Source: Tepidisphaeraceae bacterium (GTDB lineage: Bacteria; Planctomycetota; Phycisphaerae; Tepidisphaerales; Tepidisphaeraceae). Taken from it: DNA of 64,000 bases. The position numbers and the translations under genes are program-made. The notes beneath the pieces are model-generated. The model saw only the letters and a list, made by a program, of their open reading frames with translations, was not told the DNA's origin and did not search any database. Shown in pieces: positions 1 to 64,000 of the stretch (position 1 is the stretch's first letter; each line of letters opens with the position of its first letter). The stretch spans positions 1 through 64,000 of the forward strand of contig DASYHQ010000010.1 of the NCBI GenBank assembly GCA_035998445.1. Direction: 5' to 3'.

Positions 1-3000
1 GGCGGCGGTGCGGGTGACGGTCCACTGGGCCGACGAGCCGCTGCCGGCGAAGTCCGCGTAGCCGCTGCCGGTGTAGCCGGCGTGCTGCGAGGACTTGGCC
101 GTCCCGCCACCCAGCGTCGCGTCCTCCGCCTGCAGGACGACTGATGTGGTCGGCGGAGGCGTGGCCGGGTTGAGCGTTACGGCCGTCGTGTAGTCCGTGT
201 ACCCGCCATCCTTGTCCGAGATGCGGCCGCGCACGGTGAAGGACCCGGCTGCTGCGTAGGTGAACGAGGCGACCTCGCTGGTCGAATCCGCGACTTCGTC
301 GGCGTCGGTGAAGTCGCCGTCGTTGTTGAAGTCGAACGAGTAACGGAACCCCGCCGCGACGTCAACTGACGACGGATCGCTGGCGTTCGCAAACGACACA
401 GTAGTACTGCTGCCCAGCGTCACGGGCGCGGCCGTCCCAAACGTGGCTGTCGGGTTGGCATTGGCCACGGTAACCGTCGCAGTGTCGAACGACGTCGCGC
501 CGTTGCGCGTCGCCCGCAGCGCCACCGTGCGCGATGCCGGACCCTCCGGGTTGCCGAGCGAGGGAGATGAGCCTGTATAGGTCGGGCGAAAATCGAAACC
601 GTTGTAATTCAGGTCCCACTCCAGCACGGCGTCGGTGGACGATCCGGCCGACGATAGGATCAGTGGTTGCCCTTCGGTCACGGTGTACGAACCGTTGGCT
701 TTAGCCACCGGAGGCACCGGACCCGGCGCGTAGGCGTAGAACTCCGTTGTTCTCGACTCCGGGGTGAACGCTTCGAGGTAGATCCACCCGTTGGAGACGT
801 GATGCTTGTAAACGATCGAGAGCCCGTTGCGGCCGGCGTAGATCTCGTCGGAGACCATCGTCCCCGCGTCGGTACCGTCCGTGCGCCACATCTCCTCTCC
901 CCGGTCAGGTGATTCCCCTACGAAGTACAGCGCGTCGCCGCTTGCATAAAGGAAAAGGGGGCTGCCGCCTCGGTCGGTAACGAGTTGGGTGCCGGCGGCC
1001 GTGCCGTCGCTCGACCACAGTCTGCGTTCGACGTTGGATATCGCGACGTTGTAATACGCGCGGCCGTTCATCACCGTGAGCAGGGACGGGCCATAGGATT
1101 CGACCGGCGTTGCCGCGGAAATCGAGGCCGTGCCCGCCGCCCTGCCGTCGCTCGACCACAGGGTGAACGGCGCGCCCGCCTCCGATTGTGCCATGTACAG
1201 GACGCGGTCGCCGATCGAGACCAGCCCGTACGTGCCGAACTTGTCCTTCACGTCGAAAGCCACCACGCCCAAGTCGACGGGCGTGTCGCCGGCGTCACCG
1301 CTCATCTTGAACAAGCGCACGCCGCCATCCACGTTGGCCAGGAAAAACACACTGCCATTCGCCCGTACCAATCCACGGGCCACAACCGTGAAAAAATGCG
1401 TCGTGGCGCCGACGGCTGCGACGGGCATGGTGCCGGCGGTCGTCCCATTCGTCTTCCAGATCTGCGTGGTCGAACTTGACCCGCGTCGGATGAAGTACAA
1501 CTCGTCGCCCAGAGCGTAGAACTCCATGTTGTCCGACACCGTCGTACCTTGTGGAAAGGTGAAGACGATGGAGACGTCCGGGCCGATGGCGCGGAACAGA
1601 ACCTGAGCACCCGTTACGGTTGACTGGCCTACCGCGTAGTACGCGTCATTCAGGCCGCCGTAGACCTCATGATCGGACATGATGCCGGCATCGAGAAGCG
1701 GCACGGGCTTCGTACCCGCCTTGGTGCCGTCGGTTACCCAGAGCGCGCTGATGCCCGTTGGCGTGTTGACGCGGAAATAGGCATAGTCGCCGACGGTCGT
1801 CAGCGCGGTCGTGTGGGTGTTGTAGACGCCCGCCCTGGAAACGACCCCGTCGGCCGGACCGGGCACGGTGTCGCTCAGCAGCGATGCGCCAGATGCATCG
1901 ACGCGCCACAGCTCGTAACCGTGGACGCCATCGTCGGCGATCAGGATGGATGCGTCGCCGAGGCGAACGGCGTCCTTCGGGTAGCTGGGGATCTTCAGCA
2001 CGTTTATATCGGCCAGGATCCGCGTACCGCTGATGGCGCCATCGGTCACCCAGGTCTCGCGGCCCGCCGCCGCGCTGTGGTGCGAGAAGTAGACCAAGCC
2101 CCCATGGCTGGATACGGGCGCCGCAAAGTTAGAATGACTGTGACGCGGAATCGTGCTTCGAACCAGTACCGTCACCGAGTCATCAATCGGAGAAACGAGG
2201 CTGACGACCTCGCTCGCGTCATTTCCAGTGACGATCATCAGGCCCAGCGGCGTTGCGAACTTCTGGCCATCGCCGGAATGACTCGTGTCGATTGCCTTCA
2301 GGGACTGCATCGCCGGATCGGTGACGTACAGTACGCCACCGGCCGTGAGGTACAGTTTGCCCGCCGTGGCAATCAGGGTTTCAAAGCTTACACCGTAAAG
2401 GTCGAACGCACTCGTCGTGCCGGCGAGGGTCCCGTCGGTCCTCCACAACGAGGTTCCACCCCCGTTCGGTGAGTGCCCAAAGAAATAGGCGTAATCGCCC
2501 AGGCTCGCCATGCGACCCCGTGGCTGAACCGCTACCGACCCACCAACTAATTCAGTTGTACCGGCAGGCGTGCCGTCGGTGCGCAACAACGTTGTAACCG
2601 ATCCGGACGCCAACCGACCTTGGAACAACAGCGTCCCGTTGGACATTTCGACGACCGACGGAGTGGTCCAACTGGGCACCATGACCGTCGCTCCGCCCAG
2701 TGGCACCGTCCCGTTCGCCGTGCCATCGGACACGTAGAGGGGCTTGAGGGCGGGCACGGCACCGACGTTGGCGAATATAAACTTGCCCCGCGCGACACCC
2801 ATCGGCTGCAGGCCATATCCGCCCGGACCCGGCACCCTGTCGAGCGTGATCCTCGTACCCTCAACGGTGCCGTCGGAGATCCAGACTTCGACGCCTGTTG
2901 GGGCATCGCCGGCGATGAAGAACGCGCGGTTACCGATCACCGTAAGCTGCGGGGGCTTGCTGTTTCCAACGTGTTCGAAAGATCGCAGTTGAGCCGTACC

Positions 3001-3366
3001 GTTGACCGTGCCGTCCGTCCGCCAAAGTATAATGCGTTCACTGCTTTGAACAGCGAATAGCGCCGTACCCTCATCCAGGGCAGCCAACTGGCCGAAACGA
3101 TGGGTCTGACCGTTTCCGAGCAAGTCCGTGAGGCGCGTCGATGCCCCGGCTGCGTCAACGGCCCACAGTTCCTCGCCGTGCAGACCGTCGTCGGCGCTCA
3201 TCAGGCGCTTACCATTGATAACGACCGGCGTGGACGCGTCGGACGATCGATTGAAGTCGCTGATCGTATCGATCATGCTAACCGACAGCATCTGCCGCGC
3301 TTCGAGCCCCTCGACCCATGGGCGTACCGGCTGCGCAGTTCCGCACCGCTTGGAATAATTTGTCAT
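1..3366 (-). CDS. Giant secreted ELWxxDGT-repeat protein with PKD and CBM6-like domains (3' end beyond window)
   Basis: The minus-strand frame is open from an ATG at 3366 to base 1 without a stop, giving 1122 visible residues; the C-terminus is outside the window. Near the N-terminus (about residues 19-28) lies VEGLEARQMLS, the planctomycete LExRxLLS-type motif found on very large exported proteins. About a dozen short repeats of the ELWxxDGTxxGT type follow (for example LWRTDGTVNGT, VWISDGTVEGT, SLWRTDGTLAGT, EMWRTDGTDAGT), spaced as in beta-propeller-like surface proteins. Two PKD-like segments occupy roughly residues 885-1060 (with SFDFNNDGDF). The visible end begins VVLQAEDATLGGG, the typical start of a CBM6/CBM35 module. 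The repeats, PKD and CBM suggest a cell-surface or released carbohydrate-binding protein. Catalytic activity is not visible. The ribosome site is weak, so the exact start is less certain than the frame. Confidence 0.85.
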   Translation of the reverse strand, partial: MTNYSKRCGTAQPVRPWVEGLEARQMLSVSMIDTISDFNRSSDASTPVVINGKRLMSADDGLHGEELWAVDAAGASTRLTDLLGNGQTHRFGQLAALDEGTALFAVQSSERIILWRTDGTVNGTAQLRSFEHVGNSKPPQLTVIGNRAFFIAGDAPTGVEVWISDGTVEGTRITLDRVPGPGGYGLQPMGVARGKFIFANVGAVPALKPLYVSDGTANGTVPLGGATVMVPSWTTPSVVEMSNGTLLFQGRLASGSVTTLLRTDGTPAGTTELVGGSVAVQPRGRMASLGDYAYFFGHSPNGGGTSLWRTDGTLAGTTSAFDLYGVSFETLIATAGKLYLTAGGVLYVTDPAMQSLKAIDTSHSGDGQKFATPLGLMIVTGNDASEVVSLVSPIDDSVTVLVRSTIPRHSHSNFAAPVSSHGGLVYFSHHSAAAGRETWVTDGAISGTRILADINVLKIPSYPKDAVRLGDASILIADDGVHGYELWRVDASGASLLSDTVPGPADGVVSRAGVYNTHTTALTTVGDYAYFRVNTPTGISALWVTDGTKAGTKPVPLLDAGIMSDHEVYGGLNDAYYAVGQSTVTGAQVLFRAIGPDVSIVFTFPQGTTVSDNMEFYALGDELYFIRRGSSSTTQIWKTNGTTAGTMPVAAVGATTHFFTVVARGLVRANGSVFFLANVDGGVRLFKMSGDAGDTPVDLGVVAFDVKDKFGTYGLVSIGDRVLYMAQSEAGAPFTLWSSDGRAAGTASISAATPVESYGPSLLTVMNGRAYYNVAISNVERRLWSSDGTAAGTQLVTDRGGSPLFLYASGDALYFVGESPDRGEEMWRTDGTDAGTMVSDEIYAGRNGLSIVYKHHVSNGWIYLEAFTPESRTTEFYAYAPGPVPPVAKANGSYTVTEGQPLILSSAGSSTDAVLEWDLNYNGFDFRPTYTGSSPSLGNPEGPASRTVALRATRNGATSFDTATVTVANANPTATFGTAAPVTLGSSTTVSFANASDPSSVDVAAGFRYSFDFNNDGDFTDADEVADSTSEVASFTYAAAGSFTVRGRISDKDGGYTDYTTAVTLNPATPPPTTSVVLQAEDATLGGGTAKSSQHAGYTGSGYADFAGSGSSAQWTVTRTAA

Positions 3367-3509
3367 TTTGGAGATTCCCCAACGTACGGCTTGATCCCAG
3401 GTCCCATACGTCGCAACTCATCAAAGTTCTACGTATTGATGTGTAACGTGGCGGCGACGGATCCACAAGCGATTAGCAATCGAAGATCCACCTCTGTGTT
3501 CTCCGGGAA

Positions 3510-4010
3510 TCAATCCAAATCATTTTTGCCCGCATAGTCCGAACAGCCCGCGCTTCGGCCGAGCGTCACGATCGAGAGCGACACTATAACTACCCCTGTC
3601 CCCCGCCCCTCTGCTAAGCTACCAGGCCCCCTCCTCCTTTTGCAGCCGGCGGCATTTTTACGCGCTGGCGTCTGGTTCTGATGCCACCCTCCGCACTCCA
3701 GGCACCGCTCGGGCGCCGCCCGGAGGTCGTAGCCGCAGGCGGGGCAGAGGCTGGCCCCTGCCCGGCGCTGGAGCCCCCGGCGGGACTGTGCCCACACCAG
3801 CAGCGGTACCGCCGCCACTACTAGCGGCGCGGCCAGCGGCACCCGCGCGATGAGGAAGTCGTACACCATGCCGTGGAGGAATCCCACCACGCCGTGCGGC
3901 GGCTCGAGGTACGCCACTCGCGGGTCGACCCGCGTGGCGGTGCAGGTGATCGAGTCCGGCGACCGCGGTTCCGCGGCCGAGGCGTACGGCCCGCCCTGGC
4001 GCACGTCCAA
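3510..4010 (-). pseudogene. Remnant of a small membrane protein with a planctomycete zinc ribbon
   Basis: One minus-strand frame between the two giant genes contains a hydrophobic segment (VPLAAPLVVAAVPLLVWAQ) followed by basic residues and CPACGYDLRAAPERCLECG, a four-cysteine zinc ribbon very common at the C-terminus of short planctomycete membrane proteins. No convincing ATG or ribosome site precedes it; a TTG at 4010 is only a nominal start. The protein continues for about 60 unconvincing residues past the ribbon, whereas relatives usually stop soon after the last cysteine. The best reading is the 3' half of a small gene that lost its beginning and probably its original stop. Function is unknown. 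The rest of the 3367-4105 gap shows nothing else recognisable. Confidence 0.35.
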
Positions 4011-4105
4011 CCTCGGGCAGCGAACGTGCAGCCGCCCCGACGTTCGTCGGGGCGGCCGGTACCACGAGCGCGCTTTCGTCCCAAGGTGAAGTGCGACCGT
4101 CTGCG

Positions 4106-7100
4106 TCAGGCCAGCAGTTCGAGCTCTGAAAGTTGGAGCATACCGTCGCCACTGTTGGCAGTGACGTTCAGCCGGTAAAACTTGTACGCACCGGGCGTGG
4201 CAACGGTGTACATGTTGCCGGCCAGGCGGGCGGGCCACGTCTGATTTGACCGGCTATCGAGGGTCGACCAAGACGAGTTATCGTTCGAGCCGAGCAACGT
4301 CCAGTTCCTCGGGTCGCGCGTCGGCGCATCGTTTCCACTGCGTACGATGTATTGCCGTACCGTTCGCGCGGCGTCGTTGGCGAACTGGTACTGAAGCCAT
4401 CCGGTCGGCGAGAACGTGAGCCACTTGGTCGCCGTGGTGCCGTCGAAGGCTTGTGCCGCGCCCTCGTTGGCCGACACGTTCTGCCCGCTCGCGGTGGCGG
4501 TGCCACCGGTCGCCCGATTGGCAATGACCGGGGCGACGCTTGCGGTGATTGCCGTGCCTCCGTCGGCGTAGAGTTGCGCGGCAGGTATGGCTTGGAACGT
4601 CGTCTGTCCCGGGCGTTGCCACAGCAGGCGGGCGACCGCCCCGCCGGTGTTCTCGTAGTACTCCATGCGGATCGACTTCTTCTCGCCTGCGCCGAAGCTG
4701 ATGGCGGCCGAGTCGTAACTCGTGGGGGCTTGATTGATCCATCCGCTGGCGACCAGCTGCTCGTTGACGTACAGGCGGATGCCGTCGTCCCCGGTAATGC
4801 GGAACACGTAGTTACCGGCCTCCTCGGCCTGCACCTCACCCGTCCACCGGGCGCTGTACGTATCCAGCCCGATCTCGGTCGCCGGCGAGCCGTTCCCCCA
4901 GTCAAAATTGATCGGCCCGTCGATGCGCGTCACCGTCGCACCGGTAAAGTCCATGTTGTCGTAGTACGTCGCGCTCAGGCCCGTGCCACTGGGCGCGGGC
5001 GGAGCGGAGGCGCCGAACGCGAAGTTGTCGTAATGGGCATAAGCGGCGCCCGAACCGATGTTGCGCGGGGTGAACCAGACGTATTCAAGGTCCGACCACG
5101 TGGCGTCGAGCGTGATGGTGGTCAGCGTGTCGGACGTGACGTCGACGGCACGGGTGACCGTCTGCGTGCTGCCCACCTTCTTGCCGACGATGTCGATGAC
5201 GGTGTTGGTGCTGTAGACCCTGCGAACTTGGAACGAGGTGAGCGTGAAGCCCCCATTATCGCCGCGCCGTGCCTCGAGCCGCTGGCCCCAGTCCTGCGTG
5301 CGGACGACCTGCGAGCCGCCGCCCGACTCGATCGTCAGGTTGGCCGAGCCGTTGTACGGCAAGGACCCACGGTTGAAGAACTTGTAGTTGCCCTCGGTGT
5401 AGGTGCCGTCGGTCGCGACCGGCCCCGAGAATGTCACGGTGGCCGTTCCGTTCGTGGCGGGTTGCGTCGTGGCGCTGGCCATTGCGCTGTTGGCCGAGCT
5501 GCCGGCGGCGTTCGTCGCTCGCACGCGATAGTAGTACGGCGTTGCAGCCGAAAGCCCGGTATTCGCATAGCTGGTCACGTTGGCGCCGACCGTGATGGCC
5601 GTCGGCGAGGCGAACGAACTGCTCGTGCTTCGCTCGATGATGAACCCGGTCTCATTGCCCGAGTTGTCGTTCCAGGTCAGGTTGATCTGGCTGGCCGACG
5701 TTGCGGTCGCGGCCAGGTTGGACGGTGCGGCCGGGGCGGTGGGATTTGGCGTGGTCGTCGACGAGGCGATGGAGACGTTGTCGATCGACACCAGATCGCC
5801 GGACCCGACGCCGTCGCGCTCGAACCGGACGATGAGGAATTCATACCCACCGCCGAAGTCGCGGGTGACCGAGTGGTTGGTCCACCCGGTGTTTGCGGTC
5901 GCGACGTCGCCACTGTCGTAGAGCGTGGTGGCGGCGAACGGGAACGACCCGAACTGCCGGGGGAACACGACGCCGTTGGGGGTGTACCAATCGTTGCGGT
6001 TGAAGTCGAAGTACGGCGAGCCGCTGGCGTTCACGCCGTACACCAGCATGCGAAGGCGGTTCTCCGCCCCGCCACCCTCGGTGTTGCGGTAGTCGAAACG
6101 CACGGTCTGCGAGCCGCGATTGGCCTTGTCGTTGCGAACCAACTGGAACGCGCCGTACGACGTGTTGTTGGTCGTGGCCTGAAGCGTACCGTCGGACTGG
6201 CGGACGAATGCGGTTCCACCATCGAAGGTGTACCAAGCGGGCGATCCATCGGTCAGCAACTTGGTGCTCAAAGGGTGGTATCCGGTCTGCCGCATCATCG
6301 ACGACGAGAAATCACCGTTGGTTAGCGCGTTCACCTGCCCGGCCGCCACGCTGACGGATTGGTTGATCGAGTTGGTTGCCCCCTTGTTGTCCCACACGGT
6401 CAACCGCACCACCTTGGCACCGGCCGAGGTGAAGGTGTGCGTGGGCTTCTCGCCCCACGCATCGATGGTGCCGTTGTTGTCGAAGTCCCACCCGTAGGCG
6501 GCGATGCGGTTACCGGCCGTCGTGGCGGCGTCGACATCGCTGGAGCCGGAGCCGTCGAAACGAACGGTGAGCCCGTCGCTGGCGGCGCTGGTGAACGTCG
6601 CGGTCGGCAGCGTGTTGCTGCCCTGCACGGTGAAGCTTGGGTTGTTGCGCAGTTCCAGGTACGAGTAGATCGGGTTCGGCACGGGCTGGAAGCTGTTGTT
6701 GGGGTCGAGCCGCTCGCCGGGCAGGATGTTCACGCGATTGTTGAAGCTGCCACCGCTGATCCAGCTGTCGCGGAAGACCGGGGGTCGGCCGACCTCCTGG
6801 TCGCCGTCAAAGGGAATCAACACGCCTTGGTCGAAGCCAACGACGGTGGTGTTCTCGATGCGGATGCTGCGCGGGTTGTAGTTGACGTCGATGCCGATGC
6901 GGACCTTTTGGGTCGACGATGTCGGGTCGGCGACGCCGGTCGACGTGCCGACGAGCGTGCTGTTGGTGACGGACAGGAAGCCCGCATAGACAAAGCTGAC
7001 GGCCGACCCGGAGCGGACCGACCCGCCGATCTGCGAGATCGAGCCGTAGGTGCCCCACGACTTAAAGTTGTCCAGCACGTTGCGCACCGGACTGCGCGGG

Positions 7101-9340
7101 CCGATCGCCTCGCGCAGCTGCCAGCCGTACTGGAACCCGCTGTAGGAGTTGGATGCCGTGTTGTTGCTGAACGACTGCCAGGGCACGTGCCACGCCTTGA
7201 TGTTGTTGGCCCCATAGGCGGTAACGAGGCTGTTGCGCAGCGTAAGGTCGGCAATTTGGTCGGGGTTGATGGGGTTACGGCTGTTGTGGACGTCGTCGGC
7301 GTCGCCGTACACCTCGAACGCCGGGCCGGCAGCAGAGGCGACGACGTTCCCGTCGGTGACGAACAGGCCCCCCCCTTGTAACCAGATCCCGTTGCCGAAG
7401 CTGCCGAAATCATGGTTGCCTGCGCGCCCACCGGGGGCATTGGGCTCGTACGTGCGGCCGTTGCCGCTGCCAATGTCCGAGGCGTTCGACCCGCGGGCCT
7501 TGATGGCAAGATTGTTCGTGAAGCTGCCCAGTTCGGTGCCCTCTTCGGTCATGAAGTGGGCGCCCAAGACGTCGTAGGAGACGTTGGAGTTAAAGTTGCC
7601 CTTGGACGAGTGCAGCGCGTAGCCCCAGCCTGAAGAGTTTTCGACGACGCACCCGTCGACGACTGCAGCGATGCCCGCCGGGGTGTTGTTGGACAGGTGG
7701 TGCATGTGCACCGCGTAACGGCCGCGCGCGTTGTTGTAGGTGGCGCCGGAGCCGGACTTGTCGGGGTCGGTCACGCGCACGTCCTTGCTGGTGCGCCCCA
7801 GGCCGTAGAACGAGGCGTTGTTGACGTTCACGCTCGCCGGACCAGTGAACATCGTGTGGCCGCGCCGGTTGTCGGCCGTGGTGGCGAGCCGCCAGTTCTC
7901 CGTCTCGAACGTGACGTTGCGCGTCAGGTTCCCGGCGTGCACCTTGAATCCGTAGCCGGCGGGCACGCTGTGGGCAAACCGGAGCGCGTTGCCGCCACCG
8001 TCCTGGTTGGTGAAGGTGATCGTGCGGCCGCTGATCGATTGGATCGTCAGCACCTCGTCGCGGAATCGCGAGTTGTCGGCGTCGGAGCCGTTGGCGTTGT
8101 AGCTCGTGCCGGTCAGCACGATGCGGTCGCCGACGCGCCATCCGGTCAGGTCTTGCTCGAACGTAAGGGACGTGGCGCCGGCCGAGACGTTGCCAAGGGT
8201 GACGCGGTCGGTCTTGTTGGCGCCGTGGATGTTGGCAATTCCCTCGACGATCAGGCCGCGCGAGATGGCCGAGCGGTCGACATTGAAGTCGATGGCGGTG
8301 CCCGAGGAGAACTGGATCAGCGCGGTATTGGCTGCGTTGACCGGATTGGCGGCCGTGCCGATGTTCAGCGTGCCGGCCTCGGCGACGACGAACGTGTCGA
8401 CGAGCAGGTGCGTGTTCTGCGCGGTCGCGAAGTTCAAGACCCCATCGACGCGCAATGTGTTGAGCCGCACCGGGTTGGACGCGACGTTGTAGGTGACGAC
8501 CTGCCCGTTCGGCACCCACGCTCTTGCGCCGGCGGCGGGGACAACACCGTTGAGCCAGGTGGTGGGGTTGGTCCAATCGCCCGAGCGGATCGCGACGTGG
8601 GTCGCGGTGCCGGTCGGCACGAGATCGAGGATCGCGTTGTGGTCGCTCTCGTGCGCCGCGTTGTGAGAATGCCCGGCGGGCGCGATGCGCACGTGGTTGG
8701 CGTCGAAGTTTCCCGTGTCCGCCACGAGCCGCATCCACTGTGTGCCAGCCGGCAGCATGATCCCCTTGATGGTGACATCGGCGAACGTGTCGGACGAACC
8801 GGTCCCCTTCACGACGAACAGGCCGCTGCGCGTGACCCCCGCCCCACCGATCTGACTTTGCGGCCCGAACTCCAGATGAAGGTGACCGCCGTAAGTGCCG
8901 ACCGATGCCGACGACGCGACGCGGACGGTGATGTCGTAGCGATGCGCCGCTTCGGGATTAATCGTATACCCAAGCCACTCCCCCGCGGCGATCGAGCCCA
9001 CCTTGTAGCCGCCACCGGCGTCGTTGGTGGAGTAGAGGTCGACGGCCTCACCCGTGCGGTACTGTCCACCGAGGTTACTGGCGGTCGTGTCGTTGTACGC
9101 GTTGCCCTGACCCCCGGTGTCGAAGTTCTCCGCCTGCACGATGGTGCTGCCCACGTGCGGAATCGGGACCGGCGTGCCACCATAGGCGGCCGCGAACAGA
9201 ACGCGCGACTCGCATGCTTCAACGATGACGGCACGACCGCGCCGTGTGGGACGCCTCAGCGGACGACGCGACGAGCACGACGAAGCAGGGACATCGGAAG
9301 TTGAACGTTCGACGTTCGAAGCAATTTTCGGCAGGGCCAT
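4106..9340 (-). CDS. Giant secreted G8-domain / beta-helix protein with CBM6, PKD, Fn3, PA14 and F5/8C modules
   Basis: 1744 residues. The ATG at 9340 is chosen because GGAGG lies 9 bases upstream; longer readings have no such site. Order of domains, approximate residues: basic N-terminus with ESRVLFAA (44-51, the planctomycete LExRxLxA-type export motif); CBM6 (60-222, from IVQAENFDTGG); G8 domain (245-375, SGDWTNPTTWLNGVVP... VDGVLNF); right-handed beta-helix (380-890); PKD (905-1000, YGWDFDNNGTID); a jelly-roll-like segment (1007-1193); fibronectin III (1202-1293); a second beta-sandwich (1296-1440); PA14 (1452-1588, RITGDDGIRLYVN); F5/8C discoidin-type module (1597-1744). In animals the G8 plus beta-helix pairing occurs in CEMIP/TMEM2-type hyaluronan-processing proteins; here a polysaccharide-binding or -cleaving role is inferred. 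It is divergently transcribed from the XylR-like regulator at 9657, which probably controls it. Confidence 0.9.
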   Translation of the reverse strand: MALPKIASNVERSTSDVPASSCSSRRPLRRPTRRGRAVIVEACESRVLFAAAYGGTPVPIPHVGSTIVQAENFDTGGQGNAYNDTTASNLGGQYRTGEAVDLYSTNDAGGGYKVGSIAAGEWLGYTINPEAAHRYDITVRVASSASVGTYGGHLHLEFGPQSQIGGAGVTRSGLFVVKGTGSSDTFADVTIKGIMLPAGTQWMRLVADTGNFDANHVRIAPAGHSHNAAHESDHNAILDLVPTGTATHVAIRSGDWTNPTTWLNGVVPAAGARAWVPNGQVVTYNVASNPVRLNTLRVDGVLNFATAQNTHLLVDTFVVAEAGTLNIGTAANPVNAANTALIQFSSGTAIDFNVDRSAISRGLIVEGIANIHGANKTDRVTLGNVSAGATSLTFEQDLTGWRVGDRIVLTGTSYNANGSDADNSRFRDEVLTIQSISGRTITFTNQDGGGNALRFAHSVPAGYGFKVHAGNLTRNVTFETENWRLATTADNRRGHTMFTGPASVNVNNASFYGLGRTSKDVRVTDPDKSGSGATYNNARGRYAVHMHHLSNNTPAGIAAVVDGCVVENSSGWGYALHSSKGNFNSNVSYDVLGAHFMTEEGTELGSFTNNLAIKARGSNASDIGSGNGRTYEPNAPGGRAGNHDFGSFGNGIWLQGGGLFVTDGNVVASAAGPAFEVYGDADDVHNSRNPINPDQIADLTLRNSLVTAYGANNIKAWHVPWQSFSNNTASNSYSGFQYGWQLREAIGPRSPVRNVLDNFKSWGTYGSISQIGGSVRSGSAVSFVYAGFLSVTNSTLVGTSTGVADPTSSTQKVRIGIDVNYNPRSIRIENTTVVGFDQGVLIPFDGDQEVGRPPVFRDSWISGGSFNNRVNILPGERLDPNNSFQPVPNPIYSYLELRNNPSFTVQGSNTLPTATFTSAASDGLTVRFDGSGSSDVDAATTAGNRIAAYGWDFDNNGTIDAWGEKPTHTFTSAGAKVVRLTVWDNKGATNSINQSVSVAAGQVNALTNGDFSSSMMRQTGYHPLSTKLLTDGSPAWYTFDGGTAFVRQSDGTLQATTNNTSYGAFQLVRNDKANRGSQTVRFDYRNTEGGGAENRLRMLVYGVNASGSPYFDFNRNDWYTPNGVVFPRQFGSFPFAATTLYDSGDVATANTGWTNHSVTRDFGGGYEFLIVRFERDGVGSGDLVSIDNVSIASSTTTPNPTAPAAPSNLAATATSASQINLTWNDNSGNETGFIIERSTSSSFASPTAITVGANVTSYANTGLSAATPYYYRVRATNAAGSSANSAMASATTQPATNGTATVTFSGPVATDGTYTEGNYKFFNRGSLPYNGSANLTIESGGGSQVVRTQDWGQRLEARRGDNGGFTLTSFQVRRVYSTNTVIDIVGKKVGSTQTVTRAVDVTSDTLTTITLDATWSDLEYVWFTPRNIGSGAAYAHYDNFAFGASAPPAPSGTGLSATYYDNMDFTGATVTRIDGPINFDWGNGSPATEIGLDTYSARWTGEVQAEEAGNYVFRITGDDGIRLYVNEQLVASGWINQAPTSYDSAAISFGAGEKKSIRMEYYENTGGAVARLLWQRPGQTTFQAIPAAQLYADGGTAITASVAPVIANRATGGTATASGQNVSANEGAAQAFDGTTATKWLTFSPTGWLQYQFANDAARTVRQYIVRSGNDAPTRDPRNWTLLGSNDNSSWSTLDSRSNQTWPARLAGNMYTVATPGAYKFYRLNVTANSGDGMLQLSELELLA

Positions 9341-9656
9341 TCTGATAATCCTCCGTGCAAGATTTGGCAAATGCGCACGCGTCCCGCGCGCATCGGAATT
9401 GTCCGTTTGCGACACGCCGATCAGGATTGAACTCGGTCGAGAGACGATGAGGAGACGTGGCCAAGCGGGCCAATCTCGGGGCTCACAATTAGACGAAAAT
9501 GGGGTAAAATTACGGTCTAATAGGATAGTATCACACGAATTGTCCCCCTCCCAATGTGAGCTTTGGTAAAGCGTTTCGGTTTTTTGGAAACGCAGCCACT
9601 GCGAATCGAGAGGGCGCGGAGAACGTCGTATCTGGCTTGTCGCTCGGAGGTTGTAC
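9341..9656. promoter_or_regulatory. Divergent promoter region with inverted repeats
   Basis: This 316-base gap separates the G8 protein gene (leftward) from the XylR-like regulator (rightward) and must hold both promoters. It is AT-richer than its flanks around 9481-9545. Visible structure: GCGTTTC at 9571-9577 and GAAACGC at 9587-9593 form a perfect 7-base inverted repeat with a 9-base spacer. GCTCACAATT (9481-9490) and AATGTGAGC (9553-9561) are near-complementary half-sites about 70 bases apart. These are candidate regulator sites; no binding specificity can be assigned from sequence alone. Confidence 0.45.
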
Positions 9657-10937
9657 ATGCCGCGTGATCTCCGCCATGCTGCTCACGTCGATCATGTCCG
9701 CCGCCCCGGTCGTAAGCCCCCGTACGAAGGCAAGTTGGTGGCAGGCCGGCCGTTGAACGCGCCGGTGCCGATGATCGCGGTGGCGGTCTATCCGCGCTGG
9801 TCGTATGACCGCGGGATCTTACGAGGCATCGCTGAGTTCACGGCAGGCCCGGCCCGCTTCCGACACGTGGTGCTCCCCGAGCCGGCTGACGATTCCGCTG
9901 GCATCCTCCGTAACAGCGCCGCCTTTTCGATCGCGGGGGTGATCGGCGCCGAAGGCCCTGTGCTCGACCTAGCGATAAGCCTCGGGTTGCCGTGCGTCTG
10001 CGTGACGGGCGTCGCGCGGCAGTTCCCGGCCCCGCGTGTGCTGAGCGACGACGTGCGCATCGGACGCGAGATCGCGCGTCATCTGCTCGATCAGGGCTAC
10101 CGCCGACTGGGATTCCTGGACTACCGCAGGTTCACGTGGTTCGGCCGCCAGCGTTGGCACGGCTTTCGCGCCGCTGCGGTCGCCGCGGGCGTCGAATGCC
10201 ATCGCTTTGCGGCCACGCCGACGTTGTCCCCCAGCTTTGCCCCGGACAGTCGGCGGCTCGATCGTTACCTCGATGCCTTCATCCGACGCGGTGGCGGTGG
10301 GCCGGCCGCGGTGATGGCCTCAACCGACCACCTCGGCGTCGAGGCGATTGCCGCTGCGGCCCGCGTGGGCCTTCGCGTGCCTGAGGACCTTGCCGTGGTT
10401 GGCGTGGACGACAACGACGTCGTCTTCGAATCGTGCGTGCCTGCGCTCACGTCGCTCGGGCAGCACACGGACCGCATCGGATACACGGCCGCCACGCTCC
10501 TGTCACGCCTGATCGCCGGCGACGGGCCGGTCCCCCAGCTTACGCTCGTTGAGCCTGGCGAACTGATCGTCCGCCGCTCCAGCGACCACATGGTCATCAG
10601 CGACCGCCTCGTCGCCGCCGCCCTTCAACAGGTGCGCGATCCGGAGACCGTCATCATCAAGGTTGAGACGATCGCCGCCCGACTGGGGGTGTCGCGCAAA
10701 ACGTTGGACGAACGATTCAAGGCAGTCATCGGACGCACACCCGCGGCGGAGGTGCGGCGGCTACAAGTCGAGCGTGCGCGGCGCCTCCTGCTGACGAGCG
10801 ACCTTTCCATTGGCGACGTCGCCGCCGCGGCAGGATTTTCGTCGGCCCAACAGCTCTCCGAAACTTTTCACCGCGAGACCGGCCTCACCCCCACCGACTG
10901 CCGCCGGCGCAGCCGCGCATCAAGTATGGGCCGCTGA
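9657..10937 (+). CDS. XylR-like transcriptional regulator (LacI-type sensor domain + AraC HTH)
   Basis: 426 residues. The ATG at 9657 follows GGAGG (9646-9650) by 6 bases, so it is preferred over the in-frame TTG at 9651. Residues about 38-285 form a periplasmic-binding-protein-like sugar sensor (MIAVAVYPRWSYDRGILRGI at the start, later DLAVVGVDDNDVVFE, a hallmark of LacI-family sensor domains). The last about 110 residues are an AraC/XylS double helix-turn-helix (IAARLGVSRKTLDERFK and IGDVAAAAGFSSAQQLSETF). This is the architecture of XylR, a xylose-responsive activator; the ligand here is unknown. It is divergent from the G8 giant at 4106-9340, the likely target. Confidence 0.9.
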   Translation: MPRDLRHAAHVDHVRRPGRKPPYEGKLVAGRPLNAPVPMIAVAVYPRWSYDRGILRGIAEFTAGPARFRHVVLPEPADDSAGILRNSAAFSIAGVIGAEGPVLDLAISLGLPCVCVTGVARQFPAPRVLSDDVRIGREIARHLLDQGYRRLGFLDYRRFTWFGRQRWHGFRAAAVAAGVECHRFAATPTLSPSFAPDSRRLDRYLDAFIRRGGGGPAAVMASTDHLGVEAIAAAARVGLRVPEDLAVVGVDDNDVVFESCVPALTSLGQHTDRIGYTAATLLSRLIAGDGPVPQLTLVEPGELIVRRSSDHMVISDRLVAAALQQVRDPETVIIKVETIAARLGVSRKTLDERFKAVIGRTPAAEVRRLQVERARRLLLTSDLSIGDVAAAAGFSSAQQLSETFHRETGLTPTDCRRRSRASSMGR

Positions 10938-11079
10938 TCCGCCCTCGATGAGGCTGCGAACGGACCACGGGCAGCCGGAACTAGAGCGAAGAGGCCGAAA
11001 GTTCAGCGGAGCGAACGGCCGAAACGGTGAACGTGGGCCGAAACTCCCTCCCTGGCCGGCGACCCACGCGTGCATTCCC

Positions 11080-11099
11080 GAGCCGCGGGGGCTCTTTTT
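11080..11099 (+). terminator. Probable intrinsic terminator of the XylR-like gene
   Basis: GAGCC, a 5-base loop and GGCTC are followed directly by TTTTT. It lies 142 bases past the regulator's stop codon. The stem is short, so strength is uncertain. Confidence 0.5.
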
Positions 11100-11132
11100 C
11101 CGTCAGGAAATAGCACCGACGCAGCGCCTGCA

Positions 11133-11879
11133 TTAACGAGCCTGTGGTGACGCTTCCAGATTAACTTCTACCAGCGACGCGTCTTTGCGATCCATCAGCA
11201 CCAAGCCGTGGAACTGGCTGTAGAACATCTGCATTACCGCGTCTGTTTTCAGCTCCCGTTCCGTGTACGGGCCGGCCAAAGTGCCTGAAAAAGGAGAGGA
11301 TGATGCGCTGGGGGGACGACGTAGGATGCCGATACTTGCGCCCCGATCGGCCAAGGCCGTTAGTACCGACGCTGCCCGATCATCGGCAGACAAACGATCT
11401 TGCCCGACAACGATCGTTTGCTGCTTCGCCGCCACCAATTTTCCAATGGACTCGAACTGATCGAAAGTCGCATTGTACGCCGTGAGAATCGCGGGCAGCT
11501 TGTCTGGCGCATCGACGACTAGCAATGGCCGGTCCGCCGTCAACGCCGCAAGATCGCCGAGGTTGTTCGGGTGAAGTTGTACCGCTTGTTCACCTGCAAG
11601 TAGTTCCCGGCCACCGTCGACCATGCTAGCCCGAAAGCGAAATTTTGCGGCGATCGGTTGGCGAACTGTTGGTACGCGCAACGTCACCTTCGCCTTGCCA
11701 GCCGGTAGGATTGCTTCGCCTTCGACCAGCGTCGTACCGGCTGCCGACAGGTCCCAACGTACGAGCGCCGTCGGCATTGGGGCATTCAACCCCCAGCGAA
11801 ATTCAACCGTCTGTACCTGTCCGCCGACCCAGTAGCCGGCGTGGCTCAGGATGATCAAAAGTGCTGTCGCGACGTCCAT
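11133..11879 (-). CDS. Hypothetical protein with N-terminal hydrophobic segment
   Basis: 248 residues, not recognised. The ATG at 11879 is preceded closely by AGGGG. The N-terminus (VATALLIILSHAGYWVGG) is weakly signal- or anchor-like. Residues about 20-105 alternate hydrophobic and polar positions in the manner of a beta-sandwich (FRWGLNAPMPTALVRWDL), resembling the small immunoglobulin-like domains of secreted glycosidases, but no catalytic motif is visible. The middle (about 115-190) looks alpha/beta. It lies 146 bases downstream of the beta-helix/LamG gene in the same direction and may be co-transcribed with it. It could be an accessory or C-terminal domain protein of that locus. Confidence that it is coding rests on natural composition and the ribosome site. 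Confidence 0.65.
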   Translation of the reverse strand: MDVATALLIILSHAGYWVGGQVQTVEFRWGLNAPMPTALVRWDLSAAGTTLVEGEAILPAGKAKVTLRVPTVRQPIAAKFRFRASMVDGGRELLAGEQAVQLHPNNLGDLAALTADRPLLVVDAPDKLPAILTAYNATFDQFESIGKLVAAKQQTIVVGQDRLSADDRAASVLTALADRGASIGILRRPPSASSSPFSGTLAGPYTERELKTDAVMQMFYSQFHGLVLMDRKDASLVEVNLEASPQAR

Positions 11880-12025
11880 CGAACCCCTCTGACTTCTCGG
11901 CTATGCCCGAATCCCACATCGGTCAGTCTGATCGGGTGAGGGTGCTTTCCCGCCCCACCATGATCTGACTGGAATGGCGACACGATCCACCGTCAGACCT
12001 GAAAATAAACGGCTAACGGCGGACG

Positions 12026-15000
12026 CTACCTTTCTAGTGCACCGGCGTCCCGCTTGGCAGTGGGTTGGCGGCCGGTGAAATCCCGGAGGAATGGGCCATC
12101 GAATTGCCAAGTGTAGAGTTCGTCGATAGTCGTGTGAGCCTCAGCGAGGGTCCCCTTTGCGACGCGAACGTACTCGATCTCGCCGGCAAAGCCGCGGCCG
12201 ACGACGAAATCGGCCGGGTTGTCGATCGAGCCGACTTCGGCGGTGTCGAACTTCGCTTCACCGTCTTTCTGGCCGTCGCAGTAGAGCCGCATTACGCCGG
12301 CGGACCGATCCACTTCGACCAGGACGTGATGCCATTGGCCATCGCTTACGTTTCGCGTGCCGGTGATATCGGCTGAGGCATCGCCGGTACCGCGCAGGGT
12401 GACATTGACGAGCCCGGCGGCGAGTGAGACCTCGTACCCGACGGCGTTGGGCTGGCGCTTGGCGACGAGAGTCGCGGCGTCGGAGTTGGCTGCAGCGCGA
12501 ACGTACGCTTCGACGACGAAGCTGTCGTTGCCCACGTCCAGCGATTGGCCCGGCGATGTCGCGGTGTCGGATGGCAGTGTCGCGTGCTGGTCGGTGCCGT
12601 TGAGCTTCAGTGCGCCGGATACCCAATCCTCCAGTGGGCCTTCGACATAGCTGTCGGCCGTGAGGTTGACGCCTTTGAGGTCGTTGCGGGGGAGCTTGCG
12701 GTACGTTTCGCGGTCCGTGTAGTCAGCGGTCATGAACCAGTGGTCGCCGAGGATCACGCTCGGGTCGGCGTTGTGCCGGCGGAAGTGCCACTCGCCGACC
12801 GTGCGGGACAAAGCCCACGGCGCGAAGATCTTAACGCCCTTGTCGATCGCCACGGATCCGTCGGCGGGGCGGAAGTCGAAGTTGGCGGGGTCCATCAACG
12901 GCTGATCGTCGGTCGTCCAGCCGGTTTGGCTGGCGACGGCGCCGGCGTTCTCGAGGGCACTACGGAAGCCTTCAAGCGTGCGGTGGACATTGGCCTTGTC
13001 GAAGTAGCCGAAAAACCGCGGCTTACCGAAGAAGACATTGTTGGAGTACGCCAGCGTGCTCGCTGCCGCATCGGGGTCTGCCGTCGCGCGCTCCATGTTA
13101 ACGTCCTGCGGCTTGTCGATGTCGGCGTGACGGAAGAAGACCTCGGTCGCGTCGTCGAACACGTTGCCGATGTACGCCCCACGTCCGCCCTGCGGGGCCT
13201 GACGTCGCACGCTGGCGACGAAGCGGTAGGCGGTGTTGTTGGCGAACGTGTTGAGGAAGCCGATCACCTCGTGGAACGCGGTGGTGGCGGCGTGCGGGTG
13301 TCCCAGCTCGTTGCTCTTGCCCCAGGCGATGTTGTTGAACACGTAATTCTTGAACGACCCGTCGAAGTAGAACGCGAAGCCAAACCGGGCCGACGCGTGG
13401 TTGATCTCCTCCTTGGGCTTATCCTTGCTGCCTTGGTGGCCGAAGTGCCAGTAGCCGTTGGGGTTGCCGGAGATGTTGTTGTAGACGTAGAACGTCCCGC
13501 CCTGCCAGGTTTCGATGCCACCGTAGTCGTTGGTCCAGAGCAGCGAGTCGGTCACCTTGTTGTGATGCACGAGCACGCGTGAGAGTGGCACGTCGAACGT
13601 AGCGCCACCGCCCTTGCCGCCGAAGATGAACAGCCCGGCGCCACCGGTGCGGTGCAGGATGTTTCCCGCAATCTCACCGACGCGGGCGAACTCCACGGTC
13701 AGCGTATGGCCCTGAGCAGCACGGCGCGGGCGCATGCCGGTCTCAAACATGCGGTTGCGGAGGACGTTGACGCGGTTGAGGACGCCGGTGGGCTTCTCGC
13801 GTCCACCGCCACTGGTGATCTCGATCCCGCCGTAGTCGGTGTGGGCGATGTCGTTATCGGTGACGTTGAGATTGTCGAGGGTGTCCCCTTCGCCGATGGC
13901 CTTTGCCCAGATCGGCTGGGGCACGTGCTCGAAACTGCAATTGGCAACCGTGATGTCGTTGCAATTGCCTAGGATTTTCACTCCGGCCGGATCGATCTCG
14001 GGCATTGCCCACCAACGCTCATGAGTCGCCACGACGTTACCGAAGCGGAAGGCCAGCCCGCTGATATGGATGTGGCTCTGGTTGCGGATGTCGATCTGCG
14101 TCGTGCGATCGGCGAGCTCAAGGCGAGCGGCGTTCGGGTCGGCGTCGCCAGGCAGGCGGACGAAGAGCCGACCCGCCTGCTGGTCGAACCAATATTCACC
14201 GGGCGTGTCGAGGAACCGAGGGAGGTTCTCGAGGTAGTAGCGGTTCATCCAAATCGGCTTGTAATTAGCAGCGTCGCCCCACGGCCCGCCGACCTTGATC
14301 GCGCTCTTTTCGGGGTCGTACGCCTCGATTAGCGCAGGATAGGGCTGGCCCATGACGCTGACGTACTCGGTCCAGATGGTGCCGCCCTTGAATGCGTCGG
14401 GATCCTTGTCCTTCAGACGATCAGGATCGATGGCCCAGGCACGGGATTCCTTCTTGCCCTCGGCGTCGGTCGTCTCTTCGGTCGTGCTGTTCTTCCAGGT
14501 GTACCACTCGCTCTTGACGTCCTCAGGGTCGGAAACGGTCCAGTTGGGGTCGCGGGCCAGGTGCAGGCGTGTGATCTTGTCACCGGCTGCGACAAGCCAA
14601 ACACCGTAGGGGGTCACGTCCTTGCCGACCTCCTGATACCAGACCTTCGTGGGGTCGGGGATGTCACCGGCGGTGTCGGCAGTGGCGCGGGTCCAGCCAC
14701 CGGTGACGGCACGGGAGCCGGCGAGAACCGGCGGGCCGTCACCCCACCCTGGATCGCGGGTGAGACGGATGGGGTTGTCGGGCTGGCCGGAATCGTCGGC
14801 GGTAAGGGTGCCGCGGTAGGTGACGCCGCCCTTGAAGACGTAGGTATTCACACCGCTGGCAGCCTTCGCGTTGCCAGTGGCGTTGCCGTCCCACGGGTGA
14901 TGCTTCCAGGGCTGTTCCTTGGTGCCGGCGTTGGCGTCGTCACCGGCGTCGAAGTCGATGTAACGGACGCTCTCACCGGCATTGTACTCGAACGGCTGCG

Positions 15001-15139
15001 GCGCCCATTCGAGGTCGCCCGTTGCTTTGACCGTCGCGTGAGGCTGTTGCCAGGAGAACCGTGTCTGTTGTGCCACCGCCGTGGCGCAGAAAGCGATCTG
15101 CAGAGCGGCGCAACCAAGGAGAGCTGAACGACCGAGCAT
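12026..15139 (-). CDS. Secreted right-handed beta-helix protein with C-terminal LamG domain
   Basis: 1037 residues. The ATG at 15139 follows GGAGG with a 6-base spacer. Signal peptide about 1-23 (LLGCAALQIAFCATAVAQQ). Residues about 55-830 form a parallel beta-helix of the pectate-lyase-like kind: it opens with YIDFDAGDDANAGTKEQPWK, the usual start of such proteins, and carries many N-x-I/V repeats (ITVANCSFEH, LNVTDNDIAHTDYGGIEI). Residues about 842-1015 are a laminin-G/concanavalin-type module (LKLNGTDQHATLPS, DGQWHHVLVEVDRSAGVMRLYCDG). It probably binds or cleaves polysaccharide outside the cytoplasm; the substrate is not evident. It lies downstream of the kinase-pyrophosphorylase operon with a 232-base gap, so it probably has its own promoter. 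Confidence 0.88.
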   Translation of the reverse strand: MLGRSALLGCAALQIAFCATAVAQQTRFSWQQPHATVKATGDLEWAPQPFEYNAGESVRYIDFDAGDDANAGTKEQPWKHHPWDGNATGNAKAASGVNTYVFKGGVTYRGTLTADDSGQPDNPIRLTRDPGWGDGPPVLAGSRAVTGGWTRATADTAGDIPDPTKVWYQEVGKDVTPYGVWLVAAGDKITRLHLARDPNWTVSDPEDVKSEWYTWKNSTTEETTDAEGKKESRAWAIDPDRLKDKDPDAFKGGTIWTEYVSVMGQPYPALIEAYDPEKSAIKVGGPWGDAANYKPIWMNRYYLENLPRFLDTPGEYWFDQQAGRLFVRLPGDADPNAARLELADRTTQIDIRNQSHIHISGLAFRFGNVVATHERWWAMPEIDPAGVKILGNCNDITVANCSFEHVPQPIWAKAIGEGDTLDNLNVTDNDIAHTDYGGIEITSGGGREKPTGVLNRVNVLRNRMFETGMRPRRAAQGHTLTVEFARVGEIAGNILHRTGGAGLFIFGGKGGGATFDVPLSRVLVHHNKVTDSLLWTNDYGGIETWQGGTFYVYNNISGNPNGYWHFGHQGSKDKPKEEINHASARFGFAFYFDGSFKNYVFNNIAWGKSNELGHPHAATTAFHEVIGFLNTFANNTAYRFVASVRRQAPQGGRGAYIGNVFDDATEVFFRHADIDKPQDVNMERATADPDAAASTLAYSNNVFFGKPRFFGYFDKANVHRTLEGFRSALENAGAVASQTGWTTDDQPLMDPANFDFRPADGSVAIDKGVKIFAPWALSRTVGEWHFRRHNADPSVILGDHWFMTADYTDRETYRKLPRNDLKGVNLTADSYVEGPLEDWVSGALKLNGTDQHATLPSDTATSPGQSLDVGNDSFVVEAYVRAAANSDAATLVAKRQPNAVGYEVSLAAGLVNVTLRGTGDASADITGTRNVSDGQWHHVLVEVDRSAGVMRLYCDGQKDGEAKFDTAEVGSIDNPADFVVGRGFAGEIEYVRVAKGTLAEAHTTIDELYTWQFDGPFLRDFTGRQPTAKRDAGALER

Positions 15140-15371
15140 GCAAAGCCTCCGCTAAACGAGGTGGGGCGGCAGAGGATTCTGCCGGCTGGTGAAAGACTAG
15201 CTTCAGGACGAACCCGTGCCAACTTCATTCCATTGGATAACGCGGCCAGCAACATCTCGTTCGCCAACGGTCATGGGACGGCCAGAGGTTAAGATAGCGT
15301 TGGCAATGCCTGACCTACCGCCGTGAGTAACGTGAGCCAGCGCATTCGTCTCGACGCGTGGCCGTACAACG

Positions 15372-18300
15372 TCACGCCCAATCGCAGATCGCGTTCAGAT
15401 GGTCGGCACCGCCCTCCTGGTACCAGCTGTCGAGCTGGGCCTGGTCCTTCAGTTGCTGCCCGCGCTTGCGGTCGACGACGAGGAAGCTGCTCGACACACC
15501 CGGCAGCGCGGTCATGTCGCCCCAAAGCTTTTCGAACTGCGCGACCGGGAACACGTCCTCCTGGCCGTGGCCCCACCGCTTCTTCACGTCCTTCAGCGTA
15601 ACGTACGTCGGCATGCGGGCCGCCAACGTGCGCACGGCGTCGGCAACCTTGTCGGCGTTCGCAAGGTCGGCGCGCGTCAGGTTGAACTGCGCCAGCAACT
15701 GGTTGATGTCGATCCAGGTGGTGTTCGAGTTGTAGTACGACAGCGCGAACTCGTCCTCTTCCCGCGGCATCGCCAGCCCTTCCAGCAGGCGAGGCCGACC
15801 GTTCACGCGTGCCAGGCCGCCGCCGCGATCCTCCAGGCGACGGCTGATGACCTCGAAGCTGACGCAGCTGCCGCGCGCGATGTGCGCGCCGAGCATCGCG
15901 GGGTCGGCGTCGGCGCCGAGCGTGTCGATGTTGTGCAACATCAGGTGCTTCAACTGCGGGCGTTCGGTCAGCAGTTGCGCCAGCACGCCGTTGCGCAGCA
16001 TGTTGGGCACCTCGTACCAGTGGCCGACCGGGTGCAGGCACTGGGCGGGCAGGTTGTCGGTGTAGTCGGCGCCCTCACCGGCGGTCTGGGCCCAGTTGAT
16101 GAGCGCGGCGTGGACGCTGTCGCGCATCTTCTGCTTCTGCACGTCCAGCACCTGATGTGAGACCTCTTCCCACTGAAAGCGCAAATCGCGCACCATCGGC
16201 ACCATGCGCAGCCCGACAGCGCGCCCCGGCGACAGTAGGATCGGACCCGCGTAGCCGTAGTTGTCGACCGCCTTCAACCAGTCGGCGATCGCGCCGTGCG
16301 TGAGCCAACTGGTAGTCATGACGTGCGGCAGCGGCACGCCCGCGGCGCGACCCGTGCGGCGGCTCTTGGCCAAGTGGGCCTCCACGAACGTACGGTGTCG
16401 GCCGGCGAGCTTGCAGAATGGGTGCAGTGCCTTCACGACGCCCGCACCCTGCGTCCAGCGAGACCCGACGCCCGCTGCCAGCGAGATGACCGCCACCTCC
16501 CCCGCCGCCAGCGCCGCGCGACCCAGCGCGGCTTGCTTGCCGTCGGCGGCGCTGCCGCCGCGCAAATCGACCACGTCGTCGCTGGTGACGTCCGTGATCT
16601 GCGTCGTCGACGACAGGCGGTTCTGCGACAGGCCAATGCGCCCGGCGCGCAGTTCACTGCGCACGTACTCGTGTTCCTGCCGGTCGAAACCCAGGCCGTC
16701 CAGGATCTCCGATAGCGACCGCCCGCGGTCGGATGCGGCGCGGGCGGCCTGTGGGATCATGCGATGGAAGACGCTGTCGACCGTGCGCGTCATCGCGGGG
16801 TCGTTCTGCGTTGCTTGGCCAAAGCGTTCGAGTTCGGCGCGTTGCGCCGGCGACAGCGAGCGCACGTCGCGCCGCAGGGCCGGGGGCACGACCAGTGCAT
16901 AGTACGCCGGCGGCATCATCGCGGCCTCGCCGGTGCGCAGCGTGCCCCACGTGCCGCGCTCGTTGATCGTGAAGTCGTAGACGACCGGCTCCATCGCGAA
17001 CGGCAACGCGTTGCGCAGCTCGCGCTTCAGGCCGCTCATCGTCTGCTGCAGCAGCAGCTGGGCTTCGGCCTTGCGGTGCGGCGCGACGATGAAGCCCATG
17101 CCGCCACCGCTCATGCCGCCCAGCATCCAGAAGCCCCAGAAGTCGTCGTTTAGCGCCGCCTTCACGCGGGTGATGATCTGTTCGGTGTAGTAGGTGCTGG
17201 CCCACGGGATGATCGTCTGCAACGGGCCGAAAAAATTGTACGTGGTGGCGGCGGCAAGATCCTTGATGTCGCCGCGTTTCAGGTCGTTCAGGATGCGGTC
17301 GAGCACGCCCAGCGCCTGCTGGCGGGCCTCCGATTCCTTGCTGGCGCGCAGCAGGTACTTTTCCGACACCATCTCCAGGATGGGCCCGACGTTCTGCGCC
17401 ATGCCACCGTGGACCAGCACGAGCGAGTCCTGCAGCGCCGCGCGGGCCGAATCGGGCGCCGCGGCCCGGTCGAGGATCGTGTGGCGTGGCAGCAGTTGCC
17501 CGCGCGACGTGCCAAACTCGGGATCGCCTTCGCTGGCAGTAGCGCCGGCGATCAGCTTGATGCCCGGCCACACGCCACCACTGTCCTGCCAGCCACCACC
17601 CGAGCCCCCGATCCACTCGCCCAGGATAGCGCGGGCGGCGACGATACGGCGTTCGTCCTCATCCAAACCGCCTTGCAATCGCTGCGTCTGTCCCGTCGCG
17701 CGCATGCAGGCGCTGATCAATCCCGCCAGCAGATTCGTGCTGACGGCCAGGCGCGAGCCCTTGGGGATGTCGTTGATCTTCGAGCAGATCTCCAGCCCGT
17801 GGCCGGGCTTGCCCGTCAGTCGCGCAAGCAGATCCTCCAGGCTTTGCTCCGACCCCTCCAATCCTGGCGGCACGATGCCCGACGCAATGACGGCCGCCTT
17901 CAGCAGGCCCAGGTAATCGCGGGCGAAATCGAACACCTCGGCAAGCGACCGTACGTCGGCGCTGGCGTTGAGGTCGACGCTGACGAGGCGCAGGACCGGC
18001 TCGTCGATCACGCGGAAGTACGCCTCGACCGGTGGCGTGGTCGCGGCATCGCGGCCGTGGACGGCGAGGTCGATCGAGACGTTGAGCACCTTGGCCCCGC
18101 TGGGGTAATCCATGCCGAGGAAGAAGATGTCCGACCACGCCGAGTGCGTGAGGTCCATGCGCACCGGCGTCTGTTCCATGAGGAGCGGGAAAAGTCCAGT
18201 GGCGGGATCTGTCGAAAGCAGTTCCGGGCGCACGCGCAGCGGCTGGTCGAGCGGGTGCGTGATGCGGAACATCCACTGGTTGCCGCGCACCGACCGCACG

Positions 18301-18713
18301 CTGCGCCGCACTTGGTTCGCCAGCGTTTGGAACCCAAGGTCCTTGTACGCCGCCGCCAGTGCCGAGGCGAGCTGGTCGCTGGGACCGTTGGCCGCCTGCG
18401 CGCCCACGAACGTCTCGATCGCCTCCTCGAACCGGCGGTTGAGCAACTGCTGGTAACCGGCGTACGGGATCGATCCGGCCGCGCCCGAGGAAGGCAGACG
18501 TGCCGGCAGCACGTAGCGATAGATCGAGTAGAGGAAGAACAGCGCGCGCACCTGCTGGTACAGGTTCGTGCTCGTCCGCCGAAACGCGTCCAGTTCGCTG
18601 GCGTGCTGCAACAGGTCGTCGACGGTCGCGTGTTCCAGCAGCCCAAGCAGCGACTGGTCGCGAACCTCGGCCTTCTCAGAAGTGATGACGTGGATCAGGT
18701 TGGGTCGATTCAT
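15372..18713 (-). CDS. Fusion of GHMP-type sugar kinase and UDP-sugar pyrophosphorylase
   Basis: 1113 residues, cytoplasmic. The N-terminal two-thirds (about 150-640) reads as a GHMP kinase of the fucokinase/galactokinase group: MDLTHSAWSDIFFLGMDYP near 180-200, a phosphate-binding region IPKGSRLAVSTNLLAGL near 310-325, and the glycine-rich MLGGMSGGGMGFIVAPH near 540. The C-terminal third (about 735-1113) reads as a UDPGP-type nucleotidyltransferase: LAAGVGSRWTQGAGVVKAL near 745, PHVMTTSWLTHGAIADWL, and HNIDTLGADADPAMLG near 930, matching the NxDNLGA-type motif of UTP-glucose-1-phosphate uridylyltransferases. A single protein that phosphorylates a sugar and then makes its NDP form is known for L-fucose (FKP/FKGP), but there the pyrophosphorylase is N-terminal. 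It is second in an operon, 78 bases after the GalU-like gene. The substrate is unproven. Confidence 0.8.
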   Translation of the reverse strand: MNRPNLIHVITSEKAEVRDQSLLGLLEHATVDDLLQHASELDAFRRTSTNLYQQVRALFFLYSIYRYVLPARLPSSGAAGSIPYAGYQQLLNRRFEEAIETFVGAQAANGPSDQLASALAAAYKDLGFQTLANQVRRSVRSVRGNQWMFRITHPLDQPLRVRPELLSTDPATGLFPLLMEQTPVRMDLTHSAWSDIFFLGMDYPSGAKVLNVSIDLAVHGRDAATTPPVEAYFRVIDEPVLRLVSVDLNASADVRSLAEVFDFARDYLGLLKAAVIASGIVPPGLEGSEQSLEDLLARLTGKPGHGLEICSKINDIPKGSRLAVSTNLLAGLISACMRATGQTQRLQGGLDEDERRIVAARAILGEWIGGSGGGWQDSGGVWPGIKLIAGATASEGDPEFGTSRGQLLPRHTILDRAAAPDSARAALQDSLVLVHGGMAQNVGPILEMVSEKYLLRASKESEARQQALGVLDRILNDLKRGDIKDLAAATTYNFFGPLQTIIPWASTYYTEQIITRVKAALNDDFWGFWMLGGMSGGGMGFIVAPHRKAEAQLLLQQTMSGLKRELRNALPFAMEPVVYDFTINERGTWGTLRTGEAAMMPPAYYALVVPPALRRDVRSLSPAQRAELERFGQATQNDPAMTRTVDSVFHRMIPQAARAASDRGRSLSEILDGLGFDRQEHEYVRSELRAGRIGLSQNRLSSTTQITDVTSDDVVDLRGGSAADGKQAALGRAALAAGEVAVISLAAGVGSRWTQGAGVVKALHPFCKLAGRHRTFVEAHLAKSRRTGRAAGVPLPHVMTTSWLTHGAIADWLKAVDNYGYAGPILLSPGRAVGLRMVPMVRDLRFQWEEVSHQVLDVQKQKMRDSVHAALINWAQTAGEGADYTDNLPAQCLHPVGHWYEVPNMLRNGVLAQLLTERPQLKHLMLHNIDTLGADADPAMLGAHIARGSCVSFEVISRRLEDRGGGLARVNGRPRLLEGLAMPREEDEFALSYYNSNTTWIDINQLLAQFNLTRADLANADKVADAVRTLAARMPTYVTLKDVKKRWGHGQEDVFPVAQFEKLWGDMTALPGVSSSFLVVDRKRGQQLKDQAQLDSWYQEGGADHLNAICDWA

Positions 18714-18791
18714 CGGGAAACGTCCTGCGGTACCACAGACGAGAACAGGTCGAGAGAAAACGGCCTGGCCATGCGCTCACGATCGACATCG

Positions 18792-19658
18792 CTAGGCCGG
18801 CCGCGGAGCCTTCTGGGTCGCCAGGAGTTCGACGAGCTGCGCCAGCACTTCCTCGCGATCCTTGCCCGCCATGGCCAGCGCGAGCTGCGCGTTCAACGTG
18901 CCGTAGGTCACACCGATGTTGTATCGCAGCCCCGCGATCTCCAGCGCCAGGTACCGCTCGCGTCGCGCCAGTTCGGCCAGCGCCGGCGACAATGAGATCA
19001 TCTCGCCCTGCGGCGCCGCCTCCCGTTGATTACGGAGGATCGTCATGACCGCCGGCGTCAGCACGTGCATGCCGAAGAAGCACAGGTAGTGCCCGCCGCG
19101 CAGCCCCGGCACTGTGAGGCGCTGCTCGGCCTGCGTGGGCGTGGGCTTTTCCAGGACGGTCTCGACCTCGTACAGGCGCTGCTGCTGGGCGACGCGATGG
19201 CCACCGATCGCGCCGTACAACGGAAGGGCGCTCTCGCGCGTCGACTGCACCGCCGACACCGCGCAATCGTTAGCCTCGGCGGCGGCCACCAGCTCTTGGG
19301 CGCAGCGGGCGTGTGCCCCGTCGCCGGCGCTGACGTACAAATGGTCGGACACCAGATGCACGAACGGCTCGCCAGCGACGAACGCCTCGCCGCGCAACAG
19401 GGCGTCACCGTACCCACGCGGGTTGGCCTGCTCGACGAACGTCAACCGGCCCGCGTGCGGCCCGGCGGCGGTGGCGTAGGGCTTCTCGTCGCCGGGGCAG
19501 ACCACCACGCCCACTCGCTCCACGCCGGCCGCAAGGACTTCCTCCACAATCACCTGCAACGCCGCCTTCTCCACCCCGTCGCGATCGACGAGCCGCTGCA
19601 GGGGCAGCGCCCGCTGGCTCGAGCCCGCAGCTGTAATCAGCGCCTTTTGGATCTTCAT
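18792..19658 (-). CDS. GalU-like nucleotidyltransferase with a diverged nucleotide-binding loop
   Basis: 288 residues. The start is taken at 19658 because AAGGG lies 7 bases upstream; an ATG six bases earlier is nearly on top of that site. The fold is that of a sugar-1-phosphate nucleotidyltransferase: [11 protein letters not shown] at the N-terminus, [36 protein letters not shown] (equivalent to the metal-binding DD/SD position) and VLEKPTP. In GalU the first loop reads [21 protein letters not shown]; here it is [19 protein letters not shown], so the usual GxGTR and PKE residues are absent. It leads an operon with the kinase-pyrophosphorylase fusion. It may use an unusual substrate or act as a regulatory partner. 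Confidence 0.8.
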
Positions 19659-20107
19659 CGCCATTCCCTTCCCAAATGTCCCGTCGGTCCACGTCGCGCC
19701 ACGACAGCATGACGATATTCTGTCGCGAGCTTTGGTGCCGTTTCAGCGCCAGCCTCCGCGCATTCCAGCATCGCGTAGATGTGGTACATCTGCAAATGAC
19801 CTGACAAATTGACGCCAAGCTGGAGGTCGATAGTGCAGTCGGCGGTCTTTTGGAGCGACCGAAGAAGGTTCCCCGATCCTTTCGCGTCGGTCCAACTGGT
19901 GCGCCAGGCACGTCGCCCGGCGTTGGAGACACACTACTGCATGTGGCGGGAGACAGCAGGTCGAATTGGCTTTCGATCGTCCACCGCCGCAATCGGGAAA
20001 GGTCGGCCGATGGCGAAGTTCTGGTCCAAGCGCGTCGGCCGGTTCACGGGCGGCGGGCGCGCGTAGCATCGGCGACCCCCTCACAACCTCAGGCGGACTT
20101 GCGCCTA
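19659..20107. other. 449-base gap upstream of the sugar-nucleotide operon; no assignable gene
   Basis: It lies between the stop of the beta-helix gene (20108) and the GalU-like start and should contain the promoter of the sugar-nucleotide operon. One minus-strand frame stays open from just after a TAG near 19941 to a TGA at 19655-19657 that overlaps the GalU start, and encodes protein-like text ([20 protein letters not shown]). It has no plausible start codon or ribosome site in its first half. It may be a decayed gene end or chance. No clear operator or terminator was seen. Confidence 0.4.
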
Positions 20108-23100
20108 CTACTTCGATGCCTCGCGGTAAATCTGAATGAACGCCACCCGCGGCGTTATGGCCGACGGGGCCGGCTTCAGGACCAATCTGCGGTCGGTGCC
20201 CACGTCGACCGTTGTCCAGTAGGCGTCTCGCCGCACATCGGATTGCCCCGGATCCTTTAATAACGTTCCATTGAGCAGAACATCGTTCACTTGAATAAAC
20301 GGCAGCGGACGTTCGTCCGGCCAGGTGAACCGCTCCGGCTTGCGCGGGGAACCGACAGCGAGGAAGACATTGTAGCGCCCCGGCTTCAACTCAGCCTGCC
20401 ATGACATGTCTCGATTCTTGTCCCATTTCCCGTATGGCCGCAGGTCATTGCCGTCGGACTCGCCCCAACTCGCGAGCGTTCGATAACGGACGTCCGGATC
20501 GCTCCAGTCCGCCTCTTGGTAAACAGCCGGTCGCCCACCGACCCATCCGAACCGAACGGGCGCTGTCGACCCGGCTGCCTGATTGCCGAAAGGCGCGCCC
20601 GTATCGATGTTCCAGTTCTTTCCGGGTTCCTCCCCGTGCCATTGCATCGGGTCATCCTTCTGCCCGTCGCGCAGTTCACCGAAGTTGACCTGGAGCACCA
20701 GTTGCCCGTCGTCGCGAACGTTCGTTTCGTCATCCGTTCCGTGATCGCCCGGGTACATCGGACGGCCGGCCGCGAGGCGGCCGGCAAACCCTTCCGGGTG
20801 CGATCGCTGCGTCTCGAAGACGGACGCCATCGCGGGTTGCGGGCGGGGCGGGTTCGCTTCCCAGGGAAGAACCTTGTTGCCCGCGACGCGTCGCCAGGAG
20901 GAGCGAGCATGATCCAAGCGGTAGCTGCCATCCGCCTGCTTGCCGTTACCGCCATAGATGGTGTTAAAGAGGAAATCGTTGCCGACGTTAGCGGTCCCTA
21001 GCCCCTTGTGCGTCTTCGGTTGGGTTCCGCCCGCAGCTGTTGCTAGACGAGAGTGCTCGATATCGGAATCACCGAATAAGACGGCGGGCTCGAACCGATT
21101 CTGCACCACAAACACGTTCCCCAGGAAGATGCCGTTGAACACGTGGTAGCGCAGGATCAACGCGGGCCCCTCCGACGATCGCACGCGGTTGTGGAGGACC
21201 AGGGGGATCTCCGTCTTGCCGCCCAGGAAGATGCCACCCGCCTCACCGGCAACGTCGTTGTTGTAGAGGCAGTTGCGCGGGCCCATCCCGGGCCCGTGGA
21301 TGTCGGCGATGTTCCGCTGCGCGAATACGCCGTAGCCGTAGGACCCGGTTCCCTGAAGCGCATCGACTTCGCAGTTCTCCAGCAAATGCGCGCGGCCCCA
21401 GCCCATGTGCCATTGCGCATCGCTCGAGAAGAACCGGCTGTTACGAACAACGCTGCCGGTCCCGCTGAAGTTCGGCGAATGACGACAGTTTCGCGTGTAG
21501 ATATTGTCGACCAGCAGGAGCGTGCTGCTGCTGAAGTACCCCGACCCCCCGCCGGTGTTGTTGGCCCAGACCGGGTCGACGAACTCGCAATCGCGAATTT
21601 CGTTCATCAGCCCCGCGAGCGACGCGGGGTTCCGGCCCGCGCGCTCGACGCGCACGTTCCTCATCCAGCAGTTCATCGCCGACGACATGTTGATCCCGTC
21701 AAACCAGATCCGGCGCGCCTGCTCAAGGACGAGATCTTCGACGCCGCACTCCTCGACTGGCAGATAGGTGGTCAGAAAGCTCGACTGATTACCCGTTCGC
21801 ACGTACCGGCCCAGTTCCATATCCCACGTGTCTACCTGTCCTTCGTTGACGGGGAAGTCCAGCTGCAACGGTTGCTCGATATCAATGATGACGTTGCCTT
21901 GTTCCGAGAGGCGTAAGGCCTTGATAGTGACGTCCTGATCACGGTCGGTCGCCCCACCGCCATCGCGCTCGATCATTTGCGCGAAGGGCGTTGATTGATA
22001 GACGAACATCCGCACGGCCCCGCCAGGCTTGAAGCCGGCGGCGACGGCGCCTTCCAGGCTGTTGAGCTTCATCTCGATCGATGTATCGCCCCGTCGGGCG
22101 TCGCGGACGGGCGTGGTGCGTTGCGCCTTGTGGGTGTGCCGATCGCCAATGAAGTGGATCGCCGCGGTGTTGGGCCCGTCGCTCATGCCCTTCATGCCCG
22201 GCGGGGACATCTCGTCGAAATCCTTGCATGAGAAAGACACGGGCGGGCTGAATGCCTCGTCCTCCACCTCAGGCGCATCGGGTCCCGAACCGTCCTTCCA
22301 TACCCACACCACCTTCGTCTCAAACGATACCCGTTCTGCCCCTGCGAGCAGGTCCCTGAGCTTTTCGCCAGAGATCGCGACCGCGTTGACGGGCCCCGTC
22401 GGGGAGAACCGCTCCACGACGTCGTAAGGGGCACCGTCCTTTGCATTGCGTGCGAACCCGTACCGGAACGGCTCTTTGCCGTCGACGCGGATCGTGATTT
22501 CAAAGCGGTTGATGTGGCTCTGCTTCCCGTTGGCCGTCTGCGCGGTGAAGCTGGCTTTCGGGCTAAATGCCTGAGCGTAAAAGCAGACCTGTGACTCTCG
22601 GGTGATCCGTTCGTGCAGCGGAAAACTGAGGACCTTCACCGCCGGCTCACCATCCACGCCGTACGCAAAGTCGAAAAGGATCCTCGTCTCATGGGCGTCA
22701 TCCCGTCCGCCCATCTCAGCTGCCTTGCCGCGGCCGGCCCCGCGAATGACCACGCGGCTGTGCCGGACCATGATCGGCCGGGTGAGCACGTAGGTTCCCG
22801 CGGGGATCTGGATCACCCCGCCGCCCTCCCGTCCGCACCGTTCGACCGCCTCGACCAGCGCCGTGGTGAAAGCCTCACCGTTTTGGGCGCCAGTCAGACT
22901 TCCCGGGAAGGTCACCGTGGCTTCACCGATCACTGGGATGCCCGGCTTGCGATCGCCTGGCTCACCGATATGGACGCCTGCCCACGTCCAGTTGGGATAG
23001 ATGATGCCATCGGGCCCCACCCAATCGGCCGGTGTGACTTCGTCCTTCCCGACGTCGCGCGGCATCGTCGGATTCCACGGGTACTCGGCTAAGGGCGTTG

Positions 23101-23197
23101 TGTCGTACTCCGCAGGCTCGTCCTGAGGCAGTTGCCCCCGCACCAAGGATGACGCCGCCAACGACAACACGATCAGAGCTGTGGTACGCAATCGCAT
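20108..23197 (-). CDS. Secreted right-handed beta-helix (pectate-lyase-like) protein
   Basis: 1029 residues. The ATG at 23197 has AAGGA 8 bases upstream and opens a clean signal peptide (MRLRTTALIVLSLAASSLV, cleavage near residue 21). Residues about 85-140 hold the pectate-lyase-3 style entry (FTTALVEAVERCGREGGGVI, then PAGTYVLTRPI). A beta-helix core covers roughly 430-790 (ENCEVDALQGTGSYGYGVF, GIFLGGKTEIPLVLHNRV). The C-terminal about 200 residues look like a beta-sandwich or CBM-like domain ending in a malectin-like pattern (LKPGRYNVFLAVGSP, RRLVLKPAP). It is the last gene of the LacI-pseudopilin-enzyme cassette at 20108-25241, so it is the likely effector enzyme. The exact polysaccharide is unknown. 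Confidence 0.87.
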   Translation of the reverse strand: MRLRTTALIVLSLAASSLVRGQLPQDEPAEYDTTPLAEYPWNPTMPRDVGKDEVTPADWVGPDGIIYPNWTWAGVHIGEPGDRKPGIPVIGEATVTFPGSLTGAQNGEAFTTALVEAVERCGREGGGVIQIPAGTYVLTRPIMVRHSRVVIRGAGRGKAAEMGGRDDAHETRILFDFAYGVDGEPAVKVLSFPLHERITRESQVCFYAQAFSPKASFTAQTANGKQSHINRFEITIRVDGKEPFRYGFARNAKDGAPYDVVERFSPTGPVNAVAISGEKLRDLLAGAERVSFETKVVWVWKDGSGPDAPEVEDEAFSPPVSFSCKDFDEMSPPGMKGMSDGPNTAAIHFIGDRHTHKAQRTTPVRDARRGDTSIEMKLNSLEGAVAAGFKPGGAVRMFVYQSTPFAQMIERDGGGATDRDQDVTIKALRLSEQGNVIIDIEQPLQLDFPVNEGQVDTWDMELGRYVRTGNQSSFLTTYLPVEECGVEDLVLEQARRIWFDGINMSSAMNCWMRNVRVERAGRNPASLAGLMNEIRDCEFVDPVWANNTGGGSGYFSSSTLLLVDNIYTRNCRHSPNFSGTGSVVRNSRFFSSDAQWHMGWGRAHLLENCEVDALQGTGSYGYGVFAQRNIADIHGPGMGPRNCLYNNDVAGEAGGIFLGGKTEIPLVLHNRVRSSEGPALILRYHVFNGIFLGNVFVVQNRFEPAVLFGDSDIEHSRLATAAGGTQPKTHKGLGTANVGNDFLFNTIYGGNGKQADGSYRLDHARSSWRRVAGNKVLPWEANPPRPQPAMASVFETQRSHPEGFAGRLAAGRPMYPGDHGTDDETNVRDDGQLVLQVNFGELRDGQKDDPMQWHGEEPGKNWNIDTGAPFGNQAAGSTAPVRFGWVGGRPAVYQEADWSDPDVRYRTLASWGESDGNDLRPYGKWDKNRDMSWQAELKPGRYNVFLAVGSPRKPERFTWPDERPLPFIQVNDVLLNGTLLKDPGQSDVRRDAYWTTVDVGTDRRLVLKPAPSAITPRVAFIQIYREASK

Positions 23198-23311
23198 CAA
23201 CTGGATCCTTCGAGGTCTAGCACAGCGAATCAACAGCTTGGTGCTTCCGCCCCATGTACTTCAAGAATGCCAGGGGGTTCGCTTCGGCAGCACCGGTAGG
23301 CCAGTACGCGA

Positions 23312-24184
23312 CTACTTCGGCCAGGAAAACCCGTGCGGGAGGCTGCGGCCGACAGGGGTCGCGGTGGCGGCGATGATCTGACCTTTATCCATCGCCTCAA
23401 CGTGCCCATCGACGAACCACATGTTCGCCCGATTGCTGTGCCGGCGGTGGGCGTAGGTGTTGTCGCCGGAAACGTCCACGGCGTTCGGAAAAGACCTGAA
23501 GAACAGGCCATCCGTCTGCGCCCCGCGCAACGCTGTGCTCGCGTTCGGGCGAATGCTGTCGCCGAGGAACGGCGCGTGCTTGCTGACGCGGGTGATCTTC
23601 GCTGTCACCCCGTAGAAATCACGGTTCGATCCGTCAATTGCGGACGATTGCCATGCCTTACCATCGATCCGGCGCCAGTCGTCCCCCGGCAAGTCGTGGG
23701 GGTACGTTCGCAGACCGTACACCGTGGCGTGGCTGGCGCCGGTCAGCGCTTGGCTGAAGCTGCCGACATAGCCCTGCTGCGGGGGCGGCAACGTCGGGCA
23801 GGACAGGAAGTTCACGTCCGGCAACTCGATGTTGTTGAGAAACTCCGTGCCACTCAGGGTGCTGTAGTAGAGTGCCCGCGCCGATTTGGAGGAAATATAA
23901 CCGCCCGCCATCAGCTGCGCGACGTACCCGCGCCCGCCACGGTAGATCCTGACGCCGGTGCCGGGGTCCATCAGCGCCTCGGAGGCCGGCAGCCATCCCT
24001 TCTCGCCGTTGGCGTACATGATGACCGCGATGCCGACCTGCCGCAGGTTGCTCTGGCACGCGACCGCCTGGGCAGCGCTCCTCGCCTTGTTCAGGGCCGG
24101 CAGCAGCATCGAGATCAGCAGCGCGATGATACCGATCACGACCAGAAGCTCAACGAGTGTAAATGCGTTTCGACGAGTTCGCAT
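23312..24184 (-). CDS. Type II secretion-like pseudopilin (planctomycete prepilin with C-terminal DGH motif)
   Basis: 290 residues. The ATG at 24184 follows AAAGGA by 6 bases and gives a short basic leader, [20 protein letters not shown], the prepilin peptidase cleavage/N-methylation signal; a longer reading would bury it. After the hydrophobic helix comes [24 protein letters not shown], the conserved stalk of planctomycete pseudopilins, then a variable beta-rich head, and near the C-terminus [17 protein letters not shown], the HxxxxxxxxxDG signature of this group. It starts 49 bases after the LacI gene's stop and is followed 114 bases later by the secreted beta-helix gene, so all three are probably one transcript. 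It may help the export or surface display of that enzyme (inference). Confidence 0.92.
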
Positions 24185-24233
24185 GACAGTTCCTTTGTTC
24201 GCTACGCGAGCTAGAAGTGCACAATTTTCGAGG

Positions 24234-25241
24234 CTATTGACCGCCGGGCGCCGCGCACGTCGTCCCGGCGACGTAGGAGTACGGCAGCGGCCGGGGTGGG
24301 TGGCTGGATACCACCCCCGTGATTCGTTCAAAAAGCATCGGGACCGCGTGCAGTGCCATCTTGTTGAACGGGAGCACGCACGTGTCCACCTGAAAGCCGC
24401 CGATCCGAAGTTCGCTGCGGTCCAGCGCGACGATCGACAGGTCGTCCGGAACCCGCAGCCCTGCCTGCACGGCGTGAAGCAGCACCCCCGAGGTGTCGGC
24501 CCCGTCATCAGTCAAGATCGCGGTCGGGCGGCCTTCGCCAGCCAGCAGCGCACGGAACGCTTCCGCGTCACCGACCGGCAACACCTCTATCTGCGGAGCT
24601 AAGCCGGCGGCACTCATCGCGGCGGCGTACCCGGCCTCGCGGTCGGCCAGACTGTAGTGGTCCTCTGGAGCCCCGGCACGACGCGACATGATCAGCGCGA
24701 TCCGCCGATGCCCCAGGCGAAGGAGCCGCTCGGTTGCGTCGCGCAAGCTACCGAAGTCGTCGGGGAAGACGCAGTCACTCGCGATTCGGGCGTTCAACCA
24801 GATGGCCGGCAACTGACTTCGAGACATGAAGTCGACGAGTTGCTCGGAGATCGAATGCGCAATCGAGATGAAAACACCGTCCACCGACAGCACCCTGGCG
24901 AGGCGCGGAACGCCCTCGCCCGACACCAAGTCGCTGCTGCTCACCTGCTCTGCCACGAGTCGACAATCGCGCTCGCGGAGCTCGCGCTGCAGGATGTATA
25001 ACACCTCGCCTGGCACGATCGAGCCCGCGTCCAACGCTCGCGAGAGAAGCCCTACCATGCCAAAGCGCCCCCTGCGGACGGCCCGCGCGGCGCTATTGGG
25101 TCGATAGCCCAGTTCGCGCGCAGCCTGCAACACGCGATCCCGCGTTTCAGGTCGGAACAAATGCCCCCGCTCACCAAGCACTTGCGTGACGGCCGAGAGT
25201 GACAGCCCCGTGGCGCGAGCAATGTCTTTTGCAGTAGCCAT
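24234..25241 (-). CDS. LacI-family transcriptional regulator
   Basis: 335 residues. Start at 25241 with AAGG four bases upstream. Residues 4-56 are the LacI helix-turn-helix and hinge ([40 protein letters not shown]). Residues about 62-330 form a periplasmic-binding-like sugar sensor ([45 protein letters not shown]). It is the first gene of a cassette with the pseudopilin and beta-helix genes. A perfect palindrome GGTTTGCAAACC at 25299-25310, 58 bases upstream of the start, is a plausible operator for self-regulation. The inducer is unknown. Confidence 0.93.
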
Positions 25242-25298
25242 AAAACCTTAACTCGCTGCAATTGCGACGTGACAACTGGAGTATAACTCAGATTTTTG

Positions 25299-25310
25299 GG
25301 TTTGCAAACC
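25299..25310. promoter_or_regulatory. Candidate LacI-type operator GGTTTGCAAACC
   Basis: A perfect 12-base palindrome in the short divergent region between the LacI gene (start 25241) and the membrane protein gene (start 25420). Position and symmetry fit a LacI-family autoregulatory operator. No second copy was noticed in this window. Confidence 0.5.
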
Positions 25311-25419
25311 GATAATGCAACATAAGACAGGAAGGTGTTTTCAACTCTTACGAGGCCACGCAAGATTTGCTGGAGCGAGTAGCCGACCAGCACGTGCGGT
25401 GCGACCGACGGCGACGCCC

Positions 25420-25872
25420 ATGTCCAAAGAGTACCTCAGCGCCGCCGCGATCGCCCTGACGTTCGTCCTGTTCGTCCCGTACATCCGCTCGATCTACCGC
25501 GGCCACACCCACCCGCACGTGCTCACCTGGGTCATTTGGGGCTTGGGCACGCTCATCGTGTACTTCGCGCAAGTCGCGGGCGGCGCCGGCATCGGGGCTT
25601 GGCCGATCGGCGTCTCCGGCCTGATCAGCAGCTACATCGCGTTGCTCGCTTACCACAAGCGCGGCGACATCGCGATCCTCTGGACCGACCGGGCGTTCCT
25701 CGTCGCGGCCCTGTCCGCCCTGCCGTTCTGGTTCCTGACGGCCGACCCGCTGTGGGCAGTCGTGACGCTGACGGTCGTGGACCTGCTCGGGTTCGGGCCT
25801 ACGGTGCAGCGTTTCACAGGAATTCCACGCTCGCGGGCGTGCGTCCGTCGACCTGCTGGTTCGCATGCTTGA
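25420..25872 (+). pseudogene. Truncated multi-helix membrane protein
   Basis: 150 residues from ATG 25420. The first about 128 residues are a clean polytopic membrane protein: YLSAAAIALTFVLFVPYIRS, HVLTWVIWGLGTLIVYFAQ, IGAWPIGVSGLISSYIALLA, FLVAALSALPFWFLTADPLW and AVVTLTVVDLLGFGPTVQ. Proteins of this type, as I recall them, run on for further helices (roughly 190-200 residues in all). Here the frame changes character after TVQRFTGIPR and ends in about 20 polar residues, so the C-terminal helices appear lost. Function is unknown; the family somewhat resembles small sugar or vitamin transport proteins. The damaged end lies just before the frameshifted pseudopilin at 26011. Confidence 0.55.
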
Positions 25873-26010
25873 GGGTGAGAGCGTGCCCTCGCTCATGGTC
25901 GACCCGGTCATCTGGGCGCGATCCTCCTCCGCCGCACCATAGGTCGCGGCGGAGGCCGTTCATCGTCAACTCGTCGTTCGCATCAAGTCGTCCGCATCAC
26001 GAGCAACGCC

Positions 26011-26843
26011 ATGTTCAACATCAACGTTACTCCATCACTCGCCCGCCGCCACACCGTCAAACGCTCCGATGGTTTCACGCTGGTCGAGTTGCTGGTGGTC
26101 ATCGGGATCATCGCGGTGCTGATCTCGATGCTCCTCCCGGCCTTGCAGAGGTGCGCGACTCGGCCAACGCCGTGGCCTGCGCCTCGAACATGCGGCAGAT
26201 GGGTATGCTGATCCGGCAGTTCGCCAGCATGAACAACGACCGCGCGCCCGCCGCGGCAAATACGGGCTCGGGCAGCGTGCGGTGGTCTAACGTGATCAAC
26301 ATGGTGCTGCTGAACAAGCCGCCCACCGGCATGACGGGCAGTTACATTCAGGTGACGGGCCTTCCCCAACAGGGAACGCTGTCATGCCCTGCCTATACCG
26401 CATCCGTGAACCAGGGTCGCGCATTCCTGTACACGGTGTCACTCCATGGCGGCGACGCCACGGATCTCGTCCCCGGGCCGTACGGTTACATGGTTGACAC
26501 GCCCACGCAGGTCCATGACAGCTTCATTCGTTACAAGCTCGGCACGAAAATCTCGAAGTTCCGCGACCCATCGATGAAGTTCATGGTGCTTGAGAGCGAG
26601 ACCAACAGTGACCTCACCAACAACACGTTCGGCGGCGACCTCGTCTGGGCGCTGGGCGACACGCCCGGTCGGCCCGCCTTTGCTGGCAACGCTGGCAGGT
26701 TCGCCTTCCGCCACTCGCGCTACACGAGGGCCAACGCGCTGTTCATCGATGGTCACGTCGAACAACTCGTTCCCCCAGCGAGGCTCGGTCAGCCGAGAAT
26801 GGAGATCAACACAGCGCGTCGGTTCAATATCGCGCCGTGGTAG
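26011..26843 (+). pseudogene. Pseudopilin gene broken by a single-base deletion
   Basis: From ATG 26011 the first frame encodes a normal prepilin leader and helix ([31 protein letters not shown]). At about 26149-26151 the reading leaves frame: the DNA has cagaggtgcgcgac where cagagggtgcgcgac would give [20 protein letters not shown]. With one G restored the protein continues to 26843 as a 277-residue pseudopilin with the expected SNMRQMGMLI stalk and HSRYTRANALFIDGHVEQ (the HxxxxxxxxxDG signature). As written it yields a 66-residue stub. This is either a real pseudogene or a one-base sequence error. It converges on the PL22-like gene at 26996 and may once have belonged to that cassette. Confidence 0.85.
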
Positions 26844-26995
26844 CTGATCGCACACAACACGGACCAGTGACGGCAACAATCAATGTGGTCTTTGCGCCGG
26901 CCCACGTGCTTCATTACCCCAGTCACGGATGGCACAGCCCGGGACCGCAGAAGGTCCGACTGTTGCACCGCGAGAACCGGGTCGCTGCTGCCCGT

Positions 26996-28126
26996 TTATT
27001 CCTCTAATAGTGCCTTAACGGGAACCAAGGCTAGATCGACGCGATCGTAAATAGTCGTCGTGTGGCAAATGTATCGATCGCCGCAGCAAAAATGGGGGTG
27101 GGGATGCAAGTGAGTGCATTGGGTCAGGTCGTCTGCCAAGGGTGGCCGATTGACGATCTCCACTTCCATGCCAGTATGCGTGTCGCAAAACACGACGTGG
27201 CAATCAGACGCGACGGGATCGCGCATGCGGTCGGCCACGATGTAGCGGCCGGTCCGGTCTGATTGGGCATGGGAGAAGCGACCGGGCCAGATCGTGGATT
27301 CCTCGCCACTCGCCAAGTTCACCTTTTTGATTCCGACGCCGTAATGCACGTACCAGACGTGCCGACCATCGGCATCCCACCATTCATGTCCGCTGTGGCT
27401 GACGGGGGCTTTGAGGATGGGCCGTGCCCGGTCGCCTCGCCTGATGGTCCAGAGGCGGTGATAGGGGCGATCGGGCTCGAACGGCTCGTCGGCGTGCTGC
27501 TGCCAATATTCATTGGCGACCATCTGCACGTCCGGGTCCGTCGGGCTGAACATGCCGTGGTTGAAGACCTGACCGTCCAGCGTCTGCCACAGCCGGAACG
27601 GCGCCCCGTCCAACGGTATCTCACCGATGTGGGAATCGGTCGATCCATCGCGCCGAACCATTCGGGCATCGACGTTCAACGAGTGCCGATCAGCCGAGAA
27701 GGTCAGATGCGTGGCGATCTGCTGAAGTCGTCCCGGTGCTAAGTCGGTTGGGAAGCGGTTCACGCGCTCCGGTCGATCCGTAGCGTGGGGGCCGCGCTTC
27801 CAGATATCGAACTGGTTGCCCCAATAGACCTCGCCCGTCGTCGTGTCCACGAGGGGACGAGCGGTCGGGTGCTGGGTTTCCGGGTAAATGCGAAGTTCGT
27901 CCCGTTCGAAATCGACGACGCCCAGCACCTGTGCCGCATGCCGCCCACCCGGCGGTGGGAAGCCGCAGTGAAGCCAGAGAAATCGCCCGTCGTCCGTGAA
28001 GCTGGACGTCGCGAAGTAAAAGGCCATCTGAACGGGCGCCAGCCGTTCCGTGAGGATCAGGCTCTCCAGCCCATTACAGGGGTTCGCCCACCGGGTGAAC
28101 AGCCTCGATGTCTCGGGGGTCTTCAT
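26996..28126 (-). CDS. Oligogalacturonate-lyase-like (PL22) seven-bladed propeller protein
   Basis: 376 residues with no signal peptide, so cytoplasmic. ATG 28126 has an AGGT-type site 6 bases upstream; more distal starts add a very basic unnatural leader. The sequence matches the oligogalacturonate lyase pattern: repeated propeller blades (SSFTDDGRFLWLHCGF, LTFSADRHSLNVDARM), then HSGHEWWDADGRHVWYVHYG around 280, and HLHPHPHFCCGDRYICH near the end, where this family places its Mn-binding histidines. Such enzymes split short unsaturated pectin oligomers inside the cell. It is downstream of a PEP-CTERM gene, with a strong hairpin at 28205-28236 between them, and both are divergent from the AraC regulator. 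Substrate could be another uronate oligomer. Confidence 0.75.
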   Translation of the reverse strand: MKTPETSRLFTRWANPCNGLESLILTERLAPVQMAFYFATSSFTDDGRFLWLHCGFPPPGGRHAAQVLGVVDFERDELRIYPETQHPTARPLVDTTTGEVYWGNQFDIWKRGPHATDRPERVNRFPTDLAPGRLQQIATHLTFSADRHSLNVDARMVRRDGSTDSHIGEIPLDGAPFRLWQTLDGQVFNHGMFSPTDPDVQMVANEYWQQHADEPFEPDRPYHRLWTIRRGDRARPILKAPVSHSGHEWWDADGRHVWYVHYGVGIKKVNLASGEESTIWPGRFSHAQSDRTGRYIVADRMRDPVASDCHVVFCDTHTGMEVEIVNRPPLADDLTQCTHLHPHPHFCCGDRYICHTTTIYDRVDLALVPVKALLEE

Positions 28127-28204
28127 GGATTGACCTGCACGAGCAGGCGACATGCGCCCGCCCCACTTGCCGACGAGATGACGCGCGACGCGGCGCAAGC
28201 GAAA

Positions 28205-28236
28205 TCTCCGTTGCCGCACAGGCGCGGCAACGGAGA
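28205..28236 (-). terminator. 13-bp perfect hairpin after the PEP-CTERM gene
   Basis: TCTCCGTTGCCGC (28205-28217) pairs perfectly with GCGGCAACGGAGA (28224-28236) across a 6-base loop. It begins 32 bases past the PEP-CTERM stop and is followed in that direction by ATTTCGCTT, with only a weak T run. It can act as a terminator, an attenuator, or a 3'-end stabiliser separating PEP-CTERM from PL22-like expression. Confidence 0.7.
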
Positions 28237-28267
28237 GATAAGTCGATGCTGAACTCCCACTTGTGCC

Positions 28268-29005
28268 TTATCGCGTGCCGCGACGGCGACGGGTAGCGAG
28301 CGCTGCGCCGACGAAGGATAAGATGGCCAAGGAGCCGGGTTCGGGAACGGCCGTGACGTTGAAATTGTCGAACGAGATCGACTGACTGCTAGCCGGGCTG
28401 ATTCGCAGGGCCACGGAAACGGCGTCGAACGCCTGAACGTTCAGCGTGGTGGGGGCAAGTACGAGGCTGCCCACGGTCATCGAGATCACCGGATTGTTGT
28501 TGGCGTTCACCGCATAGCTGACCGTCAGGGGTGAGAACGCAGTAGAAGAGACGCCGGAGGTGCCGGTTGCGGAGCCGTATTCGGTGAGGTCGCCCGCGTT
28601 ATTGGAAGTAGGGACGGTCGAGTCGGCCACGCGAATGGTCCCGGGATGGTTAAAAATTGCGAGATAACCCTGACCCGAGTTGGCCGCGTTGACGAAATAG
28701 ATCCCGAACGATCCACCACTCATCCGGATGTCCGTCTGAACGGTCACCGGACCGGCAAAGCTGTCGGCGGTGGTGGTTTCAGCGGGCGTCGTATCGAAGA
28801 ACGACACAAAACTGGAGCCGCCGGCGACGCCAACGAAGTCATTCTCGATTCCGTTGCTCGATTGGGTCGCGCTGGCGGCACCGGTGATCATGCGGAAGTT
28901 ACTCGCATACTCTCCCGCGGTCTCAAAGGTCAGCACCGCTGCCGACGTCGTCTGTGGCATGGTCATCGCGGCGATTCCCGCCAACGTCAAAAGAGCTTTA
29001 CGCAT
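28268..29005 (-). CDS. PEP-CTERM sorting-signal protein
   Basis: 245 residues. ATG 29005 follows GGAGG by 8 bases. Signal peptide (MRKALLTLAGIAAMTMPQTTSA, about 1-22). The body is a low-complexity Ser/Thr/Asn/Gly-rich beta-sandwich of unknown function. The C-terminus is a textbook PEP-CTERM tail: VPEPGSLAILSFVGAALATR followed by RRRGTR, recognised by an exosortase for transfer to the cell surface or extracellular matrix. No exosortase gene is in the window. It is divergent from the AraC gene at 29153 and upstream of the PL22-like lyase, and may bind the sugar that the lyase handles. Confidence 0.92.
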   Translation of the reverse strand: MRKALLTLAGIAAMTMPQTTSAAVLTFETAGEYASNFRMITGAASATQSSNGIENDFVGVAGGSSFVSFFDTTPAETTTADSFAGPVTVQTDIRMSGGSFGIYFVNAANSGQGYLAIFNHPGTIRVADSTVPTSNNAGDLTEYGSATGTSGVSSTAFSPLTVSYAVNANNNPVISMTVGSLVLAPTTLNVQAFDAVSVALRISPASSQSISFDNFNVTAVPEPGSLAILSFVGAALATRRRRGTR

Positions 29006-29152
29006 TTTTCGATCCTCCGAAATAAGTTCGCTTGCCTGCCTGAATTGGCTGAAATCCGCCTCATCGTCCGACGCTCGAATTATGAACGCCAGCCGACGTT
29101 TTCCAAGCAAAACCACTTGTCATTGTTGCACGAAAAGATACCATTTTTGTGC

Positions 29153-30046
29153 ATGGCCACTCCTTCGGCGCAGCCCCGATTGATGGACTGGTCCCGCTTG
29201 TACGTGCGGTTGCTGTGGGCATACGAGGGCGCCCCACAAGGCATGCATCACGCGCTGCCCGAGGCGGCGCAGTCGATCATGTGTTGGTTCATCCAGCGGG
29301 GAGAGGTCGAGGCCGAAGGAGCCAAGTCCGGCCTGGTTCGGGGCCACGCGGGACAGTGGCTGTTCCTGGCGAACGATAAGGTCCGACATGACTTTACGGA
29401 CGATGCCCGGATCGTTTCACTCCGCTTGATCGTTCGATGGCCTGGCGGACAACCCCTATACCCGAACGACCAGTGGATCAAGTTCGACTCCGCGAACTCC
29501 CCCCTGCTGGAGCGGCACACCCGGTCGCTCCTGCGGCGCCTTCGCCCCTACCTGTCCCGAGCCAGGGACCTGACCCACCTGATGGCCGAGCCCGCACGCC
29601 TGGTGGACTACATCCGGATCGAACAGGCGACGCTCCAGTGGCTGGTCGTCTATGACAGCGTTATGCAAAGCCTCGGTGTTCAGCCCACGCCTGTGTCTCG
29701 CATGGACGACCGTGTCGGTCGCGCGGTTGAACTGTTGGACCGCCAGGACCTTGGCGACCCGGCCGACGAACGGGAGATCGCTACGTTGGTTGGATTGAGC
29801 ATCGGCCAGTTGAACCGGTTGTTCACATCCCAGGTCGGCATGACGGTGAAAGCGTATGCCGAGCAGCGCCGCATCGACCACGTCCGTCGGACTCTGCTCA
29901 GCAGCACGATGCCGATCAAACAACTCGCCTACACGATGGGCTTTAGACAGCAGTCCCATTTCTCCCGCTGGTTTCACAAGAAGACGGGAATCTATCCCCG
30001 CGCGTTTCGCGAGAAGACGCACCATCCCAATGAGTTGATTCGTTAG
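29153..30046 (+). CDS. AraC-family transcriptional regulator
   Basis: 297 residues from ATG 29153; the ribosome site is weak. The N-terminal about 160 residues look like a cupin-type ligand-sensing domain (MCWFIQRGEVEAEGAKSGLV, LRLIVRWPGGQPL). The C-terminal about 100 residues carry two helix-turn-helix units of the AraC type (EIATLVGLSIGQLNRLFTSQ and PIKQLAYTMGFRQQSHFSRW, followed by FHKKTGIYPRAFR). It is divergent from the PEP-CTERM gene with a 147-base gap and is the likely regulator of the PEP-CTERM/PL22-like pair. Confidence 0.9.
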   Translation: MATPSAQPRLMDWSRLYVRLLWAYEGAPQGMHHALPEAAQSIMCWFIQRGEVEAEGAKSGLVRGHAGQWLFLANDKVRHDFTDDARIVSLRLIVRWPGGQPLYPNDQWIKFDSANSPLLERHTRSLLRRLRPYLSRARDLTHLMAEPARLVDYIRIEQATLQWLVVYDSVMQSLGVQPTPVSRMDDRVGRAVELLDRQDLGDPADEREIATLVGLSIGQLNRLFTSQVGMTVKAYAEQRRIDHVRRTLLSSTMPIKQLAYTMGFRQQSHFSRWFHKKTGIYPRAFREKTHHPNELIR

Positions 30047-30247
30047 ACGCATTGTGAGGGCTTGGATGCTTAACTGAAATATCGAATCGCCGTCCCGCGC
30101 CCGGCTGGCAGTTGCCACAGGAGGCGGCGACCAATAAGCGCTTGAACGAGGGGACGTCGTCGCGCAGTCACCCGCGTAGCGCACGTTGATGCGCGGCGGT
30201 TCCGGTCGCTTGACGCGGCATCGAGTGACGCATAAATTTGCCTGTTC

Positions 30248-30649
30248 GTGGCCGTACGTACCTTGCGCATCCTCGCAGTCGTCTGGTTCTCGTTATGGCT
30301 GATCGGCGGCCCGACGCTGGTGGTCTGCCACGCGGGGAGCGGGCACGTCGGCCTTGAGATGGCGCACGAAGGTGCTTGCAACAAGTCGACGGACGCTTCC
30401 GGAGCAGATGCCGCGGCGGTTGTCGAGACATTTGAGCTGGACTGCCAAGACCAAGCCGTTCTTGACACGGCGATTCGCGTGGAGCGGCAGAACACCGAGT
30501 TGGCGGTCCCCGCGCTGCTCCCACTGATCCATGCCTCCGCGTTCCCCGCCGCGCCTGGCCTTGCGAACGCCCGGCCCGAGCCGAGCGACATCGCCTTAGT
30601 GCCGCCCTGGCATCTCACCCCGCTGGCGAGCGTCGTCCTCCTCATCTAG
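30248..30649 (+). CDS. Small exported protein leading the metal-efflux operon
   Basis: 133 residues from a GTG at 30248. A hydrophobic leader (LRILAVVWFSLWLIGGPTLV) targets it to the membrane or periplasm. The remainder is short, has scattered Cys and His (CHAGSGHVGLEMAHEGACNK), and ends in a hydrophobic stretch (LTPLASVVLLI). It is not assignable to a named family. It lies 87 bases before the outer-membrane efflux gene. The position fits small periplasmic metal-binding accessory proteins that precede czc/cus genes. A hairpin at 30677-30703 separates it from the rest of the operon. Confidence 0.65.
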   Translation: MAVRTLRILAVVWFSLWLIGGPTLVVCHAGSGHVGLEMAHEGACNKSTDASGADAAAVVETFELDCQDQAVLDTAIRVERQNTELAVPALLPLIHASAFPAAPGLANARPEPSDIALVPPWHLTPLASVVLLI

Positions 30650-30676
30650 ACCGCTTCGACCTCTCGGTCGCCGTCG

Positions 30677-30703
30677 CGAGCGCGCCCCCGCGTTGCGCGC
30701 TCG
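30677..30703 (+). promoter_or_regulatory. 9-bp hairpin between the first and second efflux genes
   Basis: CGAGCGCGC (30677-30685) pairs with GCGCGCTCG (30695-30703) around a 9-base loop; downstream is TGGTTTCCCCC, not a proper T run. It could be a partial terminator or attenuator, or an mRNA processing site separating the small leader gene from the efflux genes. Confidence 0.5.
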
Positions 30704-30736
30704 TGGTTTCCCCCGTCTCTTCCATCCGGAGCGTCT

Positions 30737-32131
30737 ATGCGCAGCAGGGTCTGCTACCCCGCGGCACCCGTCGTGGCGATTTGCCTCGCCTTGGGTGCCT
30801 GCCAGCCTTACGAGCGCCGCCCGCTCGACCTCTCCTCGCACGCCGATGGGCTCCGCACTCGCAGCGTCGCCGACGAGGGCGTCCTCGCCTTTGCGGAACG
30901 GGTGCGATCGGCTGAGGCCGGCCCTGCCAACGCCGCATTCGACTCGTCAGATGGTTTAGACTTACGCGAGGCCGAGATTGCCGCGCTCGTGCTCAACCCC
31001 AAGCTGCGGGCCGCTCGGTTGGCGGCCCGCGTGGCGGCGGTGGGTGCCGAGCACGCCGGCCGCTGGGACGACCCGCAGCTGGAGGCGGACGTCCTGCGGG
31101 TGCTGGAGAGCGTGGACGAGCCGTGGCTTGCGGGCGCGGGCATCGGGTTCACCATCCCGCTGTCGGGTCGGCTTGCGGTCGAGCAGGCACAGGCTAACGC
31201 CGAAGCCTTGGCGGCGCTGGAGGAGGCGCGGCTGGCCGAGTGGGAAGTCTTAGGCGAGTTGCGGGCCGCTTGGTTTGAGTGGTCCGCCGCGGGCCGTCGG
31301 GCCGAGCTTTACCGCGAGTACGGCGAGCAACTTCGACGGACTGGCGACGCGGTCGAGCGGCTCGCGGCGGCGGGAGAAGTCCAGCCGTTGGAGGCGCGGC
31401 TGCTCGGCATCGAACGGCGCGCGCAGGCGTTGGAGGCCACCGCCGCCACCGCACGGGCACGCGAGGGCCGACATCGGATCGCGCGGCTGCTCGGCGTGCT
31501 CCCTTCCGCACCGCTCGAACTCCATCCCGCTCTCGAGGCGCCGGAACTCGCGATCAGCGACGTCGACGACGCGCAAGCCGTGCTAGCGCATCCGCGGGTC
31601 GCGCTCGCGCGGGCGGAGTACGAGGTCGCCGAAGAGCGGATGCGCCGCGAGGTGCGAAAACAGTACCCGGACCTGACCATCGGCCCCGTGTATGAGCACG
31701 AAGAGGGCCAGTCGCGGCTCGGGTTGGGGCTCGGCCTGCCCCTCCCGGTCTTCAACCGCAACCGCCGCGGTATTGCCGAGGCGGCCGCGGAGCGGGACGC
31801 GGCCCGTGCGGAGGCGGAAGCGGCATACGAGGCCGCGTTGCACGACGCAGCGGAGTTGCGGCTGCGATTGGACGCCGCCACGGCACGCCTGCGGGCGCTG
31901 CGGGACGAGGTGGCGCCGCTGGTGGACGAGCAGGTCCGCGAGGCGGAGGCGCTCGTCGCCGCCGGCGAGGTGGACGTGTCGCTGCTGCGGGAGATGTTGT
32001 CCATGGCGCTGGAGACGAAGGTTCAACTGCTCGACGCCGCCGCGGAGGAGGCAATGGTGCGGAGCCAGCTCCGCTCGCACCTGCGGCCTTGGCGGACGCC
32101 CGTGCCGGCCCAATCAGGAGATGGAAGATGA
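30737..32131 (+). CDS. Outer-membrane efflux protein (TolC/CzcC family lipoprotein)
   Basis: 464 residues. N-terminal signal with lipobox LGAC (about 19-22). The rest is long amphipathic alpha-helices with the TolC-family duplicated plan: LREAEIAALVLNPKLRAARL, GIGFTIPLSGRLAVEQAQAN in the first half and LGLGLGLPLPVFNRNRRGIA in the second. It forms the outer-membrane channel of a tripartite RND pump with the adaptor and transporter encoded next. Its stop overlaps the adaptor start by ATGA, indicating translational coupling. Confidence 0.92.
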   Translation: MRSRVCYPAAPVVAICLALGACQPYERRPLDLSSHADGLRTRSVADEGVLAFAERVRSAEAGPANAAFDSSDGLDLREAEIAALVLNPKLRAARLAARVAAVGAEHAGRWDDPQLEADVLRVLESVDEPWLAGAGIGFTIPLSGRLAVEQAQANAEALAALEEARLAEWEVLGELRAAWFEWSAAGRRAELYREYGEQLRRTGDAVERLAAAGEVQPLEARLLGIERRAQALEATAATARAREGRHRIARLLGVLPSAPLELHPALEAPELAISDVDDAQAVLAHPRVALARAEYEVAEERMRREVRKQYPDLTIGPVYEHEEGQSRLGLGLGLPLPVFNRNRRGIAEAAAERDAARAEAEAAYEAALHDAAELRLRLDAATARLRALRDEVAPLVDEQVREAEALVAAGEVDVSLLREMLSMALETKVQLLDAAAEEAMVRSQLRSHLRPWRTPVPAQSGDGR

Positions 32132-33513
32132 TCGTACGCGCATTGACAACCCTCTCACTCGTGCTCGCCGGGCTGGCGGCCGGGGGCTGCGGCAACGGTG
32201 AGCCGGACGCCACGCCGGTCGCGACCGCGACGGCACCAGCTGCCCCGGCGGTGACGAACCGGATCGACGTGCCCGCGAGCGTGCGGCAGAACCTGGGCAT
32301 CACGTTCGCCAAGGTGGAGCGCCGCCCGGTGCAACAAACCGTCCGCGTGCCGGGGCAGTTCGAGCTCCGGCCCGAGGCGACGCGGGAGTACCGCGCGATG
32401 GTCGCGGGTCGCGCCGAGATCCTGGTGCAGCAGTTCCAGGCGGTGAAGCGCGGGACGCCGCTGGTCCGGCTGGACTCGCCGGAGTGGCGGCAGATGCAGC
32501 ACGGCACGGTCGAAGCGGAGGGGGAGATCAAGCTCGCGCAGGCGGCGTTGCGGGTCGCGGAGGCGAGCAAGGCCGAGGCGGAGCAGGCCGTGGCGTTCCT
32601 GCGCGAGCGGCTGCAGGCCCTGGGCGACGTGGGCGTCCGCCGCGCGGAGCTGGAGGGCCAGCTCCGCGAGCGCGAGGCGCAGGTGCCGAAGCTCGATGCG
32701 GAGCTGCAAGCGAAACAAATCGAACTGCATGAGGCACGGGAACATTACGCGTCGATCCTCAACGTGCTTGCCTCCCTCTCGGGCGTGCCGAAGGATCGGT
32801 TGCTTGCGCCGGCGGAGCCCGCGGACGATCACGGACACGCGCACGAGGGGCCAGTCCCGCTCTGGCGGACGTTGGGCACGCTCGTCCTCGCGGCCGAAGC
32901 CGACGGCGTCGTCGGCAACATCGCCGTCACCAACGGCGGGTGGGCCGAGACGGGCGCCCTGCTGCTCTCGACGGTGGACCCCACGAAGCTACGATTCGTC
33001 GCCGAGGCCCCGCAATCCGACCTCGCGCGGTTCAAGGATGGCCTTCCCGTGAAGATTACGCCTCCGCAGGGCGGAAGCGTGCCGCTCGACGCATCGGTCG
33101 ACGCCACGCTTAGCCTGGGCTTCCAGGCACACCCGCAAATCCGGACGATCCCGCTCTACGCGACGCCTGCGGCCATGCCGTGGTGGGCCAAGCCCGGCGT
33201 AGCGGGCTTCCTCGAAGTCTTCGTCGGGGGGTCGGAGCAGGCGGAGTTGGCAATCCCCGCGGCGGCGATCATGCGGGAGGGCCTGAACCTCATCTTTTTC
33301 CGCCGCGACCCGAAGAACCCGGACAAGGTCTACCCCGTGGAGGCGGACCTGGGCGTGAGCGACGGCCGGTGGACCGTCGTCAACAGCGGCCTGGCTGACG
33401 GCGACGAGGTCGTGCTGGAAGGCGCGTACGCGCTGAAGCTGATCGGCGGCGAGCGGCAGACGCCGGCGGGTTACCACTACCACGCCGACGGCTCGCTTCA
33501 CAAGGATCACTGA
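32128..33513 (+). CDS. RND efflux periplasmic adaptor (CzcB/CusB family)
   Basis: 461 residues. ATG 32128 overlaps the previous stop and has GGAG just upstream. Lipoprotein-type signal (LVLAGLAAGGC). A barrel-sandwich hybrid domain and a long alpha-helical hairpin (about 115-215, heavily Ala/Glu) are followed by a His-rich insert (DDHGHAHEGPVPLW near 230-245) and a beta-barrel domain. The tail also contains histidines (YHYHADGSLHKDH). Such adaptors bridge the inner-membrane transporter and outer-membrane channel; the His clusters suggest periplasmic metal binding. Eleven bases separate it from the transporter gene. Confidence 0.93.
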   Translation: MIVRALTTLSLVLAGLAAGGCGNGEPDATPVATATAPAAPAVTNRIDVPASVRQNLGITFAKVERRPVQQTVRVPGQFELRPEATREYRAMVAGRAEILVQQFQAVKRGTPLVRLDSPEWRQMQHGTVEAEGEIKLAQAALRVAEASKAEAEQAVAFLRERLQALGDVGVRRAELEGQLREREAQVPKLDAELQAKQIELHEAREHYASILNVLASLSGVPKDRLLAPAEPADDHGHAHEGPVPLWRTLGTLVLAAEADGVVGNIAVTNGGWAETGALLLSTVDPTKLRFVAEAPQSDLARFKDGLPVKITPPQGGSVPLDASVDATLSLGFQAHPQIRTIPLYATPAAMPWWAKPGVAGFLEVFVGGSEQAELAIPAAAIMREGLNLIFFRRDPKNPDKVYPVEADLGVSDGRWTVVNSGLADGDEVVLEGAYALKLIGGERQTPAGYHYHADGSLHKDH

Positions 33514-33523
33514 GTACCACAGC

Positions 33524-36500
33524 ATGCTGCGTAAACTCATCGCATTCTCGCTCAACAACGCCGCGCTGGTGCTCGTGCTGGCGGCCCTGCTCATCGCGTT
33601 CGCCGCGTTCCAGGTGCCGCGGATGCCCGTCGACGTGTTCCCCGAGCTGAACGCGCCGACGGTCGTGGTGCTGACCGAGGCCAAGGGGCTGTCCGCCGAC
33701 GAGGTGGAGCAGTACGTCACGTTCCCCATCGAGAGCGCCGTCAACGGCCTCGCCGGCGTGCGCCGAGTCCGCAGCGGCAGCGCGATGAGCCTGTCGCTCG
33801 TGTACGTCGAGTTCGACTGGGGCACCGACATCGATACCGCCCGCGTCCGCGTCGGCGAGCGGCTCGCAATCGCCGAGGACGAACTGCCCGAGGGCGTGCA
33901 TACGGAAATCGCGCCGAGCACCGGCATCACCGGCGAGATCATGATGATCGCGGTGTCGTCGCCGGACGGCAGCGTCGGCCCGATGGAGCTGCGGTCCTTC
34001 AGCGAGTTCGAGCTCCGGCAGCAGTTGCTCTCGGTGGCGGGCATCGCACAGGTAGTCGCGATCGGCGGCGAGCTGCCCGAGTACCAGGTCCACGTTCGAC
34101 AGGACTCGCTGCGGCTCTACGGGTTGACGATGCAGGACGTCGTCAACGCCGCGGGCGCGGCTCACAGCACGGCGAGCGCGGGGTACCTCGCGAACGTCGG
34201 CGGGATGGAACTGTCGATCACCCAGTCGGCTCGGGTGCGCTCGGCGCAGGACATCCGCGACACAATCGTGAAGTACCACGAGGGCTCGGCGGTCACGATC
34301 GGTCAGGTGGCCGACGTGGCGATGGGACCGACGCCCGCGCGCGGCACGGCGTCCGCCGCCGGCGAGCCCGCCGTCGTGCTCTCGATCAAGAAGTCTCCCG
34401 GGACGAACACGCTCGACATCACGCGGGCGATCGACGCGACCCTGGACCAGGTGGACAAGGGCCTGGCGGCGGGCATGAAGATCGACCGGCACGTGCTCCG
34501 CCAGTCCGACTTCATCCGCCTGTCGGTCAGCAACGTGGTCCACGTGCTCCGCGACGCGGCGATCTTCGTCGCCGTCGTCCTCATCCTGTTCCTGCTCAAC
34601 GTCCGCACGACGATCATCACGCTCACGGCGATCCCGCTCTCGCTCGCGATGGCGGTGCTCGCCATGCGCGGGCTCGGGCTGAGCATCAACGTGATGACGC
34701 TCGGCGGCCTGGCGATCGCGATCGGCGAGCTCGTGGACGACGCGATCATCGACGTCGAGAACATCTACCGTCGGCTGTGCGAGAACCGCCTGCTGCCCGA
34801 GCCGCAGCGGAAGCCCGACCTGCGCGTGATCTTTGACGCCAGCAACGAGGTGCGATCCTCGGTCGTCTTCGCGACCGTGATCATCGTCATCGTGTTCGTG
34901 CCGCTGCTGTTCCTCCAAGGTGTCGAGGGCCGCTTCTTCCAGCCGATGGGCGTGGCCTACATCACGTCGATCCTCGCGTCGTTACTGGTGGCCCTCACGG
35001 TCGTGCCCGCCATGTGCCGCTACCTGCTGCGCGGCAAGCTCGGGGGCGAGCACAAGGACGGCTTCGTCGTGCGATGGCTCAAGTCGGTGTACGAGCCGGC
35101 GCTGCGCCTGGCACTGCGGTGGCGGCTCGCCGTGATCGCGCTCGCCGCGGTGGCAACGGGGGCGAGCCTGTGGCTCGCGAGCACGTTCGGCAGCAACTTC
35201 CTGCCCGACTTCAACGAGGGCACGCTGACCATCTTCATCGACGCGCCGCCCGAAACGTCGCTCACCGAGAGCGACCGCATGGTCCGCGGGCTGGACCGCC
35301 AGCTCGCGCAGGTCGAGGGCGTCCGCTCCGTCGTCCGTCGCACCGGGCGAGCCGAGCGCGACGAGCACGCCCACGGCGTGAACCGCAGCGAGATCCAGGT
35401 GTCGATCAATGAAGGCGTGGACAAGTCCACGGTACTCCACCGCATCGACGACGTGCTCGCCAACGTGCCGGGGCTGAAAACCGAGGTCGGCGCGCCGATC
35501 GGCCACCAGCTCTCGCACGTGCTCTCCGGCACGCAGGCCGCGATCGCGATCAACATCTACGGCAACGAGCTCGCCACGCTCCGCCAGATCGCCGAGGACG
35601 TGGAGGGCGCGATCACGCCGATCCCGGGCGTCCGCGACGTGCTGGCCAACCGCGAGGCGGCCATCGAGTCGCTGAGCGTCCGCTACCGCCATCAGGACCT
35701 CAAGCGCTGGGGCCTCACCCCTGCAAGCGCCGCGGAACAGGTCGAGGCAGCCTTCAGCGGTATCGAGGTGGACCGCGTGAACGAGGGCGTGCGGCAGCGC
35801 GCCATCGTCGTGCGCCTGCACCCGGACGAACGGGAATCGGTCCAGTCCGTCAAGCGCCTGCTGCTGCGCGGCGAGGGGGGCGCGCTGGTCCGCCTGAGCG
35901 AGGTCGCCGACGTCGGCCCCGAGCGCACTCCCTTGGGCATTCAGCGCGAGAACGCCCGCCGCAAGGCCGTCGTGTCGCTGAACGTTGCGGAGGGCTACAA
36001 CCTGGGGCACATCGTCGAGGCGGTGCAGGCCAAGGTCGACCCGCTCGTCCACTCCTACGGCTACACCGTGACCTACGGCGGGCAGTTCGAAGCGCAGCAG
36101 TCTGCGGCCCGCACGATCTACGTAATGGGCGCGTTCGTCTGCCTCGTCATCCTTCTGCTGCTTTCGCTAGCGCTCGGCTCGAACCGCGCGGCGTTGCTGG
36201 TGATGGTAAACCTCCCGCTGGCGCTCATCGGCGGGGTCGTCGCGATCTTCCTGAGCGAGAGCCCGAGCCTCGTCGACAATTTGCTGGGCCTGTTCGGCGC
36301 CGGCACCTATCGGGCGCCCGTGATCTCCATCGCCAGCATGGTCGGCTTCGTCACGCTCTTCGGCATCGCCGTCCGCAACGGCATCCTGCTCGTGAACCAC
36401 TACGCGCACCTCCTGCGCGAGGAGGGCGCGGCGTTCGACGAGGCGGTCGTCCGCGGCTCCCTGGAGCGGCTCGTCCCGATCCTGATGACCGCGCTCACCG

Positions 36501-36721
36501 CCGTGCTCGGCCTCGTGCCGCTGGCGATGGCCAAGGGCGAGCCGGGAAGCGAACTGCTGGCGCCACTGGCGATCGTCGTGCTCGGCGGGCTCGTCACGTC
36601 AACTTTGCTCAACCTCATCGTGGTGCCCGCGGGGTACCATTTAATGTTCCACAAGCGGCCCATCGCCCTGACGACGCAACGTGCGGAGCGGGTGGATGCG
36701 GACGCGATTCCCGTTGCGTGA
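33524..36721 (+). CDS. Heavy-metal RND transporter (CzcA/CusA family)
   Basis: 1065 residues, full length for the family, with two repeats of one plus five membrane helices and two large periplasmic loops. N-terminus MLRKLIAFSLNNAALVLVLA; VDVFPELNAPTVVVLTEA is the conserved heavy-metal-RND opening. The proton-relay helix reads AIGELVDDAIIDVEN, closer to the CusA-like AIGxxVDxAxVxxEN than to the DFGxxVDGAVVxVEN of CzcA, so monovalent or broader metal specificity is possible but unproven. It catalyses proton-driven export of metal ions from periplasm or cytoplasm through the channel encoded upstream. Confidence 0.95.
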   Translation: MLRKLIAFSLNNAALVLVLAALLIAFAAFQVPRMPVDVFPELNAPTVVVLTEAKGLSADEVEQYVTFPIESAVNGLAGVRRVRSGSAMSLSLVYVEFDWGTDIDTARVRVGERLAIAEDELPEGVHTEIAPSTGITGEIMMIAVSSPDGSVGPMELRSFSEFELRQQLLSVAGIAQVVAIGGELPEYQVHVRQDSLRLYGLTMQDVVNAAGAAHSTASAGYLANVGGMELSITQSARVRSAQDIRDTIVKYHEGSAVTIGQVADVAMGPTPARGTASAAGEPAVVLSIKKSPGTNTLDITRAIDATLDQVDKGLAAGMKIDRHVLRQSDFIRLSVSNVVHVLRDAAIFVAVVLILFLLNVRTTIITLTAIPLSLAMAVLAMRGLGLSINVMTLGGLAIAIGELVDDAIIDVENIYRRLCENRLLPEPQRKPDLRVIFDASNEVRSSVVFATVIIVIVFVPLLFLQGVEGRFFQPMGVAYITSILASLLVALTVVPAMCRYLLRGKLGGEHKDGFVVRWLKSVYEPALRLALRWRLAVIALAAVATGASLWLASTFGSNFLPDFNEGTLTIFIDAPPETSLTESDRMVRGLDRQLAQVEGVRSVVRRTGRAERDEHAHGVNRSEIQVSINEGVDKSTVLHRIDDVLANVPGLKTEVGAPIGHQLSHVLSGTQAAIAINIYGNELATLRQIAEDVEGAITPIPGVRDVLANREAAIESLSVRYRHQDLKRWGLTPASAAEQVEAAFSGIEVDRVNEGVRQRAIVVRLHPDERESVQSVKRLLLRGEGGALVRLSEVADVGPERTPLGIQRENARRKAVVSLNVAEGYNLGHIVEAVQAKVDPLVHSYGYTVTYGGQFEAQQSAARTIYVMGAFVCLVILLLLSLALGSNRAALLVMVNLPLALIGGVVAIFLSESPSLVDNLLGLFGAGTYRAPVISIASMVGFVTLFGIAVRNGILLVNHYAHLLREEGAAFDEAVVRGSLERLVPILMTALTAVLGLVPLAMAKGEPGSELLAPLAIVVLGGLVTSTLLNLIVVPAGYHLMFHKRPIALTTQRAERVDADAIPVA

Positions 36722-36740
36722 GCAACCAAAGGAGACTCCG

Positions 36741-37217
36741 ATGAACCGGACTGCTGCCCTCTGTCTAGCCGCCTCGCTTTCCCTCGCCGCAACCGCCTGC
36801 GACCGAGCGGAACCGACCACCCCCGTAGCGCCCGCGGCCGCACCCGTGGCCGCCGAACAAGACCACGGGCACGACCACGGCCACGACGCCCACTCCGGCG
36901 AACGGCACGACCTTGGGTCGGCAAAGGTCGGCACGTTCGACGCCGCCGTCACGCAGATCGGCGACGCCCATGCCGGCGAAGGCGCCACCTTCGAGATCCG
37001 CCCGACGGGCGGCGCCGGCGAGATCACCGCCGTCCGCGCGTGGGTCGGCGTGGAGAGCGGCCAAGGCTCGGTCAAACTGAAGGCACCCAAACGCGGCGAC
37101 TTCTACGACGCCGACCTTGAGGTACCCTCGCAGCTGCCCGACGGGAGCAAGTTTTGGGTGGAGTTCGAGACCGCCGCCGGTAAATCCAACGGCAGCTTTG
37201 AGCTGGCGAAGGATTAG
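36741..37217 (+). CDS. Small His-rich periplasmic metal-binding lipoprotein
   Basis: 158 residues; ATG 36741 follows AAAGGAGA closely. Signal peptide with a weak lipobox (LAATAC) puts it on the membrane. A metal-binding cluster EQDHGHDHGHDAHSGERHD sits at about 45-63. The rest is a small beta-sandwich (AVRAWVGVESGQGSVKLKA, SKFWVEFETAAGKSNGSF). It is the last gene of the efflux operon, 19 bases after the RND transporter, and probably buffers or delivers metal to the pump. Confidence 0.85.
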   Translation: MNRTAALCLAASLSLAATACDRAEPTTPVAPAAAPVAAEQDHGHDHGHDAHSGERHDLGSAKVGTFDAAVTQIGDAHAGEGATFEIRPTGGAGEITAVRAWVGVESGQGSVKLKAPKRGDFYDADLEVPSQLPDGSKFWVEFETAAGKSNGSFELAKD

Positions 37218-37325
37218 CCAGGCGTCCTAAAACTGGGCGAAGGTGCCTCCGCGCAGGCGGCCGGCCTTTCGAAGCATCAGACGAACACGGGCGGCACGGC
37301 TTGACGTGTCGATCTGGCGACTGCC

Positions 37326-38699
37326 TCAACTCAGGAACAATTCGATAACCGGAACCACGGCCTGTGGGTGGATCACCGGCAGCGTCAGCTTCAGCGACGC
37401 CATGGCGGTGGCTTCGCTCAGGGCCGAGTGCTCGCCGGCGGCCAGCACCTTTGGCTCCTCGAACCGCACCTCGCTCGCGTCCTGAAGGAACTGCGCGTAC
37501 GCCACCCGCCCTGCCAGTCCCGGCAGGTGCAGCAGTTCGAACGGCCAGTCAAACAGGTGGACGTATAGTCGACGCGTCACGGCGTTGTACGTGTAGCGCG
37601 TGCCGCTCGGGGCAGGCGGCAGATCGCTGGGAGGTTGGCCACAACCGTAGATGCTGCGGTCGTGCTCGGCCATCCACGCAGCGTAATCGGCCAGCGCGTC
37701 AATGGCGCGGCGGTCAAACGTGCCGCGGGCGGTCGGGCCGACGTTCATGATCAGGTTGCCCCCCTTGCTCACGCCGTCGATCAGCAGCTTCACCAACTGC
37801 TGGGGGCTCTTCCACGTCTGCTCGTCGCGCGCGTACCCCCACGATCCGCTGAACGTATGGCACGCCTCCCAGGTCACCGGCTTGCCGTCCACCGTCACGC
37901 CCTGCTGCGGCACGTACTGCTCGGGCGTCCTGAAATCCCACCCATTCGGCACGTCGTCGAGGTCCAACCGATCGTTGATCAGGATGTTCGGCTGCAGCTG
38001 TCGGCACATGCGCACGAGCGCTTCGGCGTCCCAGCTGTGCCGGTCCTTGTACCCTTGGAACGGCCGACCGCCGGGACCGGTCCAACCGAAGCGGGCGGGG
38101 TAGCTGAAGTCGAAGAAGAGCGTGTCGATCTGGCCGTAATCGGTCAGCAGCTCGCGCACCTGTCCGTGCAGATATTGGGCGTACTTGGTTTGGTCACGAC
38201 CGCGGGCCAGCTCGTCACGGTCGGGGTGCTCGCGCAGCGCGTGCTGGTCGTCGATGATGAAGTCGCCGTGGTCCCAGTCGATCAGCGAGTAATAGATGCC
38301 GATCCGTAGCCCATGCCGGCGGAACGCATCGACGAGCGGCCGCAGCAGGTCGCGCTTGGCCGGGCTATGGACGGCGGTGTAGTCGGTCAGCTTGCTGTCC
38401 CACAGGCAGAACCCCTCGTGATGTTTCGCCGTGATGACCACGTACTTCATGCCCGCCTCAGCCGCCATCATGGCCCAAGCGTCGGGGTCGTAGCGGTCCG
38501 GATCGAAACGCGGGAAATAGCGCTCGCGGTACACCCGCGGGTCAATCTTCTCGCGCTGCATCACCCACTCGTGCCGCGCGGCAAGAGCATAAAGCCCCCA
38601 GTGGATGAACAGCCCGAACCGGTCGTGCGTGAACCACGAGGTGGACGGACTGGCGGCGGTGGACGGAGATAGGGGGAAGGTGCCGTTCTGCTGGGTCAT
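37326..38699 (-). CDS. Alpha-L-fucosidase (GH29)
   Basis: 457 residues, no signal peptide, so cytoplasmic or exported by another route. GH29 landmarks: RFGLFIHWG at 27-35, KYVVITAKHHEGFCLWDS at 85-102, and DTLFFDF at 192-198 with Asp197 in the usual nucleophile position; TWEACHTFSGSWGY follows about 70 residues later, a conserved GH29 segment. GH29 enzymes remove alpha-linked L-fucose with retention. It converges on the metal efflux operon and follows, after a 473-base gap, the secreted beta-helix gene at 39173. Released fucose could feed a fucokinase-type pathway (see 15372-18713), but no direct link is shown. Confidence 0.92.
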   Translation of the reverse strand: MTQQNGTFPLSPSTAASPSTSWFTHDRFGLFIHWGLYALAARHEWVMQREKIDPRVYRERYFPRFDPDRYDPDAWAMMAAEAGMKYVVITAKHHEGFCLWDSKLTDYTAVHSPAKRDLLRPLVDAFRRHGLRIGIYYSLIDWDHGDFIIDDQHALREHPDRDELARGRDQTKYAQYLHGQVRELLTDYGQIDTLFFDFSYPARFGWTGPGGRPFQGYKDRHSWDAEALVRMCRQLQPNILINDRLDLDDVPNGWDFRTPEQYVPQQGVTVDGKPVTWEACHTFSGSWGYARDEQTWKSPQQLVKLLIDGVSKGGNLIMNVGPTARGTFDRRAIDALADYAAWMAEHDRSIYGCGQPPSDLPPAPSGTRYTYNAVTRRLYVHLFDWPFELLHLPGLAGRVAYAQFLQDASEVRFEEPKVLAAGEHSALSEATAMASLKLTLPVIHPQAVVPVIELFLS

Positions 38700-39172
38700 C
38701 TTGATCCTGGTGAAGGTCGATCAGAAACGTTACTATTTAGTGATAAATCAATGGCTTTGCGGCGCCTAGCGCGGTCGACGTCGACACACGATCCGCTCGT
38801 GATATTACCCGGGGCTGACGACGTATGCTGCGTACGGCCAACCGCGCGATCCGCAGATCGGCGCCACGATCAGCCACACGCTCGCGTCTCGAACCCCATC
38901 GTGCGCCACGCTTCGTGATGCCTGCGCCACCGGTGCTGCGCCAGCCGCCACAGCTCGCGCCCCACCGCCGACCACGGGGCCGCGTCGAAGGCGGCCAAGT
39001 CGATTCCAGCACTCAGTGCGGTCATGGGTTGTGTCGTATGAGGACGCTGCACCGCACGGTGCGGCCGGCGCACGCGTCGGCACCTGCGTCCGTCGTTGCG
39101 CTAAGCACGCCCGACCGCTGTGGCGGCCGGGCGTGCGATGTTGACAGGTACGGCTATCGACCCGTTGCTCGG
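38700..39172. other. Gap between GH29 and beta-helix genes, with a possible tiny ORF
   Basis: The promoter of the fucosidase should lie at the left side. A 51-codon minus-strand frame at 38870-39025 (MTALSAGIDLAAFDAAPWSA at its start) has natural-looking composition, but no ribosome site. A neighbouring frame continues with a hydrophobic run (VWLIVAPICGSRGWPYAAY), so this may be a decayed small membrane protein. A hairpin at 39105-39136 lies at the right side. Nothing else is recognised. Confidence 0.3.
39105..39136 (-). terminator. Strong hairpin downstream of the beta-helix/F5-8C gene
   Basis: GCACGCCCG (39105-39113) pairs with CGGGCGTGC (39128-39136), and an inner CCGC/GCGG extends the stem to 13 pairs with one A/C mismatch and a TGTG loop. 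It lies 37 bases past the stop at 39173. There is no T run, so it is a probable factor-assisted terminator or 3'-end stabiliser. Confidence 0.6.
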
Positions 39173-42100
39173 TTAGAAGCCGTATGCCTCCAGCTCCGCG
39201 ATGTTGCCCCAGCCACCGTTGGGCGGGAGGTAACGGATGTACCGCCACGTGCCCGAGACAGCTACCGACTGCGTCGTCAGCGAGCCCTCGGTCGGGGCGC
39301 TGGCAACGGTGAAGATGGTCGTTGCCGACGCGAAGTCCGCGGTGTTCGACACCTGGAACTGGCCGCCGACCATTCGGCCAGCGAACCCGGCGCGCGGCGC
39401 GAACTTGATCTGGTTGATCGTCTTGGCCGACCCCAGGTCCAGGCCAACCCAGGCGCCGTTACCGCCGGTGCTATCGGGGGCGTCGAAGTACGAGTTGACG
39501 TTGCCGTCGAACACCTTCGAGATCGTGTTGCCACCGCCACCGTAGCTGCCGGCCGTGCCGATGGCCGTGCCGGTCAGCTTCGCCGAGGTTTGGGTGCCAC
39601 TGCCGGCGGCCATGAGTTGCAGTTCGCCCAGCTGGATCAAGCCCGGGTCGCCGTTGTTGGCCGAGATGTTCAGGCGGTACTGGTTGTACGCGCCGGGCGT
39701 GGCAACGGTGTAGGTGCGCGTGCTGCCGTTGGCGGTGTCGGCCTCGTTGGTACGCGTATCGAGCGTCACCCACGTCGAGCCGCTCAGGCCCTGCAGCGTC
39801 CAATTTTTCGGGGCCCGGCCGGTGTAGATGGCGGTGTCGTTGCCGCTGGTCAGCTTGTACTGGGTGACGGTGTAGGTTGCCGCGTCGGCGAACGTGTAGC
39901 TGAGGGTCGCAGTGTTCGTCAGCGCCAGCCACTTCGTCGCGGGGTTATTGTCGAACGCCTGCGCCGCCCCTTCGTTCGACCCGCTGTTCTGCGAACTGGC
40001 GCCCGCGGTGCCACCGGTGGCAACGTTGATGAGCGTGCCCGATCCGGTGTACATCGAGAAGTTTGCGAACGTGACGGTCGACAGGGCGGACGTGTTGTGG
40101 CTGGTTGCCGCAAGCCCAGCCAGTAAGCTGCCGGTGCCCAGGTTGACGATTGGGCCGAACCCGGTCCACGTCGTCCCGTCGGCCGACGAGAAGGCCTGCA
40201 CGTTATCCCCGGTGCGCACGAGGCGCACGTACGCGTTATTGTTGCCCGCGCCTGCGTCCTGCGCCTGCGCGCCGGCGGCCGTGCGGTACTGCAATCGCGT
40301 GCCGTTGGACGGCGTGACGACGACTGCGGCGAACGCGGCGTTGGCGGCGGTGCTGGCGCGCATCATCACGCCCGCCTTGGCCCAGCCGTCGGTGTTCGTC
40401 TGCCCGGTCACCCGCGCCGAGAGCGCGCCATCGCCGGCCAGCAACTGGGACGCGAACTGGAATTGATCGCTCGTGCCCCAGATGTCCGCGCCACCGCCGT
40501 TGACCGTGTAGACCTGCGTGGAAGCGTTGAAGGTCGCCGAGCCGTTCGGCGCGGCGTTGCCCACGTTGGTGCTGGTCCAACCCGACGGTAGCGTGTCCGT
40601 CGGTGGAGGCGGCGTAACGCCGCCCCACTCGTAGCGCCCGATGTCCGGTGCCGTGCCGTTGTACGTAACGGCGTCGCCACCAACGTTCGTCGTGCCACGA
40701 TCGACGACGCCCGCCGTCGCCGCCGAGGGCCGGTAATAGGGATCGGGAATGCCACCAGAGAGGTTGAAGCCCGGCGCCACATTGGTGACGTTGTTCGTCG
40801 CCTGCAGGCCGGGCAGCGACAGGTTGCTCGAGTTGCTGTACGGCGCCCCGCCAGACACGGACGAGTAAAGGTTGTAGCTGATCTGCGTGTTCGCGTGGTC
40901 GCCCGAGCTGAAGGCGACGCCCTGGTTCGAGCGGATGAACGCGTTATTCTTCACCTGCACGTTGCTGGTGTCCATCGTCGCGTCGTTGTTATTGCCGAAC
41001 AGGACGCCGACGTCGAGGTTGTCGAAGGTGTTGTTGTATATGTAGAAGTCGCTGACCGTCTCCCCACCCGCCCAGAAGCAGATGCCGCGCGAGTTGAGAA
41101 ATCCGGAGAACGACTGTTCCTTCAGGAACGAGTTGCGATAGATGTGAACGTTCCTGCTCGGGGTGTACCCCTCACCCGCCGACGAGAAGACGCCGATTGC
41201 GCCGGCCGAGCCGGCGTTGATGACGGTGTTGTCGTGGATCCGCACGTCGGTGTTGTTGTGCACCTCGATGCCGACCTCGCTGTTGGTCGAGTTGGGACCG
41301 AAGTTCACCACGTTGTCGTAGATCTCGACCGTGGTAGCGAAGCCCGGGTCTTTCTGGCCGTCGAGGCTGAGAGAGATCTCGGAGCCGACGTTGCCGTAGA
41401 TCTTCACGTGGTTGGACGTGTGCCACACCTCGATCGCGATGCGGAACCCAGGTCCGCTGTAGTTGTTGTGGTGGATCAGCGTGCCCTTAAGCCAGCCGCC
41501 CGAGTCGACCGCCTTAATGCCGTAACCGCTATCGTCGCCGCGGTTCTCCACGATCGTGTTGTTGTAGATCTCGCCGCCCTGCAGGTGGTTGATCTGGATG
41601 TTGCCGCTCCAGTAGCCGCCTCCGTTCTTCGTGTTGTTCAGGAAACTGTTGTCGTGGATCTTGATGCCGGTCATGAAGTTGGGTGGCACCAGGAAGTCCA
41701 CGCTGCTCTGGTCGCGCGTCTGCACCTGGATGGCGCGCTCGTACATGTTCACGAAGCGGCAGTTCTTAATCTCGACGTTGTTGCGCTGCACGGCCCAGAT
41801 GCCAGTCTTCGCCGTGCGCTCGGCGCCGTCGATGGCGAAGTCGGAGAAGGTGTGATTGCCGTTGACGTTGCTGCTGGACAACGCCTTGATGATTCCGTCC
41901 ACCGTATTATCGGCGCCCAAGGGCACGGTGATCGTTGATGCTCCGGTGCCCGTTGAACCGTTTCCTACCAAGTTCACGCCCAGGTTCATGTAGATGCTGC
42001 TCGACTCGACGTAGGTCCCGGCGTTCATTCGGATCGTGTCGCCGGGCGTAGCAACGCGGCCCGCAGCGTAAGCGACGGAGCGCCAGGGCGCGTTCAACCC

Positions 42101-42274
42101 GCCGCGCGACGGGTCGTCGATCCCGTTCGGGTCGACGTACCACGCCGCGAACAGCCGGCGGTTCTCCAGTTCCTCGATGACCGACATCGTCGAACGTTCC
42201 AGGACCTTCACGCGCGAAACGACGGAACGCTGCGGCTTGCGCGTGAGACGGTTTGACACGAGCTCTTTCAACAT
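39173..42274 (-). CDS. Secreted beta-helix protein with laminarinase-like sandwich and two F5/8C modules
   Basis: 1033 residues; ATG 42274 follows AAAGGAG. The N-terminus contains ELENRRLFAA (35-44), the planctomycete LExRxLxA-type export motif, after a basic leader. Residues about 45-560 are a right-handed beta-helix (YVDPNGIDDPSRGG entry; many repeats such as VEIYDNVVNFG, VRIHDNTVINAG, FYIYNNTFDNL). Residues about 563-745 are a DUF1349-like beta-sandwich (GWAKAGVMMRAST, VRLVRTGDNVQAFSSADGTT). Two discoidin/F5-8C-type modules follow (about 748-890, NEGAAQAFDNNPATKW; about 898-1033, VGLDLGSAKTINQIKFAPR). Probably an extracellular polysaccharide-active or -binding protein. It lies downstream of another beta-helix gene in cassette C. 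Confidence 0.88.
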   Translation of the reverse strand: MLKELVSNRLTRKPQRSVVSRVKVLERSTMSVIEELENRRLFAAWYVDPNGIDDPSRGGLNAPWRSVAYAAGRVATPGDTIRMNAGTYVESSSIYMNLGVNLVGNGSTGTGASTITVPLGADNTVDGIIKALSSSNVNGNHTFSDFAIDGAERTAKTGIWAVQRNNVEIKNCRFVNMYERAIQVQTRDQSSVDFLVPPNFMTGIKIHDNSFLNNTKNGGGYWSGNIQINHLQGGEIYNNTIVENRGDDSGYGIKAVDSGGWLKGTLIHHNNYSGPGFRIAIEVWHTSNHVKIYGNVGSEISLSLDGQKDPGFATTVEIYDNVVNFGPNSTNSEVGIEVHNNTDVRIHDNTVINAGSAGAIGVFSSAGEGYTPSRNVHIYRNSFLKEQSFSGFLNSRGICFWAGGETVSDFYIYNNTFDNLDVGVLFGNNNDATMDTSNVQVKNNAFIRSNQGVAFSSGDHANTQISYNLYSSVSGGAPYSNSSNLSLPGLQATNNVTNVAPGFNLSGGIPDPYYRPSAATAGVVDRGTTNVGGDAVTYNGTAPDIGRYEWGGVTPPPPTDTLPSGWTSTNVGNAAPNGSATFNASTQVYTVNGGGADIWGTSDQFQFASQLLAGDGALSARVTGQTNTDGWAKAGVMMRASTAANAAFAAVVVTPSNGTRLQYRTAAGAQAQDAGAGNNNAYVRLVRTGDNVQAFSSADGTTWTGFGPIVNLGTGSLLAGLAATSHNTSALSTVTFANFSMYTGSGTLINVATGGTAGASSQNSGSNEGAAQAFDNNPATKWLALTNTATLSYTFADAATYTVTQYKLTSGNDTAIYTGRAPKNWTLQGLSGSTWVTLDTRTNEADTANGSTRTYTVATPGAYNQYRLNISANNGDPGLIQLGELQLMAAGSGTQTSAKLTGTAIGTAGSYGGGGNTISKVFDGNVNSYFDAPDSTGGNGAWVGLDLGSAKTINQIKFAPRAGFAGRMVGGQFQVSNTADFASATTIFTVASAPTEGSLTTQSVAVSGTWRYIRYLPPNGGWGNIAELEAYGF

Positions 42275-42732
42275 GCTTACTCCTTTGGTCCCCCCCGGGA
42301 TACGCCAAGGCCAAAATGAGAAGCCACCGACGCCGCGGCCTGAGCGGCGTGGGGCCGAGATGGTTGGGTTGGGAAAGCGATCTGCTGATCTAACGCGAAC
42401 GGGTCAATCTGCTTGCGTGTCGGTGCGAAGGTGGCAGAGCGATGGAAGCCTTCTATCGCTAAAAGAGTGCATGCATCGGTTCACGACAGCGTATCGCCTT
42501 CCCCCATGGCGACGTTTGGCCACGGGCGTGCCCACGATGATCTTCCACGTCACTTGCGGGCAAGCCCCGAGGTTAAACGCCGGGCGCGGCGCTACAAGCA
42601 TGCGTAACAGTGGCGACGCCGCGCGATCGGTCGACGTGCAATATCGAGTTCTTCGAGAAGCCACAGCTGTGGCTGCGCCACGCCACGACACCGGCGTCGT
42701 CGGTACAGCGCTTCACCCCTTCGCCGCACCGG
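42275..42732. other. Intergenic region between two beta-helix genes
   Basis: It holds no convincing gene on either strand. It must contain the promoter or processing site for the 39173-42274 gene. A 23-base near-perfect palindrome at 42438-42460 is its most striking element. A short inverted repeat CTTGCGGGCAAG lies near 42553-42564. Confidence 0.5.
42438..42460. promoter_or_regulatory. 23-base near-perfect palindrome (candidate operator)
   Basis: AGCGATGGAAG C CTTCTATCGCT: two 11-base arms matching at 10 of 11 positions around one central base. It lies 164 bases upstream of the ATG at 42274. There is no T run on the relevant side, so a binding site is more likely than a terminator. Confidence 0.45.
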
Positions 42733-44580
42733 TCAGCGGCTCGCCGAACCGTTAGCCGTCGCGGTCGGGTCGGGGACGTTGGACAGATCGATCGGGTAAA
42801 CGAACTTCGAGTTCTGGTCCTGTCGGCCGTGCGCGTTCTCGAGCTGTTGCCAGGTGGCCAGGTCGATGTCCGGTGGGCCGTTCGCCGCCGTCAGGGAGTA
42901 CATCACCTTCTCACCGGGGAAGTAGTCCTTCTCGACGTTGTCCTTCGAGAACGTGTTGTGGTCGGACACGATCTCATTGGCAAACTCGGCAGCGCAAGTG
43001 CGGCCGTTGGGGAAGTCGGGGCCACCGAGGATGAACAGCGAGCCCTTTCCAACCGGGTTGCCGAACGACGCGATCGTGTTGCCCACCATGCGCCAACCGT
43101 CAAGGCCGAACTTGAAGTCGGCGCTGTCGCGGTGGACGTCCGAGTTGATCTTGATCTCGTGGCCGTACAGGCGCTGGCCGTTGAACTGCGTGTCCTGACA
43201 GTTGTAGTAAATGTGGTTGTTCGCCAGCGTCACGTTCGGCGCGCCGCTGGAGATGAAGCCACTGTTTCCGTTGTTGCGAACCACGCTGTTTTTAAGCGTG
43301 AAGGGCCCGCGGGTCATCTCGTTCAGCACGCCGTACCCACCGGCCTTGTTGCCGCGGTTCTCTTCAACCAGGCAGCGGTCCAGAGTGACGTTACTGCCGC
43401 CGTAGTCCTGCCAGAAGCCGTTGGCGATGTTGCGGTTAAACTGGCAGCGGACGAAGGTGTACGAGTCGATGTTGTGGCCGAACATCTTGTAGCCGGCGGC
43501 GTCGTTCATGTCGCCCCACGTGCCGATCGTGCGCCAGTTGTTGTCGTTGAACTGGCAATCCTCGTAGAGGAAGTTGCGCGGCCCGACGGCGACGCCGATC
43601 TGCTTGTCCGGTTCCACGCCGAGCTGGACCGAACCCGCCCCGCGCGACCCGTTGGCGTTGAACGTGCTGCGGCGGACGGTCACGTCGCGGCAGTTGATGA
43701 TCTCCAAGCCGATGCCGTTGTTCTCGATTGCGTCGCAATCCTCGATCAGGATGTTGCGCGGCAGGTTCGCGTACTCCTTCACGTCGTAGTTGCCGATCTG
43801 GATCGCCCCGCCGAACTTGATGTAGTTGGCGACGTGCTGCACGCGCAGCCCGCGCAGCACGACGTTGCCGCGGTTGAAGATCTCCAGCAGGGGCCGGCTG
43901 TCCTGCGTGTAGCCCGGCTGCACGCCGCGCTCGGCCACCTCGACCCTGGCGGTGGCCAGGTCGACACCCAACGGTGGGCGCACGCGGATCGACCCGGGCG
44001 TGGCGGCGTTGTCGGTGACCGTGAACTGCCCGGCCTTCAACTGCTCGGCCGCGATCGGCCCACCCTGCTCGTCGCACACCTGTTCGAGCCGCTTCCCGTC
44101 GACGTAGACCATTTCGCGCCGGCGGTTGAAGGGCGTGGCGCCCCACCACCCGTTCTCGTTGCCCAGGCCCCACGCGAAGCGCCAGTCGTGCGTGAACGTT
44201 CCATCGGTGTCGGCCTTCCAGCCGGTGTAGAGCGCCGAGCCGCTCAGCACCGCTTTGCCCGGTTCCGTCGCCTCCAAGATCAGCAGGGCATCCCCCTTGC
44301 GCACCTGCACGTATTCGCGATAGTCGCCGGGGGCCAGCAGCACCTTCGTCGGCTTGTCCCCCGCCTTTGCGACGGCGGCGCCAAGCGTCTTGAAGGGCGC
44401 GGCGGCCGTGCCGGGGTTGGTGTCCTTCGCCGCCTTATGGTCCGCGTCCACGTGAATCGTCTGGGCGATCGTCGACTCGTCGATCGACGCCTGCGCCATC
44501 GCCTTGGTCGATGACAACGACACGCTCACGAACGATGCGATAAGGCAAAGACCGACGGACGAGCGGCGGAACAACTGCAT
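42733..44580 (-). CDS. Secreted right-handed beta-helix (pectate-lyase-like) protein
   Basis: 615 residues; ATG 44580 follows GGAG by 6 bases and begins a clear signal peptide (LFRRSSVGLCLIASFVSVSL, cleavage near AMAQA at 26-30). The mature part opens with IHVDADHKAAKDTNPGT, the DUF1565-like entry of planctomycete beta-helix proteins, and continues with stacked N/D-rich rungs (ILIEDCDAIENNGIGLEI, VTVRRSTFNANGS, VTLDRCLVEENRGN). It has no extra CBM. It starts 70 bases after the pseudopilin stop, so it is the enzyme gene of cassette C (LacI - PEP-CTERM - pseudopilin - enzyme). Confidence 0.88.
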   Translation of the reverse strand: MQLFRRSSVGLCLIASFVSVSLSSTKAMAQASIDESTIAQTIHVDADHKAAKDTNPGTAAAPFKTLGAAVAKAGDKPTKVLLAPGDYREYVQVRKGDALLILEATEPGKAVLSGSALYTGWKADTDGTFTHDWRFAWGLGNENGWWGATPFNRRREMVYVDGKRLEQVCDEQGGPIAAEQLKAGQFTVTDNAATPGSIRVRPPLGVDLATARVEVAERGVQPGYTQDSRPLLEIFNRGNVVLRGLRVQHVANYIKFGGAIQIGNYDVKEYANLPRNILIEDCDAIENNGIGLEIINCRDVTVRRSTFNANGSRGAGSVQLGVEPDKQIGVAVGPRNFLYEDCQFNDNNWRTIGTWGDMNDAAGYKMFGHNIDSYTFVRCQFNRNIANGFWQDYGGSNVTLDRCLVEENRGNKAGGYGVLNEMTRGPFTLKNSVVRNNGNSGFISSGAPNVTLANNHIYYNCQDTQFNGQRLYGHEIKINSDVHRDSADFKFGLDGWRMVGNTIASFGNPVGKGSLFILGGPDFPNGRTCAAEFANEIVSDHNTFSKDNVEKDYFPGEKVMYSLTAANGPPDIDLATWQQLENAHGRQDQNSKFVYPIDLSNVPDPTATANGSASR

Positions 44581-44650
44581 GCAAGGCTCCTTTGATGATT
44601 TGATCGAAGATGAACGTAGGTGAACGTGACGGTGCGCGACACGACCGATG

Positions 44651-45451
44651 CTAGTCGTTGGGCGTGATCGTCCAGTACTTATCGGGGTCGATCCACCCAC
44701 CGGTCGTGGTGGCGGCGGCGTTATTCACGGTCTCACGGGGGGTCAGCAGCGAGACGTGACCGTCGACAAATAGGTAATTCCACCGCAATGAGTGAACCGG
44801 CTTGCCAACGGCCGGTGGGTAACCGCCGACGGCCGGCCCGCTCCAGCCGGCGTTGTTGATCGATTCGTAAGCCCCTCCGCCCTGGGGGTTCCACGTGTTG
44901 TGCGCTTCGACTAGCAGCAGGACCTCAGTCGAGTTCTTCACGCTTGAGAACTTGCAGACCGGGTTGCGGACGTCCGTCCCGTCGGCCGGCGCGAACTGCC
45001 ACAGCCGGCCTGTTCCCCAACCGTTGCCGGTGGCGTTGCGGGCGTAGGTCATGGCGTAGGACCGGCGGAACATGCCGAAGGAGGGGTCGATGTTCAGGAA
45101 GTCGCTCGGGCAGCGGACGACGCCGAACCCAGGCCGCTGCCAGAACGCCACTGACGCGTTGTTGCTCACGCCGAGGTAGCGTGACAGCGAATCGTCCCAG
45201 CTGCGATAGATGTCCGCGGTCCCTACTTTGTATTGGTAGATGGACGGCGCGATCACGTCGCGGTTGTCCCCGGCGTACCCGCGGAACGCGAGCCCGATCT
45301 GTCGCATGTTCGACGCACAGGCAATGGCCTGCGCGGCTCCCCGTGCCTTGTTGAGGGCCGGCAGCAAGATGCTGATTAACAGGGCGATGATCCCGATAAC
45401 CACCAAGAGTTCAACTAGCGTGAACGCGGCTGGCCTTCGTTTGCGGTTCAT
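44651..45451 (-). CDS. Type II secretion-like pseudopilin
   Basis: 266 residues; AGGAAG lies just before ATG 45451. Leader and cleavage signal [20 protein letters not shown], then [19 protein letters not shown] and [10 protein letters not shown] conserved CPSD (about 113-116) and [14 protein letters not shown] near the end match the planctomycete pseudopilin head. The C-terminus is YWTITPND, nearly the same as the WTVAPND end of the remnant at 56149. It lies between the PEP-CTERM gene (141 bases upstream) and the beta-helix gene (70 bases downstream). Confidence 0.93.
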
Positions 45452-45592
45452 GTCAGCTTCCTATGCGGTGATCGCACGTACGTTGGTTCCGTCCGTCTCG
45501 CGCCACGCAGCAAACCGGCGTCCGTGGACGGTAAAAGGGGACGTCCAGCGTTAGCCGAACGCCCCAATGTTCAGGACCCGTTCAAGACGAAC

Positions 45593-46405
45593 TTAAACCG
45601 AAGCGCGACGGCGACGCAGGACCATCAGGCCACCGGCGGCGACGAGGCCGAAGGTGGTGGGTTCGGGAACAGCCGTCACGCTGAACGCGAGGTCGTCGAA
45701 CGCCGCCTGCGAGAAGCCGGTGTTGTCGCCGTTATTGTTGAACAAGATCACGGCCCGCAAACTCTGCCCATCGGCGAGGGCCGCGTACGCCGTCGAAACC
45801 GGTACGAAGGTCCCCTGCGTGATCGTGCTGCGCGCGATCGATACCGGGTTGATGGCCGTGACCGGTTCGGTCGAACCGTTAGAGGTGTTGATGTTCTCGA
45901 AGCTTGCGCCCGGATCGAAGTCGACCAGGAAGCCAAGCTTGTACGTCCCGCCACTGGCGTTACCGACACCGTCCAGCCGTCGACCGAATTCCACGCTCAG
46001 GCTGTAGAGGTTGCCGGCGGTGGTCGTGGCGAACGGATCCGAGATCACGACGCCGATCTGGCCGCCGCCGGAGTTGATATAGCCATATTGGTCTCTATCC
46101 GTCAGGAACTGGCCGCTCGTTGCCTGCCCGGTGCCGATCGCGTCGGAACCCGTATGTCCTCCAGTAAAGCTGGGCAGCGCAGGCACGTCTTGGTTCTGGT
46201 CGTTCTTGCCGACCAAGTCCAGATCGGCTTTCCAGCCGTCGCCCGGGGCGTAGTAGCTATAGTCGTTGACGTTTGGCGACTCAAAGTCCGAAATCGTCGC
46301 GGCTTGCGACACGTTCATGGCGAGCGCCACGGTCGTAACCGTCGCTACGATCGACGTCATGCCAACGTTGGCAAACCCACGCATTGTTCCACTCTTCAGA
46401 CTCAT
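45593..46405 (-). CDS. PEP-CTERM sorting-signal protein
   Basis: 270 residues. The ATG at 46405 is chosen because GGGAG lies 7 bases upstream; an ATG six bases earlier is too close to that site. Signal region GMTSIVATVTTVALAMNVSQ. The body is a beta-rich secreted domain (FESPNVNDYSYYAPGDGW, LSVEFGRRLDGVGNASGGTY), perhaps carbohydrate-binding. Tail AVPEPTTFGLVAAGGLMVL followed by RRRRASV is the PEP-CTERM signal. A perfect 14-base palindrome inside its first codons (46359-46372) probably serves as an operator. Second gene of cassette C, after the LacI gene. Confidence 0.92.
   Translation of the reverse strand: MSLKSGTMRGFANVGMTSIVATVTTVALAMNVSQAATISDFESPNVNDYSYYAPGDGWKADLDLVGKNDQNQDVPALPSFTGGHTGSDAIGTGQATSGQFLTDRDQYGYINSGGGQIGVVISDPFATTTAGNLYSLSVEFGRRLDGVGNASGGTYKLGFLVDFDPGASFENINTSNGSTEPVTAINPVSIARSTITQGTFVPVSTAYAALADGQSLRAVILFNNNGDNTGFSQAAFDDLAFSVTAVPEPTTFGLVAAGGLMVLRRRRASV
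46359..46372. promoter_or_regulatory. Perfect palindrome TGCCAACGTTGGCA (candidate LacI operator)
   Basis: A 14-base perfect palindrome centred on AACGTT, as in many LacI-family operators, located 33-46 bases inside the PEP-CTERM coding sequence. The first ten bases recur twice upstream of the adjacent LacI gene (47555-47564 and 47576-47585). Confidence 0.6.
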
Positions 46406-46505
46406 TTCCATTCTCCCGTTCAATTAGAACTGATGTGACATTGCGTCCGCGCCACCGTGGGCAAGGACGCTTGAAATGCTTAACTTAAGTGATCGCTCGC
46501 CAGCT

Positions 46506-47525
46506 TTATCCATTCGGCACGCCGGCCGAGCCGCCTTCCAGAAAGTTGAACGGCACGGCTTGGCATGCCTGCACCGCATCAGGGGTGGCGACCTTGTCGA
46601 CGATCAAGCGGGCGGCCAATTCACCGAGCGCCTCGCGCGGCCAGTCCATGGCGGTCAGTTGCAGGCCGCCCAGATCCAGGTCCCGGCCATCGTCGACGAT
46701 GCCGACGATGGACAGATCCCGCGGCACCTCGAGCCCGAGACGCAGCGCTGCCACGTATGCCGCCCGCGCGTCGATCGCCGACCCAGCCACGTAAGCGGTC
46801 GCCCGCCCATCCGACCGCGCCAGCAGGGGGCGAAGGTCCATTCCAGTTACCGTCTGCCCGGCCGGCACCTGTTCCCGAATGACGGGCGACAATCCTGCCG
46901 CCTCCATCACCGCGGTGTACCCGGCCCGGCGGTCGCCGCGCGAGTAGTGGGCATTGGGAACGTGGCAAAGATACTCGATTTTCCGATGGCCCAACCGAAG
47001 CAAATGTTCGGTGACGGCCGCCGCGGCCCCGTGATCGTCGGGGAACACGCAGTCATTGCCCACTTTGGCGTTCAACCAGACGTACGGCACGCTGCACTCC
47101 TGCAGCAGCGACATCACCCGGTCGGGGATGTTCTGCGTGTAGGCGATCAACATGCCATCGGTCGACCACTCGCGGAGAAGCCGGGGGACGTACGTATCGT
47201 CGGACAAATCCTCGTCGGGCACCTCGCCGACGATCAACTGGAGGCCCTGCCGGCTCAGGTGCCGCTCTAAACCAACCAGAGTGCCGAAGGGCACGACCGA
47301 ACGCTGAGCATCGGTGCTAAGCAGCAACCCGATCGCTGACCGACGGCCTGATCGCATGCCCCGAGCCATGGTGTTCGGGCGGTAACCGAGTTGCTTGGCG
47401 GCCGCCAGAACCTTGTCCCGCGTCTCAGGGCGGAACATCTCCCCCTCGTTCAGATTCAGGATGCGGCTGACCGAACGAATGCTCAGCTGTGTCTGACTGG
47501 CAATGTCTTTTAGCGTTACGCCCAT
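46506..47525 (-). CDS. LacI-family transcriptional regulator
   Basis: 339 residues; ATG 47525 has AGGGA four bases upstream. DNA-binding region VTLKDIASQTQLSIRSVSRI, then RPETRDKVLAAAKQLGYRPN. Sensor domain: AIGLLLSTDAQ, WSTDGMLIAY, VWLNAKVGNDCVFPDDHG, LLRLGHRKIEYL, VPRDLSIVGIVDDGRD. It is closely similar in plan to the LacI protein at 24234-25241 (both share WLNA.....DCVFPDD and RPETRD). First gene of cassette C. Two TGCCAACGTT sites 30-63 bases upstream suggest self-regulation. Confidence 0.93.
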   Translation of the reverse strand: MGVTLKDIASQTQLSIRSVSRILNLNEGEMFRPETRDKVLAAAKQLGYRPNTMARGMRSGRRSAIGLLLSTDAQRSVVPFGTLVGLERHLSRQGLQLIVGEVPDEDLSDDTYVPRLLREWSTDGMLIAYTQNIPDRVMSLLQECSVPYVWLNAKVGNDCVFPDDHGAAAAVTEHLLRLGHRKIEYLCHVPNAHYSRGDRRAGYTAVMEAAGLSPVIREQVPAGQTVTGMDLRPLLARSDGRATAYVAGSAIDARAAYVAALRLGLEVPRDLSIVGIVDDGRDLDLGGLQLTAMDWPREALGELAARLIVDKVATPDAVQACQAVPFNFLEGGSAGVPNG

Positions 47526-47554
47526 CAATTCCCTCTAACACATTGCCCAGCCCA

Positions 47555-47587
47555 TGCCAACGTTGCCCTCCGTAGTGCCAACGTTAA
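47555..47587. promoter_or_regulatory. Tandem TGCCAACGTT sites upstream of lacI
   Basis: Two copies of TGCCAACGTT start at 47555 and 47576, 21 bases apart (two helical turns), matching the palindrome at 46359-46372 at 12 and 11 of 14 positions. They lie in the promoter region of the LacI gene that starts at 47525. Confidence 0.55.
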
Positions 47588-47675
47588 CCTGAACATACCT
47601 CATAAATCGAAAGAGGCAAATCCCTCGATTGTTTTTAGTGGCCCCGCTCACTCTAAGGTTCTGATCGTCTTGGCC

Positions 47676-48995
47676 TCAGGCCCGTCGCATGCGCACGCGC
47701 AGCACACGGGCTCCGAACTTCGTGACGTCGTCCCAGCCGGTCTTCTCTTCGATTCGCACCATGCCGCAGTTCGTGAAGGGTACCGGTTGCCCAGTGTGCA
47801 GGTCGATGATCGACTCCGCTTCGTAACCGTTCGTTTGTAGGTGCAGCCGTTCGGTATGCGGCACTTCGGTCACCAGGACGTAATGCACGGCCGGATCGGC
47901 ATGGCTGACCGTGACCGAGTAGAACCCGCCAAAGGTGCTCCAACCCGGTTGGAGCATGCTGCACTCGCCACCGGTCGTGTCGTAGATCGCCGGGGCGGCC
48001 CAGGCCATGAAATCCTGCAGGTTGTCGAGCATCGGTTGAAACAGCTCGGGTGCGGTACCATCCACGCACGGTCCAAGGCCGAGCGTGTAGTTCCATTGGC
48101 CGCGCTGGCCGAGCGTGCAGATCATCTCCTTCACAAGGTACGTCGGATCCGTGACGTACGGCGAGGCGAGCAGTTGCCGCTGGCTAATGTGCGGCGCGCC
48201 GTGCCACCAGGCATTGGGCGTGGGGATGTCTTCCATATAGTCGCGCTTGGCCGGGAAGATGAACCACTGTGGGTGCGCCTTGCGGTAGGCATCCGGACGG
48301 TTGTAGCGCGGCTCGCACAAATCGGGAACCAGTTCCAGGCTGGCGGCATCGACGTCGTCGCCCATCAGGCCGGTGTCGTTGTTGCTGATGACGATCGCGT
48401 CGGGCCACAAGCCACGGATGTGCGGGCCGATGCCCCACGCCTTGTTGTTCCCGTCGAGCCAGAATCCGGCGATGCCGTCGCCGTAGCGCTCGTGCAGTTC
48501 GGTGATCAGTGCTCTCAACTTCGGTTCGTACGCGGCGTCGTTGCAATACTCGGCCGGCACGCCGTGCTTCCAATCCCCCGATGGATCACTCGGTGGCCCG
48601 CCGGCGGGCAGGTAGCACAGCACGCGCACGCCCGCCCGTTGCCCGGCGCCGACGAGTGCGCCGACGTAGTCGATCTGCGTGTGCAGCGCAAAGGCCGGCA
48701 CGCGCGTCGGGTACATCGCGCAGTACATCTCGCACGTGTGCAGGACCGTGAACGTCACGTACCGCGCGCCGATGCGGACGGCCGTGTCGATCAGGTTGGC
48801 CGCCACCATGTCGGGGTCGGGCGCGGCCGCCTCAAGGTCGGCGGGCGTGGCGTAGCGCAGCGGTCGCTGCGAACCGCCCGACTCGCTGCTGCCACCACCG
48901 GTGAACAGCCCCCAGTGATAAAACAGTCCGAGGCGGGCGGGCGAGAACCACTGCATCATGCGGCGTTGTCGCCGCTGGTGAATATCTGTAGTCAA
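47676..48995 (-). CDS. Diverged GH29-like (alpha-L-fucosidase-fold) protein
   Basis: 439 residues, no signal peptide. The start is TTG 48995 with GGAT five bases upstream; ATG codons 13-14 residues later are alternatives. RLGLFYHWGLF (21-31) corresponds to the RFGLFIHWG of GH29, and GIAGFWLDGNN (about 174-184) to the nucleophile strand, with Asp181 as candidate. The second GH29 hallmark, AKHHEGFxxW, is replaced by TFTVLHTCEMYCAMYP, and the acid/base region is not recognisable. It therefore belongs to a distant branch and may act on another sugar. It is the enzyme gene of cassette D, 69 bases after the pseudopilin. Confidence 0.72.
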   Translation of the reverse strand: MTTDIHQRRQRRMMQWFSPARLGLFYHWGLFTGGGSSESGGSQRPLRYATPADLEAAAPDPDMVAANLIDTAVRIGARYVTFTVLHTCEMYCAMYPTRVPAFALHTQIDYVGALVGAGQRAGVRVLCYLPAGGPPSDPSGDWKHGVPAEYCNDAAYEPKLRALITELHERYGDGIAGFWLDGNNKAWGIGPHIRGLWPDAIVISNNDTGLMGDDVDAASLELVPDLCEPRYNRPDAYRKAHPQWFIFPAKRDYMEDIPTPNAWWHGAPHISQRQLLASPYVTDPTYLVKEMICTLGQRGQWNYTLGLGPCVDGTAPELFQPMLDNLQDFMAWAAPAIYDTTGGECSMLQPGWSTFGGFYSVTVSHADPAVHYVLVTEVPHTERLHLQTNGYEAESIIDLHTGQPVPFTNCGMVRIEEKTGWDDVTKFGARVLRVRMRRA

Positions 48996-49064
48996 GTCGA
49001 ATCCTTAACGGTGCGGGCGCTAGGTCGTTTATGCCGTGGTGGTTAAAGAAAAAGCACGTGGGTT

Positions 49065-49895
49065 TCAGAATCGATCCATATCGAGCCACGCGCCCTGAGC
49101 CGGTTGGGCGGGATCGGTCTGCAGGAAGAACTTGTTGTAGAACGAGGCGGGCGACGCGAAGCCGGACGGCACGTTCTTCAGGTTGCCTTCGATCACGGAA
49201 TAAGGCACCCACTTGGCCGAGCCGTTGGAGTAGGCGACGTTCAGTCCCTTCCGGTGGCACGTCACGACGTCCTGCGGGCTCATAAAGACGTCGGCGACCA
49301 AGGCGACGTTTCGCTGTTTGGTCATCTTCGCGTAATTGTAATGCCCGGTTGCCGGGTCGCGCGGCACGCCCCGCGCGATGACGGTGGCGTCGTTGCCGTC
49401 GTAATCGCGGATCGGCCGCGTCGTATATGCCGAGAAGGTGTACTGGCCCGCCACCAAGGCGTTGATGTCCTTTGGCCAAGGATTCAGTTCGGTGTCGTAC
49501 TGGGTGTACGGCCAGATATTGCTCGGACAGTAAAAGATGCGCCCGTCGCGGACCAGCCCCGCCTTGACGAGCATACCGTTGGCGATGAATCGCGGGCCGG
49601 TGGAGGGCGCGTCGACGATCGACTGCCCATAACTGGTGTAGGTGGAGTAACCGACGGTGATCTGGTCGCGGTTCTCGTTGGCGTAGAGCTGCTGAAACGT
49701 GGCGATCTGGCGAAGGTTGGCCAAGCACGCCGTCCGCTGGGCCGCCTCGCGCGCCTTGTTCAGCGACGGCAGCAAAATGCTAATCAGCACGGCGATGATG
49801 CCGATGACGACGAGCAGTTCAACCAAGGTGAACCCCCTGCCTCGCCCCGTTTCGGAGCCTGCCGCCTGCAGGCCGATCATATCGAGATCGGACAT
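49065..49895 (-). CDS. Type II secretion-like pseudopilin
   Basis: 276 residues; ATG 49895 has AAGGG 8 bases upstream. The leader is longer than in its relatives (about 20 residues, [20 protein letters not shown]) before [20 protein letters not shown], then [19 protein letters not shown] and [10 protein letters not shown]. The head contains CPSN. The usual HxxxxxxxxxDG motif is replaced by a divergent [17 protein letters not shown]. The C-terminus is AWLDMDRF. It lies between the PEP-CTERM gene and the GH29-like gene and is probably co-transcribed with both. Confidence 0.92.
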
Positions 49896-49951
49896 GGTAC
49901 TCGCCCTTTTCCGTGTCGACCGAGCCGGCTCGAACCACCGCGAACCGACAT

Positions 49952-49984
49952 GCCGCAAGGCCGGCTCTTGGCCAGCCTTGCGGC
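49952..49984 (-). terminator. 10-bp perfect hairpin after the PEP-CTERM gene
   Basis: GCCGCAAGGC (49952-49961) pairs perfectly with GCCTTGCGGC (49975-49984). It begins 24 bases past the PEP-CTERM stop and ends 57 bases before the pseudopilin start, without a T run. It resembles in placement the hairpin at 28205-28236. Confidence 0.65.
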
Positions 49985-50007
49985 GAAATGAAGATGCAGT
50001 GAACGCA

Positions 50008-50865
50008 TCACATCGACCGACGACGCCGCCCCATCAGGCCCAGCCCGGTCAGTCCGACCAGCGCCAGTGAGGTCGGCTCGGGGACGGTCGCGACGTCGGC
50101 AAAGGTGTCGCCGAGACGGATCTCGTCGGCAGCCAGGCCGTTGTCGGTGCCGCCGCCGGTGAACTTGCCGAACGCAAAGCGGTCAAACCCACCGAAGTTC
50201 ACACCGCTGACCACGGCATTAGCTGGGCCGGATTCGTCGGCCTGGTTGATGAACAGCGAGATCGTGTCACCGTTGTTCGTGGCCGAGAGTTCGAACTTGA
50301 CCACGAACAGGTTCACGTCTTGGTTGAACGCGACGTTGCTGCCCTGCGACACGGCGTTGTTGACGCGCACGCCAAAGTTGGTGCTGCTGCCGGTGTCACT
50401 TTCGCTGAAGCCAACCTGGAGCTTACGGTTGCTGCCGTCATCCGTGCCGCCGTTGTACAGCTCGATGGCGCGGTAGTTGGTGGTCATGCCGGTGAACTGG
50501 ACGAGGAAGCTCAGGTAGCGGGTGCCAACGAACGAATCGGAGGTCGTGGTGGTGAAATCCCGGAATGCCCGACCGCCGCCGTCGGTTTTCGTCAATGCGC
50601 CACCTTGAGTCGTGCCACTGACGGTCGCGCCCGCCCGGGACAGGCCAGTCTCCGTGATGTCGGTCGTTCCAAACACGGTCGACCATGCGCCGCTGAAACC
50701 GAGAACGGTCGGGGCCTGCCCACCGACGTTGCCGGTGGCGTATTGACCGTCACCGACGATGAACGAATCAGAGGCCAGCAGGGCGGCATGGCTGGTGCTA
50801 TTCACCGCCAAACACCCGAGACCCAACAGCACGGCCAGACAACGATATGCATTCGTAAATTTCAC
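50008..50865 (-). CDS. PEP-CTERM sorting-signal protein
   Basis: 285 residues. A GTG start at 50865 is preferred because AGGAGG lies exactly five bases upstream, and it leads straight into the signal peptide ([20 protein letters not shown]). Upstream ATG codons lack such a site. The body looks like a lectin- or jelly-roll-type beta domain ([40 protein letters not shown]). Tail [19 protein letters not shown] followed by RRRRSM is the PEP-CTERM signal. It is divergent from the XylR-like regulator at 51013 and first in cassette D. Confidence 0.92.
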
Positions 50866-50964
50866 GAAACCCTCCTGAAACATCGCGATAGGTGAGTCCA
50901 TAGAGATGGAAGCCGGATCAGCACAATGCTGAACGCGATGAAATATACGGCCCAAATTTTTCTG

Positions 50965-50989
50965 TTTTACGTCTATTTTTTTACCGTCT
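50965..50989. promoter_or_regulatory. Direct repeat TTTTACGTCT / TTTTACCGTCT (candidate XylR-type site)
   Basis: Two near-identical T-rich copies start at 50965 and 50979, 14 bases apart, in the 147-base divergent region between the PEP-CTERM gene and the XylR-like regulator. Direct repeats of this kind are typical of AraC-family binding sites. Confidence 0.5.
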
Positions 50990-51012
50990 GACGCCAGTTA
51001 AGTTGTCGGAGA

Positions 51013-52179
51013 ATGGCCTTAGCACGTGTCGCCTTACTGATTGAACGTTACCCGGGTTACCAGGAGCAGGTGCTGCGAGGGGTCCGTCATTATGCGACGC
51101 CGTCAGTCGACTGGCTGTGCCAAGCGGTTCGGCCGGCACAACATCTTCTGGCGCACGTGCAGGAGTGGGGGCCGGAGGGGATTATCCTGGGCACGTCCGA
51201 CGAGGCGATTCGCCAGCGGGTCTTAGACCTTGGCCGCCCGGTCGTCGAGGTGTTCCAGTGGTTGAACCCATCGGAACGTTGCCCACGGATCGGCTTGAAG
51301 GACACGCAGGTTGGTCGATTGGCCGCAGAGCACTTTCTGGACCGCGGGTACCGGTCGTTCGGGTTCATCCGAGGCCGCACGCACGCCCATTTTGTGCGCC
51401 TCCGCGAGCAGGGGTTTGCCGACACCTTGTCCGAGGCGGGTCGGACCTACGCGGTATACCAACAACCCGAGGGAGACGAAGAGTTTAACCCGGGCGTGCT
51501 CTGGTCCGATGGTGGCCCACATCTGCGGGATTGGGTGTTGGAACTGCCCAAGCCGGTCGCAGTCTTCGCCCTCAGCGACAACTGGGCGCTGCGCCTGCTG
51601 GAGACATGCCGCATGGCCGACGTGCAGGTACCCGAACAGGTAGCGGTGGTCGGCGTGGACGACGACGACATCCTCTGCCTGTTGGCGCAGCCCCGGTTGT
51701 CGAGCGTGGCGACCGCGGCCGAGCGTATCGGGTACGAGGCCGCGGCGCTCCTGGACCGCATGATGCATGGGGCGCCCCTGCCGGACCGCGACCTGTTGTT
51801 GCCACCGGTCGGCGTGGTGACGCGGCAGTCGAGCGACGCGGTCGCCGTTGGCGACCCGGACGTCGCCGCCGTCCTTCGGTTGATCCACGCGGCCCAACCG
51901 GTGCGCGTGGACGTCGCTGCCGTGCTGGCCGCGGTGCCGGTTCCCCGGCGAACGTTGGAGCGCCGGTTCCGTGCCGCCGTCGGCCGCGGCATTGCCGAGG
52001 AGATGCGACGCGTCCGCCTCGATCGCGCCAAACGCCTGCTCGCGACGAGCGACGATGACATGCCAGCTATCGCCGCGGCCGCCGGCTTTGGCGACGCTGC
52101 GAAATTGTCCGCCGCCTTCCGCACGAGTTTTGACGTAACTCCCTCGTCCTACCGCCACCAGTTCCGCAACGGGCGATGA
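51013..52179 (+). CDS. XylR-like transcriptional regulator (LacI-type sensor + AraC HTH)
   Basis: 388 residues from ATG 51013, where the protein begins MALARVALLIERYPGYQEQV; GGAG lies very close upstream. Sensor domain: HVQEWGPEGIILGTS, HFLDRGYRSFGFIRG, VPEQVAVVGVDDDDILC. C-terminal AraC region: VPVPRRTLERRFRAAVGRGI, RVRLDRAKRLLATSDDDM and IAAAAGFGDAAKLSAAFRTS. Same architecture as the regulator at 9657-10937. It is divergent from the PEP-CTERM/pseudopilin/GH29-like genes and probably controls them. Confidence 0.92.
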   Translation: MALARVALLIERYPGYQEQVLRGVRHYATPSVDWLCQAVRPAQHLLAHVQEWGPEGIILGTSDEAIRQRVLDLGRPVVEVFQWLNPSERCPRIGLKDTQVGRLAAEHFLDRGYRSFGFIRGRTHAHFVRLREQGFADTLSEAGRTYAVYQQPEGDEEFNPGVLWSDGGPHLRDWVLELPKPVAVFALSDNWALRLLETCRMADVQVPEQVAVVGVDDDDILCLLAQPRLSSVATAAERIGYEAAALLDRMMHGAPLPDRDLLLPPVGVVTRQSSDAVAVGDPDVAAVLRLIHAAQPVRVDVAAVLAAVPVPRRTLERRFRAAVGRGIAEEMRRVRLDRAKRLLATSDDDMPAIAAAAGFGDAAKLSAAFRTSFDVTPSSYRHQFRNGR

Positions 52180-52210
52180 CGCCTATGGGCTGGTCAGCCA
52201 CCGTCTGGTG

Positions 52211-52444
52211 TTAACCGGTAATGTCGGCGAACGTGGGCCTTCGAAATGCCCGACGGTTGATTGCAAGGTCATCGACGCTAATGATCCGCTCCACGCCCAA
52301 CGTGCGAGCCTCGGCCACGTGCCAGTCGCTGGCCGCGGCCCACATCAGCAGGACCGGGATTCTCCGGGTGGTGGCATTGGCCCGCATCGCACGAAGGAAC
52401 TCAAGGCCGCTAGCGAGACTTGCTGCAAATCTTCCTAGCGAACC
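52211..52444 (-). pseudogene. Fragment of a response-regulator receiver domain
   Basis: After an in-frame TAA at 52445-52447, the minus strand reads about 77 residues with the character of the second half of a receiver domain: SGLEFLRAMRANATTRRIPV, then LLMWAAASDWHVAEARTLGV and ERIISVDDLA, ending at a TAA at 52211. The phospho-acceptor half is missing, and no ribosome site precedes the only ATG (52387). It is probably the 3' remnant of a two-component regulator, in the gap between the XylR gene and the GH39-like gene. The rest of this 300-base gap shows nothing. Confidence 0.4.
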
Positions 52445-52480
52445 TTAAGCGCCTGCCTGCGTGGCGCGGTTCGGACCGGC

Positions 52481-55072
52481 TCAACGAAACCGGACGATGG
52501 GAAACAGCTGGGCGTCCTTGAACAGGCCGATGCCCGGTGCGACCTGTATAAAACCGTCGCGGCCGGCGCCGTCGTTGTCGCTGTCGTTGACGATCAGGTT
52601 GAACCGGAAGCCGTCCTGAATCGCCGTGTCGGTCAATCCGACGCCTGCGAGCGGAAGCGAAAGCTCATACAAGACTCCGCCTTCACGGGACGTAGCGGTC
52701 ACGGTGGCGTTCTTGTTCAGATCCCCCGTCGGCGCGCCACTCGGACGGTTGAGCACAACAACCTGCCCTTGGCCAGCACCATCAGGACGAGCCGCGACGC
52801 CGATCTCGTAGAAGCCGGCCGCCCCGGGCGGTTGGATGCCGATCTGCAAGCTATCGGCCTTCCAGATGTCGTTGCCGGTGAACGGTTGGTGCGCGCGATC
52901 GTCGCTGACGTCGACGCGCACACGCAGCGCGCCATCTTCGATCGCGAGCCACGCACGAGCACTGAGGTCGGCTGGGCCCTTCCAGTCGCGGTGGGCGGTG
53001 CCGGGGTCATTTTTGAAGAAGCTGACGATCTGCTCCGGGTCCTGCAGCAGAAAATCTGGCCTGCGACCGTCGGGCGATGCGAGTGGAACCGTGACGGTGC
53101 GTTTGATCGGTATGCGCAGCGCATGCTGTGCACCGGCGACAGACACGTTCAGCATCACCGCCGACGCCGGTTTGCCATCAACATCGTCCGGCAGCGGCAC
53201 CTCCACGGCACCGTCCTTCAGCTCACCCGAAGTGCCGACGGTAGCCATCACGGGCAACTGATTTAGACTTACGGCAGTCACCTGCAGCACGTCCGATCGG
53301 TCGTCCGGCACGTTCGCCAGCGGCGACAGCACGAGCTCGACGGGCAGGGCCTTCTTGCCCGCACCCCTCACGACGATGTACGCCGGTTCCTCGGCAATTG
53401 CGAACATTGCAGTCCCCGAGCTATCGGCGGTGCCTAACGGTGTTCCGTTTCCCATGGTATCGACGCGCGTGGCCGTCGCGCCGGTCGGCAGGCGCACGGC
53501 CGCCAACGCGTCGGCGACATCATCGTCCTCGCGCCAGGCGACGATCACCTGATCGGTACCGTCGCCGAACTGCAGCGCATATCGCCCGGCGCCCAGCGGC
53601 GCGTCGGCCAGGTACGCCTTGTTGCGCAGCTGTCGAACGACCTCGTTAAATGCCGGATAGATCGGGCGCGGCTGGAAGTCGTTGTTCAACATTCCGAAGC
53701 CTTCGTGGTCGTTCGACCGATAGATGTGGAACCACGAGTAGTACTTCCCACCGCGCGCCTTGGCGTAGGTGATCTTCTTCACCAGTGTGCGAGCCTGGAA
53801 CTCAAGCCCGCGCTGGGCATCGATGGCGGTCTCGTTGAAGGCCAGTGGCTTTGGCGACCGCAACGCCTTCATCATGTCCGCAAGTTCCCCGTCAATGGCC
53901 TGTTGGAATCCGCGGAAGGTGCCGTGCTCATGATGGGCGATGGCGTCGAACGCATCCTGCGCCTCGGCGATCACGCGCCGCTGCAAGCCTTGGTTCAGAT
54001 TGTGGCCACCGTGGCCACCCACCGTGGCAAAGCCGGCCGTCCAGACCTTGGCCTGTGGGTCGGCCGACTTGATCTCCGCGTGGGCAGTCCGCAGCAGTTC
54101 GATGTAGTCGTCGGTCGTGCCCTTGAAGAACCCGGACAGGTCCGGCTCGTTCCAGATCTCCCAGTAGTGAACTCGCCCCTTGTAACGTTCGGCCGCGGTG
54201 CGGACGAAGTTGCGCCACGGTTCGAGTTGAGGGGCGAGCGTGTTGGCCCACCACCCGTCTTTCGGCTTGTACTTTTCCACGTAGCCGGGGCGGGCAGCCC
54301 AGATATTGCCGTAGCCCAGGAGGTGCTGATAGGCGTAGCCGAACTGTTCCGCACGCGCAACCTGTTCGTCCAGCTTGCGCCAGTCAAACGTCCCTTGGAC
54401 CTTCTCAACCTCGTTCCAGTTCAACCCGCCACGCGTCCAGTCACCACCGATCAGAACGCCAGCGGCGGCGGTGTCATCGGAGGCGCCCATGCCGCCGATG
54501 CCAAACTGGAAGTCGTCGGGCGTCCGTGGCCGTGGGCCGACGGCGTCGATGTAGGCGACGGTGCCCTCGACCTTTTTGACGTTCGCTGAATCGCTTCCGT
54601 CAGCCATGGTTAATTCGTACGACCACCACCCCATCTGCGGCAGCGCGAGGTTGAATGGGACCGACGCCTTCTCCCCCGGCTCAAGCGTTACCTGCTCGCC
54701 GTGCGACCACTGCGCGGTCTGCCGGTCGTACGACCGCAGCGCGGCACTAAGTGACAGCGGGACGGGGAATCCGCCGTCGTTCGCGAGATGAACCTTCAGC
54801 TCGCGCTCTTCCCCTTTGGTGATGATGGCCGCCTTGCGCGGACCGGTTACGTTGACCGTAACGCTGTTCATCCGTTCACCGAACGGCACGTCACTGGCGG
54901 TCACTTCGTTGCGGCGGACGGTGCCCATGAGCACCGTTCCCGGGCCCTCAAACCCTGTGGGGGCCGTCAGCGTGAGCGATACGAGTTTTACCGGCGAATC
55001 GATCGTGCCGCGCCCCGCTTCGCTGCCGCCCCAGTTGCCTTGGTGCGTCGTCGGTTCGAGCGCGATGCGCAC
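52481..55072 (-). CDS. GH39-like glycoside hydrolase, C-terminal part of a gene split by an in-frame TAG
   Basis: 863 residues from a nominal GTG at 55072, in the same reading frame as the ORF ending at 55079 and only two codons after its TAG. It has no signal peptide of its own, which suggests it is the continuation of the upstream ORF. An N-terminal beta-sandwich (about 1-190) precedes a clan-A barrel (about 190-500): HYWEIWNEPDLSGFF, with the acid/base Glu codon near 54147, and LAFNETAIDA, with the nucleophile-type Glu codon at 53831-53833. GGKYYSWFHIYRS follows. After further beta domains the last about 190 residues are a CBM9-like module (ARAWLAIEDGALRVRVDVSD, ADSLQIGIQPPG). Probably a secreted glycosidase acting on plant or algal polysaccharide. 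Confidence 0.8.
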   Translation of the reverse strand: MRIALEPTTHQGNWGGSEAGRGTIDSPVKLVSLTLTAPTGFEGPGTVLMGTVRRNEVTASDVPFGERMNSVTVNVTGPRKAAIITKGEERELKVHLANDGGFPVPLSLSAALRSYDRQTAQWSHGEQVTLEPGEKASVPFNLALPQMGWWSYELTMADGSDSANVKKVEGTVAYIDAVGPRPRTPDDFQFGIGGMGASDDTAAAGVLIGGDWTRGGLNWNEVEKVQGTFDWRKLDEQVARAEQFGYAYQHLLGYGNIWAARPGYVEKYKPKDGWWANTLAPQLEPWRNFVRTAAERYKGRVHYWEIWNEPDLSGFFKGTTDDYIELLRTAHAEIKSADPQAKVWTAGFATVGGHGGHNLNQGLQRRVIAEAQDAFDAIAHHEHGTFRGFQQAIDGELADMMKALRSPKPLAFNETAIDAQRGLEFQARTLVKKITYAKARGGKYYSWFHIYRSNDHEGFGMLNNDFQPRPIYPAFNEVVRQLRNKAYLADAPLGAGRYALQFGDGTDQVIVAWREDDDVADALAAVRLPTGATATRVDTMGNGTPLGTADSSGTAMFAIAEEPAYIVVRGAGKKALPVELVLSPLANVPDDRSDVLQVTAVSLNQLPVMATVGTSGELKDGAVEVPLPDDVDGKPASAVMLNVSVAGAQHALRIPIKRTVTVPLASPDGRRPDFLLQDPEQIVSFFKNDPGTAHRDWKGPADLSARAWLAIEDGALRVRVDVSDDRAHQPFTGNDIWKADSLQIGIQPPGAAGFYEIGVAARPDGAGQGQVVVLNRPSGAPTGDLNKNATVTATSREGGVLYELSLPLAGVGLTDTAIQDGFRFNLIVNDSDNDGAGRDGFIQVAPGIGLFKDAQLFPIVRFR

Positions 55073-55078
55073 GTCCTG

Positions 55079-56035
55079 CTAGCCCGACGCGTTCGGATCG
55101 AGCTCGGCGGACCAGCGGAACGTCTCGCCGTTCGCATCACGGACGCGCGCGCCAATCGACCGGAAGCCAGGAAAGGCATCGGCGTTCACCGGGACCGACA
55201 ACACCGTTCCAGCGCCGAACCCGTGCAGTAGCGGTGGCTCACCGAGGAGCACGATCTCCGCGAACGATTCATTACTGTCGGCGAGCCACGTGACGCGATA
55301 CGCGGCCTGCCCCGCACTGTCGATGAGCCGCGCCTCCTGCTTGTTGGCCTTATCGCGGTTGAGGCGAAGACGCGGCTTCTGCGCCATGTCGAGCACGACG
55401 GTGGGCGTCGGCACGTTTGGATTGACGGTTGGCGGGCCACTGCGCGCGGGCCCGTCGGCGGGCTCGGCGAGCGCCGGATCGCCGAAGGCATCGGGCGAAT
55501 GAACCAGTTGAAGTTCGTTCAACGTGAATGCCCGTTGCACGCCCGCCCGGTGCTGGCGGACGACGAAGATGTCCAAACCATGGGCAACCTCAGGCTTGCG
55601 CCCAAACAGATGCGTGCCGCGCGATTCGGACCCAGGGCCTAAGTCGCTTGTCGATCCGACGTACATCTCACAGTACCCGTCGCCATCGGTATCAACGTAG
55701 AACCGCATCTCCTGCGCGTAGTAGTTCTTGAATGGTTCAGCGTCGCCTGTAGCAACCCCCGCCAAGTCCGTGAGCGGCGTCAGAAACCGCAGCTTCGGCG
55801 TTGCGGGCCGAGCGGCTGAATTGGGTGCAGGAAACAGGAACGTCTTGGGGTCGTTGTCGGTTAGCGCCTCGGGACCCTTGCCGGTGTCGGTCGCGAAGTC
55901 GGTGGTGATCCGAGCATCGGCCGGCAGCGGGCGGATCGTGGTCATGGGCGCCGCGGCATGGACCACCGATTGCTGAACGTGTGAGGCACAGGCCGACACG
56001 AGCAGGAGCAGGATGGCGCGCGGGCAGAAAGTCAT
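55079..56035 (-). CDS. N-terminal part of the split GH39-like protein (ends at TAG 55079-55081)
   Basis: 318 residues. ATG 56035 has GAGG 8 bases upstream and opens a signal peptide (CPRAILLLLVSACASHVQQS). The body has a discoidin-like domain (residues about 40-190: ITTDFATDTGKGPEALTDND, FYVDTDGDGYCEMYVGSTS) and a short beta domain ending ETFRWSAELDPNASG, followed by TAG. Two codons later the same frame resumes as the GH39-like ORF. Without the TAG the protein would be about 1184 residues: signal, discoidin-like, sandwich, GH39-like barrel, CBM9. Alternatively these are two coupled genes. The region just upstream (56036-56148) is short and featureless. Confidence 0.75.
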   Translation of the reverse strand: MTFCPRAILLLLVSACASHVQQSVVHAAAPMTTIRPLPADARITTDFATDTGKGPEALTDNDPKTFLFPAPNSAARPATPKLRFLTPLTDLAGVATGDAEPFKNYYAQEMRFYVDTDGDGYCEMYVGSTSDLGPGSESRGTHLFGRKPEVAHGLDIFVVRQHRAGVQRAFTLNELQLVHSPDAFGDPALAEPADGPARSGPPTVNPNVPTPTVVLDMAQKPRLRLNRDKANKQEARLIDSAGQAAYRVTWLADSNESFAEIVLLGEPPLLHGFGAGTVLSVPVNADAFPGFRSIGARVRDANGETFRWSAELDPNASG

Positions 56036-56148
56036 TTCGGGAACCTCATGTGGTTGTTTTTGGTCCCCCTCGCGTGCCGTGGATCGTCATCGGTGCCGTG
56101 GCGACACCGTGGGGGTGAGTAGGCGTGCGGCGGACGGTCCGCGCGGCA

Positions 56149-56690
56149 TTAATCGTTGGGTGCCACCGTCCACGCGCCGAGCGATTCACCACTGTTAAGA
56201 ATCGGATCGGTACGAAGCTTGGGGTTGACCGGGTTGACGGTTTCCTCGGGCGCAAGTCGCGCGGCGTGTCCGTCGACAAAAAGGTAGTTGAACGTGCGGC
56301 TGTGGAGCTTGATCGTCGCAACGTCAAACCCACCGGCCGGAGCGCGCAGCTGATCCCGAGCCCGACGGACGATGACGGCAGTGCTTCCAAGCGCCGCGGC
56401 ACTCTTTTCCACCAGCAGCAGGCAGTTAGAAGACTCGCGGACGTTCGCGAACTTCCAAGGTACAGCCTCTCGGAGCGCGTTAGCAGCCACGCTCTTGTCC
56501 AAATAATTCCCGTTCCACCGAGGGTCAAGTGGCGTTGGCCATCGCTGTTGTTGGCGCCAACCGGCATCCGATAGGTGGACGTAGCGGTATCGAGGTCCGA
56601 GGGCCACAGAAACAACCGGGAGGGCCCCCCGAATGCCTCAGCCGCAATGTACTGGTCAGGAGTATCCAGGGCCGCGTCGGACAGACGCGC
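56149..56690 (-). pseudogene. C-terminal remnant of a pseudopilin, with one frameshift
   Basis: From about 56690 the minus strand reads RLSDAALDTPDQYIAAEAFG, LFLWPSDLDTATST and GANNSDGQRH. It then requires one extra base at about 56529 to continue as LDPRWNGNYLDKSVAANALR, CLLLVEKSAAALGS and [20 protein letters not shown], ending WTVAPND at 56149. The HxxxxxxxxxDG motif and WTxxPND end match the pseudopilin at 44651-45451. The prepilin leader and helix are missing; upstream sequence belongs to the truncated GH78-like gene in a different frame. This was probably the pseudopilin of the cassette that included the GH39-like gene. Confidence 0.75.
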
Positions 56691-57849
56691 TGCCGCGGGC
56701 GTACGTCATACCATCCAACTGCGGTCGCACGGCGAACCGGGCAAACCCCGGTGACAGCGGCACGATGCCGAGCACGCCACCGGTGAACAGATCGATCGGA
56801 CCGGTCGCAAAGCCGTGGCAAAGGCTGCCGGACGAGCCGAACGCGGCTTCGCCGTGGTCGTGGACGTTGAACTCCCAGATCGTCGGTGACCCCCCGGCGA
56901 CGATCGGCCCCCAGTGCCGCCGCACGCGGTCCAGCGCCGCCGCCACCCGCCCCGCGGCGGTCATGGCACCGAACACGAGGTGGTGCAGGTACAGTTCCGG
57001 CGCCAGCAGGTCGTCGGCCGCAATCGCAGCGACCAGCGCATCACGACGATGTTGCGGAGCGAGCCCCGACAGCAAGGCGATCGCCTGCGGCAGTTGGCTC
57101 GCCGGGGCGTCTGCGCCTTCCCAGTCCGCGTACGCGCCGAGGGCTTCGGACCACAGCCGCGCGTCGATGGCCGCCGCGACCGTGTCGGCCCGCCTGACGA
57201 GCCCGGCGGCCCCGTCGCCGCGCCCGAGCATCACTAGCAGGTCCGCCGTCGTCCGCAGGCCGTCGGCGTAGTACCAGTTCAGCACCGCCGTCGCCCGGCC
57301 GTTGCCCAAATCGCGCTCGCCGCCCGCGTTGAACGTGTACGACCACTCAACGAAGTTCCACACGCCCGGCGGCGCGACGATCAACCCGCCGGCGTCCTCC
57401 CACCCCCGCGCGACGGCGAACACACGCGTCATCGCTTCGATCTGCTCGGCGACCACCGTTGCGTCTGCGGTGTAGGCGTAATGCTCGGCAAGCATCATTG
57501 CCATGAAGAAGTTCGTCGCGGGGAACGCCAGCGACCGATTGCCGGGCGAGGGGCAGACGCCCATCACCAGCCCCTCCTCGGTCCGCTCGGTGGCGGCCAG
57601 GCGCAGGCAGCGAGCAGGTAGCGCCGCGTCACCGGTCACGCGCAGCCACGTCGCCTGCTCGACCAGCAGGTCGTTGACCGTGACCCTGCTATGCGTCACA
57701 ACCCCACATCGGACGCCCGCTCGCTCTGCCGTGGCGTTGCTCGGTTGGTCGATGTGGTCCTGCGGGCTGGCCTTGCCGTTGGACGTCGGGTACGGCGAAC
57801 ACCTGACCGACGGGCGCGTGCGTACGTTCATTCCTAACCGCCAAGGCAA
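56656..57849 (-). pseudogene. Truncated GH78-like six-hairpin glycosidase
   Basis: The frame from 57849 to 56656 has protein-like sequence only from about 57700 downstream. From there it matches the catalytic barrel of alpha-L-rhamnosidase-like enzymes: VNDLLVEQATWLRVTGDAAL, EGLVMGVCPSPGNRS, GVWNFVEWSYTFNAGGERDL, GEAAFGSSGSLCHGFATGPI and DLFTGGVLGIVPLSPGFARF. The N-terminal beta domains normal for the family (700 residues or more in total) are absent, and the C-terminus ends early at GMTYARGSASVRRGPGYS, where the pseudopilin remnant begins in another frame. It is most likely a deletion-damaged gene. A possible N-domain fragment lies on the opposite strand at 57764-57868. Confidence 0.65.
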
Positions 57850-57868
57850 CTACAGCTTTGCCGAGTGG
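57764..57868 (+). pseudogene. Possible inverted fragment of a GH78 N-terminal domain
   Basis: On the plus strand this short stretch reads LPLDVGYGEHLTDGRVRTFI and then PNRQGNYSFAEW, resembling the xxxYGExLxDGRV segment of the rhamnosidase N-terminal beta domain. The adjoining catalytic-domain fragment is encoded on the minus strand. No start, ribosome site or surrounding domain is present. The resemblance rests on a short segment, so confidence is low. Confidence 0.3.
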
Positions 57869-57965
57869 CGATATGGTTTGTGTGACAGCCATCCGCAGCA
57901 TTGGACCGACGATACTGTTGATTTGGACCGACGAGCCGGTGACGCGCTGGCTGGGAAGGATCGAT

Positions 57966-60900
57966 TCACGAGCCGGTTGAAGACGCTGTGCGTAGCAAAA
58001 CGCGCAGCCACTCTTCGTCCGGGGACGGCGGTCCCGAAATGGGTGCCGGCTCCACCGTGGCCAGCAGGTCAACGAGTGGCGCCAACTGTGCGTCGAAGTA
58101 TGACGCGAGTATGAACATCTCCCTTCCGCGGCGACGATCCCACGGCTTGCCAGGCCGGTAATAGGTGTCGCCCGCCTCCCATCGCTGTCGGTCGAGTGGT
58201 TCCTTCGAACTGTCCCACTCAGAGTGTTGCTGCTCGCCCTTCGCGTACGGCACGACGTAGTCGACCGATCCGCGGATCGAGGAACCGCTCGGTGACTTGT
58301 AGTCGTACAGACCTGCTCCGCCCGACCGACGGGCGGCCAGCGCCAGTTCCATCAGGTTCTTCAGGCAACTGGTGTGGTAGCTCATCGCATCGCGGCGGTG
58401 GAGGTCCTCGCTGGTGCCGTCGGGATGAAGACCGGCGGCGATCAACCGTTTGGCGCCCGCCACGCCATGGTCCACCCACTTCTGCTCCCCGAGCGCGGCG
58501 CCGATCAGCAGCACGATCTTCAGCCGCTTGGCACCCCAGTTGTCGTTCTCGCCGATATTGCCCGTGCGGATTTGCAGGTCCGCCATCTTCCGCAGCCACG
58601 TTTCGGTCCGCTGGCGTTCATCGGGCGTCAGGCGGTCGCGCAGCAGGTCGTACGAGGTAATTGTGGCGTCGAGTTTGTTCTCGTTGATCGAGTTGCCCGT
58701 CGGCTCATACGTGCTAACCCACGCCACTAGAAGCTGCACGGCCTTATCTGCAAAACGCTCCTCTCCAGTTGCGGCCCATGCCCAACTGAGGGCCCGGAGG
58801 TGATCCATATCCCCCAGTGCGGCCTTGGTGAGCACACGATCCGGGTGGGCTTCCAAGTATCCCTGGTAAACAAGCACGGGAATCGGAGACGGCGTGACAG
58901 CCAACGCCATCTCGGCACGTGCGACCAGGCGTGCCAGCACTGCTTGCGCGTTCGGATCCGCAGCGATGACATCCGGCAGGCGCTTCCACTCCGCCGGCAG
59001 CAGCATCATCGAGGGAGGCGGTTGGATGTCGACCATCGCAGCCGGCTTCACGGTCGCTGGGGCTGGGGTGGCCGTCGGTGTGCCGACGAAGATGCCGCGA
59101 CCGCCGGTTCCGACGTACACGCGTCCGGGATGTTGCCGGTCGATTGCGATCACGTTCGGATTGGCCATCGCGACGCGGTCGTCGTTAGCGCGGGCCCAAG
59201 TCGCGCCGGCGTCGGTCGAGCGATATAGTGCCATGCCTGGCGTGGTCGAACCGGCGATCTCGCCGAACACGTACGTCGTCGCCGTCCTGTTGCCGAACAG
59301 GCTCGGGCCGACCGCGATTCGGTAGGCCCGGGTGATGCCCGTCAGCTTTGTCCATCGCTCGCCGCCATCGGTAGAACGAAACAGACCTTTGTCGTCGGCC
59401 GCCAGCCACAGCTCGCCCTCGATTCCGGGCGCGGCAGCGAGCGTGTGCTGCGTGAAGTGTTCCGATCCCTGCTGCGGCAAGTCGGCAATATGCTTGAAGT
59501 TCGCTCCGCCGTCCGTGCTGCGCAAGAATTTTCCGTCCCGGCGGTCGTAGATGTAAAACGTGTCGGGCCTGGCGCGATCGGCGACGAGCGGCTGGTACAG
59601 CGGGTAGATGAACCCGCCGTAAATCATGCCCTCGGGCGCGCCCGCTGCGAGCGTCCAAGTCTTGCCGAGGTCGGCCGTGCGATAGACGGCGGCGTCGTCG
59701 CCCATCGGCGCCCAGACCATCACGTCCGGGTTGGTCGCCGACACGGCGATCCGCCCGTTGCGCGCGCCGTCGAAGGGCTGGGTCGCGACCGGCGTCCAGG
59801 TCTGACCACCGTCGCGCGACGTGAAGGCGGTGCCGTGTTTTCCTTCCTTGTGACCGGCCGTGCGCGCCATGTGCAGTGGCTGCGTTTCGCAGAAGTCGAT
59901 CTTCGACGTGTCGCCGATGCCCCAGGGGTATCGATTGTCCTCCTTCGCAGGATTGGCAGACAGCGCTGCGGTCGGCTCGCCGTCCATCGGTGACGTGTGG
60001 ACGAAGCCATCCGTGTCCAGCACCGCGCTCAGCAGCGGCGCCGCGGGCACGGGCGGGCAGATCAGGTCGTTGATGCAGAGCAGTTCAAGCCCGGGATGCT
60101 CGCTGCGGAACACGGGCCGGTCGGCGGTGATGTCGTCGCAGCTCCACGCGCCGTACCAGAAGCCGGCCCAGATGCGCTTCGGGTTGCGCCGGTCGAACGC
60201 GATGTCGGATGGGCTCGCAAACGCCGCCGCGCGCCCCTGCCAGCCCGGCCACCCTTCGACGGTCCAGTTCTTCGTCTGCGCGGTGAAGCGGTCCCACGTC
60301 GCGCCGCCATCGCGCGAGCGGTACAGGGCCGAGTTGTACGCCCCCTTCGCCTCGCCGACCACGATCAGTCTGGGGTCGGCGGCGCTGACGGCGATGCCGG
60401 CGTAGCTCTTGCCCTTCTCGGGGGTGATGTCCTGCCACACGCTACCGTGCAACCGCCACACGCCACCGGTGCCGTCGTCACCGCGACCGGCGACGTAGAA
60501 GGCGCCGTCCGGCCCGGCCTCGCCGCGCATGGGGGAGAAGCCTTCGACCGGACCGTTGGTGCCACTGCCGGTAATGCGCCTCCAGGTGCGGCCGGCATCG
60601 CCGCTCGTATAAATGCCGCCGGGCGAGGCGGCGCGGTTCTTCTTATCGGGGGCCGCGCCGACGTAAACCGCCGGCGTGACGGACGACGTTTTGCCATCGG
60701 CCGGCGCGAAGGTGACGAACGTCAGGCCGCGCCACGCTTCACCCCGCGTGGGGAACGAGTCGACCGGCGACCAGCTCACGCCGCCATCGGTCGTGCGGAA
60801 CAGGCCGTCGTTGCGCGACGCGAAGTAGACGATGTTGGCGTCGACCGGGTGGACGGCGAGCCGCTCGCCCCCCTGTCGGTCGGCGCCGTTTCCCTCCATC

Positions 60901-63900
60901 GTCACGTCCTTTCCGTCGGGCGTGCGCAGGTTGGTGCGCTGCCACGTGCGCCCGCCATCGACGCTTTTGATCACGTCGGCGTTCTTCTCCCAGCGGCTGG
61001 CCCCTGCGGCGGCGTAGATCACGTTTGGGTCGCCCGGCGCGACGGCCAGCCCTTCCACACCCTGGAAGTTCTTCACCTCGAACGGCAGACCGTCCATCAG
61101 CGGCGTCCAGCGGTTGCCGGCATAGTCGCGCCGGAACGCGCCGCCCACGTCGGTGCGGATCAACAGCAGGTCGGCATCCGCAGGATGAGTAACCACGCCG
61201 GTGACGAACCCACCGGCCCCCATGGGAACCGACGCCCACGCGTGCGGCACGTCAGCCTGCATGCGAACCGCGGGCGATTCGGCCGGCGCGGCCATGTCCG
61301 CGCCGGCCGGTGGCGTCGCCGGGCGCACGACAACGTCGTCCAGCCACGCTTTACCGTCGCCTTGGATCATCAGCATGACCGAGGCGTGGCGCGTGTTGGC
61401 CGGCAGCCGCACGCGCTTCGAAAATTGCTGCCAGTCCCGCACGCCTGTCAGGTCGGCGACGATCTCCCAGCTTAGTTGCTTGTACTGGTCGTCCATCGCC
61501 TGAATGACGACCTGCGCCAGCTCAAATTCCTTCCCGACACCTGCCGGCTGGCTTTTGGTCGACAGCGAAATTCGGAACGCCTTGTCACCACCCAGCCGGT
61601 CGAGCTTCAGCGCTTGCGCCGCCGAACCGTGCGCCGGCCCGGCGATCGTCGCGAAGGCCATCGACGCGGGGGCGCTGACGAAGTCGTTCGTGTCCCGCTG
61701 CAACTTGAACTTGTCGGCGGTGGTCTTCCAGCCAAGCGACCATTCGTCGGGCGCAGCGTCACCGGTCGAGAAATTGCCGTTGGCCAGCACGCCGCTCTCG
61801 TCGGCGGCGCCGTGGGTTGCGGTCGCATCGTCATCGAACGACACGGCTCGCTTCGCCGGTTCGGGCTTGGCCGCGACGGGCGCAGCCGCAGCGGGGGTGA
61901 GGGGGATCCAGAACGCGCCGGCGCCGGCACTGCCAATGACCAGCCGGTCACCGGCGAAGGCCATCGGGTTGGCGTCGACGCGTTCGGGCAGCGATCGATC
62001 AAGCACCTGCCAGCTACGTGCGCCGTCGGTCGAGACGATCACGCCATCCATGGTCGCCGCTGCCGCGCGGTTCGGCACGGCACGGTCGAACGTGACGTGA
62101 GACGCGCCGGTGCGATCGTACGTGCGCTGCCACGTGCGGCCGGCGTCATCGCTGACGTAGACGCCCGCAGCCTTGGCATCGCCAGACACGCCAATCGCAA
62201 ACCGACCAGGCGTCGTCCAGTCGGCGGCGACGCTCATGGGACGGGTGCCGTTCGGCAGGTCGAGGCTCGCCTTCGCCCATTCCGCCGCTGCGGGGTCGTA
62301 ACGGTAGACGTGCCGCCCATCGCGGCTGATTGCCACCAGCACACCGTCGGCACCGATCGCGATCTCACGACCGATCGCCCAAATATCGTCGCGGAAGAAC
62401 TTCGTCCCGTTCGGCAAGCCCTGGCCCACCCAGCGCCACGAGCCGCCCCCGTCGTCGCTGCGGTAGACGCCCCCCTTGTCCGGCTCCACCTCGCCCGACA
62501 CGGCCAGGTACAGCACGCCCGCCTCGCGCGGATCGGCGGCGATCGAGTTGCAACGGTGTTTGCCCATGTCGGGCAGGCCTTCCATCGGCGACTTCGACCA
62601 CGTCTGCCCGCGGTCGGCACTGGCGTAAACCAGGTTGGCCGCCCACGCGCCCGGCTCGCTCGGCCCCACGCCCCACAGGCGGTTCAGTTCCATGGGGCTT
62701 GCGGTCAAATCCTTGATGTTCGCCGCCAAGCGCACCTGGTCGAACGTCTCACCGCCGTTCGTGCTGCGGAAGTAGCCGTTGTCGGCCATGCCCAGGTGAA
62801 CGAGGCCCGGGTCGGTCGGGTCCTGCAGGAGGTTGTGGATAACCGTGACCTCAATGCCATCGATGCTCAGCTTCCAGTTCTTGCCCCCGTCGTGGCTTTG
62901 GTAGAGCGCGTACCAGTCCGTGAAGAACCAGTGGTTCGGGTCGCGCGGATCGATGGTGACGGTGCCGAGCGCTTTGCCGAAGTGCGTCCAGCCGCCGTCC
63001 TTTTTGTCGTTCTCCGATGATGCGTACCAGCCGGCGTCGTGGATGCCCTCTCGCTCGATGCGCTGCCACTTGGCACCACCGGCAGGCATGCGGAAGAACA
63101 TGCCGTCCCCATTGGCGACCACGACGAAATTGGGACCGGCGGCCAGCGCGTTCCAGCCCTCGGCCCCCTTCCACGTCGCGCCGCTCGTGTCCAGCCCCTC
63201 GACGAGCGGCTGCCAAGTGGCGCCGGCGTCGGTGCTAATGCGAACGCCAGGCTTACCGTCAAAGGTGCCGTACAGGCGGGCCGGGTTCTTGGGATCCTGC
63301 AAGATCTCCTTCGGCCCTTCATCGTCGAGTTTCTTCCACGACGCGCCACCGTCCTGCGTGCGATAGAATCCACCTGGGAACTCCAGATGTTTCTGGTGGA
63401 CCCAATCCTTCCGCGGTACGGTGCTGAGCCACAGCCGCTCGGGGTTCGCCCGATCGACCACGAGCCCACCGGGGTTGAGTCCCTCGGGGCCCAGCTTCGT
63501 CCACGTCTTGCCGTTGTCGTCGCTCCGATGCACGCCGGTGTTGATGGCGGCGGCGTAGACGACGTCGGGGTTGCTCGGGTCGCGCGCCAGCACGAAGCCT
63601 GAGTTGCGGCGGCTGCCGTTGACGAAACTGGCCTTGAGCGTCTGCTCGAACGTCGCCCCGCCATCAGTGCTGACGTAGACGCCCTCTTGCGGATCCCATG
63701 CCGAGCCAAGGGCGACGATGAGGTGGTCCGGGTTGCGCGGATCGACAACGAGGCCGCGCGTAGAGTAATTGCCGCGCCGGGCCGGCAGGTTTCCCTGCAA
63801 CATCCGCCACGTGTTGCCCCCGTCGTCGCTGCGGTACGGCCCGCTGACGTCGGTGTAGGCGTAGGCACGGTTGGCATCGGTCGGGTGAAGGACGACGTTC

Positions 63901-64000
63901 TGAATGAACCCACCGCCACCGATGCGGCTCGAGCGCCAGTCGCCGTACTGCCGGGCGTCGGTCGGCGCCCAAGAGGTGTGACTTGGCTTCGCGGTGGCGT
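57966..64000 (-). CDS. Giant double BNR-propeller protein with C-terminal alginate-lyase-type domain (5' end beyond window)
   Basis: The frame is open from the right edge to TGA 57966-57968; 2010 complete residues are visible. It continues upstream of the first internal Met at 63803 (KPSHTSWAPTDARQYGDWRS and a further propeller blade), so the start and signal peptide lie outside. Residues about 1-690 are a propeller region with some eleven Asp-box motifs (SDDGGNTW, STDGGATF, SDDNGKTW). About 730-900 is a CBM-like jelly roll (NGNFSTGDAAPDEWSLGW). About 915-1640 is a second propeller region with nine more boxes (SVDGGRTW, SRDGGATW). About 1655-2010 is an alpha/alpha-barrel alginate_lyase-type domain (NIGENDNWGAKRLKIVLLIG, HPDGTSEDLHRRDAMSYHTS, QPHERE-type His/Tyr/Asn residues visible). 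The propellers resemble GH74/sortilin repeats. A role in binding and cleaving acidic polysaccharide outside the cell is inferred. Confidence 0.88.
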   Translation of the reverse strand, partial: ATAKPSHTSWAPTDARQYGDWRSSRIGGGGFIQNVVLHPTDANRAYAYTDVSGPYRSDDGGNTWRMLQGNLPARRGNYSTRGLVVDPRNPDHLIVALGSAWDPQEGVYVSTDGGATFEQTLKASFVNGSRRNSGFVLARDPSNPDVVYAAAINTGVHRSDDNGKTWTKLGPEGLNPGGLVVDRANPERLWLSTVPRKDWVHQKHLEFPGGFYRTQDGGASWKKLDDEGPKEILQDPKNPARLYGTFDGKPGVRISTDAGATWQPLVEGLDTSGATWKGAEGWNALAAGPNFVVVANGDGMFFRMPAGGAKWQRIEREGIHDAGWYASSENDKKDGGWTHFGKALGTVTIDPRDPNHWFFTDWYALYQSHDGGKNWKLSIDGIEVTVIHNLLQDPTDPGLVHLGMADNGYFRSTNGGETFDQVRLAANIKDLTASPMELNRLWGVGPSEPGAWAANLVYASADRGQTWSKSPMEGLPDMGKHRCNSIAADPREAGVLYLAVSGEVEPDKGGVYRSDDGGGSWRWVGQGLPNGTKFFRDDIWAIGREIAIGADGVLVAISRDGRHVYRYDPAAAEWAKASLDLPNGTRPMSVAADWTTPGRFAIGVSGDAKAAGVYVSDDAGRTWQRTYDRTGASHVTFDRAVPNRAAAATMDGVIVSTDGARSWQVLDRSLPERVDANPMAFAGDRLVIGSAGAGAFWIPLTPAAAAPVAAKPEPAKRAVSFDDDATATHGAADESGVLANGNFSTGDAAPDEWSLGWKTTADKFKLQRDTNDFVSAPASMAFATIAGPAHGSAAQALKLDRLGGDKAFRISLSTKSQPAGVGKEFELAQVVIQAMDDQYKQLSWEIVADLTGVRDWQQFSKRVRLPANTRHASVMLMIQGDGKAWLDDVVVRPATPPAGADMAAPAESPAVRMQADVPHAWASVPMGAGGFVTGVVTHPADADLLLIRTDVGGAFRRDYAGNRWTPLMDGLPFEVKNFQGVEGLAVAPGDPNVIYAAAGASRWEKNADVIKSVDGGRTWQRTNLRTPDGKDVTMEGNGADRQGGERLAVHPVDANIVYFASRNDGLFRTTDGGVSWSPVDSFPTRGEAWRGLTFVTFAPADGKTSSVTPAVYVGAAPDKKNRAASPGGIYTSGDAGRTWRRITGSGTNGPVEGFSPMRGEAGPDGAFYVAGRGDDGTGGVWRLHGSVWQDITPEKGKSYAGIAVSAADPRLIVVGEAKGAYNSALYRSRDGGATWDRFTAQTKNWTVEGWPGWQGRAAAFASPSDIAFDRRNPKRIWAGFWYGAWSCDDITADRPVFRSEHPGLELLCINDLICPPVPAAPLLSAVLDTDGFVHTSPMDGEPTAALSANPAKEDNRYPWGIGDTSKIDFCETQPLHMARTAGHKEGKHGTAFTSRDGGQTWTPVATQPFDGARNGRIAVSATNPDVMVWAPMGDDAAVYRTADLGKTWTLAAGAPEGMIYGGFIYPLYQPLVADRARPDTFYIYDRRDGKFLRSTDGGANFKHIADLPQQGSEHFTQHTLAAAPGIEGELWLAADDKGLFRSTDGGERWTKLTGITRAYRIAVGPSLFGNRTATTYVFGEIAGSTTPGMALYRSTDAGATWARANDDRVAMANPNVIAIDRQHPGRVYVGTGGRGIFVGTPTATPAPATVKPAAMVDIQPPPSMMLLPAEWKRLPDVIAADPNAQAVLARLVARAEMALAVTPSPIPVLVYQGYLEAHPDRVLTKAALGDMDHLRALSWAWAATGEERFADKAVQLLVAWVSTYEPTGNSINENKLDATITSYDLLRDRLTPDERQRTETWLRKMADLQIRTGNIGENDNWGAKRLKIVLLIGAALGEQKWVDHGVAGAKRLIAAGLHPDGTSEDLHRRDAMSYHTSCLKNLMELALAARRSGGAGLYDYKSPSGSSIRGSVDYVVPYAKGEQQHSEWDSSKEPLDRQRWEAGDTYYRPGKPWDRRRGREMFILASYFDAQLAPLVDLLATVEPAPISGPPSPDEEWLRVLLRTASSTGS

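Follow-up and report, generated by a model that had tools for sequence, protein, structure and literature searches.

Introduction

Regulatory elements of the kind described here are already known: tandem LacI-family sites 21-22 bp apart, and operators inside genes, as in lacZ and purB. In the survey by Ravcheev et al. (PMC4052901), most LacI-family motifs carry a central CG, more than 75% of the sites lie 30-140 bp before the start codon, and the distances between sites peak at 13, 22 and 32 bp. RafR and ScrR are named there as regulators with obligate double sites at 21-22 bp. The survey also reports autoregulation in 72% of the regulators and assigns less than 1% of the catalogued sites to coding regions, where the proven cases are lacZ and purB. 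Camas et al. (PMC2978694) link Arg at AA-20 of the repressor to G at NT-6 of the operator. For E. coli, another study (PMC4132739) describes LacI roadblocks placed downstream of a promoter, with an approximately constant reduction at low polymerase flux.

The locus that we have analysed, which lies in a stretch of 64,000 nt (hereafter the window), can be compared with each of these systems. It is similar to the RafR and ScrR double sites (PMC4052901) in having even palindromes with a central CG and a pair upstream of the regulated gene (21 bp apart here, 21-22 bp there), whereas its lineage and sequence differ, an in-gene site is added, and its operators are predicted from sequence. With the PurR site of E. 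coli purB, which acts as a transcriptional roadblock, it shares a LacI-family operator inside a coding region; by contrast, the present in-gene site occupies codons 11-15 and is found together with a pair close to the promoter, and its roadblock function is putative. Like lac O2 in lacZ of E. coli, it would be a secondary operator inside a gene under the repressor's control, within its coding sequence, but the repressor seems to have no tetramerisation tail and lacI is itself the first gene of the cassette. The locus is a real and ordinary kind of regulatory element, with an unusual in-gene site and an interesting family of paralogues.

Results

The protein encoded at 46506-47525 on the minus strand (339 aa) carries the HTH and the periplasmic-binding-protein-like effector domain of the LacI family, with PF00356 at 37.7 bits (cut-off 27) and PF13377 at 74.2 bits (cut-off 26.5). 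PurR is its best solved relative. An alignment by eye gives I-R-S-V-S-R for AA-15 to AA-20 of its recognition helix, and AA-20 is therefore Arg. The gene order on the minus strand is lacI (47525-46506), a PEP-CTERM protein gene (46405-45593) and a pseudopilin-like gene with N_methyl and DUF1559 (45451-44651). The PEP-CTERM gene lies 100 nt downstream of lacI and its motif scores 20.0 bits, just below the cut-off of 20.7; its start was taken by eye at MSLK, with GGGAG upstream. No close orthologue of the repressor was found, the best relative among the matches listed being 43% identical. Five of the 26 family genomes, its own included, pass 1e-50, and a search of the genome contigs gave one match at 28% identity. 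In the literature searched, no paper describes this locus or cassette, as judged by title or abstract start. The cassette is surrounded by alpha-L-fucosidase-like and other glycoside hydrolase genes, which hint at a glycan-derived sugar as the effector. Near the same genes, at 51013-52179 on the plus strand of the window, another regulator combines a sugar-binding-like domain with an AraC-type HTH (XylR-like).

Scanning the window with the 10-mer TGCCAACGTT gave exact matches at 46360-46369 (+), 46364-46373 (-), 47555-47564 (+) and 47576-47585 (+). None of 100 dinucleotide shuffles reached four matches (shuffle mean 0.08). The first two matches are the arms of a perfect palindrome, TGCCAACGTTGGCA, at 46360-46373, just as the initial annotation had placed one within the start of the PEP-CTERM gene. 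This site, putative operator 3 (minus strand, arms TGCCAAC and GTTGGCA), falls on codons 11-15 counted from MSLK, and its centre lies 38.5 nt 3' of the ATG at 46405, with operator 2 at a distance of 1195 bp. With the alternative start at 46384 the palindrome stays within the coding sequence; with a start at 46360 it would stand just before the gene, but the signal peptide would then, by inspection, be left without a basic N-terminus.

The remaining two matches lie upstream of lacI, within putative operators 1 and 2 (both minus strand). Operator 1, AGGTTAAC/GTTGGCAC at 47575-47590, holds the copy at 47576-47585 and is near the presumed transcription start; operator 2, AGGGCAAC/GTTGGCAT at 47554-47569, holds the copy at 47555-47564 and follows exactly 21 bp downstream. 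Measured from the lacI ATG, their centres lie 57.5 and 36.5 nt upstream, respectively, and the pair reaches a score of 90 at spacing 21 by our palindrome-aware score. The double site proposed earlier holds as two exact copies of the 10-mer at 21 bp, and not as two full palindromes: each copy is a good half-site with an imperfect opposite arm, whose outer bases match in 1/4 and 2/4.

Read in the direction of the gene, the lacI leader consists of TTGCCT, 16 nt, TATGTT, operator 1, operator 2 another 21 bp on, and the start codon. The weak -35-like hexamer TTGCCT (47614-47619) and the weak -10-like hexamer TATGTT (47592-47597), both on the minus strand, together show 8/12 matches and form the presumed lacI promoter, whose -10-like hexamer stops 9 nt short of the operator 1 centre. 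Another candidate, likewise with 8/12 matches, overlaps the operators. A simple promoter scan accepted no lacI promoter, as the TTGCCT/TATGTT candidate fell below its threshold; the same scan found no separate PEP-CTERM promoter, though it had also missed that of lacI, and so weighs neither for nor against an effect on cassette expression independent of the lacI promoter, which the initial annotation had suggested.

Several published regularities can be recognised at the locus. The palindrome at 46360-46373 is even, perfect and CG-centred, and the upstream sites have a central CG with imperfect symmetry. G occupies NT-6 in all four upstream half-sites and, by inspection, in both arms of the palindrome, as expected with Arg at AA-20. 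The upstream pair falls into the range of 30-140 bp before the start codon whereas the in-gene site does not, and the spacing of 21 bp nearly coincides with the 22-bp peak of the published distances.

Across the 5.84-Mb genome, TGCCAACGTT has 11 strand matches, four of them in the focal 1.2 kb; together with the shuffles, this confirms that three 10-base sites within about 1.2 kb go beyond chance. A reversed-pattern control gave five matches genome-wide, so the seven matches outside the locus represent the background level. The exact 14-mer palindrome occurs at one place, the focal one, and one mismatch adds two further places. The genome scan with up to two mismatches, which the initial annotation had proposed, returned 50 places versus 33 for the control; sites with two mismatches therefore carry little information. 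Random scatter in coding sequence describes only the seven other exact 10-mers, six inside likely ORFs at chance frequency and one between likely genes on contig C8, whereas the focal sites are concentrated.

The exact 13-mer CAACGTTGGCATG is present at three genomic places: the in-gene palindrome, operator 2 and the intergenic position C8:98766. The C8 site (C8:98763), which precedes a GH5-like gene (PF00150) by 39 nt, was first read as a remote target. It lies in the loop of an inverted repeat whose arms occur once in the genome, and chance alone would give about 0.2 exact copies of the 13-mer, so it is now kept as a candidate only. The operator-like sequence there, TGCCAACGTTGG (G000:C8:98754-98791, L001:3955-3992), stands after a Dabb-domain gene and shortly before the GH5-like gene, and may be either a distant target or an unrelated hairpin. 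Two further sites, C45:104731 and C45:104611, were set aside as both lie within one long coding ORF.

The upstream regions of other LacI genes were then compared. The 91 regions comprised those of all 34 LacI HTH matches in the genome, 33 of which are above the cut-off, and 57 from relatives chosen among the matches listed; L020 and L021 (flank cut by a contig end) and L106 (200 bases only) were left out before counting. Several genes of the genome have paired palindromes just after a promoter: TTCATCTCGATA twice, 21 bp apart, at C45:157468, CAACCGGTTGC twice, 22 bp apart, at C32:239369, and CGAGTAAGT twice, 22 bp apart, at C21:8721. At these three and at the focal gene, the centre of operator 1 follows the -10-like hexamer by 5-9 nt. 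Over the 91 regions, pairs scoring at least 88 numbered five at 21 bp and four at 22 bp against a shuffle expectation of 0.05 per spacing, a background that the shuffles understate for palindrome pairs, as real non-LacI tiles gave 11/1649. Even against these tiles the nine of 91 regions stand out (Fisher p = 2e-7), a value to be taken as exploratory because the first pairs were already known when the palindrome-aware score was designed. Among AT-richer control tiles, one in 148 had such a pair.

The pairs are confined to a minority of the genes, as 82 of the 91 upstream regions are without one at 21-22 bp. Not all nine are convincing as genuine operators, and the central CG is missing in at least one site of four of them (C37:44362, C36:21548, C13:29559 and G039:C88). 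Counting direct repeats alone at 20-22 bp gave a modest excess, with 8/91 regions versus a shuffle mean of 1.2 and a maximum of 5 over 200 shuffles. Little came of searching the upstream regions of 19 LacI genes for individual CG-centred palindromes of 16 bp; the informative signal is the repeats between sites, not single palindromes. At C10:66911, ATACCGGTGT and ATACCAGTAT, 22 bp apart, look like a pair by eye but fall below the palindrome-score threshold.

The relation between Arg and G was tallied over the LacI pairs as well. G was found in 9 of 11 pairs with Arg and in neither of the two without (Fisher p = 0.08), which is suggestive only; G040:C1 and G039:C25 break the rule. The former is L014 (G040:C1:2738434-2739378), whose repressor has Arg at AA-20, yet its pair has A at NT-6. 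Upstream of this gene lie the pair GAACAAGCGTTTGTTC/GAACAAACGCTTGTTC at 21 bp and a third palindrome, AAACGTTT, nearer the gene.

With 34 LacI HTH matches in the genome (33 above the cut-off), the focal sites might in principle serve another regulator, or the repeat might be a sequence feature with no binding protein. The concentration of the sites at the focal LacI gene, together with the separate palindromes that other LacI genes carry, makes this explanation very improbable. That the sites are LacI operators, as first proposed, agrees with their anatomy, their autoregulatory position, their concentration at the locus and the recurrence of the architecture elsewhere.

Such palindromes also tend to stay with their own genes. 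With up to two mismatches, those of C45, C32 and C49:11282 were each found genome-wide only at their own two sites. The C21 pattern gave one site, as did its control, and that of C49:26160 at three mismatches was at background level apart from its own two sites. Two cassettes are divergent: C49:11282, with sites C49:11122 and C49:11236 between the PEP-CTERM gene and lacI, and C49:26160, with sites C49:25994 and C49:26087 between a pseudopilin gene and lacI. As these divergent cassettes carry a site by each gene, they provide the best indirect evidence that LacI proteins of this type control PEP-CTERM and pseudopilin genes. A PEP-CTERM and/or N_methyl gene stands beside lacI at the focal locus, C45:156598, C49:26169, C49:11273, C13:29550, C13:107216/111354 and C10:66068, some of these assignments being just under the Pfam cut-off or based on terminal sequence only.

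Discussion

We consider it highly probable that the three AACGTT-centred sites are private operators of the 46506-47525 repressor, which would repress from the tandem pair and use the in-gene site as a roadblock or auxiliary operator. The locus is most likely an autoregulated LacI gene heading a LacI/PEP-CTERM/pseudopilin cassette, of which the genome has several. Most likely as a dimer, the repressor would bind its own promoter at the tandem pair. At 21 bp, about two helical turns, both sites would lie on one face of the DNA, and binding would probably be cooperative. Repressor on the pair would block lacI initiation and, if the three genes share one transcript, as we infer, would keep the PEP-CTERM and pseudopilin genes off too. 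A sugar-type effector would release the repressor and switch the cassette on.

The in-gene palindrome is probably the tightest of the three sites, and as a roadblock or auxiliary operator it would tighten repression of the genes after lacI. Block of elongation, as the initial annotation suggested, would be a reasonable role. A roadblock would be the simplest one, because the palindrome lies downstream of lacI and of any intergenic promoter; its location in coding sequence is where a PurR/purB-type roadblock would be placed.

Alternatively, only the upstream pair may work, and the palindrome may be a coding coincidence of the signal peptide (Phe-Ala-Asn-Val-Gly-Met). A search with each locus's own motif over several kb found no in-gene site at 4/4 paralogous loci (L028, L030, L032, L033), and sites in coding regions are rare, below 1%, in the LacI-family catalogue (PMC4052901). 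Nevertheless, the genome has no other exact copy of the palindrome, which is also the most symmetrical of the three sites; it has CAACGTTGGCATG in common with operator 2 and is located in the next gene of the cassette. We regard such a coincidence as unlikely.

LacI has a C-terminal tetramerisation tail. Judged by its sequence, the focal protein ends about 5 residues past the segment aligned to LacI 4-329, which leaves no room for this tail, so that the tetrameric repressor needed for lac-type looping seems to be lacking. Looping of the palindrome with the upstream pair, like lac O2 with O1, is thus less likely than a roadblock and on the whole quite improbable, even though the same sequence recurs 1195 bp apart and lacZ is known to hold a LacI site deep within the gene (PMC4052901). 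A roadblock or auxiliary operator remains our preferred role for the in-gene site, which would join the few LacI-family sites known from coding sequence.

The focal locus supplies an exact set of predicted operators for one among the numerous LacI repressors encoded in this genome, whose gene content suggests that it is planctomycete-like. Paralogues with different recognition helices and palindromes would constitute a natural data set on LacI specificity and on the insulation of duplicated regulators. Tentatively, and with somewhat more doubt than confidence, we suggest that each repressor of the paralogous cassettes may have drifted to its own cassette-confined palindrome, so that the cassettes would act as mutually insulated surface-protein switches, the focal one with an additional brake in signal-peptide codons.

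The cassettes at L028, L030, L031, L032, L033 and L035 of the same genome combine LacI with PEP-CTERM and/or N_methyl/DUF1559 genes in varying order and orientation. In different genomes, the related LacI genes L089, L088 and L017 (G023:C97:49265-50230) have common upstream pairs of the GCAAGCGTGTGCG type, whose spacing of 55 bp differs from that of the 21-22 bp class.

Follow-up and report, generated by a model that had tools for sequence, protein, structure and literature searches.

The minus-strand gene at the far end of the 64,000-nucleotide stretch of DNA analysed here (the window; G000:C10:1-64000) encodes a secreted protein of 2037 amino acids, which unites two different GH74-type modules, a CBM-like module and an alginate-lyase-like module. 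Its novelty lies in the combination of domains; the folds themselves are already known, and the protein is not a new kind of system. Sequence comparison is best explained by the natural fusion of two genes that lie side by side elsewhere, plus an added GH74 module. The fact that the split genes adjoin in another bacterium suggests that the parts work together on one complex polysaccharide. On balance, we regard the protein as a secreted depolymerase of polysaccharides that combines several catalytic activities and arose from the fusion of separate enzymes.

Domain architecture of the fusion protein

In the ORF listing of the window the reading frame runs on the minus strand from 57966 past the window end at 64000 (Table 1). 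With the start codon region taken from the adjoining contig bases, the full gene spans C10:57966-64079 (-) from an ATG, or extends to 64094 if an upstream TTG is used, and the window edge removes 79-94 bases of its 5' part. The product begins with an N-terminal signal peptide (the 27-aa signal-peptide region lies outside the window), and its domains are connected by Pro/Ala-rich linkers. Strict Asp boxes of the form [ST]xDxGxx[WF] number 18, with 9 in aa 84-650 and 9 in aa 1039-1628, against a mean of 0.13 and a maximum of 2 in 1000 shuffles. Each propeller region measures ~690-730 aa and is thus as large as an entire GH74 module with its two 7-bladed propellers. Hence, the chain probably contains four propellers, two per Asp-box block.

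An earlier note on this DNA, made from the letters alone, had described over 2000 residues with about twenty Asp boxes in two blocks, a fair count. Its domain reading (GH74-type propellers, a CBM-like module and an alginate-lyase-type α/α barrel) agrees with the Pfam hits, structure matches and models. The two Asp-box propeller regions that it recognised are real as blocks, although each of them is probably two propellers. A sortilin/Vps10 identity was dropped, as the Pfam Sortilin-Vps10 matches are Asp-box cross-matches, whereas the GH74 matches are full length.

Table 1. Features of the fusion protein, with nucleotide positions in the window
Feature	Position	Strand	Basis
Whole ORF inside the window (protein P0001, 2037 aa)	57966..64000, gene on to C10:64079	(-)	ORF and contig sequence
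Module A, aa 44-729, tandem propeller with 9 Asp boxes, GH74-like but in a clade of its own	61893..63950	(-)	sequence matches, tree
D77 (YTDVSG), aligned with GH74 catalytic acid 1 (D35, chain 1sqj)	63849..63851	(-)	alignment
D433 (MADNGYF), aligned with GH74 catalytic acid 2 (D465, chain 1sqj)	62781..62783	(-)	alignment
CBM-like β-sandwich, aa 761-923, which recurs beside module A and beside a GDSL esterase	61311..61799	(-)	model, structure search
Module B, aa 944-1671, GH74 xyloglucanase-type, 9 Asp boxes	59067..61250	(-)	sequence matches, tree
D977 (RTDVGG), GH74 catalytic acid 1 position	61149..61151	(-)	alignment
D1355 (VLDTDGF), GH74 catalytic acid 2 position	60015..60017	(-)	alignment
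PF05426 α/α-barrel lyase domain, aa 1683-2037	57969..59033	(-)	Pfam, model
N1847-W1848, with the domain's invariant Asn; no His at or next to the PL5 H192 / PL38 H243 position	58536..58541	(-)	alignments
R1895-R1896...Y1901, with R1896 and Y1901 family-invariant	58377..58397	(-)	alignments

The C-terminal lyase domain

The C-terminal domain scores 83.1 bits with the Pfam profile PF05426 (Alginate_lyase) against a curated cut-off of 22.2. An AlphaFold2 model built from 19 sequences (pLDDT 91.7, pTM 0.90) forms a barrel whose best PDB match is BoPL38, followed by PL17, GAG lyases and PL5, at 14-17% identity. The lyase-like nature of this domain, on which the earlier note had staked its reading, is thus upheld. 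Clear similarity to the characterised PL38 enzymes was not found at this level of identity: a single-sequence search reached 3nfv with E 8e-6 and left 8bdq unmatched, while a profile search of the lyase against 3nfv and 8bdq gave E 4e-14 and 8e-7, respectively. The domain within the fusion is devoid of a signal peptide of its own, whereas its single-domain relatives appear to carry one. One such single-domain copy of the lyase branch, apparently secreted, is found in the same genome (L008:6488-7828 on G000:C24; 447 aa, 39%).

Across 20 lyase sequences, from Planctomycetota, Verrucomicrobiota, Bacteroidota, Lentisphaerota and Abditibacteriota with one further record labelled Blastochloris, the residues N1847, K1851, R1896 and Y1901 never vary. 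In the PL5 lyase A1-III the residue aligned with Y1901 is the catalytic Tyr Y246; PDB chains of the mutants Y246F and H192A fix both active-site positions. The His partner of this Tyr (H192 in A1-III; H243 in BoPL38) is absent from the window domain in either register, the corresponding segment being N1847-W1848-G1849. The Tyr of the PL5 enzymes is therefore present without the NNH motif that bears their catalytic His, and the PL38 catalytic pair (Y298, H243) is likewise incomplete, Y1901 being retained and the His absent. In BoPL38 the base is the Tyr when mannuronate is the substrate (syn) and the His when it is guluronate (anti) (PMC13169297), and the PL38 members studied so far are active on alginate, glucuronan or GAGs (PMC13027841). 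Given that the window domain offers no His for anti-elimination, the alignments suggest that it most likely uses its Tyr for syn-elimination at a residue of the ManA or GlcA type. Galacturonate side chains, as in moss and root-hair xyloglucan, are not claimed as its target, since an active site with Tyr alone is better suited to syn-elimination (GlcA/ManA) than to anti-elimination (GalA).

With the His of the PL5 and PL38 enzymes lost, the lyase could be weak or inactive. At the extreme, the barrel would be a degenerate lyase reduced to binding the polymer, leaving the GH74-type modules to cut it, and the N-W-G segment without a counterpart to PL5 H192 or PL38 H243 is in keeping with this. We consider such degeneration unlikely, because 20 relatives spread over several phyla all retain the active-site Tyr, Arg and Asn, implying that an active site is under selection, and because BoPL38 can use its Tyr as the base on mannuronate (PMC13169297).

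Two types of GH74-related modules

Module B is matched over its full length by GH74 structures (6p2m, E 1e-74, covering 913-1644 of the window fragment; 2cn2, E 3e-72), is 35% identical to 2cn2, and groups with both of these xyloglucanases in the tree with support of 100/100. A second GH74-like gene of the same locus, outside the window (C10:70400-74167; L055:6901-10668), encodes 1256 aa with fn3 and is 32% identical to module B. Module A has its best solved-structure match by sequence in the GH74 enzyme 1sqj (E 2e-28) and shares only ~26% identity with module B. On the tree it does not group with GH74 and instead falls in a separate clade of 13 sequences (12 Planctomycetota genomes, 1 Abditibacteriota; support 100/99), with long branches flagged by the tree tool. 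Modules A and B are thus different types, the exact relationship of A to GH74 being less firm on account of the long branches. The module-A clade is present in 10/392 phylum genomes, with distant members counted, and in 9/397 class genomes.

The catalytic acids of OXG-RCBH (1sqj) are D35 and D465, the role of these aspartates being known from the published GH74 structures. The numbering of the 1sqj chain agrees with this, as it places residue 35 in a TDIGG motif and residue 465 in an SGIGD motif. An alternative location of the second GH74 acid in an IDYAE motif was rejected on the same numbering, by which D465 falls within the S(A/G)xGD motif. All 14 aligned rows, every aligned module-A relative among them, retain the two catalytic aspartates. 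Their retention in modules A and B predicts that both are hydrolases rather than mere grips. The substrate of module A need not be xyloglucan, given its identity of only ~26% to GH74.

Processivity of GH74 enzymes from Paenibacillus needs a tandem Trp (PMC10317168); this pair is a criterion for the processive members only and does not define the family. In the alignment module B has KGA-YNS against DLWWPRD, i.e. GA-Y for WW, and the pair is absent from module A as well. With the tandem Trp missing, module B is expected to be non-processive, and is probably a non-processive enzyme of the GH74 endo-β-1,4-glucanase/xyloglucanase type.

The module between the two blocks (aa 761-923) has no significant Pfam match, and its model (pLDDT 70) is a CBM4/16/22-like sandwich, for which Foldseek returns CBM70/16/4/22 structures with E ~1e-6 to 1e-5. 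Its relatives follow module A in L017, L048, L049, L050, L051 and L062; at L021 one occurs after a more distant propeller and another ahead of a GDSL esterase. Other module-A proteins have acquired different partners: module A with its CBM-like module is fused to two CE2/GDSL esterase units in a 1579-aa protein (L048:8090-12826), and module A is fused to DUF4380 in L047:8079-11249, of which L069:7033-10212 encodes a close relative of similar length. This range of partners (lyase, CE2 esterases, DUF4380) is what a binding platform would show, and GH74 enzymes can be processive (PMC10317168), which together lend some substance to the proposal of the earlier note that the enzyme is processive or scaffold-like, with propellers that grip the polymer. 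Nevertheless, we judge it improbable that they are non-catalytic grips or scaffolds holding the polymer for a processive lyase: both catalytic aspartates are kept in modules A and B and in all aligned module-A relatives, the Trp pair of processive enzymes is found in neither module, and module A also occurs with the CBM-like module alone, lacking any catalytic partner (L017, L051).

Origin of the fusion and genomic context

A split version of the protein is seen in an Abditibacterium MAG (L017), where a lyase gene (370 aa, 44% identical to the window lyase) and a module A+CBM gene (905 aa; 51% for module A and 31% for the CBM) adjoin on one strand with 158 bases between them. By tree path length this locus is the nearest relative of both window parts. 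This, taken together with the adjacency of the two genes, supports the reading of the window protein as a fusion of genes adjacent elsewhere to which a GH74 module was added. At L021 and L023 a more distant Asp-box propeller gene lies within ~3 kb of a lyase gene. Relatives of the lyase are fused to a sulfatase in Rhodopirellula europaea 6C (L025:6357-9029) and Stieleria tagensis (L027:6306-10139), and a sulfatase adjoins one at L019.

The full architecture was found in the window's genome only, in ~790 genome searches of Planctomycetota (392 phylum and 397 class, with some overlap); the lyase branch occurs in 5/392 and 4/397 of these partly overlapping samples. When the lyase alignment was used to scan 84,980 species genomes, an approach that recovers only loci matching its short patterns and may leave out the window's own genome, it yielded 18 loci, none with same-frame propellers. 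A PF05426 search across 21 genomes added nothing of use. The earlier note was therefore right to call the pairing unusual, the phylum and class samples holding no other copy of the exact architecture. That the gene is known from one assembly of 64 contigs, and the full fusion from no other genome searched, might point to an assembly or gene-boundary artefact of neighbouring genes, yet this is very improbable for a single open frame of 2037 codons that has Pro/Ala linkers where the domains meet, contains no signal peptides internally, keeps an even G+C across the joints (0.64-0.70) and lies in the middle of a 157 kb contig.

A LacI-type or GntR-type regulator and an N-methylation gene (pseudopilin, some DUF1559) lie near module A at the window locus and at L017, L047, L069, L070 and L071, with the module-A genes of L047 and L069 situated behind the LacI regulator and the N-methylation gene. 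The window locus also contains a GH78-like gene, a GH29-type fucosidase and XylR-like regulators. The GH78-like rhamnosidase gene (56656-57849 (-)), directly downstream of the giant gene, is possibly a remnant: only the six-hairpin domain was matched and the N-terminal β domains are missing. In G543 the module-A gene stands beside genes for a GH1 β-glucosidase, L-arabinose isomerase, a class II aldolase-type protein, an apiosidase and a sulfatase. These neighbourhoods fit a plant or algal heteropolysaccharide, without naming which. Elsewhere in the window (4106-9658 (-)) is encoded an 1850-aa protein with CBM6, G8, CEMIP-type β-helix, PKD, fn3, PA14 and F5/8C domains; the CEMIP/G8 combination recalls hyaluronan-degrading proteins of animals.

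Proposed mode of action and its significance

The interpretation of the protein as a multicatalytic depolymerase has as its observed support the domain identities, the lyase and CBM-like folds, the conservation of the acids and of the Tyr and Arg, and the two-gene version found in a different phylum; from these we infer the catalytic activity, substrate and synergy of the parts. Modules A and B would be GH74-superfamily hydrolases, in which the Asp pair cuts the chain in the groove between two 7-bladed propellers, module A representing an uncharacterised sister type to the GH74 endo-β-1,4-glucanase/xyloglucanase type of B. The β-sandwich between them would bind the polymer, and the C-terminal barrel would β-eliminate a uronic-acid residue of the same material with its Tyr as base/acid. 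The gain would be one of proximity, with three activities on one flexible chain directed at different bonds of one heteropolysaccharide.

We advance more tentatively, as a possibility somewhat short of an even chance, that module A founds a GH family sister to GH74, that A+CBM constitutes a reusable catalytic platform coupled to lyases, acetyl esterases and others, and that the barrel founds a Tyr/Arg-only lyase family within PF05426. If true, the window protein would unite three activities in a single chain, those of two hydrolase types and of a lyase.

One chain would thus combine hydrolase and lyase mechanisms. The split genes of the other phylum show which two partners belong together, so that the functions of the uncharacterised propeller clade and of the likewise uncharacterised PF05426 branch become testable as a pair: one of them should produce, or lay open, the substrate on which the other acts. 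Polysaccharide systems of Planctomycetota are less understood than the PULs of Bacteroidota. The module-A clade is repeatedly coupled to lyases, esterases and DUF4380, and its genes often follow those of a LacI regulator and a pseudopilin, which provides a marker for polysaccharide loci in Planctomycetota.

Comparison with known systems

Among known enzymes, the GH74 xyloglucanases (6p2m, 2cn2, 6mgj) resemble the window protein in the full-length match to module B, the tandem Asp-box propellers and both catalytic Asp; they differ in that module B is without the processive tandem Trp and sits between a CBM-like module and a lyase, and in that module A lies outside their clade. OXG-RCBH, the oligoxyloglucan reducing-end-specific cellobiohydrolase of GH74, has both acids aligned with those of module A, but the latter is only ~26% identical to the GH74-type module B and belongs to a separate, well supported clade. 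The PL38 lyases (BoPL38, 3nfv/8bdq) are the best fold match of the C-terminal barrel and share its catalytic Tyr and nearby Arg, whereas the window lyase, at 14-17% identity, is without the PL38 His and is fused to GH74-type modules. The PL5 alginate lyases (A1-III, Smlt1473) share the Pfam family PF05426 and the Asn-Arg-Tyr core; the window lyase differs from them in being without a His at the H192/H168 position and is only remotely similar in sequence. The sulfatase-PF05426 fusions of L025 and L027 likewise place a relative of the lyase C-terminal to another polysaccharide-active enzyme, but in these the partner is a sulfatase, while that of the window lyase is a propeller hydrolase.
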